53,852 nucleotides of DNA from a virus, in IMG/VR virus record IMGVR_UViG_3300009428_000011, positions 1 through 53,852 of that record. One strand, written 5' to 3'. Below the pieces are notes generated by a model. It had not been told where the DNA came from, ran no database searches, and saw only the letters and a list, made by a program, of their open reading frames with translations. This document shows positions 1 through 53,852 of the stretch, piece after piece. Positions within the stretch are counted from its first letter, which is position 1; each line of letters starts with the position of its first letter. A program made the translations under genes and the position numbers.

Positions 1-133
1 GCCCCATACCTGAGCCTTTGCCAACATGAGCAAGTACAACTGTTTCGGGATTGCGGTTGCATACGCCAGGTATACGCACTTGGCATTGCTGGCCGCGTGC
101 ACTATTTCTTATTTTTTTACTAATGAGCGACAT
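1..133 (-). CDS. YbcO-family nuclease (DUF1364), 3' part cut by window edge
   Basis: Reading leftward from the ATG at 133, the visible 44 codons begin MSLISKKIRNSARGQQCQV and continue with RIPGVCNRNPETVVLAH. This is the signature start of the lambdoid YbcO/DUF1364 family: a basic RxxARGxxC segment followed by a short Cys- and His-containing loop. E. coli YbcO is a small nuclease encoded in the nin-like part of prophages. The distal zinc-binding and catalytic half lies outside the window, so activity cannot be judged. It overlaps the end of ninB by 14 bases in another frame, which points to translational coupling at the distal end of the early operon. The edge truncation is a boundary effect and is not evidence of a pseudogene. 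Confidence 0.75.
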   Translation of the reverse strand, partial: MSLISKKIRNSARGQQCQVRIPGVCNRNPETVVLAHVGKGSGMG

Positions 134-572
134 TGTTTGACTCCCCATACATAGCTAAGTGATAAAGATCGTCCGGCTGTGGTAGTAAAAGCTCTAAATA
201 TTCAGCGCAGTATTGCTCTAACCAATTTAGATACTCGCAAAACTCTTTTGTGTTTAGCTTGCGCGTTCGCTTGCGCACGATAATTGGTTCCTCGTTGCCG
301 GCTTGAATAACTTTTACACCAAACTTTCTACGCACAAATACTTCGTGTACGTCCTCTGAGCTATTTTCTTGCCCGTAGTGCTCACGAAAATAATCAGCAA
401 TTATCTGGTTCCACATCCAAAGCAGTCTGTTTTGAGCTAAAGAGCGCTTAGCTTTATGCTCTTTAAACTCAATGACAACGTTTTTGCCTTGCTTTAAAAG
501 CGCCCTTACCGCCTGCCCTATTTGGGGCATGAAGTATTGGGCGTTAGTAGTGGTTACTACTTTCTTTGCCAT
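120..572 (-). CDS. ninB: NinB-like recombination protein
   Basis: 150 residues. The central block with KRSLAQNRLLWMW matches the hallmark of lambda NinB (Orf), a Trp-rich helix with a QNRLLW core. The C-terminus has the LPQPDDLYHLAMYGE pattern usual in this family. Lambda Orf/NinB binds single-stranded DNA and SSB and helps recombinases load in place of RecFOR. This fits a phage that also encodes a Rad52-type annealing protein and its own SSB on the other operon. Its start overlaps the end of the upstream 105-residue gene by one base (TAATG), typical of coupled early-operon genes. The length is normal for the family (about 140-150 residues). Confidence 0.82.
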   Translation of the reverse strand: MAKKVVTTTNAQYFMPQIGQAVRALLKQGKNVVIEFKEHKAKRSLAQNRLLWMWNQIIADYFREHYGQENSSEDVHEVFVRRKFGVKVIQAGNEEPIIVRKRTRKLNTKEFCEYLNWLEQYCAEYLELLLPQPDDLYHLAMYGESNNVAH

Positions 573-889
573 TACGCGGCCTTATCTGCTTTTTTAGCTG
601 GTTCGACCTTTGTCTCGCTCTCTTGTGCTGCTAACGCTTCTTTTTGTGCTTGCACTAAAATGTGTGCACCAATTGATATAAGCGCATCACGCACTTGACG
701 GTCTAAGCCGTATTTTTCAGCTAGTACAGCTGTGCACTTGGTTAAGTTAGAAAATGCTGCGTCATGGTTTACCGCTGCACCGTCCTGAATTGCTTTTGTA
801 GCCTGTGCTTTTGAATTTGAGATAAACCCATCACAAAAAACCTCGCCGGCTGGTGATAACTGAGTAAGTGTGCTTTTTTTGGTAGTCAT
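572..889 (-). CDS. Unknown small early protein, Ala-rich
   Basis: 105 residues, not recognised. The start is preceded by AGGAGC at 893-898, a good Shine-Dalgarno site about 5 bases upstream of the ATG. The middle (about residues 25-85) is Ala-rich and probably helical, and the last 20 residues are charged and Lys/Glu/Ala-rich, probably disordered. There is no signal peptide, membrane segment or Cys cluster. It sits between the P-like loader and NinB in the early operon, so a role in early DNA metabolism or host takeover is only a positional guess. Confidence 0.6.
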   Translation of the reverse strand: MTTKKSTLTQLSPAGEVFCDGFISNSKAQATKAIQDGAAVNHDAAFSNLTKCTAVLAEKYGLDRQVRDALISIGAHILVQAQKEALAAQESETKVEPAKKADKAA

Positions 890-898
890 AATTAGCTC

Positions 899-1330
899 CT
901 AAGCTGTTTTTCTTGCATTGTTAAATGTTTTTTCTAGTTGCTCGTTAAGTGAGAAACCTTGATTAGCCGGCACCTTCTTTGATGTGAAGTTGCCAGGGCT
1001 CGCTTTAACGTCTTGCATACGATTGGCCGCTTGCCTGTTTTGGCTGTGCGACTTGTTACGCTGTGCATGTTTGTTTTTTGCGGCCTCTTTTTGGTCCTTG
1101 ATGTACTGCGGTACGCTATCAACGCCACACGCTTTAGCTGCTTTTGCCATTGCGCGATTAGCTTCTGCTGTTGCAAAGCCTAATTGCTTTGGTGTCGGGT
1201 TTTTAATTCCGCCCAGGGCTGCGGCCTTTGCTTGTTGCGCGTCTGCTAAAGCGGCTTGATAGTGAACGCCTAAAATTTCTTTTAAGGCTCGAATAAATTC
1301 TTTTTGATCTTGCTCGTATGATTTAGCCAT
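899..1330 (-). CDS. Unknown basic early protein
   Basis: 143 residues, not recognised. The N-terminal 70 residues look helical and Ala/Gln-rich. Residues about 75-115 are strongly basic and Asn/Gln/Lys/His-rich (KNKHAQRNKSHSQNRQAANR), a plausible nucleic-acid-binding or flexible segment. The tail (about 116-143) is polar. It follows the P-like gene with 3 bases between stop and start, so it is translated as part of the same early operon. An antisense frame of 91 codons covers the same DNA, but it has no ribosome site and opposes operon direction, so it was not called. Confidence 0.6.
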   Translation of the reverse strand: MAKSYEQDQKEFIRALKEILGVHYQAALADAQQAKAAALGGIKNPTPKQLGFATAEANRAMAKAAKACGVDSVPQYIKDQKEAAKNKHAQRNKSHSQNRQAANRMQDVKASPGNFTSKKVPANQGFSLNEQLEKTFNNARKTA

Positions 1331-1333
1331 GGC

Positions 1334-1903
1334 TTAACCTACGTACTTCAAGTAAGCCGGCGGCTCGTTAAACTCGATTTTTAGCGGTATCGGACTTAAC
1401 TCATTCTTGCCGTACTTATCAGCAAGTTTTGTATATCGGTCCTTAGCCATCTTTTGCCATGAGCTATCCGCTAGCGTTGCGCGAGCTGCTGCGATTTGCT
1501 GGTTAAGCCAATAAACTAAAGGCTCCGACCATTCTTTATCCTTGCCGTAATTTTTAATGCGCTGCTCGTTCATTTCAGCAATGCACTGTTCTAGCGTTGG
1601 CATTCCGCGTGCCTGTAAGCATAAAATTTTAAATTCGATAGGATTTGGCGCGTGTCGTTCCGTTGCTGATCTTAATCGGGCAGCATCAAGCGCCATGCGA
1701 ACGTGCTTAGCAACAATGCCCATACCGTAAAGCTGGCTAGCGTACTCATTTGCAAATAACGCTAGGTTGCCGCGCCAATTAAAATCGCTGTTTGGGTAGT
1801 AAGCTTTAAGTCCTGGTAACACTTCGTCACCAATGATTTTAATAAGCACGCTGTTTGCTTGTGGCTTATCGCCATGCTGGATTGTTGGTAACTGGTTATT
1901 CAT
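1334..1903 (-). CDS. P: Lambda P-like replication protein, putative helicase loader
   Basis: 189 residues when started at the ATG at 1903 (a GTG lies one codon upstream). The ATG is preferred because GAGG sits 7 bases before it and because it overlaps the O stop as TGATG. The sequence is alpha-helical with a P-like layout: an N-terminal helical region, a WRGNLALFANEYASQLYG segment, and the NPIEFKILC motif resembling the P-protein PSPGQFVAWC region. Proteins of this group recruit the host DnaB helicase to O bound at the origin. Position directly after O supports the call strongly; sequence alone supports it moderately. It lacks a Walker A motif, so it is not a DnaC-type ATPase loader. Confidence 0.7.
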   Translation of the reverse strand: MNNQLPTIQHGDKPQANSVLIKIIGDEVLPGLKAYYPNSDFNWRGNLALFANEYASQLYGMGIVAKHVRMALDAARLRSATERHAPNPIEFKILCLQARGMPTLEQCIAEMNEQRIKNYGKDKEWSEPLVYWLNQQIAAARATLADSSWQKMAKDRYTKLADKYGKNELSPIPLKIEFNEPPAYLKYVG

Positions 1904-2805
1904 CACAACACCTCGTCGTCATGTGGTGAAGGAATGTGAGAAAGTGAGTCCTGCAAGTAAGCCAGCTGATCGCCGATGTTGTTTGATGGGCGTTGGCCAG
2001 TGTTTGAATATTGAGTTTGGTTCGCGTTAGCTATCCAAGAATATTTAAAACCTTGCCAATTTCTCGTTATGCACTCTGACAAACAATCATCAACACTAAG
2101 CCCATGATCGAATGCGATTTGAAATTGCTTACCGAAGTTGTTGATCACGGTTTGGCTAACACTGGCTTTTTTGGTTTTACGCATTGCTATCCAATCATCA
2201 AAAATTTGATTGCTAGGCAGTGCCGGCCAAGTGGAAAAATCCAAAGTTTCTAAAAGACTTTTTTTATTTATTTTTTTAGTTATTTCTTTTGTAATAGTTT
2301 CTTTCTTTTGTGTTACCCGTTTTTGGGTAAGTTTTTCCCCGTTTTCGGGTAAGTCGTTACCCGTTTTTGGGTAAGTTTTTCCCCGTTTTCGGGTAAGTTT
2401 GCTTTTACCCGTTTTTGGGTAAGTTTTACCCCATTCTGATACAACAGGATTAACGCCAATGTTTCGGCCATCAACACATAAAACGCCTTTTTCAATAAGC
2501 GTATTTTTAATCTCGCTAATGTGTGATTGCGAAATTCCTGTTAGCTCACTTAATTGAACGTTGTTGATCCAATCAGTTTTTTTATGCCAGCGAAAAGTTT
2601 TTCCAATAACTGCGTTTATTATTTGGAACTCTCTCCCGCTTAATTTTACCGGTGGCTTTGCTAGAGTATTAGTAAGCATGTGCGCAACTCTGTCATAGCC
2701 ATCTTCAATATCTGCTTTCACATAATCACCTGGTTTATGCTCATGCTGATTCACCTCTTTGCAAGGTGGTTCAGGGAACTTGTAAACTTCTGCTAAATTA
2801 GCCAT
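1903..2805 (-). CDS. O: Lambda O-like replication initiator
   Basis: 300 residues. Residues about 48-112 form the phage replication protein O N-terminal winged helix: KLSGREFQIINAVIGKTFRW, then a helix with LSELTGISQSHISEIKNTL. This domain binds the origin iterons. Residues about 128-168 are an odd Lys/Thr/Gly/Pro repeat because the DNA there is the iteron array of the replication origin (see that entry). This is exactly the arrangement of lambda, where ori lies inside O. The C-terminal part (about 190-300) is polar and would contact the helicase loader P. The start follows an intergenic hairpin, and the coding sequence overlaps P by one base. Confidence is high because domain, origin and neighbour agree. 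Confidence 0.88.
   Translation of the reverse strand: MANLAEVYKFPEPPCKEVNQHEHKPGDYVKADIEDGYDRVAHMLTNTLAKPPVKLSGREFQIINAVIGKTFRWHKKTDWINNVQLSELTGISQSHISEIKNTLIEKGVLCVDGRNIGVNPVVSEWGKTYPKTGKSKLTRKRGKTYPKTGNDLPENGEKLTQKRVTQKKETITKEITKKINKKSLLETLDFSTWPALPSNQIFDDWIAMRKTKKASVSQTVINNFGKQFQIAFDHGLSVDDCLSECITRNWQGFKYSWIANANQTQYSNTGQRPSNNIGDQLAYLQDSLSHIPSPHDDEVL
2240..2312. other. AT-rich unwinding region of the phage origin
   Basis: Directly beside the iterons, on the side downstream in O reading direction, the sequence is a long A/T run with oligo-T tracts (for example 2260-2280 and 2283-2310). In lambda the region opened by the O nucleoprotein complex lies on the same side of the iterons. The assignment rests on composition and position only. 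Confidence 0.65.
2313..2422 (-). repeat. Five origin iterons inside O (18 bp, 22-bp period)
   Basis: Three exact copies of the palindromic 18-mer TTACCCGTTTTTGGGTAA (2313-2330, 2357-2374, 2405-2422) alternate with two copies of the variant TTCCCCGTTTTCGGGTAA (2335-2352, 2379-2396). Start-to-start spacing is 22, 22, 22 and 26 bp, about two helical turns. This matches the lambda ori plan of tandem dyad iterons bound by O dimers. The repeat also forces a low-complexity peptide in the O protein. Confidence 0.88.
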
Positions 2806-2823
2806 AATTACCTCGTTGAATTG

Positions 2824-2860
2824 AAACCCGCTATCTTGCCTCCTAAGCTGATGCGGGTTT
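2824..2860. terminator. Hairpin between zinc-finger gene and O
   Basis: Arms AAACCCGC (2824-2831) and GCGGGTTT (2853-2860) enclose 21 bases. On the plus strand a T-rich run follows (TGTTTT). On the minus strand, the sense of the operon, only a short T run follows. It lies where lambda places tR1-like attenuators upstream of O. On the minus strand the loop carries an AGGAGG that is not next to a start codon. It may be an attenuator or a plus-strand antisense terminator; strength is uncertain. Confidence 0.4.
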
Positions 2861-2864
2861 TGTT

Positions 2865-3083
2865 TTACCTGCGAGTTGCGTAGTTTCTGCTACGTAACTC
2901 GCGCATTTCTGCACAACCAATACATAAATTGGTTTTAATAGCCTTTCTACGGGCCTCTTGAATTTCATTACCGCACTCAATGCAATCATCTGTTGGATTA
3001 ACTTCCGGCTGCTTTAAGTTGGCAATCAAGCGCGACTCCACTTGTTCTATTTCTAATTGCGCTACGTCTGCGTGATCAGCCAT
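2865..3083 (-). CDS. Small C4 zinc-finger protein (TraR/DksA-like finger)
   Basis: 72 residues with the pattern CxxC (DDCIECGNEI) then, after about 20 residues, CxxC (TNLCIGCAEM), the single four-Cys finger seen in the TraR/DksA C4 family and in many small phage proteins. The N-terminal 30 residues form an acidic helix (ADVAQLEIEQVESRL), which in TraR reaches into the RNA polymerase secondary channel. The protein is the length of TraR (about 73 residues). A role in adjusting host RNA polymerase is therefore plausible but inferred. It directly follows the CII-like gene (stop at 3084, start at 3083). The last codons are embedded in a strong hairpin at 2871-2902. Confidence 0.68.
   Translation of the reverse strand: MADHADVAQLEIEQVESRLIANLKQPEVNPTDDCIECGNEIQEARRKAIKTNLCIGCAEMRELRSRNYATRR
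2871..2902. other. Stem-loop in the 3' end of the zinc-finger gene
   Basis: GCGAGTTGCGTAG (2871-2883) and CTACGTAACTCGC (2890-2902) form a 13-bp stem with a 6-base loop. There is one A/C mismatch on the operon strand and a G-U wobble on the other strand. No T-run follows on the operon strand, so it is not a standard intrinsic terminator. It may stabilise an mRNA end or act with the hairpin at 2824-2860 as a factor-dependent stop. Confidence 0.4.
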
Positions 3084-3608
3084 TTACGCCACCTTTAACG
3101 CTGTTGCTTTAGCTGCTGGCTCATTAGGATCAGGTCTAACCATCTGCTCAATCTCAGCGATAAGTTGAAGCGCAGTAGTAATAATTGAATCACCATTTTT
3201 TTGAATATCATTAAAATCAGATTGCGTAATGAAGCCTTTTTGACGAGCAAGGCGAAACGTTTTAGCAAAATCACCCATTGTTTCTTGTTGCTTTAAAAGC
3301 TGATCCGCAACCTCCTCATCTGACAAACCAGCATCCGGCAAATCTATAATTGTCTTGCCTTCGCTATGGGCCCAGGCGTTTAAAATGCGACAGTCGTTAG
3401 TGATATTCTGAATGGCAATTGCTTCTTGCAGTGTTAATACATGCGAATCAATATTTGTATTTAGCTTATTGCTAAGTGTTGTTGGTGACTTAGCCATAAC
3501 GCGCGCAATTTCAGACACATTAAAGTCGCTAGCAATACTTGCCGCTGCTTCAAGTGGGCATCGAGCGCTTGGTTTTGCGTTTCTCGTACTCTTTTTAGAT
3601 AAAAGCAT
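3084..3608 (-). CDS. CII-type phage regulatory protein
   Basis: 174 residues matching the phage regulatory protein CII/CP76 family (PF06892), which is unrelated in detail to lambda CII but occupies its position. Residues about 15-75 hold an atypical helix-turn-helix: CPLEAAASIASDFNVSEIAR, then MAKSPTTLSNKLNT, then the LTLQEAIAIQNITND helix. The C-terminal half is helical (LKQQETMGDFAKTFRLARQ). Members are transcription factors in the early region of temperate phages, between cro and the replication genes, as here. Target promoters could not be assigned. The start ATG at 3608 follows the cro stop by 11 bases. Confidence 0.75.
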   Translation of the reverse strand: MLLSKKSTRNAKPSARCPLEAAASIASDFNVSEIARVMAKSPTTLSNKLNTNIDSHVLTLQEAIAIQNITNDCRILNAWAHSEGKTIIDLPDAGLSDEEVADQLLKQQETMGDFAKTFRLARQKGFITQSDFNDIQKNGDSIITTALQLIAEIEQMVRPDPNEPAAKATALKVA

Positions 3609-3619
3609 TTATAGTTTTC

Positions 3620-3826
3620 CTATGCTGCTGACTCAGGTTGCTCATCTTCGTATAAAGACAGATCAACTTTTAATTGTCCGCCTGTAATAAGCTGAAGCTC
3701 ACAGGCCCTGCCTTTTGGCAATCGACCTGCCTCTACCCACGGGGTGATCGCGCCGCGAGTTAATTTTAAAGCTCTGGCTAGTGCCGCTTTAGTTTTGTAG
3801 TAATCAATAGCGTCTTGAGTTTTCAT
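3620..3826 (-). CDS. cro: Cro-like repressor
   Basis: 68 residues, a single helix-turn-helix of the Cro/YdaS type: KTKAALARALKLTRGAITPW then a recognition stretch with EAGRLPKGRA. It is the first gene of the rightward early operon, transcribed divergently from cI. It has a textbook ribosome site, AAGGAG, 6 bases before the ATG. By position it should bind the shared operators at 3852-3927 and 5181-5259 and shut off cI and the early promoters during lytic growth. No dimerisation tail beyond the Glu-rich C-terminus is visible. Confidence 0.82.
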   Translation of the reverse strand: MKTQDAIDYYKTKAALARALKLTRGAITPWVEAGRLPKGRACELQLITGGQLKVDLSLYEDEQPESAA

Positions 3827-3851
3827 AAAGCGCTCCTTAGTTTGCGTTTTT

Positions 3852-3869
3852 TGTATAATAGGTTATACA
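3852..3869. promoter_or_regulatory. Operator OR1 (perfect dyad)
   Basis: TGTATAATAGGTTATACA is a perfect 7+7 bp inverted repeat with a 4-bp centre. It covers the -10 box of the cro promoter. The same half-site recurs at four other places (3910, 5181, 5216, 5242), which identifies it as the CI/Cro binding site. Confidence 0.85.
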
Positions 3870-3883
3870 CGGCAATTGTTCAA
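3855..3883 (-). promoter_or_regulatory. PR promoter for cro operon
   Basis: Reading leftward, TTGAAC (plus coordinates 3878-3883), a 17-bp spacer, then TATTAT (3855-3860). The -10 lies under operator OR1, so repressor binding would block polymerase. The transcript would start near 3848 and reach the cro ribosome site within about 20 bases. Confidence 0.75.
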
Positions 3884-3909
3884 CACAAATAAACAAACTT
3901 TAAATACAA

Positions 3910-3927
3910 TGTATAGATAACTAAACA
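3910..3927. promoter_or_regulatory. Operator OR3-like site beside cI
   Basis: TGTATAGATAACTAAACA is a degraded copy of the 18-bp operator (TGTATAR-N4-YTAWACA). It lies 13 bp upstream of the cI start, where a lambda-type OR3 would control cI itself. A third, weaker and off-length match (half-sites TGTTCAA and ATAAACA at 3877-3895) might be OR2 but is not secure. No strong cI promoter is evident; TACAAT at 3905-3910 is a possible -10. Confidence 0.65.
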
Positions 3928-3940
3928 CTTTTGGATTGTT

Positions 3941-4582
3941 ATGAGTTTCTCAGAAAGATTAATATCTCGAATGAATACCTTGGGAGTAAAAGGAAGTGAA
4001 CTAGCAAGGCAGCTTGGTACTGGTAGAGCTTCTGTTAGTCATTGGCGAACTGGTCAAGTCGCTCCATCTAGTGAGAACCTATTAAAACTATCGAAAGCAT
4101 TGAGATGCAATGCTAGGTGGCTTGCGTCCGGCGTTGGCACACCAGAAGGGAATGTAGAATTAGAGCTTGGGCCAGATCTAAGAGGTAAAGCTCCTTTAAT
4201 ATCTTGGGTTCAAGCAGGAAAATGGAAAGAAATAGATATGGCAGGCTTGCGCCAAACTGAAACGGTGTTTTATCAGCACACTGCAAATGTTAGCGATGAG
4301 GCGTTTGCGTTACGCGTCAAGGGTGACAGTATGACCTCTTTTAATGGAGGTAAATCAATTCCTGAAGGTTCGGTTATTATTGTCGATCCCAACGTACCAG
4401 CAGAGCATGGCAAAGTTGTTGTTGCGCGACTGGAAGAAAGCAACGAGGCAACATTAAAGCAACTGGTTATTGATGGCGGGGTTAAATACTTAAAGCCTTT
4501 CAATAGCAGTTATCCAACAATGCCGATAAATGGTAACTGCACAATTATTGGCGTGGTTAAGCAGCTGATTCAAGATTTTTAA
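3941..4582 (+). CDS. cI: CI-type repressor with LexA/S24 autocleavage domain
   Basis: 213 residues. Residues 5-65 are an HTH_3 DNA-binding domain (LARQLGTGRASVSHWRTGQ). Residues about 84-210 are an S24 peptidase domain: the scissile Ala92-Gly93 (WVQAG), nucleophile Ser130 (KGDSM) and general-base Lys173 (TLKQL) are all present. The protein should therefore be inactivated by RecA-stimulated self-cleavage, making the prophage SOS-inducible. It is transcribed away from cro and precedes two small envelope genes. The start has only a weak ribosome site (GGA, TTGGATTGTT), which is common for repressors kept at low level. Confidence 0.93.
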   Translation: MSFSERLISRMNTLGVKGSELARQLGTGRASVSHWRTGQVAPSSENLLKLSKALRCNARWLASGVGTPEGNVELELGPDLRGKAPLISWVQAGKWKEIDMAGLRQTETVFYQHTANVSDEAFALRVKGDSMTSFNGGKSIPEGSVIIVDPNVPAEHGKVVVARLEESNEATLKQLVIDGGVKYLKPFNSSYPTMPINGNCTIIGVVKQLIQDF

Positions 4583-4606
4583 CTTTACTAAAAAAGGCAG
4601 TTAGTA

Positions 4607-4798
4607 ATGAGTCAAAAAATAAGAAACATAGGAACCGCGATCGCGATTTTATCCTTCATAGCAATAGTTGGCGCGCACACCTATTTAACACCTAAAAATG
4701 CAAATGAGTGCATCCTAGCGAATATTGAAAATGCAAATTCAGATATGGCAGCAAAGGCCATTGTTCACTCTTGCAATAATTTATACAGCAAAAAATAA
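4607..4798 (+). CDS. Small single-span membrane protein with paired Cys
   Basis: 63 residues. Residues about 10-28 are a hydrophobic span (IGTAIAILSFIAIVGAHTYL). After it comes NECILANIENANSDMAAKA followed by IVHSC, a short module with two Cys about 21 residues apart. The same module, with the same spacing of N-x-C-[IV]-L-x-N-I and a later Cys, occurs in the lipoprotein at 19372-19869. It lies 24 bases after cI and should be expressed in the lysogen. Function is unknown; periplasmic placement of the Cys pair is inferred. Confidence 0.65.
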   Translation: MSQKIRNIGTAIAILSFIAIVGAHTYLTPKNANECILANIENANSDMAAKAIVHSCNNLYSKK

Positions 4799-4814
4799 TA
4801 GTCGAGGTTTGAAA

Positions 4815-5117
4815 GTGAATAAAAACATATTGCCAGTTATATTAATTTTTACTGTTACTGGATGCGCCTCAAGCAAAGCTATAGGCACAATTAAAGAAAC
4901 CAGCGCAAAAAATGTAGAGTATTGCGATTATATAGCCAATGTTAGCGGCACCTCTGGCTGGGGCGGGCTCGCTGCTTCTTCCGGGATTGAAAACGCTAAG
5001 GAGCAAGCAAAACAAAAAGCGATTGATTCCGGGGCCACACATATCGTATGGCAAAATATTAATGGTGGTTACTCGCCTAGCGTTTCAGCCAACACGTATA
5101 AGTGCGAAACAAAATAA
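4815..5117 (+). CDS. Lysogeny-expressed lipoprotein
   Basis: Started at the GTG at 4815, which has GAGG 7 bases upstream. A longer frame opens at 4725 but overlaps the previous gene out of frame and has no ribosome site. The 100-residue product begins MNKNILPVILIFTVTGC, a classical lipoprotein signal with lipobox VTGC. The mature part has two more Cys (VEYCDYIA and TYKCETK), an Ala-rich helix (AKEQAKQKAIDSGA) and HIVWQNI, resembling small outer-membrane lipoproteins of the DUF4156/RcsF-like type. Its place between cI and a terminator suggests a lysogenic conversion gene. A surface or exclusion role is a guess. Confidence 0.72.
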   Translation: MNKNILPVILIFTVTGCASSKAIGTIKETSAKNVEYCDYIANVSGTSGWGGLAASSGIENAKEQAKQKAIDSGATHIVWQNINGGYSPSVSANTYKCETK

Positions 5118-5147
5118 ACCGCTGACAACAGTGCTTAACACCCCACT

Positions 5148-5172
5148 GCGCCTATCAAGGCGCTTTTTTTTT
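5148..5172 (+). terminator. Intrinsic terminator of the cI operon
   Basis: GCGCCT (5148-5153), loop ATCA, AGGCGC (5158-5163), then nine T (5164-5172). It separates the repressor operon from the PL promoter 30 bases downstream. Confidence 0.92.
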
Positions 5173-5180
5173 GCCTCTTT

Positions 5181-5259
5181 TGTATAAATAATTAAACAAT
5201 TCTGTTGACCGGCCTGTATAAATGGTTATACTCATCATCATTGTATAAAGAATTAAACA
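5181..5259. promoter_or_regulatory. Left operators OL1-OL3
   Basis: Three 18-bp sites of the same family as OR1: TGTATAAATAATTAAACA (5181-5198), TGTATAAATGGTTATACT (5216-5233) and TGTATAAAGAATTAAACA (5242-5259). The middle site covers the spacer and -10 of the promoter, the first lies upstream of its -35, and the third covers the transcription start. A triple operator on each side is the lambda/P22 plan and allows cooperative or looping repression with OR. Confidence 0.82.
5205..5232 (+). promoter_or_regulatory. PL-like early promoter
   Basis: TTGACC (5205-5210), 16-bp spacer, TATACT (5227-5232). It drives the plus-strand recombination and modification operon (5274-14902) and is embedded in the three left operators. 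Confidence 0.8.
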
Positions 5260-5273
5260 AAGTTGGGGTTTAT

Positions 5274-5567
5274 ATGGATAACAATTCTCAAACACCTAGT
5301 CGATTATCACTTGAAGTAAAAACGCTTATAGCAACGCTTACGGCTGAATCATTCAACTTTAGAAGTCGCGTGCATGTAAACGTTGTTACTAATGCAAATG
5401 ACCCATCTATTAGTGTTTTTATTTATGTTGACGGCAAGTGTGAAAAGTCTTTCTTAACAATGCTTAACGAAGAAAATGCGGCAACAGAATTAAAGAAAGT
5501 GCTTGATGCGACAAGAGAAAGCAAGCGCATAGGCACTTACACCCTACCTACTCTACTAGCGAGCTAG
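5274..5567 (+). CDS. First gene of the PL operon, unknown
   Basis: 97 residues from the ATG at 5274, which has GGGG (5265-5268) just upstream. The frame stays open upstream to 5205, but that would place the promoter inside the gene. It is not recognised: soluble, mixed helix/strand, with HVNVVTNANDPSISVFIYV looking like two beta strands. It stands where lambda carries N but is not the short Arg-rich peptide expected of an N antiterminator. It could be a host-directed early protein; there is no direct evidence. Confidence 0.62.
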   Translation: MDNNSQTPSRLSLEVKTLIATLTAESFNFRSRVHVNVVTNANDPSISVFIYVDGKCEKSFLTMLNEENAATELKKVLDATRESKRIGTYTLPTLLAS

Positions 5568-5571
5568 ACCA

Positions 5572-6510
5572 ATGAGCAACGCAAAAACATCAGCAGAGAT
5601 CCAACGCTTATTAGCCGACCCATTTGAAGCGCACGATATTGAATGGCGCGTTCAACAAAGTGGCGTATCTGGCAAGAGTAAGCCTTGGGTAATGGTTATC
5701 CCTTACATCACTAACCGCGCCATTCAACAACGCTTAGACGATGTTGTCGGCATTGATGGATGGAAAAACGAATATAAAGAAGCCGCGGGCGGCAAAGGCT
5801 ACTTGTGTGGTTTAAGTGTTCGCTTTGGCGATAACTGGATCACTAAATGGGACGGTTCAGAGTATTCGCAAATTGAATCGTTAAAAGGTGCTTTATCTGG
5901 CGCTATGAAGCGTACAGCGGTGCAATTTGGCATTGGTCGCTACCTTTACTCACTTGACACCGAGTTTGCAACATGTGCACCGGTTGAAAGCCGATTTGTA
6001 GCTAACGGCGAGTTTATCAACATACCGCTTAATAAGAGCAATAAAAACGGCCCTCGCATGAGTGCAGAGTGGTTCCCGCCTGAATTACCTGATTGGGCGC
6101 TACCTAAAGCTAAGTTTGATAAGTACCTAGATGCTATCGAGCAAGCAACCAGCTTATTAACACTGCGCGAACATTACGAGCAGGCTTATAAATTTGCCGC
6201 TGTCGTTAATCGCATTGATATACGCGATAAAGCAATTGAAATAAAAGATCGCAAAAAAGCAGAGCTTGAAGCTAAAGAGCAAGAAAACACCTTGAACGAA
6301 AACAAGAAGTTTCACGCCTGGCTTAATCAATCTATCAAAGATCGCATTGTAACTGCGGAAAACGAATCAGTATTAAATTTGAACCATAAGCACTTATTAC
6401 AAGAGCTAAAAGGTCATTGTCGAGCAACCAAAGTAGATAGCAGTAACTTTGTAGCTCAAGTCAACCAAGCGCATACAGAGGCGCTAAACAAACTTAAAAA
6501 CGGAGTATAA
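5572..6510 (+). CDS. Rad52-type single-strand annealing protein
   Basis: 312 residues. The N-terminal 170 residues match the Rad52/22 family of phage annealing proteins: DPFEAHDIEWRVQQSG, then a segment with RAIQQRLDDVVGIDGW, YLCGLSVRFGDNWITKWDG, and the diagnostic IESLKGALSGAMKRTAVQFG followed by IGRYLYSL. In Rad52 this last helix-loop lines the DNA-binding groove of the ring. The C-terminal half (about 190-312) is charged and helical and probably contacts partners such as SSB. These proteins anneal complementary strands during phage recombination and concatemer formation. It starts 4 bases after the previous stop and is followed within 3 bases by its coiled-coil neighbour. Confidence 0.88.
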   Translation: MSNAKTSAEIQRLLADPFEAHDIEWRVQQSGVSGKSKPWVMVIPYITNRAIQQRLDDVVGIDGWKNEYKEAAGGKGYLCGLSVRFGDNWITKWDGSEYSQIESLKGALSGAMKRTAVQFGIGRYLYSLDTEFATCAPVESRFVANGEFINIPLNKSNKNGPRMSAEWFPPELPDWALPKAKFDKYLDAIEQATSLLTLREHYEQAYKFAAVVNRIDIRDKAIEIKDRKKAELEAKEQENTLNENKKFHAWLNQSIKDRIVTAENESVLNLNHKHLLQELKGHCRATKVDSSNFVAQVNQAHTEALNKLKNGV

Positions 6511-6512
6511 CC

Positions 6513-7700
6513 ATGGCTAACAATCAAAGTACAGCAACCAACTTAGTAGAAGTTGTTTACCAGGAAGATTTAACCAAGAAAGGGCTATCTGATTTACGCA
6601 AGCAATACCCTACGTCGTTTTCGCTTGATATGTCTGACGAGGACGAGTTTAAGCAAGGCCGTAAAATACGCACTGAGCGCAACAAGCTGGTTAAATCAAT
6701 TAACGATCGCCGCATTGGATTCACTAACGAGCTTAAAGCCTACGGCGACGAATTAATATCTAAAATTGATGTGATTTACGATCCAATCATTAACGCTTTT
6801 GAGCTTGAAGATAAACGCCGCAAAGAAGAAGCCGCACGCATCGCTAAAGAGCGTGAAGCATTTTTAAATAAGCAGCGTGAAGAAATAGCGCAAATGAGCA
6901 GCTTTGTTGACCAATGCAAAAATCAAGGTTCACAGTTTATTGCTGACACAATCGAGGCCGTTGATCTTGTTGATACCGAAGCGTTCGACAAAGAGCTTAT
7001 TCACGAAGCTATCGACACCAAGAAAAACATTATTGAAGCGCTTAACAGCATGTATCAAGCGGCTAAAGCAGCAGAAGCGGTAGCAGCAGAGCGCGAGCAG
7101 TTACGCATTCAGCAAGAAGCCATTGCACAGCAAGAGCGCTTACAAAAGCAAGCGCAAGAAATTGGCGAACGCATTAACAACCTTCGCAATGATCCAATGA
7201 ATTACTTCGATAAATCTAGCGCAGAGATAGCCGCTCGCATTGAGAAGTTAGACCAGTTCACGCCTACCAATGAAAAGTTTGGTAATCGCCTTGATGAAGT
7301 TATTCAAGTGTTAGCTCAAGTTATTCAACAGCTAAAAATGATGCACCAACAAAAGATACAACTTGAGTCTGTAGCCGTCACTGCAGCGCCAGAGCCGCAA
7401 GCTCAAGTAAGCCAAGAACCGGTTGAGCAAAGCGCACCTATTGAACAGCAAGAGCATGAAGCGCTAACCGAAGTAAACCGCATGTTAGACCAAGACGAGC
7501 CTTTGCTTGGAAATGAGTTTAAGTCAGCAGTGTTTGAAAATACAAGCGCGCCTACAGGTTATACGCCTCTTTCATTATGGCCTAGCAGCCAGGACCGCGC
7601 AGACAATGACGAGCTAGACCGTGTTTGTGACCAATTAGACATAGCAGAAAGCTACATCGAAGTATTAGAGCAGCGCTTAAACAAAGCGCACGCAGCATAA
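6513..7700 (+). CDS. Coiled-coil protein accompanying the annealing protein
   Basis: 395 residues, no catalytic motif recognised. Residues about 10-80 resemble the N-terminus of the coiled-coil proteins encoded next to RecT/Rad52 in other phages (DUF1351-like: TKKGLSDLRKQYPTSFSLDM). Residues about 85-215 form long charged coiled coils (FELEDKRRKEEAARIAKERE; AAEREQLRIQQEAIAQQERL). The region about 290-340 is Glu/Gln/Pro-rich and disordered, and the last 30 residues form another helix. The neighbour pairing suggests a structural or loading partner in recombination; this is inference. Confidence 0.65.
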   Translation: MANNQSTATNLVEVVYQEDLTKKGLSDLRKQYPTSFSLDMSDEDEFKQGRKIRTERNKLVKSINDRRIGFTNELKAYGDELISKIDVIYDPIINAFELEDKRRKEEAARIAKEREAFLNKQREEIAQMSSFVDQCKNQGSQFIADTIEAVDLVDTEAFDKELIHEAIDTKKNIIEALNSMYQAAKAAEAVAAEREQLRIQQEAIAQQERLQKQAQEIGERINNLRNDPMNYFDKSSAEIAARIEKLDQFTPTNEKFGNRLDEVIQVLAQVIQQLKMMHQQKIQLESVAVTAAPEPQAQVSQEPVEQSAPIEQQEHEALTEVNRMLDQDEPLLGNEFKSAVFENTSAPTGYTPLSLWPSSQDRADNDELDRVCDQLDIAESYIEVLEQRLNKAHAA

Positions 7701-7722
7701 GTTTCCAACTCCGACCGAGTAA

Positions 7723-7736
7723 GCGCCTTCGGGCGC
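7723..7736 (+). other. UUCG-capped hairpin in the PL operon
   Basis: GCGCC, TTCG, GGCGC between the coiled-coil gene and the 79-residue gene. The UUCG tetraloop is unusually stable. A T-run (CTCTTTT) begins 5 bases after the stem, so weak termination or an RNA-processing barrier is possible. Confidence 0.45.
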
Positions 7737-7758
7737 AAGCTCTTTTAATGAGGTTTAT

Positions 7759-7998
7759 ATGAAAGATTCAAGAGTTCCACAATTAAGAATGGTCGAGCAT
7801 TTACGCTGTGATGATATTCGATTTGGCCTAGCCATCGTTAAAGCGTCTAAGTTCCAGGGCTCAGAAGGCTGGACGTTGCCTGGCTGTAAATTCACTCGCA
7901 ATAGAATTGAAGCCTATAACGTGTGTAAAAAGATACACAACATAATTGAAGCCGCAGGCGGTATTCCATTAGTAGCAAAAATTAAGCGAGCAGCCTAA
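7759..7998 (+). CDS. Unknown small protein
   Basis: 79 residues; GAGG at 7749-7752 gives a good ribosome site before the ATG at 7759. It is a compact basic protein with RCDDIRFGLAIVKASKFQG and a C-terminal helix. A small DNA- or RNA-binding fold is conceivable, but nothing is diagnostic. Its stop codon shares its last A with the start of the next small gene. Confidence 0.58.
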   Translation: MKDSRVPQLRMVEHLRCDDIRFGLAIVKASKFQGSEGWTLPGCKFTRNRIEAYNVCKKIHNIIEAAGGIPLVAKIKRAA

Positions 7999-8141
7999 TG
8001 ATGCACGACTACATGGCAATAACCGGAAACAGCTCAAGCGCACAGGAAAAGCAGAAGCGCAGAGATTTTATAAAGATGGTAGCAGTAAATACAGTGCGCG
8101 TTTTAGTGCTAGCCATGATCGTTTTAATAACAACTAAGTAG
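7998..8141 (+). CDS. 47-residue single-span membrane protein
   Basis: A short frame coupled to the preceding gene (TAATG overlap). The product is [13 protein letters not shown]..., a basic stretch ([10 protein letters not shown]) and a C-terminal hydrophobic segment ([15 protein letters not shown]). The positive charges before the segment predict an N-in, tail-anchored membrane peptide. It fills the gap between two early genes and ends 8 bases before rdgC-like. It could act on the host envelope or on superinfection; function is unknown. Confidence 0.5.
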
Positions 8142-8149
8142 GCATAACA

Positions 8150-9301
8150 ATGAAAAACATTCATGTATTCGCAGCAGAGCTGCCAAGTATTTCAGCTTTA
8201 GAAAGTAAGGTTGAGGAAGAACAAGGCGTTATTTTTACAACGCTAACAGATAACCAGTGGAGCAATTTGGGCTTTAAAGTAGATCGCCAATTTGTAGCAC
8301 TGGATAACGGTTACCGCATTGATTTCACCTATAGCGCTAAAGACTACCCTAAAGCACAAGTTTTAGAGCGCATTAATGAAGTGGCAGACACTTGGCCTCA
8401 CGAGCCTAGTAAAGAAGAAATGGGGAAAATAGCAGAGCAGGTTAACGCGGACTTTTGCGCTCGCTCAATAGTAAAAACAGTTAACTTCTCAGCCTTTTAT
8501 CACGAAAAAAAGCAAACGCTAATTTTTGATAGCAAAGCAGCATTAGCGCAACGTGCACTAGGTCTGCTTATAAAGCTGGTTGAATCAGTTGAAACCAAAA
8601 CACTTCACTGTAGCGGCATTTCCAATTCACTAACAACCAATATGCTTGATCAACTGAATAATTCAAATAGCGAATACGACACCAAGCTTTACTTTGCTGG
8701 CTTTGAGGTTGGCGACTTGTTGGTTATGCAAAATAAAGATAAAGACGTTGCACGTTTTAAAGGCGATTACCCTACCGAAAATATCAAAGAACTTATCGAG
8801 CAAGGTTACGAAATCAAAGAAATTGCTCTTTCAAAAGATGGGCTTTCATTCTACCTAAATCACAACTTCAAAATTAAAGGCGTAAAAGAGCTGTTTGAAG
8901 TTGAAGGAGCCATGTTCGATAACGCTGATGATTATGAAATACACAAACAAACAATCACTTTAGAGCTAATGACAAGTCATTGCGAGCAACTAAGAGCAGC
9001 GTTTGATAAGCAAAATAGTGACGAAGATCATCGAGCGCCATTAGATGACGAGCAAGACGATGGCAACGAATCACTACTAGCCGAACACAATGCAAAGCAT
9101 AAAGACAGCAACGGCAATGACGTGTTTTACAGCGATGCTGTTGATTTTGTTAAAGAGACTCAACGCGCATCTGTATCAGCCATTCAACGTAAATTGAGAA
9201 TAGGTTACAACCGCGCAGCAAGAATAATTGAGCAGCTTGAAGCTGACGGCATTGTAACCGCGCCAGGTCATAACGGCGCTAGAACAGTTTTAATTAAGTA
9301 A
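8150..9301 (+). CDS. RdgC-like protein fused to FtsK-gamma DNA-reading domain
   Basis: 383 residues. Residues about 1-300 follow the RdgC family: a basic segment, [20 protein letters not shown], then the [20 protein letters not shown] helix (RdgC has KKAEDTLALLRKSLG here), a long central domain and a C-terminal helix with [15 protein letters not shown]. RdgC is a ring-shaped DNA-binding protein that restrains RecA. Residues about 300-323 are an acidic linker. Residues 324-383 are a near-copy of the FtsK gamma winged helix: [20 protein letters not shown], then [19 protein letters not shown] and GHNG. In FtsK this domain reads KOPS sites and contacts XerD. The residues equivalent to the KOPS-reading Asn, Arg and Glu (here Asn354, Arg358, Glu361) are kept. 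No translocase motor is present. It lies between the annealing protein and SSB, so a recombination role is likely. Confidence 0.85.
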
Positions 9302-9311
9302 GGGGTGAGCC

Positions 9312-9698
9312 ATGACCATAAAAACTTCAATTTTTGAGAGGTTAAGTCGCTTTCAAGTTAAAACTGGAAGTGGGTGTTGGTCTTGGTCTGGCTCAACGGA
9401 CGGAAAAGGATACGGCCAACTTTCAAGTCGCATGGGGTTTGGCAACTCACCTGAAAAAGCGCATAGAGTTAGCTATGAAAAAGAATTTGGAGAAATTCCA
9501 AGCGGCAAGGTTGTTTGCCATAAATGCGACAACCCTGAATGCACGAAACCTAGCCATCTGTTTTTAGGAACCCAAAAAGACAATATGTCTGACTGTTCCA
9601 AAAAAGGAAGGCTTAGTAAATTATCTTTAAACAACCTAGTCGCTGGCAAAAAAGGCTATAACGGCGCAGCAACAGAAATGAATAAGGTGCAAAAATGA
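9312..9698 (+). CDS. HNH endonuclease, free-standing
   Basis: 128 residues. The N-terminal 45 residues carry [17 protein letters not shown], typical of HNH_3 phage nucleases. The HNH core follows: [18 protein letters not shown], then [15 protein letters not shown], with the paired Cys, the HLFLGT strand and the DN metal-contact segment. Such genes are commonly homing endonucleases between phage genes. No intron or split gene is visible around it: ssb and the RdgC-like gene both look intact. The last codons overlap the ssb start (9695-9698, ATGA), so it is integrated in the operon's translational order. Confidence 0.85.
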
Positions 9699-10345
9699 GC
9701 AGAGGAATAAATAAAACGATTTTAGTGGGTAATTGTGGCGATGATCCAACTGTTCGCTACATGCCTAATGGCAATCCGGTAGCAAAAATCAGTCTTGCGA
9801 CTAGCGACAGCTACAAAGATAAAAACACAGGCCAAATGGTTGATAAAACCGAGTGGCACCGCGTTATTTTCTTTGGAAAATTAGCGGAAGTTGTGGGCGA
9901 ATACTGCCGAAAAGGTTCACAAATTTACGTTGAAGGTAAATTACAAACTCGTAAGTGGACCGACCAACAAAGCATTGAACGTTACACGACTGAAATTGTA
10001 GTCGATGGCTTTACAGGTCAAATGCAAATGCTTGGGCAAAGACAACAAGGTCAAGCTAACAACGCGCAAGGTGGTAACAGCCAAAGCAACCAAAGCACAC
10101 AAGGTAATAATTCTTACCAAAATAGTAATAATAATTACCAAGGCAACAACCAAGGTCAAAACAAACAGCAACAAGGTGGTTTTGCCCCAAAGCAGAATCA
10201 AGGTGTTAGCAATAGCCAATACATGAGCGGCGGTCAACAAGGCGGCGCATCTAACCCTATGGGTCCAGGTGCTAACTTTGATGACGACGATATTCCGTTC
10301 GCGCCAATCGGCTTGCAATACCCAGCACTCTTAATGTGCATGTAA
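9695..10345 (+). CDS. ssb: Single-stranded DNA-binding protein with extended tail
   Basis: 216 residues. Residues 1-110 are the OB-fold ([20 protein letters not shown], then the [16 protein letters not shown] and [16 protein letters not shown] blocks). Residues about 115-190 are a Gln/Asn/Gly linker of low complexity. The acidic tip DDDDIPF is present but is followed by 14 further residues ([14 protein letters not shown]). Host SSB ends at IPF, where the free C-terminal Phe binds partner proteins, so this extension could alter partner recruitment. It serves replication and the recombination proteins encoded just upstream. Confidence 0.93.
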
Positions 10346-10355
10346 GGAGCGCCCC

Positions 10356-10955
10356 ATGTTTGAACAATTTAAAGACCAAAAATTTAACCTTATTTACTGC
10401 GATCCTGCTTGGCAGTTTGGCAATAAAAAAACAGGCGGAAGCATGACAAGCGGCGCGGCGCACCAATACAAGTCAACAATGAGCGTAGACGAGCTAAAAG
10501 CTATGCCTATTGATGATATTGCGGCGGACGATTGCATATTGGTTATGTGGTACGTAGGTTCAATGCCACAAGAAGCCCTGGACGTTGTTAAGGCATGGGG
10601 CTTTACGCTTAAAAATATGAATGGCTTTGTATGGAACAAGCTAACTGTAAATAACAACCCGTTTTTTGGTATGGGCTTTTGGACTCGCGCCGGTAGCGAG
10701 TCGGCCATTATCGCAATTAAGGGCAAGCCGAAAGTAGCAAGCCGTTCAGTGCGTGCAGTAGGCAATTATGACACCGAAAGCCTAGACGAAATATTAGGCC
10801 GTGGCGTATTTTCCGGCGCTTACCCTATCGGACAGCATAGCGAGAAGCCAAACGAGTTTAGAGAAGCGTGTGTTGATTTGGCCGGCGATGACCACGCATC
10901 GAGCTATTTTCTCGCAAGCGCGTTAAAGGCTGGGCTGTTTGGGGTAATGAAGTAG
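10356..10955 (+). CDS. MT-A70-family adenine DNA methyltransferase
   Basis: 199 residues, the usual size for phage MT-A70-like enzymes. Catalytic motif IV is DPAW (residues 16-19, in LIYCDPAWQFG), a variant of DPPW. Further family blocks are DDCILVMWYVGSMPQEALDV and GFTLKNMNGFVWNK, and the C-terminal HSEKPNEFREAC segment is the SAM-site and Ser/Glu-rich motif. It transfers a methyl group from SAM to adenine N6 in DNA, here probably to protect phage DNA from restriction or to alter gene control. It is followed 25 bases later by a cytosine methyltransferase. Confidence 0.88.
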   Translation: MFEQFKDQKFNLIYCDPAWQFGNKKTGGSMTSGAAHQYKSTMSVDELKAMPIDDIAADDCILVMWYVGSMPQEALDVVKAWGFTLKNMNGFVWNKLTVNNNPFFGMGFWTRAGSESAIIAIKGKPKVASRSVRAVGNYDTESLDEILGRGVFSGAYPIGQHSEKPNEFREACVDLAGDDHASSYFLASALKAGLFGVMK

Positions 10956-10980
10956 GCAAATTAAATAAAAGGAAAGCAGC

Positions 10981-12402
10981 ATGAGCTTATTAAAAAATGA
11001 AATAGTCGTTGATAATTTTGCTGGCGGTGGCGGTGCTTCAACTGGTATGGAGCTAGGCCTGAATACGCATGTTGATATAGCGATTAACCACGACCCAGCT
11101 GCAATTGATATGCACAAAATAAATCATCCAGAAACAAAACACTATTGCGAGTCTGTTTGGGATGTTGATCCTGTTGAAGCGTGTGCTGGTCGTCCTGTTG
11201 GATTGGCGTGGTTTAGCCCTGATTGCAAACATTTCAGCAAGGCAAAGGGAGGAACACCAGTAGAGAAAACTATTCGCGGCCTTGCTTGGGTAGTGGCTCG
11301 CTGGGCTGCGTTAGTGCCAATGCGTGTATTTATGCTAGAAAATGTTGAAGAATTTATGAGCTGGGGGCCACTTTTAGAAGTTTCGCCTGGTGTATTTAAA
11401 CCAGACCCAGATAGAAAAGGCGAAACCTATGCCGCTTTTATAAAATGCATGACTACTGGGTTAGTGAAAGGTCATACGGCGTGGCCTGAAATAAAAGAAG
11501 CACTTGGCGAAGACTTTCCATATCACAAACTTGAAAAAGGCTTAGGTTATAAAATTGAGCATAAAATTTTAACCGCTTGTGATTTTGGCGCACCAACAAG
11601 CAGAAAGCGCTTTTTTCTTGTTGGCCGTAACGATGGGCAAAGTATTAAATGGCCAAACCCAACACACGGCAAAGCGGGATCAGGTTTAAAACCATATCTC
11701 ACCGCCGCAGATATTATTGATTGGTCAATACCCGCAAAATCAATATTTAACCGGCCTAAGCCATTAGCAGAAAAAACAATGAAGCGTATAGCAAAAGGCA
11801 TTATGCGTTATGTAATAGATGCAAATGAACCTTTTTTAGTTTCAAGTGAGCATGTATTACCATTTATAACTGAACACGCCAACGCATCTAAGCAGCGCAA
11901 CATGAAAGCAGATGAGCCAATGAGAACAATATGCGCTCAGGTTAAAGGCGGTCATTTTGCGGTAGTAACAAGCCATATTATTAAAATGCGTGGTGATAAT
12001 GTTGGTCATGCAACTAACGAGCCTTTGCAAACAATATCAGCCGGTGGCAATCACTTTGGCGAAGTTCAAGCATTTTTAATCAAGTATTACGGCACTGGTA
12101 CAGCTCAATCAATTGAACAACCATTAGATACAGTTACAACCAAAGATAGATTTGGACTAGTCATTATCAATGGTGATAAATATCAAATTGCTGATATTAG
12201 AATGCGAATGTTTGAACCACACGAATTATTTGCAGCTATGGGCTTCCCTGCTGATTATAAAATCGCACTCGACTCAAATGGAAAAAAGAACACCAAGAAA
12301 AATCAAGTTGCACGTTGCGGTAATGCGGTTTGCCCCCCAATCGCTAAGGCTCTAGTGAAAGCCAACTTTGATCAAGTTGAAGCTATTGGCATTGCTGCCT
12401 AA
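10981..12402 (+). CDS. C5-cytosine DNA methyltransferase
   Basis: 473 residues. Motif I FAGGGGAS (residues 13-20) binds SAM. Motif IV is SPDCKHFS with nucleophile Cys82, a PDC variant of the canonical PCQ that recurs in phage enzymes of this branch. Motif VI is ENVEEF (near residue 120), and motif VIII is FGAPTSRKRFFLVG. The target-recognition region is about residues 230-400, and motifs IX/X are at the end (FEPHELFAAMGFP, ARCGNAVCPPIAKAL). The target sequence cannot be read off. Together with the MT-A70 enzyme it gives the phage both N6-adenine and C5-cytosine modification without any cognate restriction gene in view. Confidence 0.9.
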   Translation: MSLLKNEIVVDNFAGGGGASTGMELGLNTHVDIAINHDPAAIDMHKINHPETKHYCESVWDVDPVEACAGRPVGLAWFSPDCKHFSKAKGGTPVEKTIRGLAWVVARWAALVPMRVFMLENVEEFMSWGPLLEVSPGVFKPDPDRKGETYAAFIKCMTTGLVKGHTAWPEIKEALGEDFPYHKLEKGLGYKIEHKILTACDFGAPTSRKRFFLVGRNDGQSIKWPNPTHGKAGSGLKPYLTAADIIDWSIPAKSIFNRPKPLAEKTMKRIAKGIMRYVIDANEPFLVSSEHVLPFITEHANASKQRNMKADEPMRTICAQVKGGHFAVVTSHIIKMRGDNVGHATNEPLQTISAGGNHFGEVQAFLIKYYGTGTAQSIEQPLDTVTTKDRFGLVIINGDKYQIADIRMRMFEPHELFAAMGFPADYKIALDSNGKKNTKKNQVARCGNAVCPPIAKALVKANFDQVEAIGIAA

Positions 12403-12500
12403 TGAAACCACAAGTTAAACGCAGATCGCATACCTGGTATGCGCTAATCCCTAAGAAGGCAGTAAAGCCTGAGAATAAAGAAAGCAAGGTGAAACCATGA
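12402..12500 (+). CDS. 32-residue basic peptide
   Basis: A short frame coupled on both sides: its ATG overlaps the methyltransferase stop (TAATG) and its stop overlaps the next start (ATGA at 12497). The product MKPQVKRRSHTWYALIPKKA... is Lys/Arg-rich. It may be a real small protein or serve to couple translation. It fills the gap exactly, which favours translation. Confidence 0.45.
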   Translation: MKPQVKRRSHTWYALIPKKAVKPENKESKVKP

Positions 12501-13123
12501 AAACTATACCAATGATATTTAACCAGCAAATGGTTGCAGCGCTAGCTGATGGCCGCAAGACTGTTACTCGTAGACCGCTAAGCAATCAGCCTATTAAGAA
12601 TGGTTCTTTTTGGGATTTCAAATGGGGCGCTGGTTCTTCACTTGATTATTTGCCGATAGTAGCAGGGCATGCAACTGCTAACGCGGCTCCTTTCAAAGTA
12701 GGTGATCTTATTTGGGTTCGTGAAACATTTTGTTTGGGCCGTCTTGATGAAGTTGACGCAGAGCATCCAGCAGATAGGACGTTATTTGTTGATCAAGGTT
12801 GCGGCGATGAATATTTCATACAAAAAGAATGGGCCGTTTCCAAGGGAGCTGACGAGCTAGATGAAGTTAAATGGAAGCCATCTATTCACATGCCAAGAAA
12901 AGCCAGCCGCTTAACATTGCGCGTTACAGACGTTCGCTGTGAAAGATTGCAGAAAATAGGCAGGCAGCAAGTTATCAAGGAAGGATTTAACGATTGGACG
13001 GGTTTTGCATTTGCATGGTCTTGTATTTATTCAAGTTCAGGAAAAGGATGGGATGAAAGCCCGTGGGTGTGGGTAATTGAGTTTGAAGTTATACACAAGA
13101 ACGTTGACGAGGTGACAGCATGA
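12497..13123 (+). CDS. ASCH/PUA-like domain protein
   Basis: 208 residues. The pattern MIFNQQMVAALADGRKTVTR then a later VGDLIWVRETF, HMPRKASRLTLRVTDVRCER and a final WVWVIEFEV strand matches the phage proteins annotated as ASCH-like or 'morphogenetic'. They share a PUA/ASCH beta-barrel that binds nucleic acid or modified bases. The conserved GRKTVTRR, WVRE and RL-V--V blocks are all present. The biochemical role is not established. It is encoded directly after the DNA methyltransferases, which would fit a base-recognition function. Confidence 0.65.
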   Translation: MKTIPMIFNQQMVAALADGRKTVTRRPLSNQPIKNGSFWDFKWGAGSSLDYLPIVAGHATANAAPFKVGDLIWVRETFCLGRLDEVDAEHPADRTLFVDQGCGDEYFIQKEWAVSKGADELDEVKWKPSIHMPRKASRLTLRVTDVRCERLQKIGRQQVIKEGFNDWTGFAFAWSCIYSSSGKGWDESPWVWVIEFEVIHKNVDEVTA

Positions 13124-13536
13124 ACAACGCAAAAATAAAAGCCCTAGCCTTACAGCATGGCTTTAAATTAAAAGAGCAAAAAGGCGGTGAAATGGATTTA
13201 AACGAATACGTTTATTCATTCGCCTGGGCTCTACTTCAAAGCGGTAAGCATAACGTATCGCATAAAGACTACTTGGCTGATTTGTTAAAGGATGCCGCTA
13301 ATTGTGTGCCGGAAAAAAGCGTAGGTTACCGTGTGACTATTTACGTTAATGATGTAAGCGCAGATGAACCACGTTTTCAGTGGGATTTTTTCAACGGTGT
13401 TGAGCGTAGCAATTTTGAGTGTCGCATACCGGACACACGCGAAGAATTAAACAAAGCCCTTAACAATGCCAAAGGCTGTATGAAGTCGGCTTGTTATAGA
13501 GCTATGAACCCTGATTATGCCAAAAAGTTAGCATAG
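13120..13536 (+). CDS. Unknown PL-operon protein
   Basis: 138 residues, overlapping the preceding stop by 4 bases (ATGA). The N-terminal 25 residues (KIKALALQHGFKLKEQKGG) look like a small HTH-like helix pair, followed by NEYVYSFAWALLQSGKHN. The centre has a beta-rich block (RVTIYVNDVSADEPRFQWDF), and the C-terminus is helical with two Cys. No family was recognised with confidence. Similar proteins occur in early regions of marine podo- and siphophages, but I cannot name a function. Confidence 0.55.
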   Translation: MNNAKIKALALQHGFKLKEQKGGEMDLNEYVYSFAWALLQSGKHNVSHKDYLADLLKDAANCVPEKSVGYRVTIYVNDVSADEPRFQWDFFNGVERSNFECRIPDTREELNKALNNAKGCMKSACYRAMNPDYAKKLA

Positions 13537-13543
13537 GTGATTT

Positions 13544-13828
13544 ATGAGCAATTACACATGCAGAAAATGCAAAGCTAAGCTAAGAGCAAATGAAGCATAC
13601 GAATATCGAGGCGCTATTTCTTGTGAAGAACACTTTGATGAAGTTATTGAAATGCGCGACTTTGAGCGCAACCAAATAATTCAAGAAGAACACAGCAAAA
13701 CCAAGATCTTTAAAGGCCTTGATCTAACAGATAGCGTTATAGGTAAAGCAAACCAAGCGCTTTTAAAACCACGCATTGAAGTGGCTAGTAAAGAAAGCCA
13801 GCGTCTAAAAAATTATGAGGACAGATAA
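13544..13828 (+). CDS. Small protein with LIM-like zinc knuckle
   Basis: 94 residues. The N-terminus carries CRKCKAKLRANEAYEYRGAI followed by SCEEHFDE, a CxxC...CxxH arrangement like one half of a LIM domain or a single zinc knuckle. The rest is a charged helix. It is probably a metal-stabilised adaptor or DNA-associated protein, but the partner is unknown. The stop lies directly before the next start. Confidence 0.6.
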   Translation: MSNYTCRKCKAKLRANEAYEYRGAISCEEHFDEVIEMRDFERNQIIQEEHSKTKIFKGLDLTDSVIGKANQALLKPRIEVASKESQRLKNYEDR

Positions 13829-13829
13829 A

Positions 13830-14702
13830 ATGCAAGCATCACTACATTCAAGCGAGTTACTAACTAGCTTTATCCACTCTTACAATGAAGAACAGAAAGA
13901 AATTGAGCAACAAGAGCAAATCCACGCGATATACAAAGCTAACGTGCAAGATGAAATAGCTTTACTTAAATCTAAATTAGAAGCTGAAAAGCGTTTAACA
14001 ACTAAGTTGAAAGAAGATATTAATCAAAACAATATCGATCTTAACAAAGCAGCTAAAGCGGTGGAAAATGGTCTTGTCATTGCAAAAAAACAAACTGCGC
14101 TAAAAAAAGAAGTCGAATCGCTGGAAATTAAGAACGCCAGATTGCACGAACAACTTAAAACGGCACAAAAGAAAGTTGCCGAATTAAGCCAGCTCAACCC
14201 TAAAAAGCTAAAAGAGCAAAGCAAGCGCCAAAAAGAAGCAAACGAAAAAGCGCAAACACGCGCTAAAAAACTGGAGGTTGACAATAAGAAATATCGCAAT
14301 GAAAATCAAAAGCTTGAGATTGCTCTAGCTAAGGCTGTTAGCACTGCTGTCGAGCTAAGGAATGATCTAGATCGCAGTTGCGGCACTGGCCTTTACCACA
14401 ATGGCGAACACCATTTAACTATATGGCCACAAGCTATAAAAATAGAGCGTGAGGATGGCTCACACTTTGAAGGTCGCACACTTCTCTACTTACACCAAAG
14501 CGGTAGAGGTGGACTGATCGCGCAAGACTCAGATATGAACGCGCACTTATGTTCAGCACCAAAAGGCGGGTTAAGACCAAACAAAGCAACACTTGAGTTT
14601 GCTAGCAATTGGCTAACGCAAGTAAACACAGTGCAAAGCGGCAATATAACAGATGCAGATATGCTACCAGTTAATTTCAACTCTCAAGAAGGTGATTTAT
14701 GA
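13830..14702 (+). CDS. Coiled-coil protein with C-terminal globular domain
   Basis: 290 residues from the ATG at 13830. An ATG 15 bases upstream would put the ribosome site GAGG (13817-13820) inside the gene, so the later start is preferred. Residues about 15-180 are an unbroken charged coiled coil (LEAEKRLTTKLKEDINQNNI; KQKEANEKAQTRAKKLEV-type heptads). Residues about 185-290 form a Cys/Gly-containing globular part with GEHHLTIWPQAIKIERED. The family is unknown. It might be a host-shutoff or DNA-associated scaffold; there is no evidence for either. Confidence 0.58.
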   Translation: MQASLHSSELLTSFIHSYNEEQKEIEQQEQIHAIYKANVQDEIALLKSKLEAEKRLTTKLKEDINQNNIDLNKAAKAVENGLVIAKKQTALKKEVESLEIKNARLHEQLKTAQKKVAELSQLNPKKLKEQSKRQKEANEKAQTRAKKLEVDNKKYRNENQKLEIALAKAVSTAVELRNDLDRSCGTGLYHNGEHHLTIWPQAIKIEREDGSHFEGRTLLYLHQSGRGGLIAQDSDMNAHLCSAPKGGLRPNKATLEFASNWLTQVNTVQSGNITDADMLPVNFNSQEGDL

Positions 14703-14902
14703 GTTTACCAACAAGCCAGTACCTAGCAACAAAAGACGTAGCCGCGCTGTTCGGTGTTAAATCTAAAACTATTTTAGAATGGGAAAAAGACGGGAAGTTC
14801 CCGCCGGCAACAATCATTGGAAAGCCTAAGCGCTGGGACACTGAAATAGTTGATAAGCACCGCCAATCGCTTAGAGAACAGGCTACCCGCCTTTCAGCAT
14901 GA
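14699..14902 (+). CDS. xis: AlpA/excisionase-like winged-helix protein
   Basis: 67 residues. TKDVAALFGVKSKTILEWEK then DGKFPPATIIGKPKRW is the AlpA/MerR-type winged-helix pattern common to phage excisionases. It is the last gene of the PL operon. Its final 20 bases overlap the end of the integrase gene on the opposite strand. Early lytic transcription through PL would therefore make excisionase while running antisense into int. Excision directionality is inferred from family and location; AlpA-type transcription activation is an alternative. Confidence 0.72.
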   Translation: MSLPTSQYLATKDVAALFGVKSKTILEWEKDGKFPPATIIGKPKRWDTEIVDKHRQSLREQATRLSA

Positions 14903-16082
14903 TAACCCAACGGTTAACCCACTCAGTTAATCCTTCTAACATTGGCGATTTGTTATATATCGCCAATACCCCTTTCATCTTATGCCCTAGTAGCTTCTCA
15001 GTGAACTGCAAAGGGCATCCCGCATCTGTTAAGTGTGTTGATATAGTCCGCCTTAAATCGTGCATTCTGAACGGTGAAACGCCTTCAATAGACTCGTAAC
15101 AAGGTTTAGATATTTGACTCACGCTTGAGCCGCTAGCGGGATGATCACCATCGCGGTTAGGAAACATATAAACGAACGCCGGCGATTGCGCTTTTAAATA
15201 TTCTAGGTCTTTAATAAGATCATCCGGTATGGGCCTAATAATAGAGTGCAAAGCCCCCTTTGTATTTTCTCTTTGTGTTGTAAAAAGTTTATTGTCTAAA
15301 TCAAAGTCTGTTTTTTTCGCGCTGCATAGCTCGCTTATGCGACAACCAAACACCATTGCACAACGTAAAAGAACTTTATTTCTATCAGTTATATTTAGTA
15401 AATCTATGTTTGACCAAATCAACTGGCATTCTTTAAGTGATAAAAAGTGCTCACGCGAAGCATAATCGCTAGCGAAGTCGCTTGGTCTTAATGCTTCAAA
15501 TTGCGAGTTATTAATAAAGCCCTGACGAATGCAAAAACGAAATATCGATCTAATCTCAATAATCGCAGTAAAAGCAAAGCCCTTACCTCTACCCTTTTCG
15601 ATTGATACATCACTCATCGACTTAAAGAACGCTGTAAAATGCGTTTTATCCATTAGTGATACATATTGATTGCCCCAAGTGTCATTTATACATGATCTTA
15701 TTCTTGTGCTTATACCTTCAGGATTATCTCGCTTAGGCAGGCAATAGTTTTCAAACCAATAATCAAAGCAATTATAAATAGTTGGGTTTTCGATAAATTC
15801 AGCTTCAACCGATTTTATTGCCGCCATGTTTCTAGGATCTAAATTTTTATCTACTAACGACATTTGTGCTGCGCATTCTTCGCGTGCTTGTGCAAGTGTC
15901 ATTGCTGGGTAGGTGCCTAATTTATACCTAACTTGCTTACCGTTAATTCGATAGCGTATTTGAAATGAGATCTTTCCCCTTGGGGAGATCCTAAGCGATA
16001 GGTTATCGCCGTCCGTTATTTCAGGCTTACCGGTATACTCTTTACCGTTTAAGCTCTTTAGTTTAGCTGCTGTAATGTTCAT
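14883..16082 (-). CDS. int: Tyrosine integrase (P4-type)
   Basis: 399 residues from the ATG at 16082, which has GGAG 5 bases upstream; an in-frame TTG at 16106 is less likely. Residues about 1-95 are the DUF4102-type arm-binding domain (ITDGDNLSLRISPRGKISFQ, KLGTYPAMTLAQAREEC). Residues about 110-210 are the core-binding domain, and 215-390 the catalytic domain. The catalytic set is visible: Arg in GCRISELC, HDLRR (His and Arg), the LLGHK His, and nucleophile Tyr in VLAIYNKS. It integrates and excises the genome at attP. It points at the excisionase gene and away from the probable attP at 16083-16420. Confidence 0.94.
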   Translation of the reverse strand: MNITAAKLKSLNGKEYTGKPEITDGDNLSLRISPRGKISFQIRYRINGKQVRYKLGTYPAMTLAQAREECAAQMSLVDKNLDPRNMAAIKSVEAEFIENPTIYNCFDYWFENYCLPKRDNPEGISTRIRSCINDTWGNQYVSLMDKTHFTAFFKSMSDVSIEKGRGKGFAFTAIIEIRSIFRFCIRQGFINNSQFEALRPSDFASDYASREHFLSLKECQLIWSNIDLLNITDRNKVLLRCAMVFGCRISELCSAKKTDFDLDNKLFTTQRENTKGALHSIIRPIPDDLIKDLEYLKAQSPAFVYMFPNRDGDHPASGSSVSQISKPCYESIEGVSPFRMHDLRRTISTHLTDAGCPLQFTEKLLGHKMKGVLAIYNKSPMLEGLTEWVNRWVIMLKGG

Positions 16083-16420
16083 TGAGGCTCCGACTCTGAG
16101 TACCAAATGTGACCAAAAAAAGGGTCAACTTTAAAATGGTACACAACTTAGGACACAAAAGTCACCAATAATAGCGGCTTACAAAGGTTGTTAGCGGTAG
16201 ATAGAGGACATTGAAAGCGGTGTAAGTTGTTGTTTTTTAGATAATAAAGGTCGTTATAGGAGGATAAAAATATATAGCGGAATATGACTAAAGGCAATGA
16301 ATCATTAAGTTTAGTATCTTGCCTGCGTCGGTGCCAAACTCATGTTTTGTAATGTTTTTTTCTTCTGTCATAACGTTGCCTTTTAAGCTTTTGGTACACA
16401 CTTTGGTACTCATTCAAATT
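16083..16420. other. Probable attP region with integrase arm-type repeats
   Basis: Upstream of int, the 10-mer TTGGTACWCA occurs four times: 16097-16106 (minus orientation), 16136-16145 (as ATGGTACACA), 16391-16400 and 16403-16412. Two copies lie on each side of a roughly 245-bp gap, the layout of P and P' arm sites around an attP core. A repeated TAGCGG word also occurs in the gap. The 16107-16593 stretch has no convincing gene. The core cannot be fixed without the host attB. Confidence 0.55.
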
Positions 16421-16593
16421 TTACATCGAATGCGGACCAACTAACATGAGTAGAATATTGTGCTACTTGGTGGACAATTCAAGGGCAAGTTATAAATTTC
16501 TCGTAGACTTAACGACTCGCCTACTATAACTTAATTACGCGATATTAATACAGGTAGTTTTTATATTGCTGGTTGACGACTCGATACTCTGTT

Positions 16594-16619
16594 AAAAGCC
16601 CTCTTAATTGAGGGCTTTT
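16594..16619. terminator. Bidirectional terminator after the antirepressor gene
   Basis: AAAAGCCCTC (16594-16603), loop TTAATT, GAGGGCTTTT (16610-16619): a perfect 10-bp stem whose A/T ends serve as T-tracts in both directions. It lies 6 bases past the stop of the minus-strand antirepressor gene and insulates it from int/attP. Confidence 0.85.
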
Positions 16620-16624
16620 GGTTG

Positions 16625-17380
16625 TTATGCTGCGTGATCCTGATCTCGTTCACTCCAAAGCTTTTGAAGTTTGGCGAGCCCTTTGCCGGTAACAAGTGCT
16701 GTTACTGATTGCTTAAGCCCGTGATCTGGATGCTCCCAGCTACCAAGCTTAACATCAAGATAGCCTGCTTCTATTTTTGTTTGGTAAGGTTCGTTACGTC
16801 TTGAGATCCAACCTATTTGACGAAGAAACGCAAATAATCGCCGCTGACCTGTACCAATAATCTTCGCCGCTTGCGCTACACTTATTGCGTCAGGTGCTAC
16901 CTCAACTTGCTTAGCGAACGCTACGCGCGGGGCTTCCTCTTCAAGCTGATGCTCAAGCTTTAGTTTTTCTTGCTCAAGCCTAATGCGATCTTCTTCTGAT
17001 TGCATGGCCAGTTGCAAAATATCCATGCGCGATAAGTTTTCCGCTGGGGATTGGCGCTTGTTCAGTTCGTCACGCATTTCAAAGAATGCTTTGATCAGTG
17101 CTTTTTTGAATGCTTTAACCGTATCGTTGTTTCTAAAGTACGTTAATAGCAAGGCTGATTGCTGCTCGTTAAGAATTGCGTATTCAACCTTTGAGCCGCC
17201 GCCCTGCGGACGTTTCACCACATGGATTTCAAATCCAAGTGGGCCAAACTCTTCAAAATCAGCAATATTCTGGCGGATCACTTTTATTACCGACGCATGC
17301 GGGTTGCCCACCCCTTCGGCAATTGCCAGCGAGGTGGTGATCGGGCAATTTGTATCATTTAAGGTCACGATGCTGTTCAT
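16625..17380 (-). CDS. ant: Rha/KilAC-type antirepressor
   Basis: 251 residues. Residues about 10-110 are a Rha domain (TTSLAIAEGVGNPHASVIKV, then LNEQQSALLLTYFRNNDTV). Residues about 125-165 are a coiled linker. Residues about 170-245 are the KilAC/Ant C-terminal domain (ISVAQAAKIIGTGQRRLFAF with LRQIGWI). Proteins of this build bind and neutralise phage repressors. In P22 the equivalent ant gene is the output of the immI region and is held off by Mnt and Arc. Here it is the last gene of an operon headed by an Arc-like repressor, which supports the same role. Confidence 0.83.
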   Translation of the reverse strand: MNSIVTLNDTNCPITTSLAIAEGVGNPHASVIKVIRQNIADFEEFGPLGFEIHVVKRPQGGGSKVEYAILNEQQSALLLTYFRNNDTVKAFKKALIKAFFEMRDELNKRQSPAENLSRMDILQLAMQSEEDRIRLEQEKLKLEHQLEEEAPRVAFAKQVEVAPDAISVAQAAKIIGTGQRRLFAFLRQIGWISRRNEPYQTKIEAGYLDVKLGSWEHPDHGLKQSVTALVTGKGLAKLQKLWSERDQDHAA

Positions 17381-17649
17381 TGGATGATCCTCATTGGCAT
17401 TGATTCAAATTTAGCTTGCATATCGCCAAGGCGATCAGATACGAGCCACAATAAATTAGAAATCTGCTCTTTGGGAAACCCTTCTATATTGTCGTTACCC
17501 ACCATAAAATCTACGAGCGATTTAGTCTGTGTTAACAGGCGATCAAAGTCATCGTAACTGTCGTTAGTCATAATGTTTGCTGTTACGAGTAATTCACTTT
17601 TATTTACTCGTTGTGTGCTTTGCTCTTCATTTGGTATATTATTAGCCAT
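17377..17649 (-). CDS. Unknown immI-operon protein
   Basis: 90 residues, overlapping the antirepressor start by 4 bases (ATGA-type coupling). The product is acidic and helical (LVTANIMTNDSYDDFDRLLT, then KEQISNLLWLVSDRLGDMQ). No family was recognised. It lies between the Arc-like repressor and Ant, a place where P22-like phages vary. It could modulate the antirepressor. Confidence 0.6.
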   Translation of the reverse strand: MANNIPNEEQSTQRVNKSELLVTANIMTNDSYDDFDRLLTQTKSLVDFMVGNDNIEGFPKEQISNLLWLVSDRLGDMQAKFESMPMRIIQ

Positions 17650-17752
17650 GAAGACTCTCCTTTTCTATGTTTTGTTTGGTTAGTTCTTTACTGGCCTCAA
17701 CTGTTACAGCAGTTGGGGCTTTCATTTTATTAAGCTGCTTTAGTTTGCTCAT
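17642..17752 (-). CDS. 36-residue peptide in the arc-ant operon
   Basis: Begins MSKLKQLNKMKAPTAVTVEA and ends KQNIEKESLHG. It overlaps the upstream Arc-like frame by 23 bases and the downstream 90-residue gene by 8 bases. AAAAGGAGAG inside its last codons is the ribosome site of the following gene. It may be a coupling frame or a genuine small protein. Confidence 0.4.
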   Translation of the reverse strand: MSKLKQLNKMKAPTAVTVEASKELTKQNIEKESLHG

Positions 17753-17879
17753 TCATTTTTTCCTTTATCCACATTTCAATTTGCTTGTTCTGTGAGCGGC
17801 CATTTTCTTCGGCTTGCTCTCTTATAAACTCTCGCATTTCTGATGGTATTCTTAATCCAAATATTTTGTGCTTTCTCAT
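17730..17879 (-). CDS. arc: Arc-like ribbon-helix-helix repressor
   Basis: 49 residues: MRKHKIFGLRIPSEMREFIR then EQAEENGRSQNKQIEMWIKE. This is a complete ribbon-helix-helix of Arc size (P22 Arc has 53 residues). It has the beta-strand KIFGLRIP that enters the major groove, helix A, and the NGRS turn before helix B. It is the first gene of the leftward operon ending in the antirepressor, the same order as P22 arc-ant. It should repress the promoter at 17936-17964, whose spacer contains an Arc-type operator. Confidence 0.8.
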   Translation of the reverse strand: MRKHKIFGLRIPSEMREFIREQAEENGRSQNKQIEMWIKEKMNEQTKAA

Positions 17880-17899
17880 TGCTATTAATCCTGTTATTA

Positions 17900-17931
17900 A
17901 TGATAGTAAAATGCAACCATTTGGCTACCAT
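17900..17931. promoter_or_regulatory. Second RHH operator, 32-bp imperfect dyad
   Basis: ATGATAGTAAAATG (17900-17913), 4 bases, CATTTGGCTACCAT (17918-17931). The arms match in 11 of 14 positions. With the minus-strand ATGGTAGTGAAATG at 17946-17959 this makes three copies of an ATGRTAG-N3-AATG half-site within 60 bp. It is a candidate site for the divergent Mnt-position repressor or for cooperative Arc binding. Confidence 0.6.
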
Positions 17932-17935
17932 TGAT

Positions 17936-17964
17936 AATGTAGTAGCATTTCACTACCATGTCAA
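17936..17964 (-). promoter_or_regulatory. Pant promoter for the arc-ant operon
   Basis: Reading leftward, a consensus TTGACA (17959-17964), a 17-bp spacer and TACATT (17936-17941). This is one of the best sigma-70 promoters in the window. The Arc-like operator fills the spacer, as in P22 Pant. Confidence 0.82.
17939..17959. promoter_or_regulatory. Arc-type operator within Pant
   Basis: GTAGTAG (17939-17945), 7 bases, CTACCAT (17953-17959). From memory, the P22 Arc operator is ATAGTAG-N7-CTATCAT, the same half-sites and the same spacing. Location between -35 and -10 is also the same. Confidence 0.72.
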
Positions 17965-17989
17965 TACCATCAATAAATATTGCCACCTT

Positions 17990-18754
17990 ATGCCAAAAAG
18001 ACCACCTCAAATAAATGTCAGAGTTTCTGAAGAATTAAAAGAGGCGCTGCATGATGCAGCTAATGTAAATGGACGATCAGTAAACTCTGAGATAGTTTCA
18101 AGATTAGAGAAGTCTTTTGGTGACGAAAGCATAGATGTTGATAGTGGCAGTAATGGCTTGGCAAAACAGCTGCAGGATTCTCTACTAAAACAGCAGAGGC
18201 TTATAGATGCGCATCGAACAATGACTGAGCAAATGCAGTTTATGGCTGATAAGTACAACTCATTAGTTCGCCATGTTTTACCGGCCATTTGCGAGTCTAA
18301 GGTTGTAAGACTTCAAAGAACGTTTACAACATACGGTGATAAAGATAGATTAATTGCTTTCTTTAAAGCTATACCCGACATCAGTCGTATTCTAGTTGCT
18401 GTTCGTGATGGGCATTCAAACTATAGTGCAATGACGTTCGTTATTTATAACGAGAGCCATATTTTTATCGCAGATGCGACACCCATGACGGTGGAAAGAT
18501 TGCCGCGTGAGGCTGAGGTTTTAGAATTGTTTGAAGAGCTAGATAGAGTTGGGCTACTTGACGTTACCGAATGTATTTTAAGTAGGGTTGAGCAAACGAA
18601 AGATTTGATTCCAGAAAAGGCGGTTAACACTCTAGAAAATAATGACTCTCGACCTATCAGGAGGAATATTTACGAATTTTTAAGCCTGTTTTTTAGCGAG
18701 CCAGAGCAGGTTAAGCCTGATTGGTTTGTTGACGAATGGAAAAAGTTGAATTAA
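17990..18754 (+). CDS. Large ribbon-helix-helix repressor in the Mnt position
   Basis: 254 residues from the ATG at 17990. The frame is open upstream to 17843, but the added 49 residues would be translated from the operator region and the RHH domain begins right at this Met. Residues about 7-45 are Arc-type RHH (PPQINVRVSEELKEALHDAA, NVNGRSVNSEIVSRLEKSF). Residues about 60-90 are a coiled helix (Mnt also has one, for tetramerisation). Residues about 95-254 are a domain not found in Mnt (82 residues) and not recognised: beta-rich with ISRILVAVRDGHSN and IFIADATPMTVER. It may sense a signal. Confidence 0.75.
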   Translation: MPKRPPQINVRVSEELKEALHDAANVNGRSVNSEIVSRLEKSFGDESIDVDSGSNGLAKQLQDSLLKQQRLIDAHRTMTEQMQFMADKYNSLVRHVLPAICESKVVRLQRTFTTYGDKDRLIAFFKAIPDISRILVAVRDGHSNYSAMTFVIYNESHIFIADATPMTVERLPREAEVLELFEELDRVGLLDVTECILSRVEQTKDLIPEKAVNTLENNDSRPIRRNIYEFLSLFFSEPEQVKPDWFVDEWKKLN

Positions 18755-18779
18755 CTAAATATATAAAAAGGGATTTAGC

Positions 18780-19151
18780 ATGAAAAAACTCCTAGCTGGC
18801 CTTTCCGTGATAGCTGCGCTTAGCGGTTGCACAAGTCATGAATTTATAAAAACTGGAGCGCATGATGGGTATCAACCTAAGCATGAAAACTGTGGAGCGC
18901 ACATATTTAGATCTGCCCCAAAAGGGCAGGACTTTATTGAGCTAGGCTTGTGCATGGCTACATCTCCTGGCGGGGGCGTAATATCAGATAACACACCTGA
19001 CGCTGTGAGAGAATTGCAAAAATGCACCTGCCTTCAAGGTGGGGACGCTGTGATTTTGCAGAATATGTCCGAAAATGGCACTGTAGGTTCAGCTTTTGGA
19101 ACTTCGCAGCAGCAAGTTAAAGTGACTGGTATAGCAATAAAATATAAATAG
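18780..19151 (+). CDS. Lipoprotein in immI-linked cassette
   Basis: 123 residues. The signal MKKLLAGLSVIAALSGC has lipobox LSGC. The mature protein has Cys pairs (HENCGAHIF, LGLCMA, KCTCLQGGDAVIL) and a QNMSENGTVGSAFG segment. The general plan (small lipoprotein with internal disulphides and a GGDAVIL strand) resembles the lipoprotein at 4815-5117. GGGA gives a ribosome site just before the ATG. It follows the Mnt-position repressor by 25 bases and is probably expressed in the lysogen. Confidence 0.72.
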   Translation: MKKLLAGLSVIAALSGCTSHEFIKTGAHDGYQPKHENCGAHIFRSAPKGQDFIELGLCMATSPGGGVISDNTPDAVRELQKCTCLQGGDAVILQNMSENGTVGSAFGTSQQQVKVTGIAIKYK

Positions 19152-19165
19152 TAAAGGAGTTAGAC

Positions 19166-19375
19166 ATGGGCGGTATAAGTATTTGGCAGATATTGATTTT
19201 AACAATCCTTTTTGCAGGCGTTATATTGCCCTGTATTCTTGCGTTATGTTCTAGCAAAGCTAAAGGGCACCATAAATTTATTTGGTTTTTACTTTCTCTT
19301 TTTTTCTTATGGATAGGTTACGCCGCTTACTATTTTTCAGTAATAAAAAAGCTACAAGATGAGAGCGTCCAATGA
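19166..19375 (+). CDS. Two-span inner-membrane protein, possibly superinfection immunity-like
   Basis: 69 residues with two hydrophobic spans (IWQILILTILFAGVILPCIL and FIWFLLSLFFLWIGYAAYYF) separated by a basic loop SSKAKGHHK. The H-K then W-IGY pattern is reminiscent of the Imm_superinfect family (phage T4 Imm-like), which blocks DNA entry of related phages. The match is by eye and weak. AGGAG at 19155-19159 is a good ribosome site, and the gene overlaps the next start by 4 bases. Confidence 0.5.
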   Translation: MGGISIWQILILTILFAGVILPCILALCSSKAKGHHKFIWFLLSLFFLWIGYAAYYFSVIKKLQDESVQ

Positions 19376-19869
19376 AAATCAGAGGCATCTTTACAGCCCC
19401 ACCATTGCTTGCGATTTTTTTATCAGTAACGGGTTGCGGGGAGTTGCTAGGTCCAAGCTCATATAATGATTGCGTTCTTAAGAATATAGGCAAAGTTTCT
19501 ACAGATAAAGCCGTTAATCTCCTAAGTAAAACCTGTAGAGCTAAGTTTTCAAGCCTAGGCTCGCATGAGTCAGCATCCTTAAATAGCTCACAGATTAGAA
19601 ATATTCAGGGTAAAGCTGGATTTGACGAGGTTGCCGGCAGTTATTATTACATGGGGTTTATTTATAACGCTAATACTGATGTAACTGTCACTGAGATTAC
19701 AATAAGGATTACAGCTACTACCAAGAGTGGCGATATTGTCAGAGACTATAACGACACTGTAACTGTTAAACCGCTATCTATGGCCGATTTTATGGTTGAA
19801 ATTCCAAGCGAGGGCGATGATGCCGGTTACTCTTGGCGTCTACTTTCCGCTCAAGGATATTCTATTTGA
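19372..19869 (+). CDS. Lipoprotein with Cys-pair module
   Basis: 165 residues. The signal peptide ends in the lipobox VTGC (MKIRGIFTAPPLLAIFLSVTGC-type, with cleavage before Cys22). Residues about 32-62 are NDCVLKNIGKVSTDKAVNLL followed by SKTCRAKF, the same module as in the membrane protein at 4607-4798. The rest (about 75-165) is beta-rich (GFIYNANTDVTVTEITIRIT) and may be an immunoglobulin-like domain. It is part of the lysogeny-linked cassette after the Mnt-position repressor. Function is unknown; host-surface alteration is plausible. Confidence 0.68.
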   Translation: MKIRGIFTAPPLLAIFLSVTGCGELLGPSSYNDCVLKNIGKVSTDKAVNLLSKTCRAKFSSLGSHESASLNSSQIRNIQGKAGFDEVAGSYYYMGFIYNANTDVTVTEITIRITATTKSGDIVRDYNDTVTVKPLSMADFMVEIPSEGDDAGYSWRLLSAQGYSI

Positions 19870-19883
19870 GGAAGGAGTTGTTT

Positions 19884-20144
19884 ATGCCAAAAAATGACGA
19901 CAGCTTTGAACCCCTAAAAAAGCTAGAAGGGGAATCTGAACGAGCTTACTGGGACAGGCTTAACGCTCAGATTCGTGAGGAGCCACCTTGGCTTAAAAGA
20001 AAAAGAAGGGAATCTAGAAAAGGCGCTTTGATATATTTCTGCTTCGTAATTGGACTGCCCCTGCTGTTTGGCCCTTTCACTTTAATTGGAACTATACTTC
20101 TTGCAATTGCATGGTTTGCTATAACTGAGAATAAAGGGAGGTAG
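19884..20144 (+). CDS. Small membrane protein ending cassette 2
   Basis: 86 residues from the ATG at 19884, chosen because GGAAGGAG precedes it; an upstream open frame from 19833 lacks a site. The N-terminal 45 residues are charged (KKLEGESERAYWDRLNAQIR), and the C-terminus has one or two hydrophobic spans (ALIYFCFVIGLPLLFG, FTLIGTILLAIAWFAI). Its last codons and stop lie inside the hairpin at 20125-20160. Function unknown. Confidence 0.6.
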   Translation: MPKNDDSFEPLKKLEGESERAYWDRLNAQIREEPPWLKRKRRESRKGALIYFCFVIGLPLLFGPFTLIGTILLAIAWFAITENKGR

Positions 20145-20160
20145 CCTCCTTTATTCTCAG
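20125..20160. terminator. Hairpin between convergent operons
   Basis: CTGAGAATAAAGGGAGG, then TAG, then CCTCCTTTATTCTCAG: a 16-bp stem with one bulged G and a three-base loop that is the stop codon of the plus-strand gene. It sits between that gene and the end of the 3067-residue gene on minus. There is no T-run on either side, so it may block both transcripts by stability or act as an mRNA 3' end. Confidence 0.6.
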
Positions 20161-20167
20161 CTAACCG

Positions 20168-23100
20168 CTAATCATTTTTGATTATGCGGTTAAATCGACT
20201 TCTTACCTCCCTTGCTGATTCATTGTCCATTATTAGTTGCGCTCGTTTTACTGCGCTTTCAAATGAACGATCTGATAGGTTTACTGGCGGCACTTGTTCG
20301 CGCAGTAAAAAGCCAACATTGCGCTTACTTATTCCTGCTAGTAGTAGTATTTGCATCACTTGCCTGCGGCTTGCGCCCCCTGTTTGAGCGGCTTTAATTA
20401 AGCGCGACATTTGCTTAAATGCTTGCTCTTGCTTTGTTTTAGCTCGCTCTTTAGCTGCGCTTATTTCATCATCAGATACTTTATTTGGATCTCTTAACAC
20501 GCCGCTTAGCTCTTTTCGGGCTTCGGCAATGGCGCTGTTAAAGTCAAACGTGCGGTAGTACAGGCCAACTTTAGGATCAAAGGTAGAGCTTCGGAAACCA
20601 GCAAGTGCCAGCATTTCATCCGACAGGCTATAAGGCTTGCCTGTTGAGCGCTTAACATCGGTTGCGGCCATGCCAATACGCCACGCATTATTTACTGCGC
20701 CAGGCGCTAAGCCTAATGCTAAGTGACCAGCAATATCAGCGCTTTTACGTATGGCTGTATCGTTTTCTTTATATACCTGACCGCCGCTTTGCTTTTTATT
20801 GCTGACCACTTCAAGTATTTTGCCTGTACTAATGTCAGTACCTAAAAATGGCGACACCATATCACTGAGCGATGAGGCGATAGCCTCGTTAACAGGCTGG
20901 TCACGCATCATGGCCTCTATTGGTCGTTTCCAGTAGGCGTAAGGGTCTAAGAACGACATATCAAAGTAACGTAAATTATTGTCGCTATCTCGACCTGCAT
21001 AGATAAAGGTTGAGTTTTTTTGCCATGGCGGGGCTAAGTCTCTTAGCGCTTCCTCTTCATCATCGGTCACGCCAAACATGGCGGCGCTTAATGCAGATAG
21101 AGCAAACATGCCGCCACTGGCCAAGCTCATGCCTACGATTCGTTTTGCGCCCATTTCGCGTATTTTGGGGTTGTCTGACTTTATTTCGCTGGCTGCAAGC
21201 TTCATCATGTTGCCTGTCGTTCTAATAACTTCAGCAGGGAACGATACAAACGTGCCGGCCAACGGGAACCGTGACAGCCACGCCCCCGCTTTACCTACTC
21301 GGCTATATGTTGGATAGGTATTTTGTATCCGCTCAGCGGCTAATGCTTCTGCTTCGCCTTCTTTCATGCCTGTGCGGACGAGTGCGGCTTTTTCATTTTC
21401 AAAGCCTACTATCTTCCAAAAGTCATCGCCAAAGCGATAGAAACCTGTCGCTTTAGCGGTTAGCCATCGTAGGTTTTCAAAAGCGGCTCCACTCTTACCT
21501 TCAAGCATTTGGTTTATCTTTCCATCAGTCATAACCTTGACTATATCGCCTGCGTTAGCTGAGTCATAAAGCACGCCCAACTTAATTAAGCGCTTTATGT
21601 AATCAGATTCGCCGTCAGTTACTTTTTCTTTAACTTGTGCGTTAAATGCTGCAACGGCTTGCTTCATGTATTTTTGATTAAAGTGTCCGTTGGCAACGGT
21701 GAAAAAATACGCCGACATTACATTACGCATGGCGGTTGTGGGTGATAGTACGGTTTTGCCGAATTTAATGAAGCCGTTTATTTGTATAGCCTTGTCTAGC
21801 CAGCCCTCACCACGTTCACCGCCCATCGCATCTTCAAACGCTTCTTTTATTTCTGGCGTTGTCCACATGCCATTCAGTGGTGCATATACTTCCGATGCTT
21901 CACCTGCAAGCTGCACTGTGGCATTAGGTGGCCGACTGTCCTTTTCAAAAATGAAATTGTTAATGCCCATATCGCGTATTGTGCTTAGGAGTTTATCATT
22001 AGCGATCATAGCTGACATTTTTGAGACGGATTTAGCGTAGTTAATGCGTGGGTCTGCGTATTCACCTAGTAATGCTCTGATTTCAGGTGATATGTCTTTG
22101 CGTGGTATTAGTGTAGATAAGTCTTTAGAGCCTAGCTTACTTTCGGCAATAAACGATCCCAAGCTGTCGTAAGCGGTGCTGGTTTTAACCATTTCGTTCA
22201 TAGTTACTTGGGCTTTTTGCTGTGCTTCTTTTGCTGTTGCGCCGTCTTTTTCATATTGCTGCATTAAGTATGCACGTGCATCATCAATTACCTTAGTCGG
22301 TATTTTTTCAAACCATTTAGGATCGTCAAATGCTTTATAGCTGCGGTTTAAATATTTGCCCATGTTACCTAGCATTTTTTCAAGGCGAGCCGACTCTTTA
22401 GGGTCAATATCGCCATCCTCTGCAACTCGCTGCTGAAGCTTGTTATTGACACTTGCAACGTAATCTTTTGTCAGTCCATCGATATGTTCGCGCATTAGTA
22501 TCAGCGTGTCTCGCTCACTTTGATTAAGCGCCTTGCCATCATTTTCACCTATTAAAAATTGGTGGTACTTAGTCCATTGATCATCGGCTAATCTGTCAGG
22601 ATTTATTTTGGCGGCTTTCATTGCTGAATTTAGCTTGCCTACCAGCATAGATACATCAAACTCATGTACAGCTACATCGCGATCACGGCCTCTCTTAGCT
22701 TGCTGGACGGTTTCAGGTAAGTTGCCACCTGGCATAAACCAGCGTGAAAGTTGGCGTTTTATTTTATCGCCTGCGGTTTTGTCGGTTTCGCGTAGTTGTG
22801 CGTTTAGCGCCTCCCATTCTGGCACGCTTGATTTTTCAAAGCGGTCGCGGTTAAACGCCTTTTTTACTGATTCCGCTATTTTGTTTGGTGCTGGGCTAGT
22901 GTCGTTATTGGCTGTGCGGCTGAATTTTTTATCTGACTGACTATAAGCTATTTCGGCTTCACTGCCAGCCATTGACTCACGCTGCGCTTTGAATCCTTTA
23001 ACTATACTCTCAAGCATTTCACGCATTGCTGTTAGCTCGGTATCTTCGCTATAAGCCAGGCCTACTTTATCAAGCTGTGCACGTATAAAGCGTTTAAGTG

Positions 23101-26100
23101 CTTGCCACCAATATTTAAGCTCGCCTTTTGTGGGCTCGTTTTCTACAAAGCGTGCAAATATTTCTTCAGCTTTAACGTCCTCGCTTGCATCCCAATAATC
23201 GTTGTTCGCATCTTTCCAGTATTTCTCAAACGCTTTACGGCCCTTGGTCTTTTTAATACGATCAATAAATTCTTGCTTAGCTTCTTTACCAATAACAGTA
23301 TCAAGGCCACCATGAGCAATAGTTTCATGCGCTAAAGTTTGTTTAAGATCCTCTATACTATCCATGTTTTCAGCAATGATATAAACAGTATTGGACATTT
23401 CACTATAAGCGCCCTTAACTGTTGCACCTTCTAAACTCATGCGCCATAGTTTTTCTGCTGTGGCGGTATCTTCAAGTATATTAACAGTGATGCCGTTGGC
23501 GCCTTTTAAGTCTTTAACAAACTGATCAGCAATACGCTGCGCTTGCTCAGTGCTGATTGATTTGCTGCTAGCTGGCTTTTTAGATTTTGACTTTGAAAAC
23601 TTAACATCGCTAGCTATTTGTACTTCTGGCGCATCGCTTGGCTTCTCAATAACGATTGCTTTAGTATTTACGTTTGTTGGGTTTAGCGAGCTTTTAAATG
23701 CGCCTTCTGGTAGCGTTTGCTGCTCTGCGTCTAAAGAATCTAGCCATGTGTTAAACTCTTTGTTTGCTTTGTTGCTTCGCTCACCTGCCATGCTAGACGT
23801 TATAGCCACAAGCTTGCCGCCTGGGTTAAGCATTTTATATGCGTGTTCAACATGCTTAATATCTTGGTCATTGCTAAATGGCGGGTTCATTACTATACGG
23901 TCGTAGCCATTTTCTGGCGCAAACTCTAAGAAGTCATTACCAACTAGGTTATGCCCCTTTTCTTGTAGTATTTCTCTAAGCTGCCCGCCCATTTCAACCA
24001 CGTCTACGGTCGCGCCTTGCTCTCTTGCTGCGTCGGCTAAAAGTCCGTTGCCTGCTGATGGTTCAAGCACACGCATGCCTGGCTCAATATCTGCCATTTC
24101 AGCAATATCGCTAGCAAGACTTTCAGGTGTTGGGAAAAAATCGTTAAATGCGTTTCTATTTCCTAACATTGTTCGCTGCAAGTCTCTTTCCATTTGACTT
24201 AGCTTGCTTGGTGCTTTACCTGTAGAGCTATTTTCGCTTAAATTCATGTACTCAATTAATGCAGTTCTAAGTGTCGGCACATTAGTAATACCCATTCTAT
24301 CTAGGCGCTTATAGTTTGCAGCGGCATCGCGTAGCATGTCGTATTGGCTAAGATTGTTTTCTATGTAATCAATATATTTAGGGATCAGGGTATCATCAAC
24401 ATCAATATAGTCTTGATCGCTCTTGCCTTTGACTAGCGCGTTCATCTTGCGACCCAGCAACACAAAGCCTTTAGTATCTTCCATATCGCGAGCAATTTCT
24501 TTTAGCCTAAATACCTTTGTGGTTTTTAAAGGCATTCTTGCGTGCTTTGCTCTTTCGGCCTTTGATACTTCGGCTTTAAATGTTCTTCTGCTGTTGCTGT
24601 CCTTATTCACTTGGCTTTCTGGCGCGCTATTAACTAGGCTTCTTGCTAGTGAGTCTAATAGCTCAACCTGCACTTTTTGAGTCGCATTTTTTAATACTAT
24701 CGTGTCCGAACCTGGTAGCTCTCGCATGATCTTAGATAGCTCAATTTCCTTTTCAGCTTTTGCGGTTGCTGATTCTGCCTCACCAAGACGTTTAATAGTG
24801 TTTGTTTTTCTATCTGCGTTTAGGGCTTCACTTGCGCGCTGCTCCGCTTTCTCAGCCATAGCTTGCAGTTTGTCCGCATTTTTCTGACTTCTCGCCTCCT
24901 GCCTTTCAGCCTGTTTCTCTGTGGTGTCTACAGTTTCACCGTTAACCCACCCACTAAATAGCTCGGCATCTTCTACAGATTTAAAGTAAAAATTACTCCG
25001 GTAGTAACCGCCACCCATTGAACGCGCAAAGGCTGCTGCTTCTTTAAATGCGTCTTTTCCAAGTCGGCTAATTACATTTACATTAAATATCTTTTCGCCT
25101 GTTTTGCCATGCACGCCCTCAGTAGGCTCGCCCAACTCAACATCGCCACCTGTTTTAAGACCTTCTTTTTCGGTTGGCTTTTCATTTTTGCTGGCCATGG
25201 TTTCACCTGCAATTAGCTTGTCGTATTCTGCTTGTTGCTCGGTAGTTAGGCTGTCTTGTCCCTGCGCTTTGATCTTCGCTTTGAAGTCATCTAGTGTTTG
25301 AGGGTTTTTAAGTTTATCTAGGTACTGATCAAATCTTTCTTTTTGCGCGTCTATTTTTGCCTTTTGCTCTTGTGAATATTCCGCGACCTGCTGATCAGTC
25401 AAAGAGTCAACATGCTTTTTAGCCTCGCTTATTTTATCCTCTAGCTTGTAAGAGTTCGTGGTAATAAACTCGCTCTGTTCGCCTATAAATCTAAAGCGCG
25501 TGAACATATCGCGGTATGCGCTATCTACCAGCTCGTCTTTTTTGGTGTCACTCCAAACATGACCGCTCACCAACCTAGTCAGTTGCTTTTTATTTAGCTT
25601 TCTAAGCTCGGCTTTTACAGAGTCTTTATTATCTGCCAGGTAATCAAGTACGCGCTTAACTTCTTGAACGCTACCAAGCTCGCCCTTACTCATTGCGTCT
25701 GTCATGCTGTCGTAAGCGTCCAAACCCGACTCGATAGGCGTTTGCTTGACTGGTGCTTGACTGGTGCTTGATTGCTCACCTCCCGTCACGGTTTCAATTT
25801 CTTTCCATAACTTACTGCGTGATCCAAGCACGCTTTTAAGCGTAGTCCCGCTATTTTTAAGTGCGCTTTCTATTTTATCTATTGCTTGTGCTGCCTCATC
25901 CCCATGAGTGCTTAAAATCCTATCCCATGCTTTTTTAGCTCTTGGCATAAACGCTGATTTGTTTAAGCCTGGGGTTTGCATTGCACCTAGCTCGTTAGCA
26001 AAATCAATGATCGATTTTTGCTTATCGCTTTCTTTTTTCCTTTGTGTTGCCGCTGCTCTTTGATCTTCATTCATTACCGCCTCAACTCTAGCGGCTATGT

Positions 26101-29100
26101 TTTTCCTTTTTGAGTCTAAGCGTTCAAGCTCTTCACTAGACTCTCTTGCTTGGCGCTCTGCTTTGCTGTTGTACTTATCAAGATCAAGGTTATCTCTACC
26201 GGTTATGGCCCATGACGGATTGTTAGCGGCCCGATTAGATTCGCGATAAATGTATGACTTACTATCTTCTAAATAACTCTCTATAACCTCTTTGGCTTTG
26301 CTCTTTCGCTCTGGCGTATCTAGCAGGCCCTTGTCGTTTAAATGTGTAAGTATAGACTCTGCACTAATCCTTAACTCTTCGTTAAAGTCTCGGCCTCTTC
26401 CTCTGTGCGTAGCCATGTTGTATTGGCGCTCTGTATCGCTATCAATTGCAGGTACGCTAACATCAACGCCAAACTTAGATGTATTAGCGTTTTGAGCGGT
26501 TGAACTATCTGGAATTTCCGGATTGTTGGATTGAGCTGTAGGCTCTTGGTCAAATAGAGTCGGCTCGCTATCTCCAAACATATCAGGGCCATTTTCTTGC
26601 TCTACGCTTTCTGGCTCTACTGCTGTTTCTTCTACTTGAAACGTATCATCAATGCCAAATTCTTTACGCAGTTCGCTGTACGCTTGTCGGTTAATACTTT
26701 CTGGTGTATCACTATTAAACTCTTGATACGTTTCAAACGATGATTCAGCTAGGGCCTTATCAATGGCTGGTTCATAACCTTCTTCAATTTTAGCCATGGC
26801 AACATCAAAGCCAGGCGAGCCTTTTTTAAGGCCCTGCTCTTTGGCTTGGCTCTGTAACCATTTGCGTTTAGTGGTTTTTAGTATTGGTGGTAGCTCGGCT
26901 GATTGTTCAGGATTAACAGCGTCTTGTTCACTATTTTCAAGTTTTTGCTCTGGAATAACACTGTTTTGTTCATTTTTAACTTCAATTTGTTCATTCGTAA
27001 CAGTCTGGCTATCCTGCGTTTCAGTGCTGGGCATTTCTTTAGCCAATGGCACTAGTTGTTCAATAGGCGCATTTAAGCGGATCACTTTTACTGGCTCGCC
27101 TTTTTCGCGGGCGGCTAGCCACTGGTGATGACCGTCGAGTACATAGTTATCATTCGATACTAATATAGAACGGTTGCCGCCTTCAAACTCCATTGCCTTT
27201 TTAACCTTGGCTGGTGAAAACTCTTGCTGCGTTGGCTTTAATGACTGTGCTGGCACTTCATCTTTTTCACTGTCGATGTCACGCGCTTTCATAAAATTAA
27301 CCATAGCGCCACGGCTCTCAGCTTTGACTTGTGGCATTTCTGAACGTGGTATATTTTTGGTGCCGCTCTCCTTGGTAAAAGATTGCCATTCATCATCAAT
27401 CATTTCACCTGCGATATTCTTACCTTCTTCGCTACTCACTTGTTCCGCGTCTACGTTTAACGATAACGCTTCACCTTCTTGTTGGGCTGGTTGCGCTTGA
27501 TCGCCCTGTTCATTTTGCGCAACCGTATCAGTTTCAGGGCTTTGCTCCGCTGCTGCCTGTTCTGAATCTTGCTTAGTGCCATCATCGCCTTTAATCGTCC
27601 AGCCAAAACCATTATCAAAACTTACTGCTTTTGTTTTGTGGCCGGCTCTGCGTGCTGCTCGCGCTTCTTTACTTAATAGCGCATCGCGTTTGGTTTTAAA
27701 TGCTTCACCATTTTTAGCCACGTTAACGCCGCTTTCGTTACCAGCAAAGATAATATCTTTTTGTGGTAATAAGTTTTGCGAGTCTTTACCGGCTTGCTTA
27801 ACCTGCTCTGCTGCGCGCTGCTGTGGTCGGCCATCTTCACCAAAAATAATATCTTTTTGTGCAATGCCTTTAGGCTGTGACTCAAGATCCGCTTGTGCTT
27901 GCTCGCGCATTTCACGGTTTTTAGTTTGCTCTGTTGTTGGCAGCTTGCCTTGCTCTGGTATTACTTGGCCGTCTATTGGTGCGTTTTCTATGCCTTGTGC
28001 GTTTTTAGCGTCTGGACCTAATAGCTCGCCTTCGTGCTGATACTTTATAGGACTAAAGCGATCCTCTGGCGTTGGTGACTTGTCAAACGCTGCCGCTTTT
28101 ACTCGCTCGTCTACAGTAGGTGCGTTGTTGCCTGCTTCTAAGTCTCTTAGCGACTGTTGCGCTGGGCTTGTAAGCATATCACCATACTGGCCGGCTGCTT
28201 TTGCTGTCTGGTCAAAGCCTGCTTGTCTTGCGGCTGTTGGCGCATCGTAATCAATATCATCATTTTTAAATACAGGCGTTTCGGTATCTTCTGGTATTGT
28301 TTGCGCTTGCTCTGTTTCTTGTGATCCCGGCTGATTTTGTTGGGCTGCGGCTGTAAACAAAGGATCATCAATGCCGAATTTTTCTTTCATTGTACGGGCA
28401 ACAATTGCTGACGCTTCAACCTCTGTAAAACCTTGCTTAATGGCTGAGTCGTATTGCTGCTTTTTAACTGTTTCAATGGCTTCTTCTGGTGCTGCGCCTG
28501 CTTCTACAAGCTGATCAACACCTTCCTTAACGGCTTCTGCTGATTTTTGCTGATAACCCATAGCCTTTTGCGCCGTTTCTGAGCCGGTACGCATAACGCC
28601 ACCAACCAAGAGGCCACCAACAAAGGCTTCGTCTAGCCCTTCAAATTCATCAACGCTTTTGCCAGCACCCCATTGCGCTAGTGCTTCTTGCCCTGTCTCA
28701 GTTAAACCCTCTGCGCCTGCGCCTTTCAGTATGCGCTTAGCAAAGGTTGGATCGCGTACCGCTTCGACCAGCTCACCACGGCCCATGCGTTTAGCCGTTT
28801 CGACTACGCCATCTTTTAAAATGTCTTTACCAAGTTGGCCCATGCTAACTTTGATACCTAAACGCTCAAGTAACATTTGCCCGGCACCGGACGCAACCGC
28901 TTTAACTTCGTCTTTTTCGCCTTCTGGTTGTTTCTCGTAAGCTTCGTTAGCTAAGCCGCCCGCCATACCAAACGCACCAACACCGGTAGCCGCACCCGCC
29001 ATGTAGGGCAGTGAGCCCGCAACTAGTTCGCCTGTGTAGCTACCTAAATCGCTGAGGCTTTCAATGTCCTTATATGATTTTACTGTCGGCTCGTACTGCT

Positions 29101-29371
29101 CTTGCTCTTTAACGTTACGATCAATGCCTTCTTGAGCCCACTGCGATAACGCTCCGCCTTGACCTATTGCACGACCTATAGCACCCGTTTGTTCTTCCTC
29201 TGGCACTCCAACGTCAGTAAAGCCCTTAACGGCTCGGTACCCAATCTCTTGTAACTTATCAACACCTGCCCCTAGTGCTGCAGACATACCTCCTTCAGCT
29301 TCTGGCTTTGCAAAGGGATCGATAAATTCAATTTCTTTATTAGTAAATGGGTCTAATATTTTATTGGCCAT
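20168..29371 (-). CDS. Giant polyvalent ejection protein (3067 residues)
   Basis: The last gene of the late operon. Approximate domains: 1-280, Gly/Ala-rich partly hydrophobic region (SYTGELVAGSLPYMAGAATG), plausibly membrane-active; 480-630, short DNA-repeat-like motifs including QKDIIF twice; about 715-780, ParB-like nuclease/CTPase fold (ILVSNDNYVLDGHHQWLAAR); about 1150-1720, helical linkers; about 1745-1880, N6-adenine methyltransferase with SAM loop EPSAGNG and catalytic NPPF; about 1930-2110, zincin-like peptidase with AHETIAHGGL (HExxxH type); 2150-3067, long helical region with LPD-like segments and LSRFPLAGTFVSFPAEVIRT. Such polyvalent proteins enter the host with DNA and protect it. 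It follows the ejection cassette. Enzyme activity is inferred from motifs. Confidence 0.85.
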   Translation of the reverse strand: MANKILDPFTNKEIEFIDPFAKPEAEGGMSAALGAGVDKLQEIGYRAVKGFTDVGVPEEEQTGAIGRAIGQGGALSQWAQEGIDRNVKEQEQYEPTVKSYKDIESLSDLGSYTGELVAGSLPYMAGAATGVGAFGMAGGLANEAYEKQPEGEKDEVKAVASGAGQMLLERLGIKVSMGQLGKDILKDGVVETAKRMGRGELVEAVRDPTFAKRILKGAGAEGLTETGQEALAQWGAGKSVDEFEGLDEAFVGGLLVGGVMRTGSETAQKAMGYQQKSAEAVKEGVDQLVEAGAAPEEAIETVKKQQYDSAIKQGFTEVEASAIVARTMKEKFGIDDPLFTAAAQQNQPGSQETEQAQTIPEDTETPVFKNDDIDYDAPTAARQAGFDQTAKAAGQYGDMLTSPAQQSLRDLEAGNNAPTVDERVKAAAFDKSPTPEDRFSPIKYQHEGELLGPDAKNAQGIENAPIDGQVIPEQGKLPTTEQTKNREMREQAQADLESQPKGIAQKDIIFGEDGRPQQRAAEQVKQAGKDSQNLLPQKDIIFAGNESGVNVAKNGEAFKTKRDALLSKEARAARRAGHKTKAVSFDNGFGWTIKGDDGTKQDSEQAAAEQSPETDTVAQNEQGDQAQPAQQEGEALSLNVDAEQVSSEEGKNIAGEMIDDEWQSFTKESGTKNIPRSEMPQVKAESRGAMVNFMKARDIDSEKDEVPAQSLKPTQQEFSPAKVKKAMEFEGGNRSILVSNDNYVLDGHHQWLAAREKGEPVKVIRLNAPIEQLVPLAKEMPSTETQDSQTVTNEQIEVKNEQNSVIPEQKLENSEQDAVNPEQSAELPPILKTTKRKWLQSQAKEQGLKKGSPGFDVAMAKIEEGYEPAIDKALAESSFETYQEFNSDTPESINRQAYSELRKEFGIDDTFQVEETAVEPESVEQENGPDMFGDSEPTLFDQEPTAQSNNPEIPDSSTAQNANTSKFGVDVSVPAIDSDTERQYNMATHRGRGRDFNEELRISAESILTHLNDKGLLDTPERKSKAKEVIESYLEDSKSYIYRESNRAANNPSWAITGRDNLDLDKYNSKAERQARESSEELERLDSKRKNIAARVEAVMNEDQRAAATQRKKESDKQKSIIDFANELGAMQTPGLNKSAFMPRAKKAWDRILSTHGDEAAQAIDKIESALKNSGTTLKSVLGSRSKLWKEIETVTGGEQSSTSQAPVKQTPIESGLDAYDSMTDAMSKGELGSVQEVKRVLDYLADNKDSVKAELRKLNKKQLTRLVSGHVWSDTKKDELVDSAYRDMFTRFRFIGEQSEFITTNSYKLEDKISEAKKHVDSLTDQQVAEYSQEQKAKIDAQKERFDQYLDKLKNPQTLDDFKAKIKAQGQDSLTTEQQAEYDKLIAGETMASKNEKPTEKEGLKTGGDVELGEPTEGVHGKTGEKIFNVNVISRLGKDAFKEAAAFARSMGGGYYRSNFYFKSVEDAELFSGWVNGETVDTTEKQAERQEARSQKNADKLQAMAEKAEQRASEALNADRKTNTIKRLGEAESATAKAEKEIELSKIMRELPGSDTIVLKNATQKVQVELLDSLARSLVNSAPESQVNKDSNSRRTFKAEVSKAERAKHARMPLKTTKVFRLKEIARDMEDTKGFVLLGRKMNALVKGKSDQDYIDVDDTLIPKYIDYIENNLSQYDMLRDAAANYKRLDRMGITNVPTLRTALIEYMNLSENSSTGKAPSKLSQMERDLQRTMLGNRNAFNDFFPTPESLASDIAEMADIEPGMRVLEPSAGNGLLADAAREQGATVDVVEMGGQLREILQEKGHNLVGNDFLEFAPENGYDRIVMNPPFSNDQDIKHVEHAYKMLNPGGKLVAITSSMAGERSNKANKEFNTWLDSLDAEQQTLPEGAFKSSLNPTNVNTKAIVIEKPSDAPEVQIASDVKFSKSKSKKPASSKSISTEQAQRIADQFVKDLKGANGITVNILEDTATAEKLWRMSLEGATVKGAYSEMSNTVYIIAENMDSIEDLKQTLAHETIAHGGLDTVIGKEAKQEFIDRIKKTKGRKAFEKYWKDANNDYWDASEDVKAEEIFARFVENEPTKGELKYWWQALKRFIRAQLDKVGLAYSEDTELTAMREMLESIVKGFKAQRESMAGSEAEIAYSQSDKKFSRTANNDTSPAPNKIAESVKKAFNRDRFEKSSVPEWEALNAQLRETDKTAGDKIKRQLSRWFMPGGNLPETVQQAKRGRDRDVAVHEFDVSMLVGKLNSAMKAAKINPDRLADDQWTKYHQFLIGENDGKALNQSERDTLILMREHIDGLTKDYVASVNNKLQQRVAEDGDIDPKESARLEKMLGNMGKYLNRSYKAFDDPKWFEKIPTKVIDDARAYLMQQYEKDGATAKEAQQKAQVTMNEMVKTSTAYDSLGSFIAESKLGSKDLSTLIPRKDISPEIRALLGEYADPRINYAKSVSKMSAMIANDKLLSTIRDMGINNFIFEKDSRPPNATVQLAGEASEVYAPLNGMWTTPEIKEAFEDAMGGERGEGWLDKAIQINGFIKFGKTVLSPTTAMRNVMSAYFFTVANGHFNQKYMKQAVAAFNAQVKEKVTDGESDYIKRLIKLGVLYDSANAGDIVKVMTDGKINQMLEGKSGAAFENLRWLTAKATGFYRFGDDFWKIVGFENEKAALVRTGMKEGEAEALAAERIQNTYPTYSRVGKAGAWLSRFPLAGTFVSFPAEVIRTTGNMMKLAASEIKSDNPKIREMGAKRIVGMSLASGGMFALSALSAAMFGVTDDEEEALRDLAPPWQKNSTFIYAGRDSDNNLRYFDMSFLDPYAYWKRPIEAMMRDQPVNEAIASSLSDMVSPFLGTDISTGKILEVVSNKKQSGGQVYKENDTAIRKSADIAGHLALGLAPGAVNNAWRIGMAATDVKRSTGKPYSLSDEMLALAGFRSSTFDPKVGLYYRTFDFNSAIAEARKELSGVLRDPNKVSDDEISAAKERAKTKQEQAFKQMSRLIKAAQTGGASRRQVMQILLLAGISKRNVGFLLREQVPPVNLSDRSFESAVKRAQLIMDNESAREVRSRFNRIIKND

Positions 29372-30626
29372 TTGATAAGTACCCTTGTTGGATAGCTATT
29401 TGCGTAGCTTGTTGTTCAGTAAGATTTTTGTTGACTTCCATAAATTTATTGATAACACCGCTTGCATCGACACCATCTATCTTGCTTATATATTTAGCTT
29501 TATTTTTTCCATTTCCTGCCTCTGGCGGTTCTTCTATGGCTTTTTTGCCATATATCTCACCTAGCTTATTCTTGCGCTGCTCAAATTGGCTCCTAACTGC
29601 CGCTATCGCTTCCTTTTTATCCGCTTCTTCACTTGAGTCTTTTTCAGGTTTTCCATAGTTGTATTCTATTTCAGCAAGCGCACTAGATTCGTCCTCGATT
29701 ATTTTTACCCTTGCCTTTCGGTACTCGGACTCTTGAGGGGCTTCTTTTTGCTGTACGCTTCTTCTTCCAAAGTTTGCAGCAACTTCGGTCCCCATTTTGT
29801 CCCAATATTCAGGGCGCTCTATCATATCTGCCATCATTGCGCGTGTTTTGATGGTGCCAACCAACTCTTTAGGCGTGTAAGTCATTACAGGATCGTCGCC
29901 CTCAGACGTTCGCCCCTTAGTCATTGGCTTGATTTCTTTTGCGCCATTTTCATAGGTAACTTGTAACGCCAGGGCTACGCTTCCATCTTCACGTTCAGCC
30001 GGCACAAAGCCAGCAAAATCCACGCTCGCAATTTTTGACTTAACGGTTTCGTCATACTGCCCAACGGATGAATTTATCTTGTCTTTAAATACACCGTTAA
30101 ATAATTTAATTGTTTCAGGCGAGTTGGCTTCGGCCATATTTCCGCTTTTGATAACGGTATCAAGCTTTGTGCTTAATCCTTTTACCGCTTCACGATATTC
30201 AGGCTTCATGTAAGTACGCGGGTCCATGCCTTTATTGCGTGAAAGTACATCGTTTAAATCTTCAGGTATCTGGCCTGTTTCTCTGAATGACTGCCACGCT
30301 ACAGGTATTGCCTGCTGATCTTTTTGCCACTGCGCCTGTTGTGATTGAAAATTTTGTTGCCACTGCCTTTGCTGTTTGTTTGCGTCTAGCGTTTCGTTGC
30401 GATAATCGTTAGCTGATTGCGCTTGGCTTTCACGCCATTTAACGTCCTGCTCGCGATTTTGAACGCGCTCATTATCAAGTTGTGATTGTCTATCTAGTCC
30501 ATCTTGATAACGCTGATCGTTTCGCTTATCCATATCAGCAAGGCGAGCTTTATTGTCCTTGCGTGCTTGATGGCGCTCCATCATTTCAAAGCCCTTTAAC
30601 GCCCCGTCTACAAATGCGCCTGCCAT
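29361..30626 (-). CDS. Coiled-coil internal virion (ejection) protein
   Basis: 421 residues, overlapping the start of the giant gene by 11 bases. Residues about 15-125 are an uninterrupted Gln/Arg/Asp-rich helix (QARKDNKARLADMDKRNDQR). The middle is mixed, and the C-terminal third is again helical and charged. There is no signal peptide. The long N-terminal coiled coil and its place between a glycine-zipper protein and the giant protein are typical of podovirus ejection proteins (P22 gp16/gp20- or T7 gp15-like in role, not in sequence). Confidence 0.68.
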   Translation of the reverse strand: MAGAFVDGALKGFEMMERHQARKDNKARLADMDKRNDQRYQDGLDRQSQLDNERVQNREQDVKWRESQAQSANDYRNETLDANKQQRQWQQNFQSQQAQWQKDQQAIPVAWQSFRETGQIPEDLNDVLSRNKGMDPRTYMKPEYREAVKGLSTKLDTVIKSGNMAEANSPETIKLFNGVFKDKINSSVGQYDETVKSKIASVDFAGFVPAEREDGSVALALQVTYENGAKEIKPMTKGRTSEGDDPVMTYTPKELVGTIKTRAMMADMIERPEYWDKMGTEVAANFGRRSVQQKEAPQESEYRKARVKIIEDESSALAEIEYNYGKPEKDSSEEADKKEAIAAVRSQFEQRKNKLGEIYGKKAIEEPPEAGNGKNKAKYISKIDGVDASGVINKFMEVNKNLTEQQATQIAIQQGYLSNGQ

Positions 30627-30636
30627 ACATTACCCC

Positions 30637-30894
30637 TTAAAGTGAACCAGCAACTAAACCAATAGCGCCGCCTATAGCTGCACCCCAAGGCCCGCCAACC
30701 GAACCAGCTTGCGCACCTGCCATCCAGCCAACCATGGCACCGGTGCCAGCACCGCTAATTTGTGAGCTTTTTTGCTGCTGCTTTAGGTTTTCGTTAGTCA
30801 TATCGCGGTTTTGCTCCATATCAGATAGAGATTTAAGCGAGCCTGTGGCCTTGTTTTTTGTACTTTGACCTGCTTGCAGTATTGAATAAGCCAT
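30637..30894 (-). CDS. Glycine-zipper ejection protein
   Basis: 85 residues. The N-terminal 45 residues are polar and helical. Residues about 47-85 are a glycine zipper (GAGTGAMVGWMAGAQAGSVG then GAAIGGAIGLVAGSL), a motif that inserts in membranes as packed helices. In podoviruses small glycine-zipper proteins help form the DNA path across the cell envelope. Encoded immediately before the coiled-coil ejection protein; its start overlaps the preceding stop by one base. Confidence 0.7.
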   Translation of the reverse strand: MAYSILQAGQSTKNKATGSLKSLSDMEQNRDMTNENLKQQQKSSQISGAGTGAMVGWMAGAQAGSVGGPWGAAIGGAIGLVAGSL

Positions 30895-31328
30895 TATTTA
30901 CCACCTATATCAGCTAGAGACTTAGGCGCGCCGCCTTGCCCCGTTAGAATTGAGTTTTGCAAATCGTCTACTGACTCGCGTGTTTCGTTGTTTACAGAGG
31001 CCGTTGTTAGGCTTTTTAATAAACCTGTATTGGCGCTGCTTTGCTTTGTTTCATCTGGCGTTAAACCGTATCGCCCCAAGCGTTGCGACTCGGCCACTTT
31101 CGATTGATTGAAAGAAGTGCTTATATTTTTTTCATTGCGCGCCATCTGTTCATTTAGCAACTTGTCGCTTGTCGCTAGGCCAAACAATTCCTCCTGGACC
31201 GGTAAGAAGCGCGTTTTATAATCTTCAAATTGCTGGCGAGTTAGATCGGCTAAGGCGTTTTGATATTTATCGGTTCTAATGCTTGAGCTATCAACACTGT
31301 AAATATCGTAATCAAAATCATCTTCCAT
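30894..31328 (-). CDS. Internal virion protein, paralogue of the next gene upstream
   Basis: 144 residues. The layout FEDYKTRFLPVQEELFGLAT, then NISTSFNQSKVAESQRLGRYG followed by LTPDE, matches the 211-residue protein at 31390-32025 (WAYYQDSIVPFENQVIDEA ... LSSMEANGINP). Both share a helix with (Y)xxxxxP, a Phe-Ser helix and an (R/N)-G-(L/I)-xP turn, and end in a Gly-rich tail. They look like diverged copies of one structural protein. AGGAGA gives the ribosome site. Virion location is inferred from the cassette. Confidence 0.62.
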   Translation of the reverse strand: MEDDFDYDIYSVDSSSIRTDKYQNALADLTRQQFEDYKTRFLPVQEELFGLATSDKLLNEQMARNEKNISTSFNQSKVAESQRLGRYGLTPDETKQSSANTGLLKSLTTASVNNETRESVDDLQNSILTGQGGAPKSLADIGGK

Positions 31329-31337
31329 AGATTTCTC

Positions 31338-31388
31338 CTATGTAGTCCAGTTGTTGGGGTCGTTATTGCTTGCTAAGTTGAAACTCAT
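31338..31388 (-). CDS. 16-residue micro-ORF between ejection genes
   Basis: MSFNLASNNDPNNWTT, whose stop lies just before the AGGAGA of the next gene. It starts 1 base after the upstream stop. It may only keep ribosomes moving through the 61-base gap; there is no other evidence for a product. Confidence 0.22.
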   Translation of the reverse strand: MSFNLASNNDPNNWTT

Positions 31389-31389
31389 A

Positions 31390-32025
31390 TTAACCGCCTC
31401 CCATTAGTGATTTATTTACATCGCTTGGCGTTGCTGCGTTAGCATTGATCACTGGGTCTGGCTTTGGAGGTGGTAAGTTTTTATAATAACTACCTGCGGC
31501 ACCAGCCAGCGCACCCGCAGCGCCAATTATTGAGTCACTTTGGGCTCTGCTGTTTGCTGCATCATTAAACGCTTTTCGTTGTGAGCTGCCGGCAATATCG
31601 CTTAGCGTTGCTGTCGCTTCCTGTGACTGCCCTTGCCCCATAGCCATTACATTTGCCATCTTGCCTGTGTAGCGCTCCTGCCCCGCAACTTGTGAACTTG
31701 ATTTTGCATCGCTTGTTACTGACGCTTCGTTGTCGGCCATATCACTAACAACGTTTTTGAACTTGCCGCTATTTGGGTTTATGCCGTTCGCTTCCATACT
31801 TGAAAGTGCGTTATTACTGGCATCTGAAAAGGATTTTTTATAACCAAGATTTGTATTCTCGGCTATGTCATCGTAAACGCTTGCGTCATTGGCTTGCTTT
31901 GCTTCGTCAATAACTTGGTTTTCAAACGGTACAATGCTGTCTTGGTAGTAAGCCCATTCTTCGCCGTATACTTTGGCAAGCTCTTTTTCGTACTCTGTTT
32001 CTTTGACTTTGTTGGACTTACCCAT
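31390..32025 (-). CDS. Internal virion protein
   Basis: 211 residues from the ATG at 32025, preceded by AGGGG. A frame beginning 30 bases earlier would overlap the upstream gene's end without a site. The sequence is helical and Ser/Ala/Asn-rich with a C-terminal Ala/Gly helix (IIGAAGALAGAAGSYYK) that could be membrane-seeking. It is a longer paralogue of the protein at 30894-31328. It is the first of the ejection cassette after the GNAT-like gene. Confidence 0.62.
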   Translation of the reverse strand: MGKSNKVKETEYEKELAKVYGEEWAYYQDSIVPFENQVIDEAKQANDASVYDDIAENTNLGYKKSFSDASNNALSSMEANGINPNSGKFKNVVSDMADNEASVTSDAKSSSQVAGQERYTGKMANVMAMGQGQSQEATATLSDIAGSSQRKAFNDAANSRAQSDSIIGAAGALAGAAGSYYKNLPPPKPDPVINANAATPSDVNKSLMGGG

Positions 32026-32030
32026 GAATG

Positions 32031-32447
32031 TTATTCCCCTAAAAAGTGTCGCCACACGGTTAAACCATCACGCACGCCAGCGTGAGCCCAGCCATGTGAG
32101 GGAGCTACTTTGTTAAACCCGCGTCTAGCGGTTGCAAATTCGATAAATTGAGCCTTGCCGCACTTAGCAAGCCTAATGATGTGATGTAGGTAACGCTGCG
32201 TAGCATTTCCGCCGTGGCAAGACGCTACGGTTATTTCGATAAAGGTTTGGTTTTCAATGTGACGAGGCCACAAAATAAAAAAACCATCTGGCACCAAAAA
32301 CAAAAAAGCCCACTCGTTTGAGCAGGCTTTATTGATTTCTTGGTATAGGTGCGGGTCGTTTGCAATGTTGCCTATTCGAGTTATTGGCTCTTTAAGCCGA
32401 TCACGGTGTTTATCCCATGATACGCATTGCAGATAAGACTTTTCCAT
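32031..32447 (-). CDS. GNAT-fold-like protein heading the ejection cassette
   Basis: 138 residues. The order of elements is that of a short acetyltransferase-like fold: a helix, NEWAFLFLVPDGFFILWPRH (strand pair), FIEITVASCHGGNATQRYLH (beta-4/P-loop region, but without the usual QxxGxG/A), and IEFATARRGFNKVAPSHGW. Comparable GNAT-like proteins precede the internal virion genes in T7-like and other podophages (T7 gp13 in role). The acetyl-CoA loop looks degenerate, so a structural role is as likely as catalysis. Confidence 0.58.
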   Translation of the reverse strand: MEKSYLQCVSWDKHRDRLKEPITRIGNIANDPHLYQEINKACSNEWAFLFLVPDGFFILWPRHIENQTFIEITVASCHGGNATQRYLHHIIRLAKCGKAQFIEFATARRGFNKVAPSHGWAHAGVRDGLTVWRHFLGE

Positions 32448-32469
32448 TGTGTAGAAATACTAACCTATA

Positions 32470-32480
32470 TTGGGGGGTTT
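32470..32480 (-). promoter_or_regulatory. AAACCCCCCAA element before the ejection cassette
   Basis: In the 38-base gap between the tail-fibre stop and the GNAT-like gene. The same 11-mer, same strand, lies at 53527-53537 before the late operon. An AT-rich TAGTAT/TATTTC follows at the position of a -10. This may be a shared late-promoter element, or chance. Confidence 0.3.
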
Positions 32481-32485
32481 ATCCA

Positions 32486-35400
32486 TTATGAAATTGAGCT
32501 CGCCTTTTTAAACACAGAGCATCGTATATCTCCACCCACAGTAGGGAACCCATCCCTATAAGATGTAGACTGATTTAATTTTGCTGTATATGTTCTTGAT
32601 GTATTTGCTGGTATGTCGTGGATAAAGTTACTAAATTCCTCACCCGCTGATGCCTTTTTTCTTGATACTATCGAGCTTGACCCGCTTCGATAAAAGTCAA
32701 CGGTTCCGTATATGGGGCCGCCTTCATAAGCCGCGTAACCACTGCATTTTATGCCGGTTATCTCTACCTTTCTTGCAAATGGTTCAGGTGAAATGCTAAA
32801 TGAAACAATAGTGTCTCCGCTGCTATTTATCGAAAGAGAAATACCCTCTTTTATAAGCACATCATATACATCACCTTCAAGATTTTGAGCATATACGGTG
32901 CCGTAAAAGCTCGCATTCTGCCCAAACAGCGAGTTGATATACGCCGTATCTATTTGCGCGCTACCAATAGCGCCATTGGCAATGTAGGTAGTTACATTTG
33001 AGCTCAATATTTTACTAAGTCCTGCGAATGGCCCAAGTGAAGGCTTGCCAGTTATGCTGTTGTAAGCGAGCGAGTTTAAGTAAGCTAGTGAGCCCAAGCT
33101 CGGCTTTCCTGTCACTTCGTTGTAAGACAATGAATTTTTAGAGGCTAGACTTCCAAGTGTGGGTCTGCCGCTCAAGTCTGAATAACCTAAACTACTTAAA
33201 AACGCGAAAGTTCCCAGGTTTGGCCTACCGCTAAGCTCGTTGTAGCCAAGCGAGTCTTTAGAGGCTAAGTTACCTAGCCCTGTCACTTTGGATGAAGGTA
33301 TTGCGCCGGTGGATGACATTACAACGTTGCCGTTATTATCCTTAATCGTAACTGATTCAAGTGTCGCGCTCTTTGCAAGCATGTTGCCGCCAGGATCAAT
33401 TGAAAAGTTACTGCTTCGCGCCCCGCTAACTGGATTGTAATTAATAGACGGTGTTGTTAGTGTTGAACCAACAAGCAAGCGATTTGCAAGCAGATCATCA
33501 GTAACAAGGCTTTTTATAAATGCCTCGTCAATAATTGCAGTATTAATAACTGTCTTACCATCTGACACCGCAAACACAGGTGTTAAGTTAGTAGGATCTT
33601 GATCTGTTATAACAGCAAGCTTAGCGCCTTTAACTGCGAATATAGGTTCAACACCATCATTCACAAGACCAAGACTTGTTGTGAGTCCATTAACAGTAGA
33701 CTTGACACCCCATAATGCGCTGTACTCACCTTGGTTTGTTGCTACAGTTTCGCTTACTATTTGTAGTGAAGATCTTACGTTGTTTACTTCGGATAATAGC
33801 GTTTCAGACGCGGTTGCTATCGCCTGGTCTGCTTCCGTTTTTGTTGTGTAGTTACTAATAATAAGCGCGCCAATACTATCACCTTCGGGATCTTCGATAA
33901 GTGACCTAAGTACGTTAGTTGCCGAGCTTATTGCGCTATTTGTATCAGACTTTGTGTAATAATTTAATTGTAAATTCGCGCCTATGCTGTTGCCTTCGGG
34001 ATCTTCAATAGTTGCACGTAGCGCAGTATCCGCACTGGCTATTGCTTCGCCTACTTTTGCGCTAGTTAAGTAGTTGTTTAATAGGTCAGCTGAAACATTA
34101 TCAATATCACTATCTAGCTTTTCTATTATTTCTGCGGTTGCCTCTGTGCTACTTGCAAACGTTGATTGGAGTTCATACAGGGTTGCTCGGTTTTCACCCA
34201 TTGCAGCATTTAAAACCGTTAGAGACTCAGCAAAAGCGCTTTGTTCATTAGCAAAAACATTTTGCCTTTGTATTATATCCGCCTCGGCTATCGTCCTTCG
34301 CTCTTGCTCCAAGTCATTAGCTAAAGCGTTTTCAATTGCGGCTATAGCGCTTGTTTCATACTCCGCTCTTAATTGCTGATTTGTTGAAGCGCTTGATTGC
34401 TCCGCATCTGCTTTGGTTTCATACTCATTAAATAGCGTAGCGCCAAGGCTGTTGCCCTGCGGATCTTCAATTTCGCTTTTTAGTATTGTTGTGGCTTGGC
34501 TTATCGCTTGCTCTGTCTCTACAGAGGTTAAAAAGTTTTCGTAAATATCAGAGGTAGCCCCTTCTATTGCGCTTTGCATTGCGTTTGTTGCTTGGCTTAT
34601 AGCGCTTTCTGTATCGACTTTTGTTAAATAATTAACTTCAAGGAATGCCTTGTTTTCATCTACCTTTGTATTTAGCTGTAGAATGTCACTTGCTGTTGAG
34701 CTGGTCGCGTCAGAGAATGCCGCGCTTAACTGCGTTAATTTTGATTCGCTTTCGAGAAAGTTTGTTTCAATAACCGTGATTGATTGCGCTAGCGCCTCTG
34801 TTTGGCTGGTTGTAGCCTCTTGGGTCCTTAGTATGCTGGCGGTAACAATTCTTTGTTGGTCTGCCTGCTGATCATTAGCTAGCGCGTTTTCAATAACAGC
34901 TTGTGCTAACGGCTCGTTTGCAAGCTCAACTTCACTGCTTAGCTGAAATATAGCTCTTGATACTGCTTCTTCTACGCTGGCCTTTGTGCTGTATTCGTGA
35001 AATAGCGTAGCGCCTATGCTGTTACCCATAGGATCTTCAATTTCAGCTTTAAGCAATTGAGCCGATGATGTTATTGCTTCGTTGGTTTCTGTTTTGGTGT
35101 AGTAATCTTGCGTGAGTGTCGCGCTTACTTCTTCGTCTATCGTAGATTTAAGCTGCGTTGTTGCCTGGCTAATAGCTGAATTAGTTTCTACCGTAGTGCT
35201 GTAATCTTGTTTTATTAGCGAGCCTAGACTTTCACCGTCCGGATCTTCTATCTCACTTTTTAACTGTAGGCCATAAGCTGCTATTGCATTGTCTGTCGCA
35301 GTTGATGTGTAGTAATCGTTAAATAGCGTAGCACCTACGCTGTCGCCTTCGGGGTTTTCAATTAATGATCTAAGCGTTTGCGTTGCAGCGGCTATCGCTT

Positions 35401-36499
35401 CGTCTGTAGTCGCTTTGGTGTAGTAGGTATTTGCAATGTCGCCACTTAACGCGGTTCCATTTTCCTCTATCATTACCTGTATGGTTTCTGCTGCAGCTGC
35501 TATGGCTTCATTTGCTTCTGTCTTTGTTAAAAACTCGGCTTCTATGCGAGCATTAACATTACCAAGCTTAGATTCAAACTCGTACAGCTTAACCGCATTC
35601 GCCTCCCAATTTAGATCGCCAACAAGCGCGCTTTCAATTAACTGTCTAGCTAATGAGTCCGTATCAAAGTCGAGTGCTTCAACTCTGTCTATCGCGTCCT
35701 CGGCATCTTGTTTTGCCTGCTCCGTAATAGTATCTAGGCTTTCTATGCGCTCTTGTATGCTGGGAATATCAATTAAATGCTGGTCAACATCGGCGCGTAA
35801 CTCGTCTATATCTAAATCAAAGTTATCTATTTCGACTTTTAATGCTGGTATTTCATTAAAAGCAACATCTTCAATTAAGTATTCCAGCCCCGGTATTTTA
35901 TCGACTGCCGTTGATAGAAAATCACTCAAATGCGATTTCTCTATAAGCCCGCCAATTTCACCAAGTATAAGTTCAGCTGACTTTTGCGTCTTTGCAAAAA
36001 CACCGGCTGCGCCCTGAGTTGGTCCTTTTACATCGGCAATATTTACAAAGCGAACCCAATAGTAATATTCAGCTCCCATATTTACAGTATCGCTAAATAC
36101 GTCCGCAACTTCTGTCGCTATTAGCGTGGCACTGTTAAATGAGTCTGTTTCGCTGCGCCATATTTCAGCGTAAGCATGGCCTCTATAGGTGGGGTGATCC
36201 CAGCTAACGGCTATAAATGTAAAGCCACCTGTGGCCGATAGGTTGACAGGCGCGTGCGGTCTTTCCACGCCACCTGTTGTAATTGGCAGTCCGCCATCAT
36301 TGGTGCCGCCACTCGCATTATTAATAAGTGCCTGGCGCTTCATATCATCAAGATCAACAAGGTCGCTCATTAATAAAGCTCTGTTATTACCTCGCTGGCC
36401 TGTTAGCAGCTCTATATTTTCAGTAATAGCGCTACTAGTGGGATCTTGCCGGCCTTTTCTTACTATGCCAGGGAATGTGCCTTTTTTTAATTTTGCCAT
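32486..36499 (-). CDS. Tail fibre/host-specificity protein (1337 residues)
   Basis: Residues about 75-175 are a fibronectin-III domain (APVNLSATGGFTFIAVSWDH, YYYWVRFVN). Residues about 180-960 carry many copies of a DUF1983-like coiled repeat (for example EIEDPMGNSIGATLFHEYST, with AISQATTQLKS). Residues about 1075-1155 are four 20-residue repeats of the type LGSLASKNSLSYNEVTGKPS. The last 180 residues are a beta-rich tip (EITGIKCSGYAAYEGGPIYG), probably the receptor-contact part. The FN3/DUF1983 layout is that of the C-terminal part of lambda J. Gene order places it after the tail and peptidase genes. No chaperone gene is adjacent, so trimerisation may rest on the coiled repeats. Confidence 0.78.
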   Translation of the reverse strand: MAKLKKGTFPGIVRKGRQDPTSSAITENIELLTGQRGNNRALLMSDLVDLDDMKRQALINNASGGTNDGGLPITTGGVERPHAPVNLSATGGFTFIAVSWDHPTYRGHAYAEIWRSETDSFNSATLIATEVADVFSDTVNMGAEYYYWVRFVNIADVKGPTQGAAGVFAKTQKSAELILGEIGGLIEKSHLSDFLSTAVDKIPGLEYLIEDVAFNEIPALKVEIDNFDLDIDELRADVDQHLIDIPSIQERIESLDTITEQAKQDAEDAIDRVEALDFDTDSLARQLIESALVGDLNWEANAVKLYEFESKLGNVNARIEAEFLTKTEANEAIAAAAETIQVMIEENGTALSGDIANTYYTKATTDEAIAAATQTLRSLIENPEGDSVGATLFNDYYTSTATDNAIAAYGLQLKSEIEDPDGESLGSLIKQDYSTTVETNSAISQATTQLKSTIDEEVSATLTQDYYTKTETNEAITSSAQLLKAEIEDPMGNSIGATLFHEYSTKASVEEAVSRAIFQLSSEVELANEPLAQAVIENALANDQQADQQRIVTASILRTQEATTSQTEALAQSITVIETNFLESESKLTQLSAAFSDATSSTASDILQLNTKVDENKAFLEVNYLTKVDTESAISQATNAMQSAIEGATSDIYENFLTSVETEQAISQATTILKSEIEDPQGNSLGATLFNEYETKADAEQSSASTNQQLRAEYETSAIAAIENALANDLEQERRTIAEADIIQRQNVFANEQSAFAESLTVLNAAMGENRATLYELQSTFASSTEATAEIIEKLDSDIDNVSADLLNNYLTSAKVGEAIASADTALRATIEDPEGNSIGANLQLNYYTKSDTNSAISSATNVLRSLIEDPEGDSIGALIISNYTTKTEADQAIATASETLLSEVNNVRSSLQIVSETVATNQGEYSALWGVKSTVNGLTTSLGLVNDGVEPIFAVKGAKLAVITDQDPTNLTPVFAVSDGKTVINTAIIDEAFIKSLVTDDLLANRLLVGSTLTTPSINYNPVSGARSSNFSIDPGGNMLAKSATLESVTIKDNNGNVVMSSTGAIPSSKVTGLGNLASKDSLGYNELSGRPNLGTFAFLSSLGYSDLSGRPTLGSLASKNSLSYNEVTGKPSLGSLAYLNSLAYNSITGKPSLGPFAGLSKILSSNVTTYIANGAIGSAQIDTAYINSLFGQNASFYGTVYAQNLEGDVYDVLIKEGISLSINSSGDTIVSFSISPEPFARKVEITGIKCSGYAAYEGGPIYGTVDFYRSGSSSIVSRKKASAGEEFSNFIHDIPANTSRTYTAKLNQSTSYRDGFPTVGGDIRCSVFKKASSIS
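33038..33277 (-). repeat. Four 60-bp tandem repeats in the tail-fibre gene
   Basis: Four consecutive 60-bp units encode LG(x)xAxxxSLxYxx(L/I/V)(S/T)G(R/K)P(N/T/S), 20 residues each. The conserved L-Y-G-P positions resemble collagen-free shaft repeats of phage tail fibres. Repeat number can vary by recombination, which would change fibre length. Confidence 0.8.
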
Positions 36500-38109
36500 T
36501 AAGCCGCAACCTCTCTCATGGTTGTTGCAATAGAAACGCTGTGTATTGTGCCTTTGCCATAAACCTCAAATGACCACTTATCACCGCGATTAGGTGGCAA
36601 TCTAAATGCCATGCTGGGTATTTGCCCTGGCGCTAAATGCAATATCTCTACTTCATCGGCGTAAATGCGAACCCCTGAAAGCTCTGTATCGACTCCTTTT
36701 ACCATTGCACATGCAAAGCTTAGGTCGCTCGCTGAAAAGTCCTTAGACTTCCATTCATAGCTTGTAAGCTCGTTAGACTCACCCCATTTGCTCAAGTCCG
36801 CGCCTTGGCAAATATACAGAGTGTCATCAACAAGGCTGTTAAATCCGCAATCAGCTTTGGCCGTAAAGTGTCTAAAATCACCGGTATTCGGATCAAAAAT
36901 AAACGCCTTGTCTAAGTTGGCGCCATAAAAAGCTAAATAACGGCCCTCTTGGTGGTACGCCTCTATTGTTTCTGGTTCGTATTCTTGCCACTGCTCACGC
37001 GTTATTATCTGGTTAGTTAGCATGGTTAACCCGCCACTAGTTAAACCTATCAAACCGTCAGGGCTTGCATATATGAGCGTGCCGTTTACGATTACCGCTG
37101 AGCGTGCGCTTGTGCATGATTGATTAGACTCTAGCTTTTGGCCGGCCATTGCGTCAGGACTAATGCCGCTGAATAAGTAAGGGTAGCCTTTTGTTAAAAC
37201 CGCTAGCGTATTGCCTAGTGCTGCAACGGTTACTATTTCGTGTTCAGTCGTTAACTGATAAGCGCTAGGCCAAGCGTAAGGAAGGTATGACTCACTAAAG
37301 CAAACAGTGCTATCAAAAAAGCCGGCCAAAATACCGTTTGCCATCGACGTTAAACCGATCATGTTTTCGTTCGGCATTTCATAGTCGTAAGTATCAAGCG
37401 ATGATCCTAGCTCGTCTGTTGGAATATCATCAACAAATTGGTTTTGTGATATTGGTATCTCTGCCACAAATAAATAATCTGCTATGCCTCCGCTGGTTGC
37501 CGTTCTGTATATTCTGCGATGCGTAATGTTTGACGCATTTACATTTGGCGGCGATAAAGCAAGCGTTACGTATGTGCCTTCTTCATCCGGGTATCTAATA
37601 TCAATACGTTGTGACGCTTCGCCCGGCGGCCCTTCTTCACCCTGCTCTGTGACAAACGTGTGCGTGTAGTAGCGTGTTTCATCATCGTTAGGATCTATTT
37701 CATCGGTAGCCGCATCGGTAACAATGGCGATTATCGGTACTTCTGGCGATTGAACGCCAAGTCGATAAGCACTAGCCGGCATATTAGAACCGCTAAAAAT
37801 AGCGTTGTTAGTTACTTTTGGGTAGCCATCACCCGTAAAGTAAACGCGTTGCCAAGGGTCGTTTGCAATTGGGCTCGCTACGGCATTAACTGCTTTATTC
37901 CATGAAAACCAATACTGGTCTAAGTAATGGTAAATTGTTTTTGCGTTCGAGATCACCGATACGTCTGTCAACTCAGGAAGTCTTAAAGGCGATAGGTTGC
38001 CATTATCAAAATGACAACCATAAGCTTTAGATGCTGATTCATTGGGAAGTAATCGCGGATCGATTTTAGGCCGTTCACCGGCAAAAGTTTTAACGGATAT
38101 TGCAGGCAT
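36499..38109 (-). CDS. Tail/connector protein, probable beta-propeller
   Basis: 536 residues. It begins MPAISVKTFAGERPKIDPRL, a start shared by a widespread podovirus virion protein. The body is a series of beta blades: SSLDTYDYEMPNENMIGLTS, then MANGILAGFFDSTVCFSESY and NTLAVLTKGYPYLFSG, plus GTLIYASPDGLIGLTSGGLT. This recalls the propeller-type tail-needle/DNA-stabilisation proteins (role like P22 gp10), without clear sequence identity. It follows the tail-peptidase gene, and its stop overlaps the start of the tail-fibre gene by one base (TAATG). Confidence 0.65.
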   Translation of the reverse strand: MPAISVKTFAGERPKIDPRLLPNESASKAYGCHFDNGNLSPLRLPELTDVSVISNAKTIYHYLDQYWFSWNKAVNAVASPIANDPWQRVYFTGDGYPKVTNNAIFSGSNMPASAYRLGVQSPEVPIIAIVTDAATDEIDPNDDETRYYTHTFVTEQGEEGPPGEASQRIDIRYPDEEGTYVTLALSPPNVNASNITHRRIYRTATSGGIADYLFVAEIPISQNQFVDDIPTDELGSSLDTYDYEMPNENMIGLTSMANGILAGFFDSTVCFSESYLPYAWPSAYQLTTEHEIVTVAALGNTLAVLTKGYPYLFSGISPDAMAGQKLESNQSCTSARSAVIVNGTLIYASPDGLIGLTSGGLTMLTNQIITREQWQEYEPETIEAYHQEGRYLAFYGANLDKAFIFDPNTGDFRHFTAKADCGFNSLVDDTLYICQGADLSKWGESNELTSYEWKSKDFSASDLSFACAMVKGVDTELSGVRIYADEVEILHLAPGQIPSMAFRLPPNRGDKWSFEVYGKGTIHSVSIATTMREVAA

Positions 38110-38151
38110 AGGATTCGCTTATTTTGTATGGTTTTGTGAAGGTTTAACTAA

Positions 38152-38562
38152 CTATTCAATCGGTAGGCTCATAGCGTAGCATCGCTGCGGGGTGAAGCGT
38201 CCTACAAAATCTAGGTTTACATAGTCTAGGCAGTAAGCAACAAGCTCAGAGCAAAACCACTTGTGCGGATCATTCCAAGCACTAAAGTAATGACCAATAG
38301 CACCGCCAAAATCATATTTTTGACCTAAAAGCGCATTAGCATCTGTAGAGTTTCCATTCATCACGCGTATTTCGTGATCAGGGTAGTCGAGCTTGAATTT
38401 TTTAAGCGGCTCCTTAATAACGCCCTTAAATGCTTTTGCATGTATAACGTAGTCAATGCCCTGCTCTTTCACAATGACACCGCAATGATGCCACTGTGAC
38501 CATGTAACTAACTTAATCAACAGGCTAAACGGCATGTTGTTAGTGCAAAAAATCACTCGCAT
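38152..38562 (-). CDS. Permuted papain-like peptidase/amidase of the tail
   Basis: 136 residues. TWSQWHHCGVIV supplies the His pair (His25/His26) and KWFCSELVAYCL the nucleophile Cys104, in the His-before-Cys order of the permuted NlpC/P60 (YiiX/YebB-like, DUF830) group. Lengths and the GQKYDFGGAIG turn agree. Members cut peptidoglycan peptides or lipids. In a tail operon the likely use is local wall digestion during DNA entry. There is no signal peptide. Confidence 0.72.
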   Translation of the reverse strand: MRVIFCTNNMPFSLLIKLVTWSQWHHCGVIVKEQGIDYVIHAKAFKGVIKEPLKKFKLDYPDHEIRVMNGNSTDANALLGQKYDFGGAIGHYFSAWNDPHKWFCSELVAYCLDYVNLDFVGRFTPQRCYAMSLPIE

Positions 38563-38563
38563 G

Positions 38564-39274
38564 TTAAGCGCTCCAATCTAGGTTGCTAACAAAATCACTT
38601 ATTTCCTGCACGCTGGTTAGTGCTTCTAAGGCATCTTTAAACTCACGCGCCTTGTATACCAAAAACTTTTTTCGGTTAGCGATGGTAAGTCCAAGCGATT
38701 TCATATCAGAAATGGTCATGTCAACTTGATAATTACCTGTAGTTAGCCAAACGGTGTCCGTATCGGTAACAATCGCACCCATAATATCACTAATTGATTG
38801 GGTATCCGTTTGGAACGTGTGGCCGTTATATTCAATGCCACTTCCATGAATCCGATCTCGTTCGGTGTTTATGAATGTTTTAGCGTTGTCTTTTTTACTA
38901 GAAAGTAGCCCTGTTCTCTGGCTCTGATCTAAAAGGCCCGACACTGACCAGTTTAAATCACTCACACTTGGCGTTGTCTCAGTGGTTACCCAATAGCTTT
39001 TAGGGATTACTTCTTGAGAACAAAAATCTTCATCTACAATGGCTTTGACAAAGCAGCCATCTAAAGGCTCTGTTTCGGGATACTCACCACCACTACCATC
39101 ATCAATCATTTTCCCTGTCGCTTTTAAAGATTTTTCTCTGATTAGTAGCTCATAAGGATACGATTTATTATTGTGCTCAAAGTCGCCGCGAGTGATTAGC
39201 TCGTTATCTACACTTGGGAAAATATTATTAACTTCACTTATACTTTGAAATTTTAGTGTTAAAACAACTTTCAT
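38564..39274 (-). CDS. DUF4376-domain tail protein
   Basis: 236 residues from the ATG at 39274, which has GGGGAG 7 bases upstream and overlaps the previous stop as ATGA. An ATG 15 bases earlier lies on that ribosome site. The C-terminal half is DUF4376: IEYNGHTFQTDTQSISDIMG, then TGNYQVDMTISDMKSLGLTI and AREFKDALEALTSV. DUF4376 occurs near the ends of phage tail-fibre or fibre-assembly proteins. The N-terminal half (about 1-115) is beta-rich and unassigned. It ends one base before the papain-like gene. Confidence 0.72.
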   Translation of the reverse strand: MKVVLTLKFQSISEVNNIFPSVDNELITRGDFEHNNKSYPYELLIREKSLKATGKMIDDGSGGEYPETEPLDGCFVKAIVDEDFCSQEVIPKSYWVTTETTPSVSDLNWSVSGLLDQSQRTGLLSSKKDNAKTFINTERDRIHGSGIEYNGHTFQTDTQSISDIMGAIVTDTDTVWLTTGNYQVDMTISDMKSLGLTIANRKKFLVYKAREFKDALEALTSVQEISDFVSNLDWSA

Positions 39275-41064
39275 TTTGGTGCTCCCCATGATGCAATTTC
39301 ACTTTCACTTGCTGCGTAGTTTAAGACTTTCAGGTTCTTTAAATATCCATCACGGTTAATAAGGCCTGATCTTGTCGCAGACAAGTAGACAAAGCCGTTG
39401 GTAGTAAATGCAAGCCCATCGCCTTCATAATCTCGATCTATTATCTTTTCTCCATTGTGGAAAGTCTTTATATTCCCACCCTCTGATGTGGGGGTGTAAA
39501 CAATAACTAGGCGATTCATTCCTGTCTCTGTGTTTTCATTAAAATCAAACGCTTCCCACGCGCCTAGTGAGTGTCTAAGTCGCGCAGTCCCAGCGCTATT
39601 ACCTTCTAAGCCAAGGTAAGTAGTCGGATTTCCTAGCGTAAAAAAGCTCCCGTATTTTTCGTCACCTCGATCCATGTGCATATCAACGTCTATAGCAAAT
39701 GTAAATGCCCCTCCATCCGTAGGAACGTTACCAGCAATTGGTATTGATATCCTAGATTCTGGTGTGGTTACAGCGCTTCCAGCCGTGAAAACAAGAGGCC
39801 TCAAATATCTAGTTTTGGTTATTTGGGCGCCTACTATAAATACCGAGCTTGTGCCATCCCCCATGTAAGATGAATCACTGTCTATCGTTAACTGAAATCT
39901 AAAGTCTATGTTTCCTGTAGCTGCCGCCTTTATTGAAAAGCTTATTCTGTACCAGCCATCAGAATACCTTTCAAGATCAACCATGCTGCCACTTTTAATG
40001 GTTAAAACACCCTCATCGCTAACGTTAAACCTAGCAGTTTCGTTTGTGCCGACGGATCTTAGCATCACCCCCCTAGATCCTGGGCCACTACCCGCCTTTA
40101 CAAAGGCTGAGATATTATAGTAATCACCCTCCACTGCAGATAAAGTCACAAGTTTAACAAAGTGCTCATTCAGCTCATCATCTTCGACAATCTCGGTGCA
40201 AGTATTCCCTATGGGTGTGTATATCTCAGCCTCTGAAGTCGTTAGCCCTATGGTTGAAAGTAGGTGCATCTGGGTGTTGTTTGTCTGATAGTTGGTGTAC
40301 TCGGCATTCAAATACAAGCCCTTTTCGGTTATTGCTGGCTCACCAGGGCTAAGTTCTTCAAAAATACCGGCCTTGTTGAAATTCCACCGCACGCCTAACG
40401 CGGTGTAACCTGCAGACTTTGTAGGTAAATCCACAACCAAACTACCATCTTGAGCGGCGCTAATGTCTAGCTTGTCATGAACACCATAGCCATGCTCAAT
40501 GCGAATGCCATCGTTAAATGGGATGCTAAGCATTGGAGTTTCTGATGGTTTAATGTCGCTTGCTATGTTTAAAGCGCTATCAATTGCGGTTTGAATGTTT
40601 TCTGCCGCGTCATTCGCTCTGCTTTCAGCCAAGTTAGAAGCTCTATCGATCTCGGTTATTGTTCTTGTTTCTCTGCTGACACCGTGACTATCAGTAAGCG
40701 TTGCTGTTTCATCTTCTGAGGTTAGCCAGTTGCGCAACTCATCTAAAAACAATTGCTTTTGGTTAAATTGTACGGCTATTTGGCCGGCAATACGTGTAAG
40801 TATGGTTCCCGAAGTATTTCTTAGGATTGCATATTCAACATCGTTTGCTGTTGCGCCTTCAAAGCCACGATCAAGGGTAATGCTTGTATCGCTGTTTACC
40901 GCTATGACTTCATACCAGGTCTTTGCGTCAATGGTGAACGCATCACCAATGGCTATTGCAATCACATCGTTTTGCCAATTACTGCCAACACCTACAATAG
41001 CTGCGCTACCATTTGTTACATTTACTGTTCCTACGCGATACCACGCGCCTGCGCTTGCTGTCAT
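39271..41064 (-). CDS. Tail fibre/appendage with LamG-like lectin domain
   Basis: 597 residues. The N-terminus (WYRVGTVNVTNGSAAIVGVG, then TLDRGFEGATANDVEYAI) is a common virion-attachment module of phage fibres. Residues about 100-160 are helical. Residues about 290-430 and 440-597 are beta-sandwiches. The last has FTFAIDVDMHMDRGDEKYGS, FHNGEKIIDRDYEGDG and YLKNLKVLNYAASESEI, typical of concanavalin A/LamG lectins that bind cell-surface glycans. It is therefore a candidate receptor-binding protein beside the 1337-residue fibre. Confidence 0.72.
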   Translation of the reverse strand: MTASAGAWYRVGTVNVTNGSAAIVGVGSNWQNDVIAIAIGDAFTIDAKTWYEVIAVNSDTSITLDRGFEGATANDVEYAILRNTSGTILTRIAGQIAVQFNQKQLFLDELRNWLTSEDETATLTDSHGVSRETRTITEIDRASNLAESRANDAAENIQTAIDSALNIASDIKPSETPMLSIPFNDGIRIEHGYGVHDKLDISAAQDGSLVVDLPTKSAGYTALGVRWNFNKAGIFEELSPGEPAITEKGLYLNAEYTNYQTNNTQMHLLSTIGLTTSEAEIYTPIGNTCTEIVEDDELNEHFVKLVTLSAVEGDYYNISAFVKAGSGPGSRGVMLRSVGTNETARFNVSDEGVLTIKSGSMVDLERYSDGWYRISFSIKAAATGNIDFRFQLTIDSDSSYMGDGTSSVFIVGAQITKTRYLRPLVFTAGSAVTTPESRISIPIAGNVPTDGGAFTFAIDVDMHMDRGDEKYGSFFTLGNPTTYLGLEGNSAGTARLRHSLGAWEAFDFNENTETGMNRLVIVYTPTSEGGNIKTFHNGEKIIDRDYEGDGLAFTTNGFVYLSATRSGLINRDGYLKNLKVLNYAASESEIASWGAPK

Positions 41065-41065
41065 G

Positions 41066-41719
41066 TTACTGCCCCTTCTCTTGCGCCATCATTGCAACGT
41101 CTGCTTGGCTTTTCTCGCCTAGCTGACTTTTAAATGCGTTCATGTGCATTTGGCTCTTATTCGGATTGGCCGCATATTCAGCATCTTTCATGTATGAGCG
41201 GTATAAAATCCATTCAATGATCGCGTTAACGTATATATCATCAAGCGCAATAACTTCGCCCGACTCGTTATCTGTTAAGCTGATAGCTGGCGGAGCTTTA
41301 GAATAAACCAGCGTTAGCTTTACGTTTTCTATAACGCCAGGGTAAACATAAAACGTCTTAGGGTTGCGCTCGTCATAGATATAAAGCTCAACTTCGCTTG
41401 CTTCTTTACCCGCATACCATGTGTCATAGTTATCATCGAGCACTTGTCGGTTATATGGACCGCGAATGGCTTTGCCGCTTTCGTTACGTGTTACATCAAT
41501 AAGTTTCAATGCGTCAACCGGCAAGAACTGCTTAGTGCCTTCTACACACGCAAAGTCATCGGTATCTACAGTGAAAGAGTCAGGACGGCGCAATACAATT
41601 GCACGCTGCGCGTCATTTAGATAATTAAGCAATTCTTCTTTGGTCCAACGTGTAAAGTTAGGATCGTTAAGGAGCTTATTAACCCGCATTAAAATTTCAT
41701 TTGAGGAAACAATAGCCAT
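41066..41719 (-). CDS. DUF6682-type head-to-tail adaptor
   Basis: 217 residues. The start SSNEILMRVNKLLNDPNFTR, then WTKEELLNYLNDAQRAIVLR and later IALDDIYVNAIIEWILYRSY plus the closing Asn/Met/Ala helix, fits the DUF6682 adaptor family of podoviruses. It probably forms the ring under the portal. It follows the 186-residue gene with a one-base overlap. Confidence 0.72.
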   Translation of the reverse strand: MAIVSSNEILMRVNKLLNDPNFTRWTKEELLNYLNDAQRAIVLRRPDSFTVDTDDFACVEGTKQFLPVDALKLIDVTRNESGKAIRGPYNRQVLDDNYDTWYAGKEASEVELYIYDERNPKTFYVYPGVIENVKLTLVYSKAPPAISLTDNESGEVIALDDIYVNAIIEWILYRSYMKDAEYAANPNKSQMHMNAFKSQLGEKSQADVAMMAQEKGQ

Positions 41720-42279
41720 TAGTAAAACACTCTTTGTTGTGTAGGTCTTTGCTCGTCTAGTGCCTCGATAGCAACTTGAAAAGCATCGCGGTAGCCATCG
41801 GTAAAACGGCGTTTAAAGTAATCAGACTTTGCAAGATCAGTCCATGCAGTATTAGGCATCATCAACAACGTTGACGCGGCACCATCTGCAATAGCATCTG
41901 CCCACCGATTAACAATGGTATTATCCGCATCAAAGTCATTAGGTAGCATGAATTGCGGGGCAATGTGGTAAAACACACGCACTTTAGGTGTCGTGTTGAT
42001 CACGGTTACTGTGCCATTTGACGATACCAAGTAGTCATCTGAGCTTTTAAGCTCGCTACCATTGGCATCTAAAACAAAATCAACACTGACAAATACGTGA
42101 TTATCATCAATGTTAAGTTCCCCGCTTTGCCCTTTCTCAATTTCTTGAGTGCGAGCTAAAAAACGAGACTCATAACAAAACTTTTGATAGGCGCGACCTA
42201 GCTGGTCTTTCGCCATTTGGTCAAGAACGCCCCCGCAGCGTTCGCGAACTAACGGGATCAAGCTAGATAATAGCGCCAT
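41719..42279 (-). CDS. Head-tail connector or tail-tube-like protein
   Basis: 186 residues. The N-terminal helix (SSLIPLVRERCGGVLDQMAK, then DQLGRAYQKFCYESRFL), a beta-rich middle with VYYHIAPQF-like strands and a helical end (WADAIADGAASTLLMMPNTA) correspond to the partner that usually accompanies the DUF6682 adaptor. The family is not named with certainty. Probable gp4-like adaptor or tube component. Confidence 0.6.
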   Translation of the reverse strand: MALLSSLIPLVRERCGGVLDQMAKDQLGRAYQKFCYESRFLARTQEIEKGQSGELNIDDNHVFVSVDFVLDANGSELKSSDDYLVSSNGTVTVINTTPKVRVFYHIAPQFMLPNDFDADNTIVNRWADAIADGAASTLLMMPNTAWTDLAKSDYFKRRFTDGYRDAFQVAIEALDEQRPTQQRVFY

Positions 42280-42281
42280 GA

Positions 42282-42737
42282 TTATTCGCCCTGGTCTGTA
42301 TCTTCGTCAGCAACAGAAGCGCGGAACGCATCACGTACTTTTTTACAGTATGCTGGTACTGGCTTTTTAGCACCTTCAATAGTTAAGTCGTGCGCTTCAA
42401 CGAATGTACTAAGTTGATTTGAGCTGTACTTGCCTAAGTCAATTTCTTCGCCATCAACGGTGATTAACATACTTGCATCAAGCGCTTCTTGCTTTTCAGC
42501 TTCTTCGCGTGCAATGCGTTCTTTTTCGGCCTGTACTTCTAAGAACTTTTGGCGCTCGACAAAGGCTTTAGCATATTTTTCAGCAACCCAAACTTGGTTA
42601 AAGTCTAAGAATCGTTGAACAAGCTCAGACGGTACAGCCGTTGGCTCGCCTTGCTTGAAAATAGTACGGGTATTACATACGGTGTCTTTTTTAAAAGGCT
42701 TCTTACCGATATAAACGATATTTGTTGTATTGCTCAT
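42282..42737 (-). CDS. Small head-completion-like protein with HeH-type end
   Basis: 151 residues. The N-terminal 50 residues are beta-rich (IVYIGKKPFKKDTVCNTRTI). A Glu/Lys helix follows (EVQAEKERIAREEAEKQE). The C-terminus has SNQLSTFVEAHDLTIEGAKK, then VPAYCKKVRDAF, resembling a HeH/LEM-type helix-extended-loop-helix as seen in small phage head proteins. A terminator separates it from the decoration-like gene. Confidence 0.55.
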   Translation of the reverse strand: MSNTTNIVYIGKKPFKKDTVCNTRTIFKQGEPTAVPSELVQRFLDFNQVWVAEKYAKAFVERQKFLEVQAEKERIAREEAEKQEALDASMLITVDGEEIDLGKYSSNQLSTFVEAHDLTIEGAKKPVPAYCKKVRDAFRASVADEDTDQGE

Positions 42738-42750
42738 GGATATTCCCCAA

Positions 42751-42777
42751 TAAAAAGCCCCGCAATTAGCGAGGCTT
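42751..42777 (-). terminator. Terminator-like hairpin after decoration-like gene
   Basis: On the minus strand AAGCCTCGC, loop TAATT, GCGGGGCTT (G-U tolerated), then T-rich. In plus coordinates the arms are 42755-42763 and 42769-42777. It would reduce transcription from capsid genes into the connector genes. Confidence 0.65.
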
Positions 42778-42801
42778 GATTTAAACGTGTACCGAAAAGG
42801 C

Positions 42802-43182
42802 TTAGTAACCTTTGTAGCGGTACTCTAATTGAAGTACAGCTTCTCCGGTTGCCGCAGAAGAACCCGTATTTTTAACAACTAAGTCGCTTGGACCTTCATC
42901 ACCAATATAAACAGGCTTGATAAATTCGCCTGCATTACCAGCGCTAGCAGTATTAAAAGCGGCTAAGTCCTTTTCACCACCTGAATGATCAGCAACCTGA
43001 ACTGTTAGCTCAGTGCCAGTACCTAGCGCATCATTAATAATACGAACGGCAGTGATTTGCGTGCCAATAGGCAAACTTTCTGAGGCGATAGCTGTAGCAT
43101 CAACTGCTAGAGCAGCAAGTGAAATCGTTGCTACGTGTAGCGATAGGTTACCAGCGGCACCTTTATAAAATGTTTCTTTCAT
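42802..43182 (-). CDS. Capsid decoration-like protein
   Basis: 126 residues from the ATG at 43182 with GGAT 8 bases upstream; an in-frame TTG at 43194 is less likely. It is a small beta-rich protein (GNLSLHVATISLAALAVDAT, then GTELTVQVADHSGGEKDLAA, and VLQLEYRYKGY at the end). It follows the major capsid gene. Head-stabilising or decoration function is inferred from size, fold and position. Confidence 0.58.
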   Translation of the reverse strand: MKETFYKGAAGNLSLHVATISLAALAVDATAIASESLPIGTQITAVRIINDALGTGTELTVQVADHSGGEKDLAAFNTASAGNAGEFIKPVYIGDEGPSDLVVKNTGSSAATGEAVLQLEYRYKGY

Positions 43183-43215
43183 AATTTTATCCAATTACTA
43201 AAAATTAAAGTGAAA

Positions 43216-43231
43216 GCCGGATTGCTCCGGC
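43216..43231 (-). terminator. Short hairpin between capsid and decoration-like genes
   Basis: GCCGGA, TTGC, TCCGGC in plus coordinates. On the minus strand it is followed by only TTT. A weak terminator or processing site that would lift capsid mRNA over downstream mRNA. Confidence 0.45.
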
Positions 43232-43239
43232 ATAAAGGC

Positions 43240-44454
43240 TTACTGTAGAGATACAGCCGTATCAATTACCATCGTGCCGTAATCGTTTACGCGACCTGTT
43301 TTGTCAGAGAAGCGTACTTTCTTACAACCATTCATCCATACGATAGCTGTTTCGTTCGCGTTGCCGTGGTCGGTTTTCTCTGTAGTCATAGAGAAGTGCG
43401 AGCCTGAATCAGACTTACCGTAAGCATTCGCAAGCGCTTGACCACCAAGTAAGATAGCGCGGTCAATGGTTGTGCCGGCTGTTACTTGCTTGGTTGTTGC
43501 TTGCTTATCGTTGTTAGATACTGTTACCGTATCGCCCGCGTAGAAACGTACTGGCTTGCGGTATTGGCGCACAAGAATGTTACGCCACATGATCACATCA
43601 CCTTTGAATACAGGATGATTGAAACCTTGGCCGCGTTTCATGGCGCGAGATTGAAGCTCTTGTAACTTTTTATCAGTCGCAGAAGCATAAAGGTCACGCC
43701 ATTGGCGAGGACTAACGAATAACAAGAAGAACGGCGACTCGTTAGCCATTTGGTCAGCTTCAAAGCTAATGTGCTTCATTGGATTAGCTTGCTCTTCCAA
43801 GATAAGCGCTAAGTCGTCCAGCTTTTCAAGCGTCATAATATCCGCAGCATCAATTGCTTCAAAGCTTGTCGCATCACCGCCAAACTGGTGACGGTCATAC
43901 GTTGGTGCCATCACATCGTTAACCATGATTTCTTTAAATTCTTCATGATCTTCAAGTGGAATGATGATGTCATCAGGAGCAAATGAGCCGCGCGCACCGG
44001 CCAGGTGATACATAGCAACTTCATCTTTAAGATCGTTGTAGTAGTTACCTAGCAACGTTTTAGCTGTGCTAAGCAAGTTGTGCTTAGTACGCTTTTGCGA
44101 CATTTTACCGCCGCTATCAACCATCTTACGGCCATGGTCAATACGCAATTCAAATACTGTTTTGCTCAAGCTTTCGCCACGGCCTTCCAGTTTTTTATCG
44201 CCCATTGTTGGTAAACCGCTTAGGTTGTGGAATAAATCCATTTCAACCGAATCACCGGCTTGGCTTTGCAAGTCGTTGATCATAACCACTGGCGCGCCCT
44301 TTTCAGTTTGCTTTTTGCCGTGGGCCATATCAGCTTTAGCCGCTTTTGGGGCAGAACCGGTTAACATGTTCACGAACGTATTTTGACGGCGTGTATGTGT
44401 AAACAGGGCAGCGCCAAACGCTTTAGCCGCTTGTGCTTTTGTAATTGTGCTCAT
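43240..44454 (-). CDS. Major capsid protein (N4 gp56/DUF4043-like)
   Basis: 404 residues. The block AGDSVEMDLFHNLSGLPTMG, then LEGRGESLSKTVFELRIDHG, with RKMVDSGGKMSQKR and a following KTLLGNYYNDLKDEVAM helix, is the N4 gp56/DUF4043 capsid pattern (HK97 fold). The middle (FEAIDAADIMTLEKLDDLAL) and FVSPRQWRDLYAS also fit. It lies 9 bases after the scaffold stop. Product of highest expected late expression; a short hairpin follows it. Confidence 0.85.
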   Translation of the reverse strand: MSTITKAQAAKAFGAALFTHTRRQNTFVNMLTGSAPKAAKADMAHGKKQTEKGAPVVMINDLQSQAGDSVEMDLFHNLSGLPTMGDKKLEGRGESLSKTVFELRIDHGRKMVDSGGKMSQKRTKHNLLSTAKTLLGNYYNDLKDEVAMYHLAGARGSFAPDDIIIPLEDHEEFKEIMVNDVMAPTYDRHQFGGDATSFEAIDAADIMTLEKLDDLALILEEQANPMKHISFEADQMANESPFFLLFVSPRQWRDLYASATDKKLQELQSRAMKRGQGFNHPVFKGDVIMWRNILVRQYRKPVRFYAGDTVTVSNNDKQATTKQVTAGTTIDRAILLGGQALANAYGKSDSGSHFSMTTEKTDHGNANETAIVWMNGCKKVRFSDKTGRVNDYGTMVIDTAVSLQ

Positions 44455-44463
44455 TTTAATTTC

Positions 44464-45477
44464 CTAGAGAAAATCTGACGCGCTTTCAAGCATCGCTTCA
44501 ATTTGCGCTTCGGTCATACCTTCCATTTCTGCTGTGATAGTCGCAGCATCTTTGTCCAGTAAGTTTGCGTTAGCGCTCATATCGCTGGCTTGTGTGCCTA
44601 CGTCAGTGGGGGTATTTGGGATTGGTGCAGAGTTTGCGTTGCTTGGCTTAGGCTTGTGCTGTTCACCAAAGGCGCTTTGTACGCGCTTTTCAACTTCTTT
44701 AAATCGCTCTGCTACAGATTTGTTTGCAAACGATGGGTCTTTTGCGAGCTTGTCATCAATAACCTTTGCCATATCCCACTTATCAACGTCACTTTCCATC
44801 CACTGTTTTAAGTGCTGTGAATTAGAAAACGCGTCTTGCACTTCATTTTGTGAAGTAGGTTGTTGTGGTGCCGGCTGGTTTTTGGTGCCGTATTGCTGAA
44901 TTTGGTTAGCAAGTTCACTAACTAATTCGCCTAGCTCTGGATATTCGTCCTTTATGCGTTCCATTAGCTCAGGATCTTTAAGCATTTCACCTGGTAGTTT
45001 GCGTGGATCTATTCCAGCCTCTTTAAGTTGGCTGCTATGTAGCTCGGCTACACGTTTAGATTCTGCAAACTGGCTTTCAAGTTCTGCTTTTTCGGTGGCT
45101 AGTCTTTCGCGTTCGGCTTCGGCTGCTGCTACACGCTCTCGCGTTTGAACAAGTACGTCATACGGTAAACTGTGCTGACCGTTCTTGCTGCTTATATCCG
45201 TTGCTTCTACGTAATACTTACCGTCAATTTCAACAAAACCTTCTGGTGCTTCACCTTCTTTGGTTGACGACTCCCCTTCTACGTCTGTTTTAGCTGGTGT
45301 TTCGCTTACTTCCTGCTTTGGCTCTGCCGCTGGTGTTTCTTGTTTGATTTCTACTACAGGCTCTTTTTCGCCATCTTCGCCACCAAACAACGTATCACCA
45401 TCAATATCAAGACCAGCTAGTGCCGCCTCAATTTCTTCGTCAGTGCCATTTGCTAATATCTCGTCTAGTTCGTCCAC
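44464..45477 (-). CDS. Scaffolding protein
   Basis: 337 residues from the GTG at 45477, which has GGGG 10-13 bases upstream. An ATG 81 bases earlier would add a basic non-scaffold-like peptide (HKLARAAIRLNFNFRNHTLN) and is rejected. The sequence is highly charged: an acidic N-terminus (ELDEILANGTDEEIEAALAG), a Glu/Lys/Pro region, a coiled coil (about 110-185) and a helical end (MTEAQIEAMLESASDFL). This is the composition of podovirus scaffolds and directly precedes the capsid gene. Confidence 0.78.
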   Translation of the reverse strand: MDELDEILANGTDEEIEAALAGLDIDGDTLFGGEDGEKEPVVEIKQETPAAEPKQEVSETPAKTDVEGESSTKEGEAPEGFVEIDGKYYVEATDISSKNGQHSLPYDVLVQTRERVAAAEAERERLATEKAELESQFAESKRVAELHSSQLKEAGIDPRKLPGEMLKDPELMERIKDEYPELGELVSELANQIQQYGTKNQPAPQQPTSQNEVQDAFSNSQHLKQWMESDVDKWDMAKVIDDKLAKDPSFANKSVAERFKEVEKRVQSAFGEQHKPKPSNANSAPIPNTPTDVGTQASDMSANANLLDKDAATITAEMEGMTEAQIEAMLESASDFL

Positions 45478-45549
45478 TTTATTACCCCATCGACCATTTA
45501 ACGTATGGTTACGAAAATTAAAATTTAGGCGTATCGCTGCCCTTGCGAG

Positions 45550-45597
45550 TTTGTGCATCGCACAAAAAAGCCGCCTTAATTTCTCAAAGCGGCTTCA
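45550..45597 (-). terminator. Terminator upstream of scaffold
   Basis: On the minus strand AAGCCGC, 14-base loop, GCGGCTT followed by T5-6 (arms at 45568-45574 and 45589-45595). A second small dyad, TTTGTGC-ATC-GCACAAA (45550-45566), follows directly. The pair splits the RyR-domain gene from scaffold and capsid, so the capsid genes may have their own promoter, though none was recognised in the 45478-45624 gap. Confidence 0.72.
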
Positions 45598-45624
45598 TTT
45601 CTGCGTAGTACGTGTTTTTTTTAT

Positions 45625-46356
45625 TTAGCCTGCGTGAATGGCTTGTTTGACAATAGCGCTAAAAATATGGTCTTTAGCTTGTTGCTCTGCTGGTAGGTGA
45701 TGGAATGGCACCATGCATGGATGCTCTTTTTTCTTTGCATCTTTCACCTTGCCATACTTCCAACCAGCAACCACTTTTTCAGTCATCCAGCTATCGTGAG
45801 AAGCGCTTGCCGGCGCATCAGGGTTTAAAATATGGAATGCTACGCCCTTGATGGCTGAATCAATTTGCCATTGTGGTGCCATTTCCCAACTTGGCTGATC
45901 TTCTCGCAGTGCTGCGCAGTATGCGCGGTTAACTTCGTGACACATTTTAGCAATGGCTTTAACTTGGCCCATATGCTCTTGCGGTATACCAAGTTCGTTA
46001 TCACCACCTACATCAGCAAATTCAATTTTGTTATAGCCTTCTTCAAATACTTGCTTAGGGCTTATTGATACATAGTCATTTTCATACAGCACAATATAAT
46101 CGCCGGCTACTGGTGTGTAGCGTGCTATTAGCGCCTGGCTAGCAAGGTAAGGTAAATCAATGTCAGTTCCAGGTATGCCAATAATTAAGGAAAGATCAAG
46201 TTGTCCGTCCACTGTAGCTACCGATTTAATCTCAGCGGCTTGAACCACTTTAAAGCACTGGTACTCGGCCATTACTTCGCGTATGTGGACTGTTGCGCCA
46301 TCATCACCACAAAGCACCACGTTGATAACTTCTTTTGTTTCATTACTCACTTTCAA
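45625..46356 (-). CDS. RyR-domain protein
   Basis: 243 residues. The C-terminal ~105 residues are a RyR domain: CHEVNRAYCAALREDQPSWE, then the diagnostic HDSWMTEKVVAGWKYGKVKD followed by KKKEHPCMVPFHHLPAEQQ. The N-terminal ~130 residues are beta-rich (GATVHIREVMAEYQCFKVVQ) and could be virion-associated. RyR domains, first known from ryanodine receptors, occur in phage and bacterial conflict or sensing proteins and may bind a small ligand. Lying between portal and scaffold, this could be a virion component or a regulator; not known. Confidence 0.75.
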   Translation of the reverse strand: MKVSNETKEVINVVLCGDDGATVHIREVMAEYQCFKVVQAAEIKSVATVDGQLDLSLIIGIPGTDIDLPYLASQALIARYTPVAGDYIVLYENDYVSISPKQVFEEGYNKIEFADVGGDNELGIPQEHMGQVKAIAKMCHEVNRAYCAALREDQPSWEMAPQWQIDSAIKGVAFHILNPDAPASASHDSWMTEKVVAGWKYGKVKDAKKKEHPCMVPFHHLPAEQQAKDHIFSAIVKQAIHAG

Positions 46357-46645
46357 CTACCTCGATACCAAGTACAGCCACGGTTGTTCCCTTAACTGTT
46401 GCTTTAATGCCTGCTGCGCTTGCGTTTGTTTCGTAGCGCCAGCCCTTATAATAAATAGCTAAGCCGCCGTCATTAGAAGTCGGCTCACCGTCCGTTTCGT
46501 GGATAAACACATCAACTTCACTTTTGTTTTGTATTTTAAGCACTGTGCCTGCTGGTAGCTGCGGCAAGTTTGGCTGCTCATTAAGTAAAGCTAAAACATC
46601 GTTTGTGGTTTTAGGGTGAATTGTAATGTTTGGTCTAAACGGCAT
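46343..46645 (-). CDS. Small virion-module protein
   Basis: 100 residues, beta-rich (PAGTVLKIQNKSEVDVFIHE, then GGLAIYYKGWRYETNASAAG), ending in VAVLGIEVVESE. Not recognised. It overlaps both neighbours (11 bases with the gene upstream, 14 with RyR downstream). It may be a decoration or head-fibre part. Confidence 0.52.
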   Translation of the reverse strand: MPFRPNITIHPKTTNDVLALLNEQPNLPQLPAGTVLKIQNKSEVDVFIHETDGEPTSNDGGLAIYYKGWRYETNASAAGIKATVKGTTVAVLGIEVVESE

Positions 46646-46934
46646 TTTGCTCGTCCTCTACTGGTGTGAAGTGCGCAACAATTTCACGCGCTTGATTAAT
46701 GTTGCAAATAAATGGGCCAATAATGCCTTGCTCCATTTGCTCAATCGTTTCGCTTGTTGACAGGTATTTAAAGTCGGCTTCTGAATACTCAGCCTCGATA
46801 GGTGCTAAATCAGAGCCAGCAAAAACTAGTAATTTATACCCGCCAAAGGTCGGTGCGTCAGGCCATCTTTCGGATAGTGAGCGCTCCCAGTCACCAACTG
46901 TAACTAACGCGTATTTTTGATTAGCTATTGGCAT
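46635..46934 (-). CDS. Small protein after the LamG-like gene
   Basis: 99 residues from the ATG at 46934, preceded by GGGAGC and directly after the upstream stop; a longer frame opening at 46988 lies inside the previous gene. It begins MPIANQKYALVTVGDWERSL, then helices and IIGPFICNINQAREIVAHFT. No function is assigned. Confidence 0.52.
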   Translation of the reverse strand: MPIANQKYALVTVGDWERSLSERWPDAPTFGGYKLLVFAGSDLAPIEAEYSEADFKYLSTSETIEQMEQGIIGPFICNINQAREIVAHFTPVEDEQNAV

Positions 46935-46935
46935 A

Positions 46936-47526
46936 CTATATTTGCTCCCATACGTCCGAGCTATAGTTGGGCATAAACGCATTAACATTGCCTACCGTTG
47001 CAAGCTGTGTAGCGCCTTGCTCTTTGTTGGTTAGTGGCATTTTGTATGTAATAACTTCATCGATCAATATTTCAAAATCGTACACGCACCCTTGCAAAAA
47101 GTAAGTTTGACCATTGTTATGCGCGCCTATGTCTTTTATATAGAAAGTATTAGCTACACTAAGCTCAACTTGATGAGTAAGCCCGTCTAATGGGTACGAT
47201 TCATCCATATCAATACCGTCAACAGTACCGGTTATATCCCCCTTTTGCTTCATGTAAGCAGGCCTGCCTTGAGTAGCGTCTAGGTATAACCTTGTTCTTA
47301 CTGTGTCCCCCTCATCATGACCGAAAAGCACTTCTGAAATATATGGAACCTCAGTTATTCCAGCCATCTTAAAGCGTATTTTAGCCCCTGCTGGCACCTC
47401 TAATATTTCACTAAAGCGCCAATACTGACTAAGCCCATCAAGTCTAGCCACCCACTTAATAGCAATAGCTATCTTGCTCTTAACAAAGCCCGCCTGCTCT
47501 AATGTTGGTGAAATTAAACCGCTCAT
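46936..47526 (-). CDS. LamG/concanavalin-like protein in head module
   Basis: 196 residues with a lectin-like beta-sandwich: ARLDGLSQYWRFSEILEVPA, then AGAKIRFKMAG, FLQGCVYDFEILID and the closing GATQLATVGNVNAFMPNYSS motif. This general type appears in phage virion proteins with glycan-binding ability. Its place directly after portal, not in the tail module, is unusual and suggests a capsid-surface decoration. Confidence 0.6.
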   Translation of the reverse strand: MSGLISPTLEQAGFVKSKIAIAIKWVARLDGLSQYWRFSEILEVPAGAKIRFKMAGITEVPYISEVLFGHDEGDTVRTRLYLDATQGRPAYMKQKGDITGTVDGIDMDESYPLDGLTHQVELSVANTFYIKDIGAHNNGQTYFLQGCVYDFEILIDEVITYKMPLTNKEQGATQLATVGNVNAFMPNYSSDVWEQI

Positions 47527-47528
47527 AA

Positions 47529-49625
47529 TTACACCTGTATCGCGTCTAGTTGCTGTTGAATGTTGGCTTGTACGTTTGATTTCATTGCCGCTATTTCGGC
47601 ATTGCTTCTGCGTACTTCACTTAAAATCTTTTCAGTTTCAGCTATCAACTTGTCGTCTTTAACTTCTTCTGTTTCAGTTTTCTTCTGTAATTCAATAATT
47701 TTTACTCTTAGCTGTTCGCGCTCAAGAGTTAGCTTTTCAAGATTGCCTTGAATTTCTTGCATTTGTAGCTGTTCCATTGCCTGTGCTTTTTCAGCTTGGG
47801 CTTTTGCTTGTGCAAGTTCTTCTTCGCTCATATCCTCTTGCGGCTTAGGAATATTTAACGCTTGGCGTAGAGTAGCTAAAAATTCCTCTTTATTCGGTAG
47901 GTCCATTAGTTCAACGAACATAGGCATTGTCGCTGCTTGTGCTTCTGGCGGTATTTGTGCCATTACATTGCTTAATAGCGTTGCTTGTTGTTGGCGATAC
48001 GTTGGCGTAGCTTTAACCGGTGCTAATGCTAAGTGGCCTTTCCATCGTGCAACATCGTTATTGCGCTTGCCTTCTTCGTTAGGCTGGTTAAGTACAATTT
48101 GCTTGCGTTTGGCCTTGTCATCACGGTTAACGGTTACCGCCACATTGTTTTGTGGCTTTAAATCTTCAATTTGGTAAGCAAGTAGTACATCGCCCACTCT
48201 GTTACGTGAAAAATGAAAGTTATCGTTTACTTCAGCAAGTGTTGTTGTGCCTTGCTCAACCAAGTTAGAAATAGCAACACCACTTGTCGCATTACTGTCT
48301 TGGCCTAACATCGAGTTATAAACGCCGGCTGTATCTTGGATTAACTTCATATCGTTTTGCATGAGGTTAAATTGCTGCGCTGCTATGCCTACATCATTTT
48401 GAATGCTTAACGCGTCAGAGGCTTTTAGCTTATTTTTACGCTCAGGGTTTAATGGTATGTAACCGTCCGGCTTTTCTACTTCTTCTTTTAGTCTGTCATT
48501 ACTTAATTGTGTCGCATCTTCATCAGCAACAATTCTGCGAGCTTGCAGTAAGTAGTTAAGACGTATAACGCGCGCATTAATACCGTCTTGCGCTGGCACC
48601 ATGCGACTAATAAGGCCGTAAGGTTCGCCGCTTGCATCTTTTTGGTAGCCAATGAAAGGCACTAAGTTATACATGCCGCCCGGCGCTTCACTAGGTCTGT
48701 CGATAATGCGATGAGGACCAACAAACCACGCTTCACGAACGTTAGGGAAAGAGGCGTATTCTAGTTGTACCTTGCCGCTTTGCACTGCTGCTTGGTGTAT
48801 CTGATTTGTTTTATCGTATTCAATAATGCGCCCGTCACTCATTTTAATAACGTGTGCACGCTTCCATACTTTGTAGTAGATAACCTGCAGTAATACGCGG
48901 TTACGAGTTTGGTCTAGCCACTCGCTTTGCCCGCGTGTCCAACTTTGACTGTCGTGCCATGCTGAATGTAACGCGTGTTCTTCTACATGCTCTTTATCAA
49001 CTGTGTTGTAAAAATCTTCCCACAAATTAACTGAGTTTTTTAAAATCTCTTTGTGATCAGGGAAAGTTGCAAGTGCTTCGTCCAGATCCATCCATTTTTT
49101 ACGCAGCATCCAACGTGCATCGCTGCGATCTGCCTCTTGTGCGTTCCAATCCCACCACACTTCGCGGCGGTGAATAAACTTAACACGATAAGGTGCGGCA
49201 AAAGGAATAGGGTTTTTTGTGACTTCCACCCAGCCAATGCCGGCTTTTAATTGACTAGCATACGCATCTGAACAAGCACGATCAGCATGAGATAAACGCC
49301 AAGCGTCATTAAACTTCTCATTTAGGCCTTTTGCTAGTTCTTCGCCGTTTTCATCATCGGCCACAATCATTAAATCAGAGCGTGAGCGAGCTTCTAAACC
49401 AAGTACGCCATCAATAGTAGGCCCAATCATGTTGTGCACTATTTCTGGCTGGCCGCGATCCTGCAACACCTTTCTAACAGCTTCACTTAATTGGTCGCCA
49501 TCATAGTAAGCACATGCTTTAGTTGCTGGTGTGCGCCAATCCGGTTGACTATCTATATCGCCTAGTAGTGTTAACAGCTTATCTAGCGTAAAGCCGTCTT
49601 TATTTGATTTTACGTGATCAGCCAT
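47529..49625 (-). CDS. Portal protein (P22 portal-like)
   Basis: 698 residues, close to P22 gp1 (725). It begins with a helical wing domain (RTPATKACAYYDGDQLSEAV, then QPEIVHNMIGPTIDGVLGLE), the widespread portal core, then a block with NARVIRLNYLLQARRIVADE, and ends in a long Gln/Glu coiled coil (about 600-698), the barrel. It forms the dodecameric DNA gate and packaging dock. It follows the large terminase gene by 3 bases. Confidence 0.87.
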   Translation of the reverse strand: MADHVKSNKDGFTLDKLLTLLGDIDSQPDWRTPATKACAYYDGDQLSEAVRKVLQDRGQPEIVHNMIGPTIDGVLGLEARSRSDLMIVADDENGEELAKGLNEKFNDAWRLSHADRACSDAYASQLKAGIGWVEVTKNPIPFAAPYRVKFIHRREVWWDWNAQEADRSDARWMLRKKWMDLDEALATFPDHKEILKNSVNLWEDFYNTVDKEHVEEHALHSAWHDSQSWTRGQSEWLDQTRNRVLLQVIYYKVWKRAHVIKMSDGRIIEYDKTNQIHQAAVQSGKVQLEYASFPNVREAWFVGPHRIIDRPSEAPGGMYNLVPFIGYQKDASGEPYGLISRMVPAQDGINARVIRLNYLLQARRIVADEDATQLSNDRLKEEVEKPDGYIPLNPERKNKLKASDALSIQNDVGIAAQQFNLMQNDMKLIQDTAGVYNSMLGQDSNATSGVAISNLVEQGTTTLAEVNDNFHFSRNRVGDVLLAYQIEDLKPQNNVAVTVNRDDKAKRKQIVLNQPNEEGKRNNDVARWKGHLALAPVKATPTYRQQQATLLSNVMAQIPPEAQAATMPMFVELMDLPNKEEFLATLRQALNIPKPQEDMSEEELAQAKAQAEKAQAMEQLQMQEIQGNLEKLTLEREQLRVKIIELQKKTETEEVKDDKLIAETEKILSEVRRSNAEIAAMKSNVQANIQQQLDAIQV

Positions 49626-49628
49626 TTG

Positions 49629-51362
49629 TTATCTTGCCATCCAATGATTAGGGTTATGTGGTGCAGGTGTGTCGTCTTTAATTAGTCGCTTAGGCATTCT
49701 TACTCGCATTTCTTGTGCAATTGCATAGCTCATTACTTGGTCGTCAAAGCCGCCTTGTTGCGCGCCCATTCGACCTTTTTTGTCGTAAACAAACGTATTA
49801 AGCTCGTTAACTGTACCGCGCCAAACAATGCCGTCTTTATCGTGAGTAAGCAGTTCATCAAGCCCACTCGTTAAAATTGGCTTTGACTGTGCGCTTGTAT
49901 GCCAGCCAACCTTGCGTGTTTCTTCGTCCGTATCTTCACGATCAATGTGTTCTTCCGTGTAAATCCGGCTAGTTGGGTAAATCTCAACAAGCTCTTGAAG
50001 TGTTGCATGACCGTGATTGTTTCGCTCAACGCCGATATAGGCCTTGTTATACATAAGTCCGATATGCTTGTTTATATGTGCAAACCGCTTAGGGTCTATA
50101 TGACCGAACCAATGTGCTACCTGTCGCCCGTCCGATCTGGCAACAACGTCTAATGAGCTTCTGTCTCCGTGTTCCAATCCTTCGGCAACATCGGCACCGA
50201 TTGCATAATCTTCGTTTTCGTCTGGTAATTCCCACACAAGAAAGAAACCAAGTGTTGATTGAGCCAGCTTATCGCCACCTTTAGCGCTTAAATCAACTTT
50301 GCCGTTCATTTTTTTGCGCTTGCCGGTGTATGGCTCAAGATCATAAACAAGTAACGGCTTAACGCATCGCCCTTCGGCACGCATTAAATCATCACTATCA
50401 AACACTTTACGGCCTGACGTTAAGAATGCTTCCATCGGTGTAGATGGATATTCCTGCTTCATCTTGCCTTTTTGGTTGCGTTCCTTGCCTATGTACCAGC
50501 TAATTTGCTCGTCTGTGAGTATTGCGCCGTTAGCTTTCTCAACCGCTTTAAAGTATTTAGCTTTTTCCTTTGATAGCTTTAAGCCACCCGGCGGTACTGC
50601 TGCTACATACTTGGGATCATCAAACCAAGGATAAAAATGAAATTTAAAGTCTTGCGGACCAAGCATTAAGCCTGACGCTAAAAGCTCCATCGCATCGACT
50701 GACATATCAAAGAAGTTACCGCTTGCGCCTTCTGCTGTTGACTCTATAAAAATATAAGAGCCTTCATGTACCGCATTCAGTGAGCCCGACTGAACCTCGT
50801 CTGCTCGTAATGGGTAGTTAGCGCATATTTTGCCGTATTCAGATACGTGTAAAACCTGCAGTGTTCCCGAACGAAAAGAAACCGCAACTCGAATCCATGA
50901 GTCATTATTAAACTTAATGCCGGTGCCAGTTTTACTTTTAACTGAGCGCTTACCTGTTTTTAACCAACTTGGTAGTCGCTCGTAGGGATACAATATCTTT
51001 GATGAGAATATTGCCCCCGCTTCGTCCTTGCCCTGGGCGATTACCCCGCACTGCCTGTTGTCGTTAAACATGGCATGATCCAGGATAAAAACTTGTATTG
51101 CTGTACTAAACCCCAATTGACGCGCTTTTAAGATGATGTTTAAAAACCACATCGTCATAAACAACACGGTTTGCGCTATACGACAACGAAATAAAACTTC
51201 ACGGCCTTTCTCGTCCGCAATGATGTATAAGTTGTTTATTCGCCACCACCAACAATCAAGGTATGGCTCGCAACGCTCTAATAGCTCAACTTCGTCTAGT
51301 TCAAAGCGTTCTTCTGGTGTTAACCAGGTGCTTTTAGGGTATTTAGCTAGTTTGGGTTGCAT
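49629..51362 (-). CDS. terL: Large terminase subunit
   Basis: 577 residues. The ATPase domain shows the adenine/Walker A-like ARQLGFST (residues 80-87), VLHVSEYGKI as Walker B-like, and FIESTAEG as the coupling motif. The nuclease domain shows AIGADVAEG (Asp), YIGVERNN (Glu) and GGFDDQVMSYA (Asp), the three metal ligands of RNaseH-like terminases. It drives DNA packaging and cuts concatemers. Start and the preceding stop overlap by one base. Confidence 0.92.
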   Translation of the reverse strand: MQPKLAKYPKSTWLTPEERFELDEVELLERCEPYLDCWWWRINNLYIIADEKGREVLFRCRIAQTVLFMTMWFLNIILKARQLGFSTAIQVFILDHAMFNDNRQCGVIAQGKDEAGAIFSSKILYPYERLPSWLKTGKRSVKSKTGTGIKFNNDSWIRVAVSFRSGTLQVLHVSEYGKICANYPLRADEVQSGSLNAVHEGSYIFIESTAEGASGNFFDMSVDAMELLASGLMLGPQDFKFHFYPWFDDPKYVAAVPPGGLKLSKEKAKYFKAVEKANGAILTDEQISWYIGKERNQKGKMKQEYPSTPMEAFLTSGRKVFDSDDLMRAEGRCVKPLLVYDLEPYTGKRKKMNGKVDLSAKGGDKLAQSTLGFFLVWELPDENEDYAIGADVAEGLEHGDRSSLDVVARSDGRQVAHWFGHIDPKRFAHINKHIGLMYNKAYIGVERNNHGHATLQELVEIYPTSRIYTEEHIDREDTDEETRKVGWHTSAQSKPILTSGLDELLTHDKDGIVWRGTVNELNTFVYDKKGRMGAQQGGFDDQVMSYAIAQEMRVRMPKRLIKDDTPAPHNPNHWMAR

Positions 51363-52036
51363 TACTGACTAACCACGGTATCTAAACCGCCTATGCGTTT
51401 ATCAATGAAATCATCAAGCTTACTAGTGCCGCCAGCTTCTTTACGTGCTTTGGCTGCTTCATGCTCTGCAATTTCCGCCTGATGTTTACCGCGCTTAGTA
51501 GCATTAACAAGTGCTTTTGTTTGCTGTTTGATGCGTGTTGTTTCAGCAATCAACTTACCGCGTGCTAAAGAATCTGTTTCTATGCTTGATAGCGTTTTAG
51601 TTATCGACTCTGCGCGTGTAATGTTTCTATCAAGTGCGTTTTCTGCTTTGAACAACGACTCATAAAGCCGTGTTCTTGCGTCATTGTCAGTGTCAGGATC
51701 ATCTAATAGATTTTGAATACCTGGCAAAGCTTCCATGACCATGTGAATGCGTGCACGACAAAGATCAAGTTCATCTTCTAAAGTGGTAGCTTCAACAAGT
51801 TCGTTAACATCGCCATTAAAATACTTTGAATAACCGCCATGCCTAAAGTTAGGCGCTCTTGTGAGCTTTTGCCCTTCATCTTTTACTACTTTGCGCGGCG
51901 CCGCTCTTGATGTTCTTATATGCTTTCGCGCAGTGCTGTAGTTTAATTTGTTGTTATCGCAAAAATCACGCAACGATATTTTTGTTTCGCCATGCTCTTT
52001 TTGGAATAGCTCGTTTAAATCGCCCCATTTTGACAC
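51362..52036 (-). CDS. terS: Small terminase subunit
   Basis: 224 residues. The N-terminus is a winged helix or HTH (KISLRDFCDNNKLNYSTARK). The central region (about 75-170) is helical (LEDELDLCRARIHMVMEALP; RLYESLFKAENALDRNITRA) for oligomerisation, and the C-terminus is charged (KRGKHQAEIAEHEAAKARKE). This is the layout of podovirus small terminases, and it precedes terL. A pac site in or near this gene is likely but was not identified. Confidence 0.78.
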   Translation of the reverse strand: MSKWGDLNELFQKEHGETKISLRDFCDNNKLNYSTARKHIRTSRAAPRKVVKDEGQKLTRAPNFRHGGYSKYFNGDVNELVEATTLEDELDLCRARIHMVMEALPGIQNLLDDPDTDNDARTRLYESLFKAENALDRNITRAESITKTLSSIETDSLARGKLIAETTRIKQQTKALVNATKRGKHQAEIAEHEAAKARKEAGGTSKLDDFIDKRIGGLDTVVSQ

Positions 52037-52308
52037 TACTTGCCACCGTTAGAGTCCTTGAGCTCACTAAGTGCTTGCTCGTCATCTTTTAAAAGCTCTG
52101 CCATTCTGGCTCGATGAAACTCAGCATCTTCCTCTCTTTTTTGCAAGTCGAGTGTATATCGCTTGCTCTGACTGCGCCAATTGATAAAAAACGTAGCGGC
52201 TGTAAAAATTATGCCGAGTATTAGCGCTATTGTGTTTAGCGATAAAAGTCCGCCTGCAGCGGTGCCAATACTTGCGGTGTAACTTGCTACTGTTGTTGAT
52301 TTATCCAT
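52036..52308 (-). CDS. Pinholin-like holin
   Basis: 90 residues from the ATG at 52308. An in-frame start at 52350 lies within Rz1 and gives a polar leader (KTLTESNSGPVRT), so the inner Met, which overlaps the Rz1 stop (ATGGATAA), is preferred. Its beginning MDKSTTVASYTASIGTAAGG resembles phage 21 pinholin S21, and it is followed by a strong span (LNTIALILGIIFTAATFFIN) and a basic, charged tail. A pinholin would depolarise the membrane and release the SAR endolysin encoded upstream. Confidence 0.68.
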   Translation of the reverse strand: MDKSTTVASYTASIGTAAGGLLSLNTIALILGIIFTAATFFINWRSQSKRYTLDLQKREEDAEFHRARMAELLKDDEQALSELKDSNGGK

Positions 52309-52582
52309 TGTTCTCACTGGCCCACTGTTTGATTCGGTTAATGTTTTCATTGCATTGGTCTACTAATGCCTCTAAAAGTTGTGCATAGCTAAGCAAGTCC
52401 GCATTGTCTGCTATGACTGTTTGATTGACTTCGCAAGGGGATAAATATTCGCTTGGTGGCGTAACATACTTGTACTGAGTTTGAACAATAATCTCAGTTA
52501 CAGTTTGCGGTTCTTGTGTACTTGAGCAAGCTGATAGCATCACAAGGAATACTGTTATTAGCCCATTTTTTAACAGTTTCAT
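52301..52582 (-). CDS. Rz1: Rz1-like outer-membrane spanin lipoprotein
   Basis: 93 residues. Signal MKLLKNGLITVFLVMLSAC with lipobox LSAC, then a Ser/Pro/Thr linker (SSTQEPQTVTEIIVQTQYKY). It starts inside the 3' end of the Rz-like gene in another frame (overlap 89 bases), the classical Rz/Rz1 arrangement. It links to Rz across the periplasm to fuse the membranes in the last step of lysis. Confidence 0.82.
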   Translation of the reverse strand: MKLLKNGLITVFLVMLSACSSTQEPQTVTEIIVQTQYKYVTPPSEYLSPCEVNQTVIADNADLLSYAQLLEALVDQCNENINRIKQWASENNG

Positions 52583-52928
52583 TGTGCGACTCCCTCAAGC
52601 TGTCGATTTCAAATTGTGTTACTGCGAGTTCAGACGTAATTATTTCTATTCTGCGCTCGTATTCGCTGTTGATGCGTGAGATTGAATCACGTTCACGCAT
52701 TAGTTTTTGGTTCTGCTGCTCTGATAGCTTGACGCTTTGAGATAGGTACTCCGCTTGAATTGATAGCGTTTCGAGTTGAGCGTCTTTTGTTTTGATTGTT
52801 GTGTGCGCTGCGTTTAAATCACTTTCTGACTGCGCAAGCTGGTACGTTGCGTAAGCTAGTGCGAGCAATAACGCGAGTATCAATGCTCTTTCAATGCTGC
52901 TGAATAGTGTCGTTATCATTTTTAGCAC
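52494..52928 (-). CDS. Rz: Rz-like inner-membrane spanin
   Basis: 144 residues from the GTG at 52928 (GAGGG 8 bases upstream; alternatives are a GTG at 52937 and an ATG at 52919). Residues about 8-30 are one membrane span (SIERALILALLLALAYATYQ). The rest is a periplasmic coiled coil (NAAHTTIKTKDAQLETLSIQ; LMRERDSISRINSEYERRIE) with two C-terminal Cys. Its 5' end overlaps the endolysin gene, and its 3' end holds the Rz1 start. Confidence 0.8.
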   Translation of the reverse strand: MLKMITTLFSSIERALILALLLALAYATYQLAQSESDLNAAHTTIKTKDAQLETLSIQAEYLSQSVKLSEQQNQKLMRERDSISRINSEYERRIEIITSELAVTQFEIDSLRESHNETVKKWANNSIPCDAISLLKYTRTANCN

Positions 52929-53394
52929 TGTTAACACCCTCTAAACACATTTTACGCTCTTGCTCTCTGCGAGTGATTAAGCCCGGTAATTTTTGGCCCT
53001 TCGCATAAACCCAGCGTGGTAATTCATTACATGCACGTAAGCGTTGACCTTCGTTTAAATAACGTAACAATGAGCTTCGGCGGAAATTGGCTGTGCCAAC
53101 ATTGTAATGAAATGACAAGTAAGCAATGTGCTCGCCTTGACTTAGCTCTACGTTCACAGCGTCCATTAGCATGCTGTTATGCTCGTCCAAGTCTTGAGCC
53201 AACAAGCCTAAGCATTCATCTTCTGTGTAGGCTTTTCCCGCTATAGCTGTTTTAGTATGACCATAGCAAGCCGTTTCAATGCCAACTGGATCTAAATAAC
53301 CTGTTAGCTCTTTACCTTCAAACGTTGCCACTGTTACGCCAGCTGCAGCAAGTACACCAGACAAACCAAGTGCGATTAACTTTCCTGCTTTCAT
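52891..53394 (-). CDS. SAR endolysin (phage lysozyme)
   Basis: 167 residues from the ATG at 53394; a frame from 53457 would cross the terminator and add a second leader. Residues about 5-23 (KLIALGLSGVLAAAGVTVA) are a weakly hydrophobic Gly/Ala-rich signal-anchor-release segment. The catalytic triad has T4-lysozyme spacing: Glu26 (TFEGKEL), Asp35 (GYLDPVG), Thr41 (IETACYGHT). It would be tethered to the membrane until a pinholin depolarises it. The free Cys beside the active site may control activation, as in P1 Lyz. Confidence 0.88.
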   Translation of the reverse strand: MKAGKLIALGLSGVLAAAGVTVATFEGKELTGYLDPVGIETACYGHTKTAIAGKAYTEDECLGLLAQDLDEHNSMLMDAVNVELSQGEHIAYLSFHYNVGTANFRRSSLLRYLNEGQRLRACNELPRWVYAKGQKLPGLITRREQERKMCLEGVNSAKNDNDTIQQH

Positions 53395-53417
53395 AGTGGG
53401 CCTTTTGTTTCGCGCAT

Positions 53418-53443
53418 AAAAAAGCCCGGCTGTTAAACCGGGC
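53418..53443 (-). terminator. Late-leader terminator 1
   Basis: On the minus strand GCCCGG (53443-53438), 8-base loop, CCGGGC (53429-53424), then T6. It lies 24 bases upstream of the endolysin start, so late transcripts must read through it. Confidence 0.85.
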
Positions 53444-53462
53444 AAAGCAAGTAGCATAGAGC

Positions 53463-53498
53463 AAAAAAAATCCGCTCAGTCATAAACTAAGCGGATTT
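53463..53498 (-). terminator. Late-leader terminator 2
   Basis: AAATCCGCT and AGCGGATTT (53468-53476, 53490-53498) form a 9-bp stem. On the minus strand it is followed by eight T. The second tandem terminator before endolysin. Confidence 0.85.
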
Positions 53499-53514
53499 CT
53501 TCAACATGTGAAAA

Positions 53515-53541
53515 GATATATCAATCTTGGGGGGTTTGCAA
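53515..53541 (-). promoter_or_regulatory. Candidate late promoter (pR'-like)
   Basis: TTGCAA (53536-53541), 15-bp spacer with the AAACCCCCCAA element, TATATC (53515-53520). Transcription would begin near 53508 and hit the terminators at once, the pR'-tR' layout of Q-controlled late operons. The short spacer makes this uncertain. Confidence 0.4.
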
Positions 53542-53592
53542 GGTGATGTTTGATTTTTACTCTTAGCGCTTCAAATTCCACAGCGCAAAAAA

Positions 53593-53814
53593 GAACATTG
53601 AGTCGATAAACAGGACAAATCGTTATAATTCCCCTTCAATTGTTCCGCTAAAACAGAACATCAATTAAATATCAATAACTTACAGTTTAGATTGTTCCGC
53701 CATTTGTTCCGCGTTGTTCACCCTAAATTTATCAATAAACAATAAAAAACGCCCTTAATTAGATTAAGAGCGCTATTTTGTTCCGCCAATGTTCCGTTTT
53801 GTTCTTTAATGTTC
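53593..53814. repeat. Helically phased TGTTC repeat region
   Basis: TGTTC occurs at 53641, 53693, 53705, 53715, 53779, 53790, 53800 and 53810, and its complement GAACA at 53593 and 53656. Within clusters the spacing is 12/10 and 11/10/10 bp, about one helical turn. Most copies extend to TGTTCCG. 53499-53852 contains no gene that I can support. The repeats look like binding sites for a protein that covers one DNA face. Confidence 0.65.
53744..53772 (-). terminator. Terminator inside the repeat region
   Basis: On the minus strand CGCTCTTAAT, loop CTA, ATTAAGGGCG (one G-U pair), then T6. It probably ends a leftward transcript entering from beyond the right edge, that is, the early operon that leaves the window at position 1. 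Confidence 0.75.
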
Positions 53815-53852
53815 TACTAAATACTTATCAATGAGCACTGGATATTTAATTA

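Follow-up and report, generated by a model that had tools for sequence, protein, structure and literature searches.

A predicted P22 immI-type control region with Arc-type operators adjoins a Rha/KilAC antirepressor in a temperate phage genome

A virus record from IMG/VR (IMGVR_UViG_3300009428_000011; all 53,852 bp were analyzed and are referred to here as the window) carries what, judged from its sequence, is a control region of the P22 immI type; the antirepressor attached to it has Rha/KilAC domains and does not resemble P22 Ant. At the center of the region is a repeated motif that very probably marks two genuine repressor-binding sites through which the antirepressor genes are controlled. 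With a probability of about 0.76, we favor an immI-type switch in which a divergently encoded 254-residue RHH protein would bind the two operators, O1 and O2, silence the antirepressor operon and autoregulate, and in which a 49-residue Arc-like protein is probably not the reader of the sites. The sites, the promoter geometry, the gene order, the sar homology and the protein families are read directly from the DNA and its translations.

The window phage was temperate and of lambdoid type, with genes for CI-like and CII-like regulators, O/P replication, Erf, integrase and a portal protein closest to that of Vibrio phage douglas 12A4 (54%). The CI-like repressor was encoded at 3941-4582. The integrase was adjoined by a divergent gene pair, which encodes the 49-residue Arc-like protein on the minus strand (17730-17879; Pfam Arc, 5.9e-10) and the 254-residue RHH protein on the plus strand (17990-18754; Pfam Arc, 1.5e-10, with an alignment to Arc in PDB). 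The 49-residue gene was the first of a minus-strand operon and was followed by a gene for a 90-residue protein with no family assigned (17377-17649), which overlapped the start of the last gene, the antirepressor (16625-17380). The latter had a Rha N-terminal and a KilAC (ANT) C-terminal domain (Pfam ANT 1.1e-23, pRha 8.5e-15; PHROG anti-repressor 1.6e-50). As in an immI region, therefore, two divergent RHH genes of the Arc/Mnt family lay upstream of an antirepressor. BLASTP detected no match between this antirepressor and residues 1-175 of P22 Ant (E 1.1), so that, given the Rha/KilAC domains in place of P22 Ant homology, the control region appears immI-like and the effector gene is not P22 ant. 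A single 3067-residue protein (20168-29371, minus strand) also adjoined the module.

The motif ATGRTAGNNNAATG (ATGRTAG-N3-AATG) occurred exactly three times in the window, at 17900-17913 on the plus strand (ATGATAGTAAAATG) and at 17931-17918 (ATGGTAGCCAAATG) and 17959-17946 (ATGGTAGTGAAATG) on the minus strand, where 0.06 copies were expected from dinucleotide shuffles, confirming the three copies within 60 bp described in the first-pass annotation. The ATGRTAG core alone was at chance level across the window (10 versus 9.87 expected), and the clustering is therefore the signal: the 110-bp intergenic region contained five half-sites with at most one mismatch, against 0.52 expected. AATG was rejected as a part of the half-site, since it was AACTG at one site in the relative L001 and was not general in other loci. 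All three ATGRTAG cores were intact in L001 (97%).

The only match without mismatches to RTAGTAG-N7-CTAYYAT in the window was GTAGTAG-N7-CTACCAT at 17939-17959, which we call operator O1. It lay, as the annotation had claimed, between the antirepressor -35 and -10, with the position and spacing of P22 Oarc. Operator O2, ATGATAG-N7-CAACCAT (17900-17920, with TAAAATG as its central seven), was located downstream of the antirepressor promoter start. A half-site matrix built from P22 and six other loci, with the window and its relatives left out, was applied with N7 spacing to the whole 53.8-kb window and ranked O1 (19.5 bits) and O2 (15.4 bits) as the best and second-best 21-mers, the next site elsewhere scoring 11.8 bits. 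On the minus strand, a half-site ATGGTAG followed directly after the antirepressor -10 (17925-17931), 28 bp from the ATGGTAG half-site of O1 (17953-17959), which overlapped both the repressor -10 and the end of the -35 of the antirepressor promoter. A possible additional half-site, ATGGTAT (six of seven positions; ATACCAT on the plus strand), was found at 17964-17970 on the minus strand, 11 bp from the O1 half-site and mirroring the O2 array; it may be due to chance. The half-sites thus formed two 32-bp arrays (half-N7-half-N4-half) placed 39 bp apart. Since the right half of O2 matched at six of seven positions and the left half of O1 was GTAGTAG, modest affinities are possible. Nucleotide searches of phages and plasmids yielded nothing of use for the operator.

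Two promoters were predicted to face each other across this region. The Pant-like antirepressor promoter (17936-17964, minus strand) consisted of TTGACA (17964-17959), a 17-bp spacer and TACATT (17941-17936), and the Pmnt-like promoter of the 254-residue gene (17931-17959, plus strand) mirrored it with TTGATA (17931-17936), a 17-bp spacer and TACCAT (17954-17959). The first-pass description of a consensus -35 and -10 was right for TTGACA and overstated for TACATT, which matched the -10 consensus at only four of six positions; the -10 (TACCAT) and the ribosome site of the 254-residue gene were also weak. By consensus match, the two promoters overlapped as mirror images, as they do in immI, and their hexamers shared 1 bp at both ends, which is exactly the Pmnt/Pant register annotated for P22 (X01916). 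Without gaps, the Pant-like promoter was identical to P22 Pant at 28 of 37 positions, including 17 of the 25 outside both hexamers, and this was the best place in the window for such an alignment. This identity supports the earlier claim that the Pant operator is of the P22 type and shares its N7 center.

In P22, Mnt represses arc and ant, the sar RNA binds the mRNA of ant, and the C2 repressor is bound by the Ant protein (PMC11016777). The window shared with P22 immI the divergent RHH genes, the overlapping face-to-face promoters in the same register, the N7 operator between -35 and -10, a second operator at the antirepressor start site, beginning 28 bp from the first, a sar RNA between arc and ant, and the antirepressor in last place. 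The 28-bp register from the first to the second half-site was found in P22 (to the Omnt half) and in the window, and by eye also in loci L004 and L123. Unlike P22, however, the window had a second operator with Arc-type rather than Mnt-type half-sites, a 254-residue protein in the Mnt position with the Arc triad and an unassigned C-terminal domain, a protein without the Arc triad in the Arc position, an extra 90-residue gene and an antirepressor without a BLASTP match to P22 Ant; the module also lay beside the integrase, whereas P22 immI is inside the late operon. The long-range conservation suggested at first pass was thus borne out for the operator, the promoter register, the gene order and even the sar RNA.

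The sar-like antisense RNA (17657-17728, plus strand) was located between the Arc-like and 90-residue genes, antisense to the leader that precedes the 90-residue and antirepressor genes, and its 5' end lay just short of the start codon of the 90-residue gene. The Rfam sar model matched weakly (21.8 bits, below its gathering cutoff of 43). A held-out covariance model was built on 14 sar-like hairpins taken from P22 and from other phages outside the family of the window, and it placed its best match in the window at this position (29.7 bits; E 7e-5, the E-values being rough). The 12-bp terminator hairpin (17693-17720) had a z-score of -5.4, and the 19-base pattern ACTGTTNNNGCAGTTGGGG was present with zero mismatches in both P22 and the window. 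The same model matched all four close relatives, L001-L004, as well as many of the other immI-type loci searched. Its second match in the window (10532-10610, plus strand; 19.7 bits, E 0.02) fell inside a coding region and is probably due to chance.

We compared the DNA-reading strands of the two RHH proteins with that of Arc. In the Arc-operator structure of Raumann and colleagues from 1994, DNA is reportedly read by Q9, N11 and R13, and the title of a 1989 paper by Knight and Sauer refers to a short N-terminal region that sets Arc/Mnt specificity; PMC3325190 cites both papers. The 49-residue protein matched Arc (5.9e-5) and pArc (9.8e-9) in PDB, consistent with an RHH fold similar to Arc, and its reading triad was I/G/R (KIFGLRIP) instead of Q/N/R. 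TACAC-N2-TGTA, the PxGxR operator, was considered as another target of an I/G/R protein; there was none near the locus and no excess. The N-terminal RHH domain of the 254-residue protein, in contrast, contained PPQINVRV, the exact Arc triad (Q7/N9/R11). This protein differed from Mnt, which has a short C-terminal tetramerization region and a GGTCCAC operator, in its length and in its ATGRTAG-type operator. It was predicted to form a helix at residues 54-100 (low confidence), followed by a domain without family match. The C-terminal ~155 residues had no family or fold match, the conserved domain-coding segment (18281-18754) had no Pfam, NCBIfam or PDB match above cutoff (a Pfam ILEI match was below it and was dismissed), and the predicted structure, of low confidence (pLDDT 62), had no PDB fold match at E <= 0.001. 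No homologue of the 254-residue protein was found in sequenced phages or, by conserved C-terminal motifs, in genomes. A copy of the C-terminal domain, 27% identical, was present on three mobilizable Shewanella plasmids; in the two plasmids inspected, it forms a small gene of its own.

Natural swaps were found among the relatives L001-L004, which are IMG/VR prophages of the same lineage, several of the relatives coming from metagenomes. All four resembled the window in having a 254-residue protein with the same C-terminal domain, a 90-residue protein and a sar-like hairpin, and L002-L004 also had the Rha/KilAC antirepressor, with about 90% DNA identity to the window on the antirepressor side. 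L001 carried the QINVR triad and the operator of the window together with a different antirepressor (L001 1-759; KilA-N type by eye), suggesting that the antirepressor part of the module is exchanged independently. L002-L004 differed from the window in their RHH N-termini and operators: the divergent protein of L004 had the triad QFKVR beside an operator of AGAACCA half-sites, and that of L002 and L003 had PFGVR beside TACAC/GTGTA sites. The N-termini of L002 and L004 were 41-48% identical to that of the window, and their C-terminal parts (alignment columns 166-257) were 68% identical to the window and 92% to each other. The 49-residue protein was 94-96% conserved in L001 and L004. Because L004 keeps the 49-residue protein and swaps both the N-terminus of the divergent protein and the operator, the N-terminus of the 254-residue protein appears to track the operator and the 49-residue protein does not. 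The small Arc-like genes between the operator and the 90-residue gene varied, with the triads IGR in the window, QKR and IGR in L004, and PSR and QKR in L002 and L003.

These comparisons bear on the identity of the reader. The first-pass annotation held that the Arc-like gene directly downstream completes the circuit, that is, that the 49-residue protein would read ATGRTAG as P22 Arc does and exert negative feedback on the antirepressor operon. Its Arc family membership, the place of its gene next to the promoter, the P22 precedent and the spacing identical to P22 Oarc speak for this claim. It found no support in the I/G/R triad or in L004, where the protein is kept (94%) beside a wholly different operator and where a separate Arc-like gene adjoining the promoter has the triad QKR, which matches the AGAACCA-type operator. 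The Aliivibrio locus L201 repeats the pattern, with QNR on the Mnt side, a GLR-type triad on the Arc side and an ATGGTAG operator. We therefore regard it as quite unlikely that the 49-residue protein sets the specificity, and it probably does not read the ATGRTAG sites. The annotation did also name the 254-residue protein among the candidate binders. O1 could nevertheless be shared with the Arc-like protein, as the spacer site of P22 belongs to Arc and not to Mnt.

An arrangement in which both RHH proteins use the sites, through mixed oligomers or competition, with the 254-residue protein setting specificity and the 49-residue protein as a non-reading partner or antagonist, is also unlikely. 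In all four close relatives, as in the window, two RHH genes flank a common intergenic region, and the shuffling of Arc-like genes as cassettes suggests a role beyond base reading. However, RHH dimer interfaces are usually specific, and the 49-residue protein could be decaying or have other targets. It is scarcely credible that chance or the base composition of an AT-rich promoter region produced the cluster of half-sites: the core is not enriched across the window and the motif was picked after the sequence had been seen, but the independent matrix put its two best sites here, the P22 alignment coincides with them, and the motif recurs in the same place in other phages.

For the favored switch, we infer which protein binds, the direction of regulation and the target of the antirepressor as follows. 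The 254-residue protein would dimerize through its N-terminal RHH domain, insert its QINVR strand into the major groove at the ATGRTAG half-sites and fill two 21-bp operators, O1 within the antirepressor promoter and O2 just past its start. Occupancy of O1 and O2 would keep the operon for the Arc-like protein, the 90-residue protein and the Rha/KilAC antirepressor off in the lysogen. Because O1 overlaps the -10 of the promoter of the 254-residue gene, the protein would also limit its own synthesis. The sar-like RNA would act as a translational lock on the message of the 90-residue protein and the antirepressor. If repression failed, the antirepressor would be made and would probably inactivate the CI-like repressor.

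We then surveyed divergent RHH pairs more widely. Viral contigs were scanned DNA-first, by the promoter-operator pattern alone, and the scan recovered two classes: P22-type loci, with HxNxR in Mnt and GGTCCAC as the second operator, and loci of the window's type, with QINIR on the Mnt side and ATGGTAGCC as the second operator. Some matches without an RHH gene nearby look like chance. The same promoter-operator occurred beside divergent Mnt-like QxNxR proteins in L123, L126, L130, L148, L153 and L155, and also in Aliivibrio L201. Like the window, L123, L126, L130 and L153 had TTGACATGRTAG-N7-CTACTA...TCAATGGTAGCC and Aliivibrio sp. EL58 (L201) had TTGACAATGGTAG-N7-CTACCAT...TCAATGGTAGCC, each with a divergent RHH protein containing PQINxR. 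Unlike in the window, the divergent proteins of these five loci were 72-140 residues long and lacked the C-terminal domain; the Arc-side proteins had QxNxR in L123, L126, L130 and L153 and PYGLR in L201. In L147 (8603, plus strand), a locus of P22 type, the Mnt triad was KxTxR instead of HxNxR and the second operator had GGTCACGGTGACC in place of GGTCCACGGTGGACC; with its Arc site still of the P22 pattern, the locus represents another natural swap.

An RHH motif scan was also carried out regardless of triad, with one genome per species pooled with the viral and phage loci, and it yielded 59 usable non-redundant divergent pairs. The strand carrying TTGAC decided which gene was taken as the Mnt side; this criterion leaves some loci ambiguous and misassigns at least one concordant locus (L074). 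Across these 59 pairs, no residue predicted shared operator 6-mers better than the Mnt-side residue at Arc position 11: loci equal at this column shared 5.44 more of them, compared with 2.54 for the runner-up column and 2.84 for the strongest column on the Arc side. This residue remained the best below 50% RHH identity (3.0), a filter that only partly removes the shared ancestry affecting the 6-mer comparison, and also when the Arc-side residue 11 differed as well (2.41); none of 500 label permutations matched it. ATRRTAG was present in 11 of 13 Mnt-QNR loci versus 6 of 38 loci in which neither protein was QNR (Fisher 1.5e-5, with loci treated as independent despite their ancestry). In the discordant pairs L245, L274, L201 and L215, the operator followed the Mnt side. 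The k-mer test favored the Arc side in L147, which has a P22-type mixed operator, and in L232; in both, one of the compared classes was a single locus. QNR loci with other operators (L075, L357, L362 and L311) indicate that the code is not exact, and a further 22 pairs from viral contigs fell by eye into these classes too, L311 and L357 being among the exceptions.

On balance, we lean toward the view that immI control regions (RHH pair, overlapping promoters, operators and sar) form a portable switch across proteobacterial prophages that is attached to unrelated antirepressors, and that the N-terminal strand of the divergent repressor and the operator specificity are exchanged together, as one unit. 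The code would be readable as QxNxR to GTAG, HxNxR to GGTCCAC, QxKxR to (G/A)ACC, PxGxR to TACAC/TGTAG and KxMxR to TGTC. If this is true, close relatives of one prophage would differ in secondary immunity type, and the code would predict which temperate phages have antirepressor immunity in common. To our knowledge, most work on P22 immI has concerned P22 itself and related Salmonella phages. Here we trace the control region, sar included, to another phage lineage whose effector gene is unrelated, and natural swaps of repressor strand and operator occur among the sister prophages. An RHH recognition code thereby becomes testable over many natural pairs, compared with few laboratory mutants. 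The literature searched, which included few subscription journals, contained no report of triad-operator covariation in this RHH family.

One of the surveyed phages, L123 (IMG/VR 2839585306_000004, 73,920 bp), contained several RHH pairs of differing triads (QNR, PGR and TSR/KNR) and five plus-strand sar-like matches with E < 0.001, as if immI modules were stacked.
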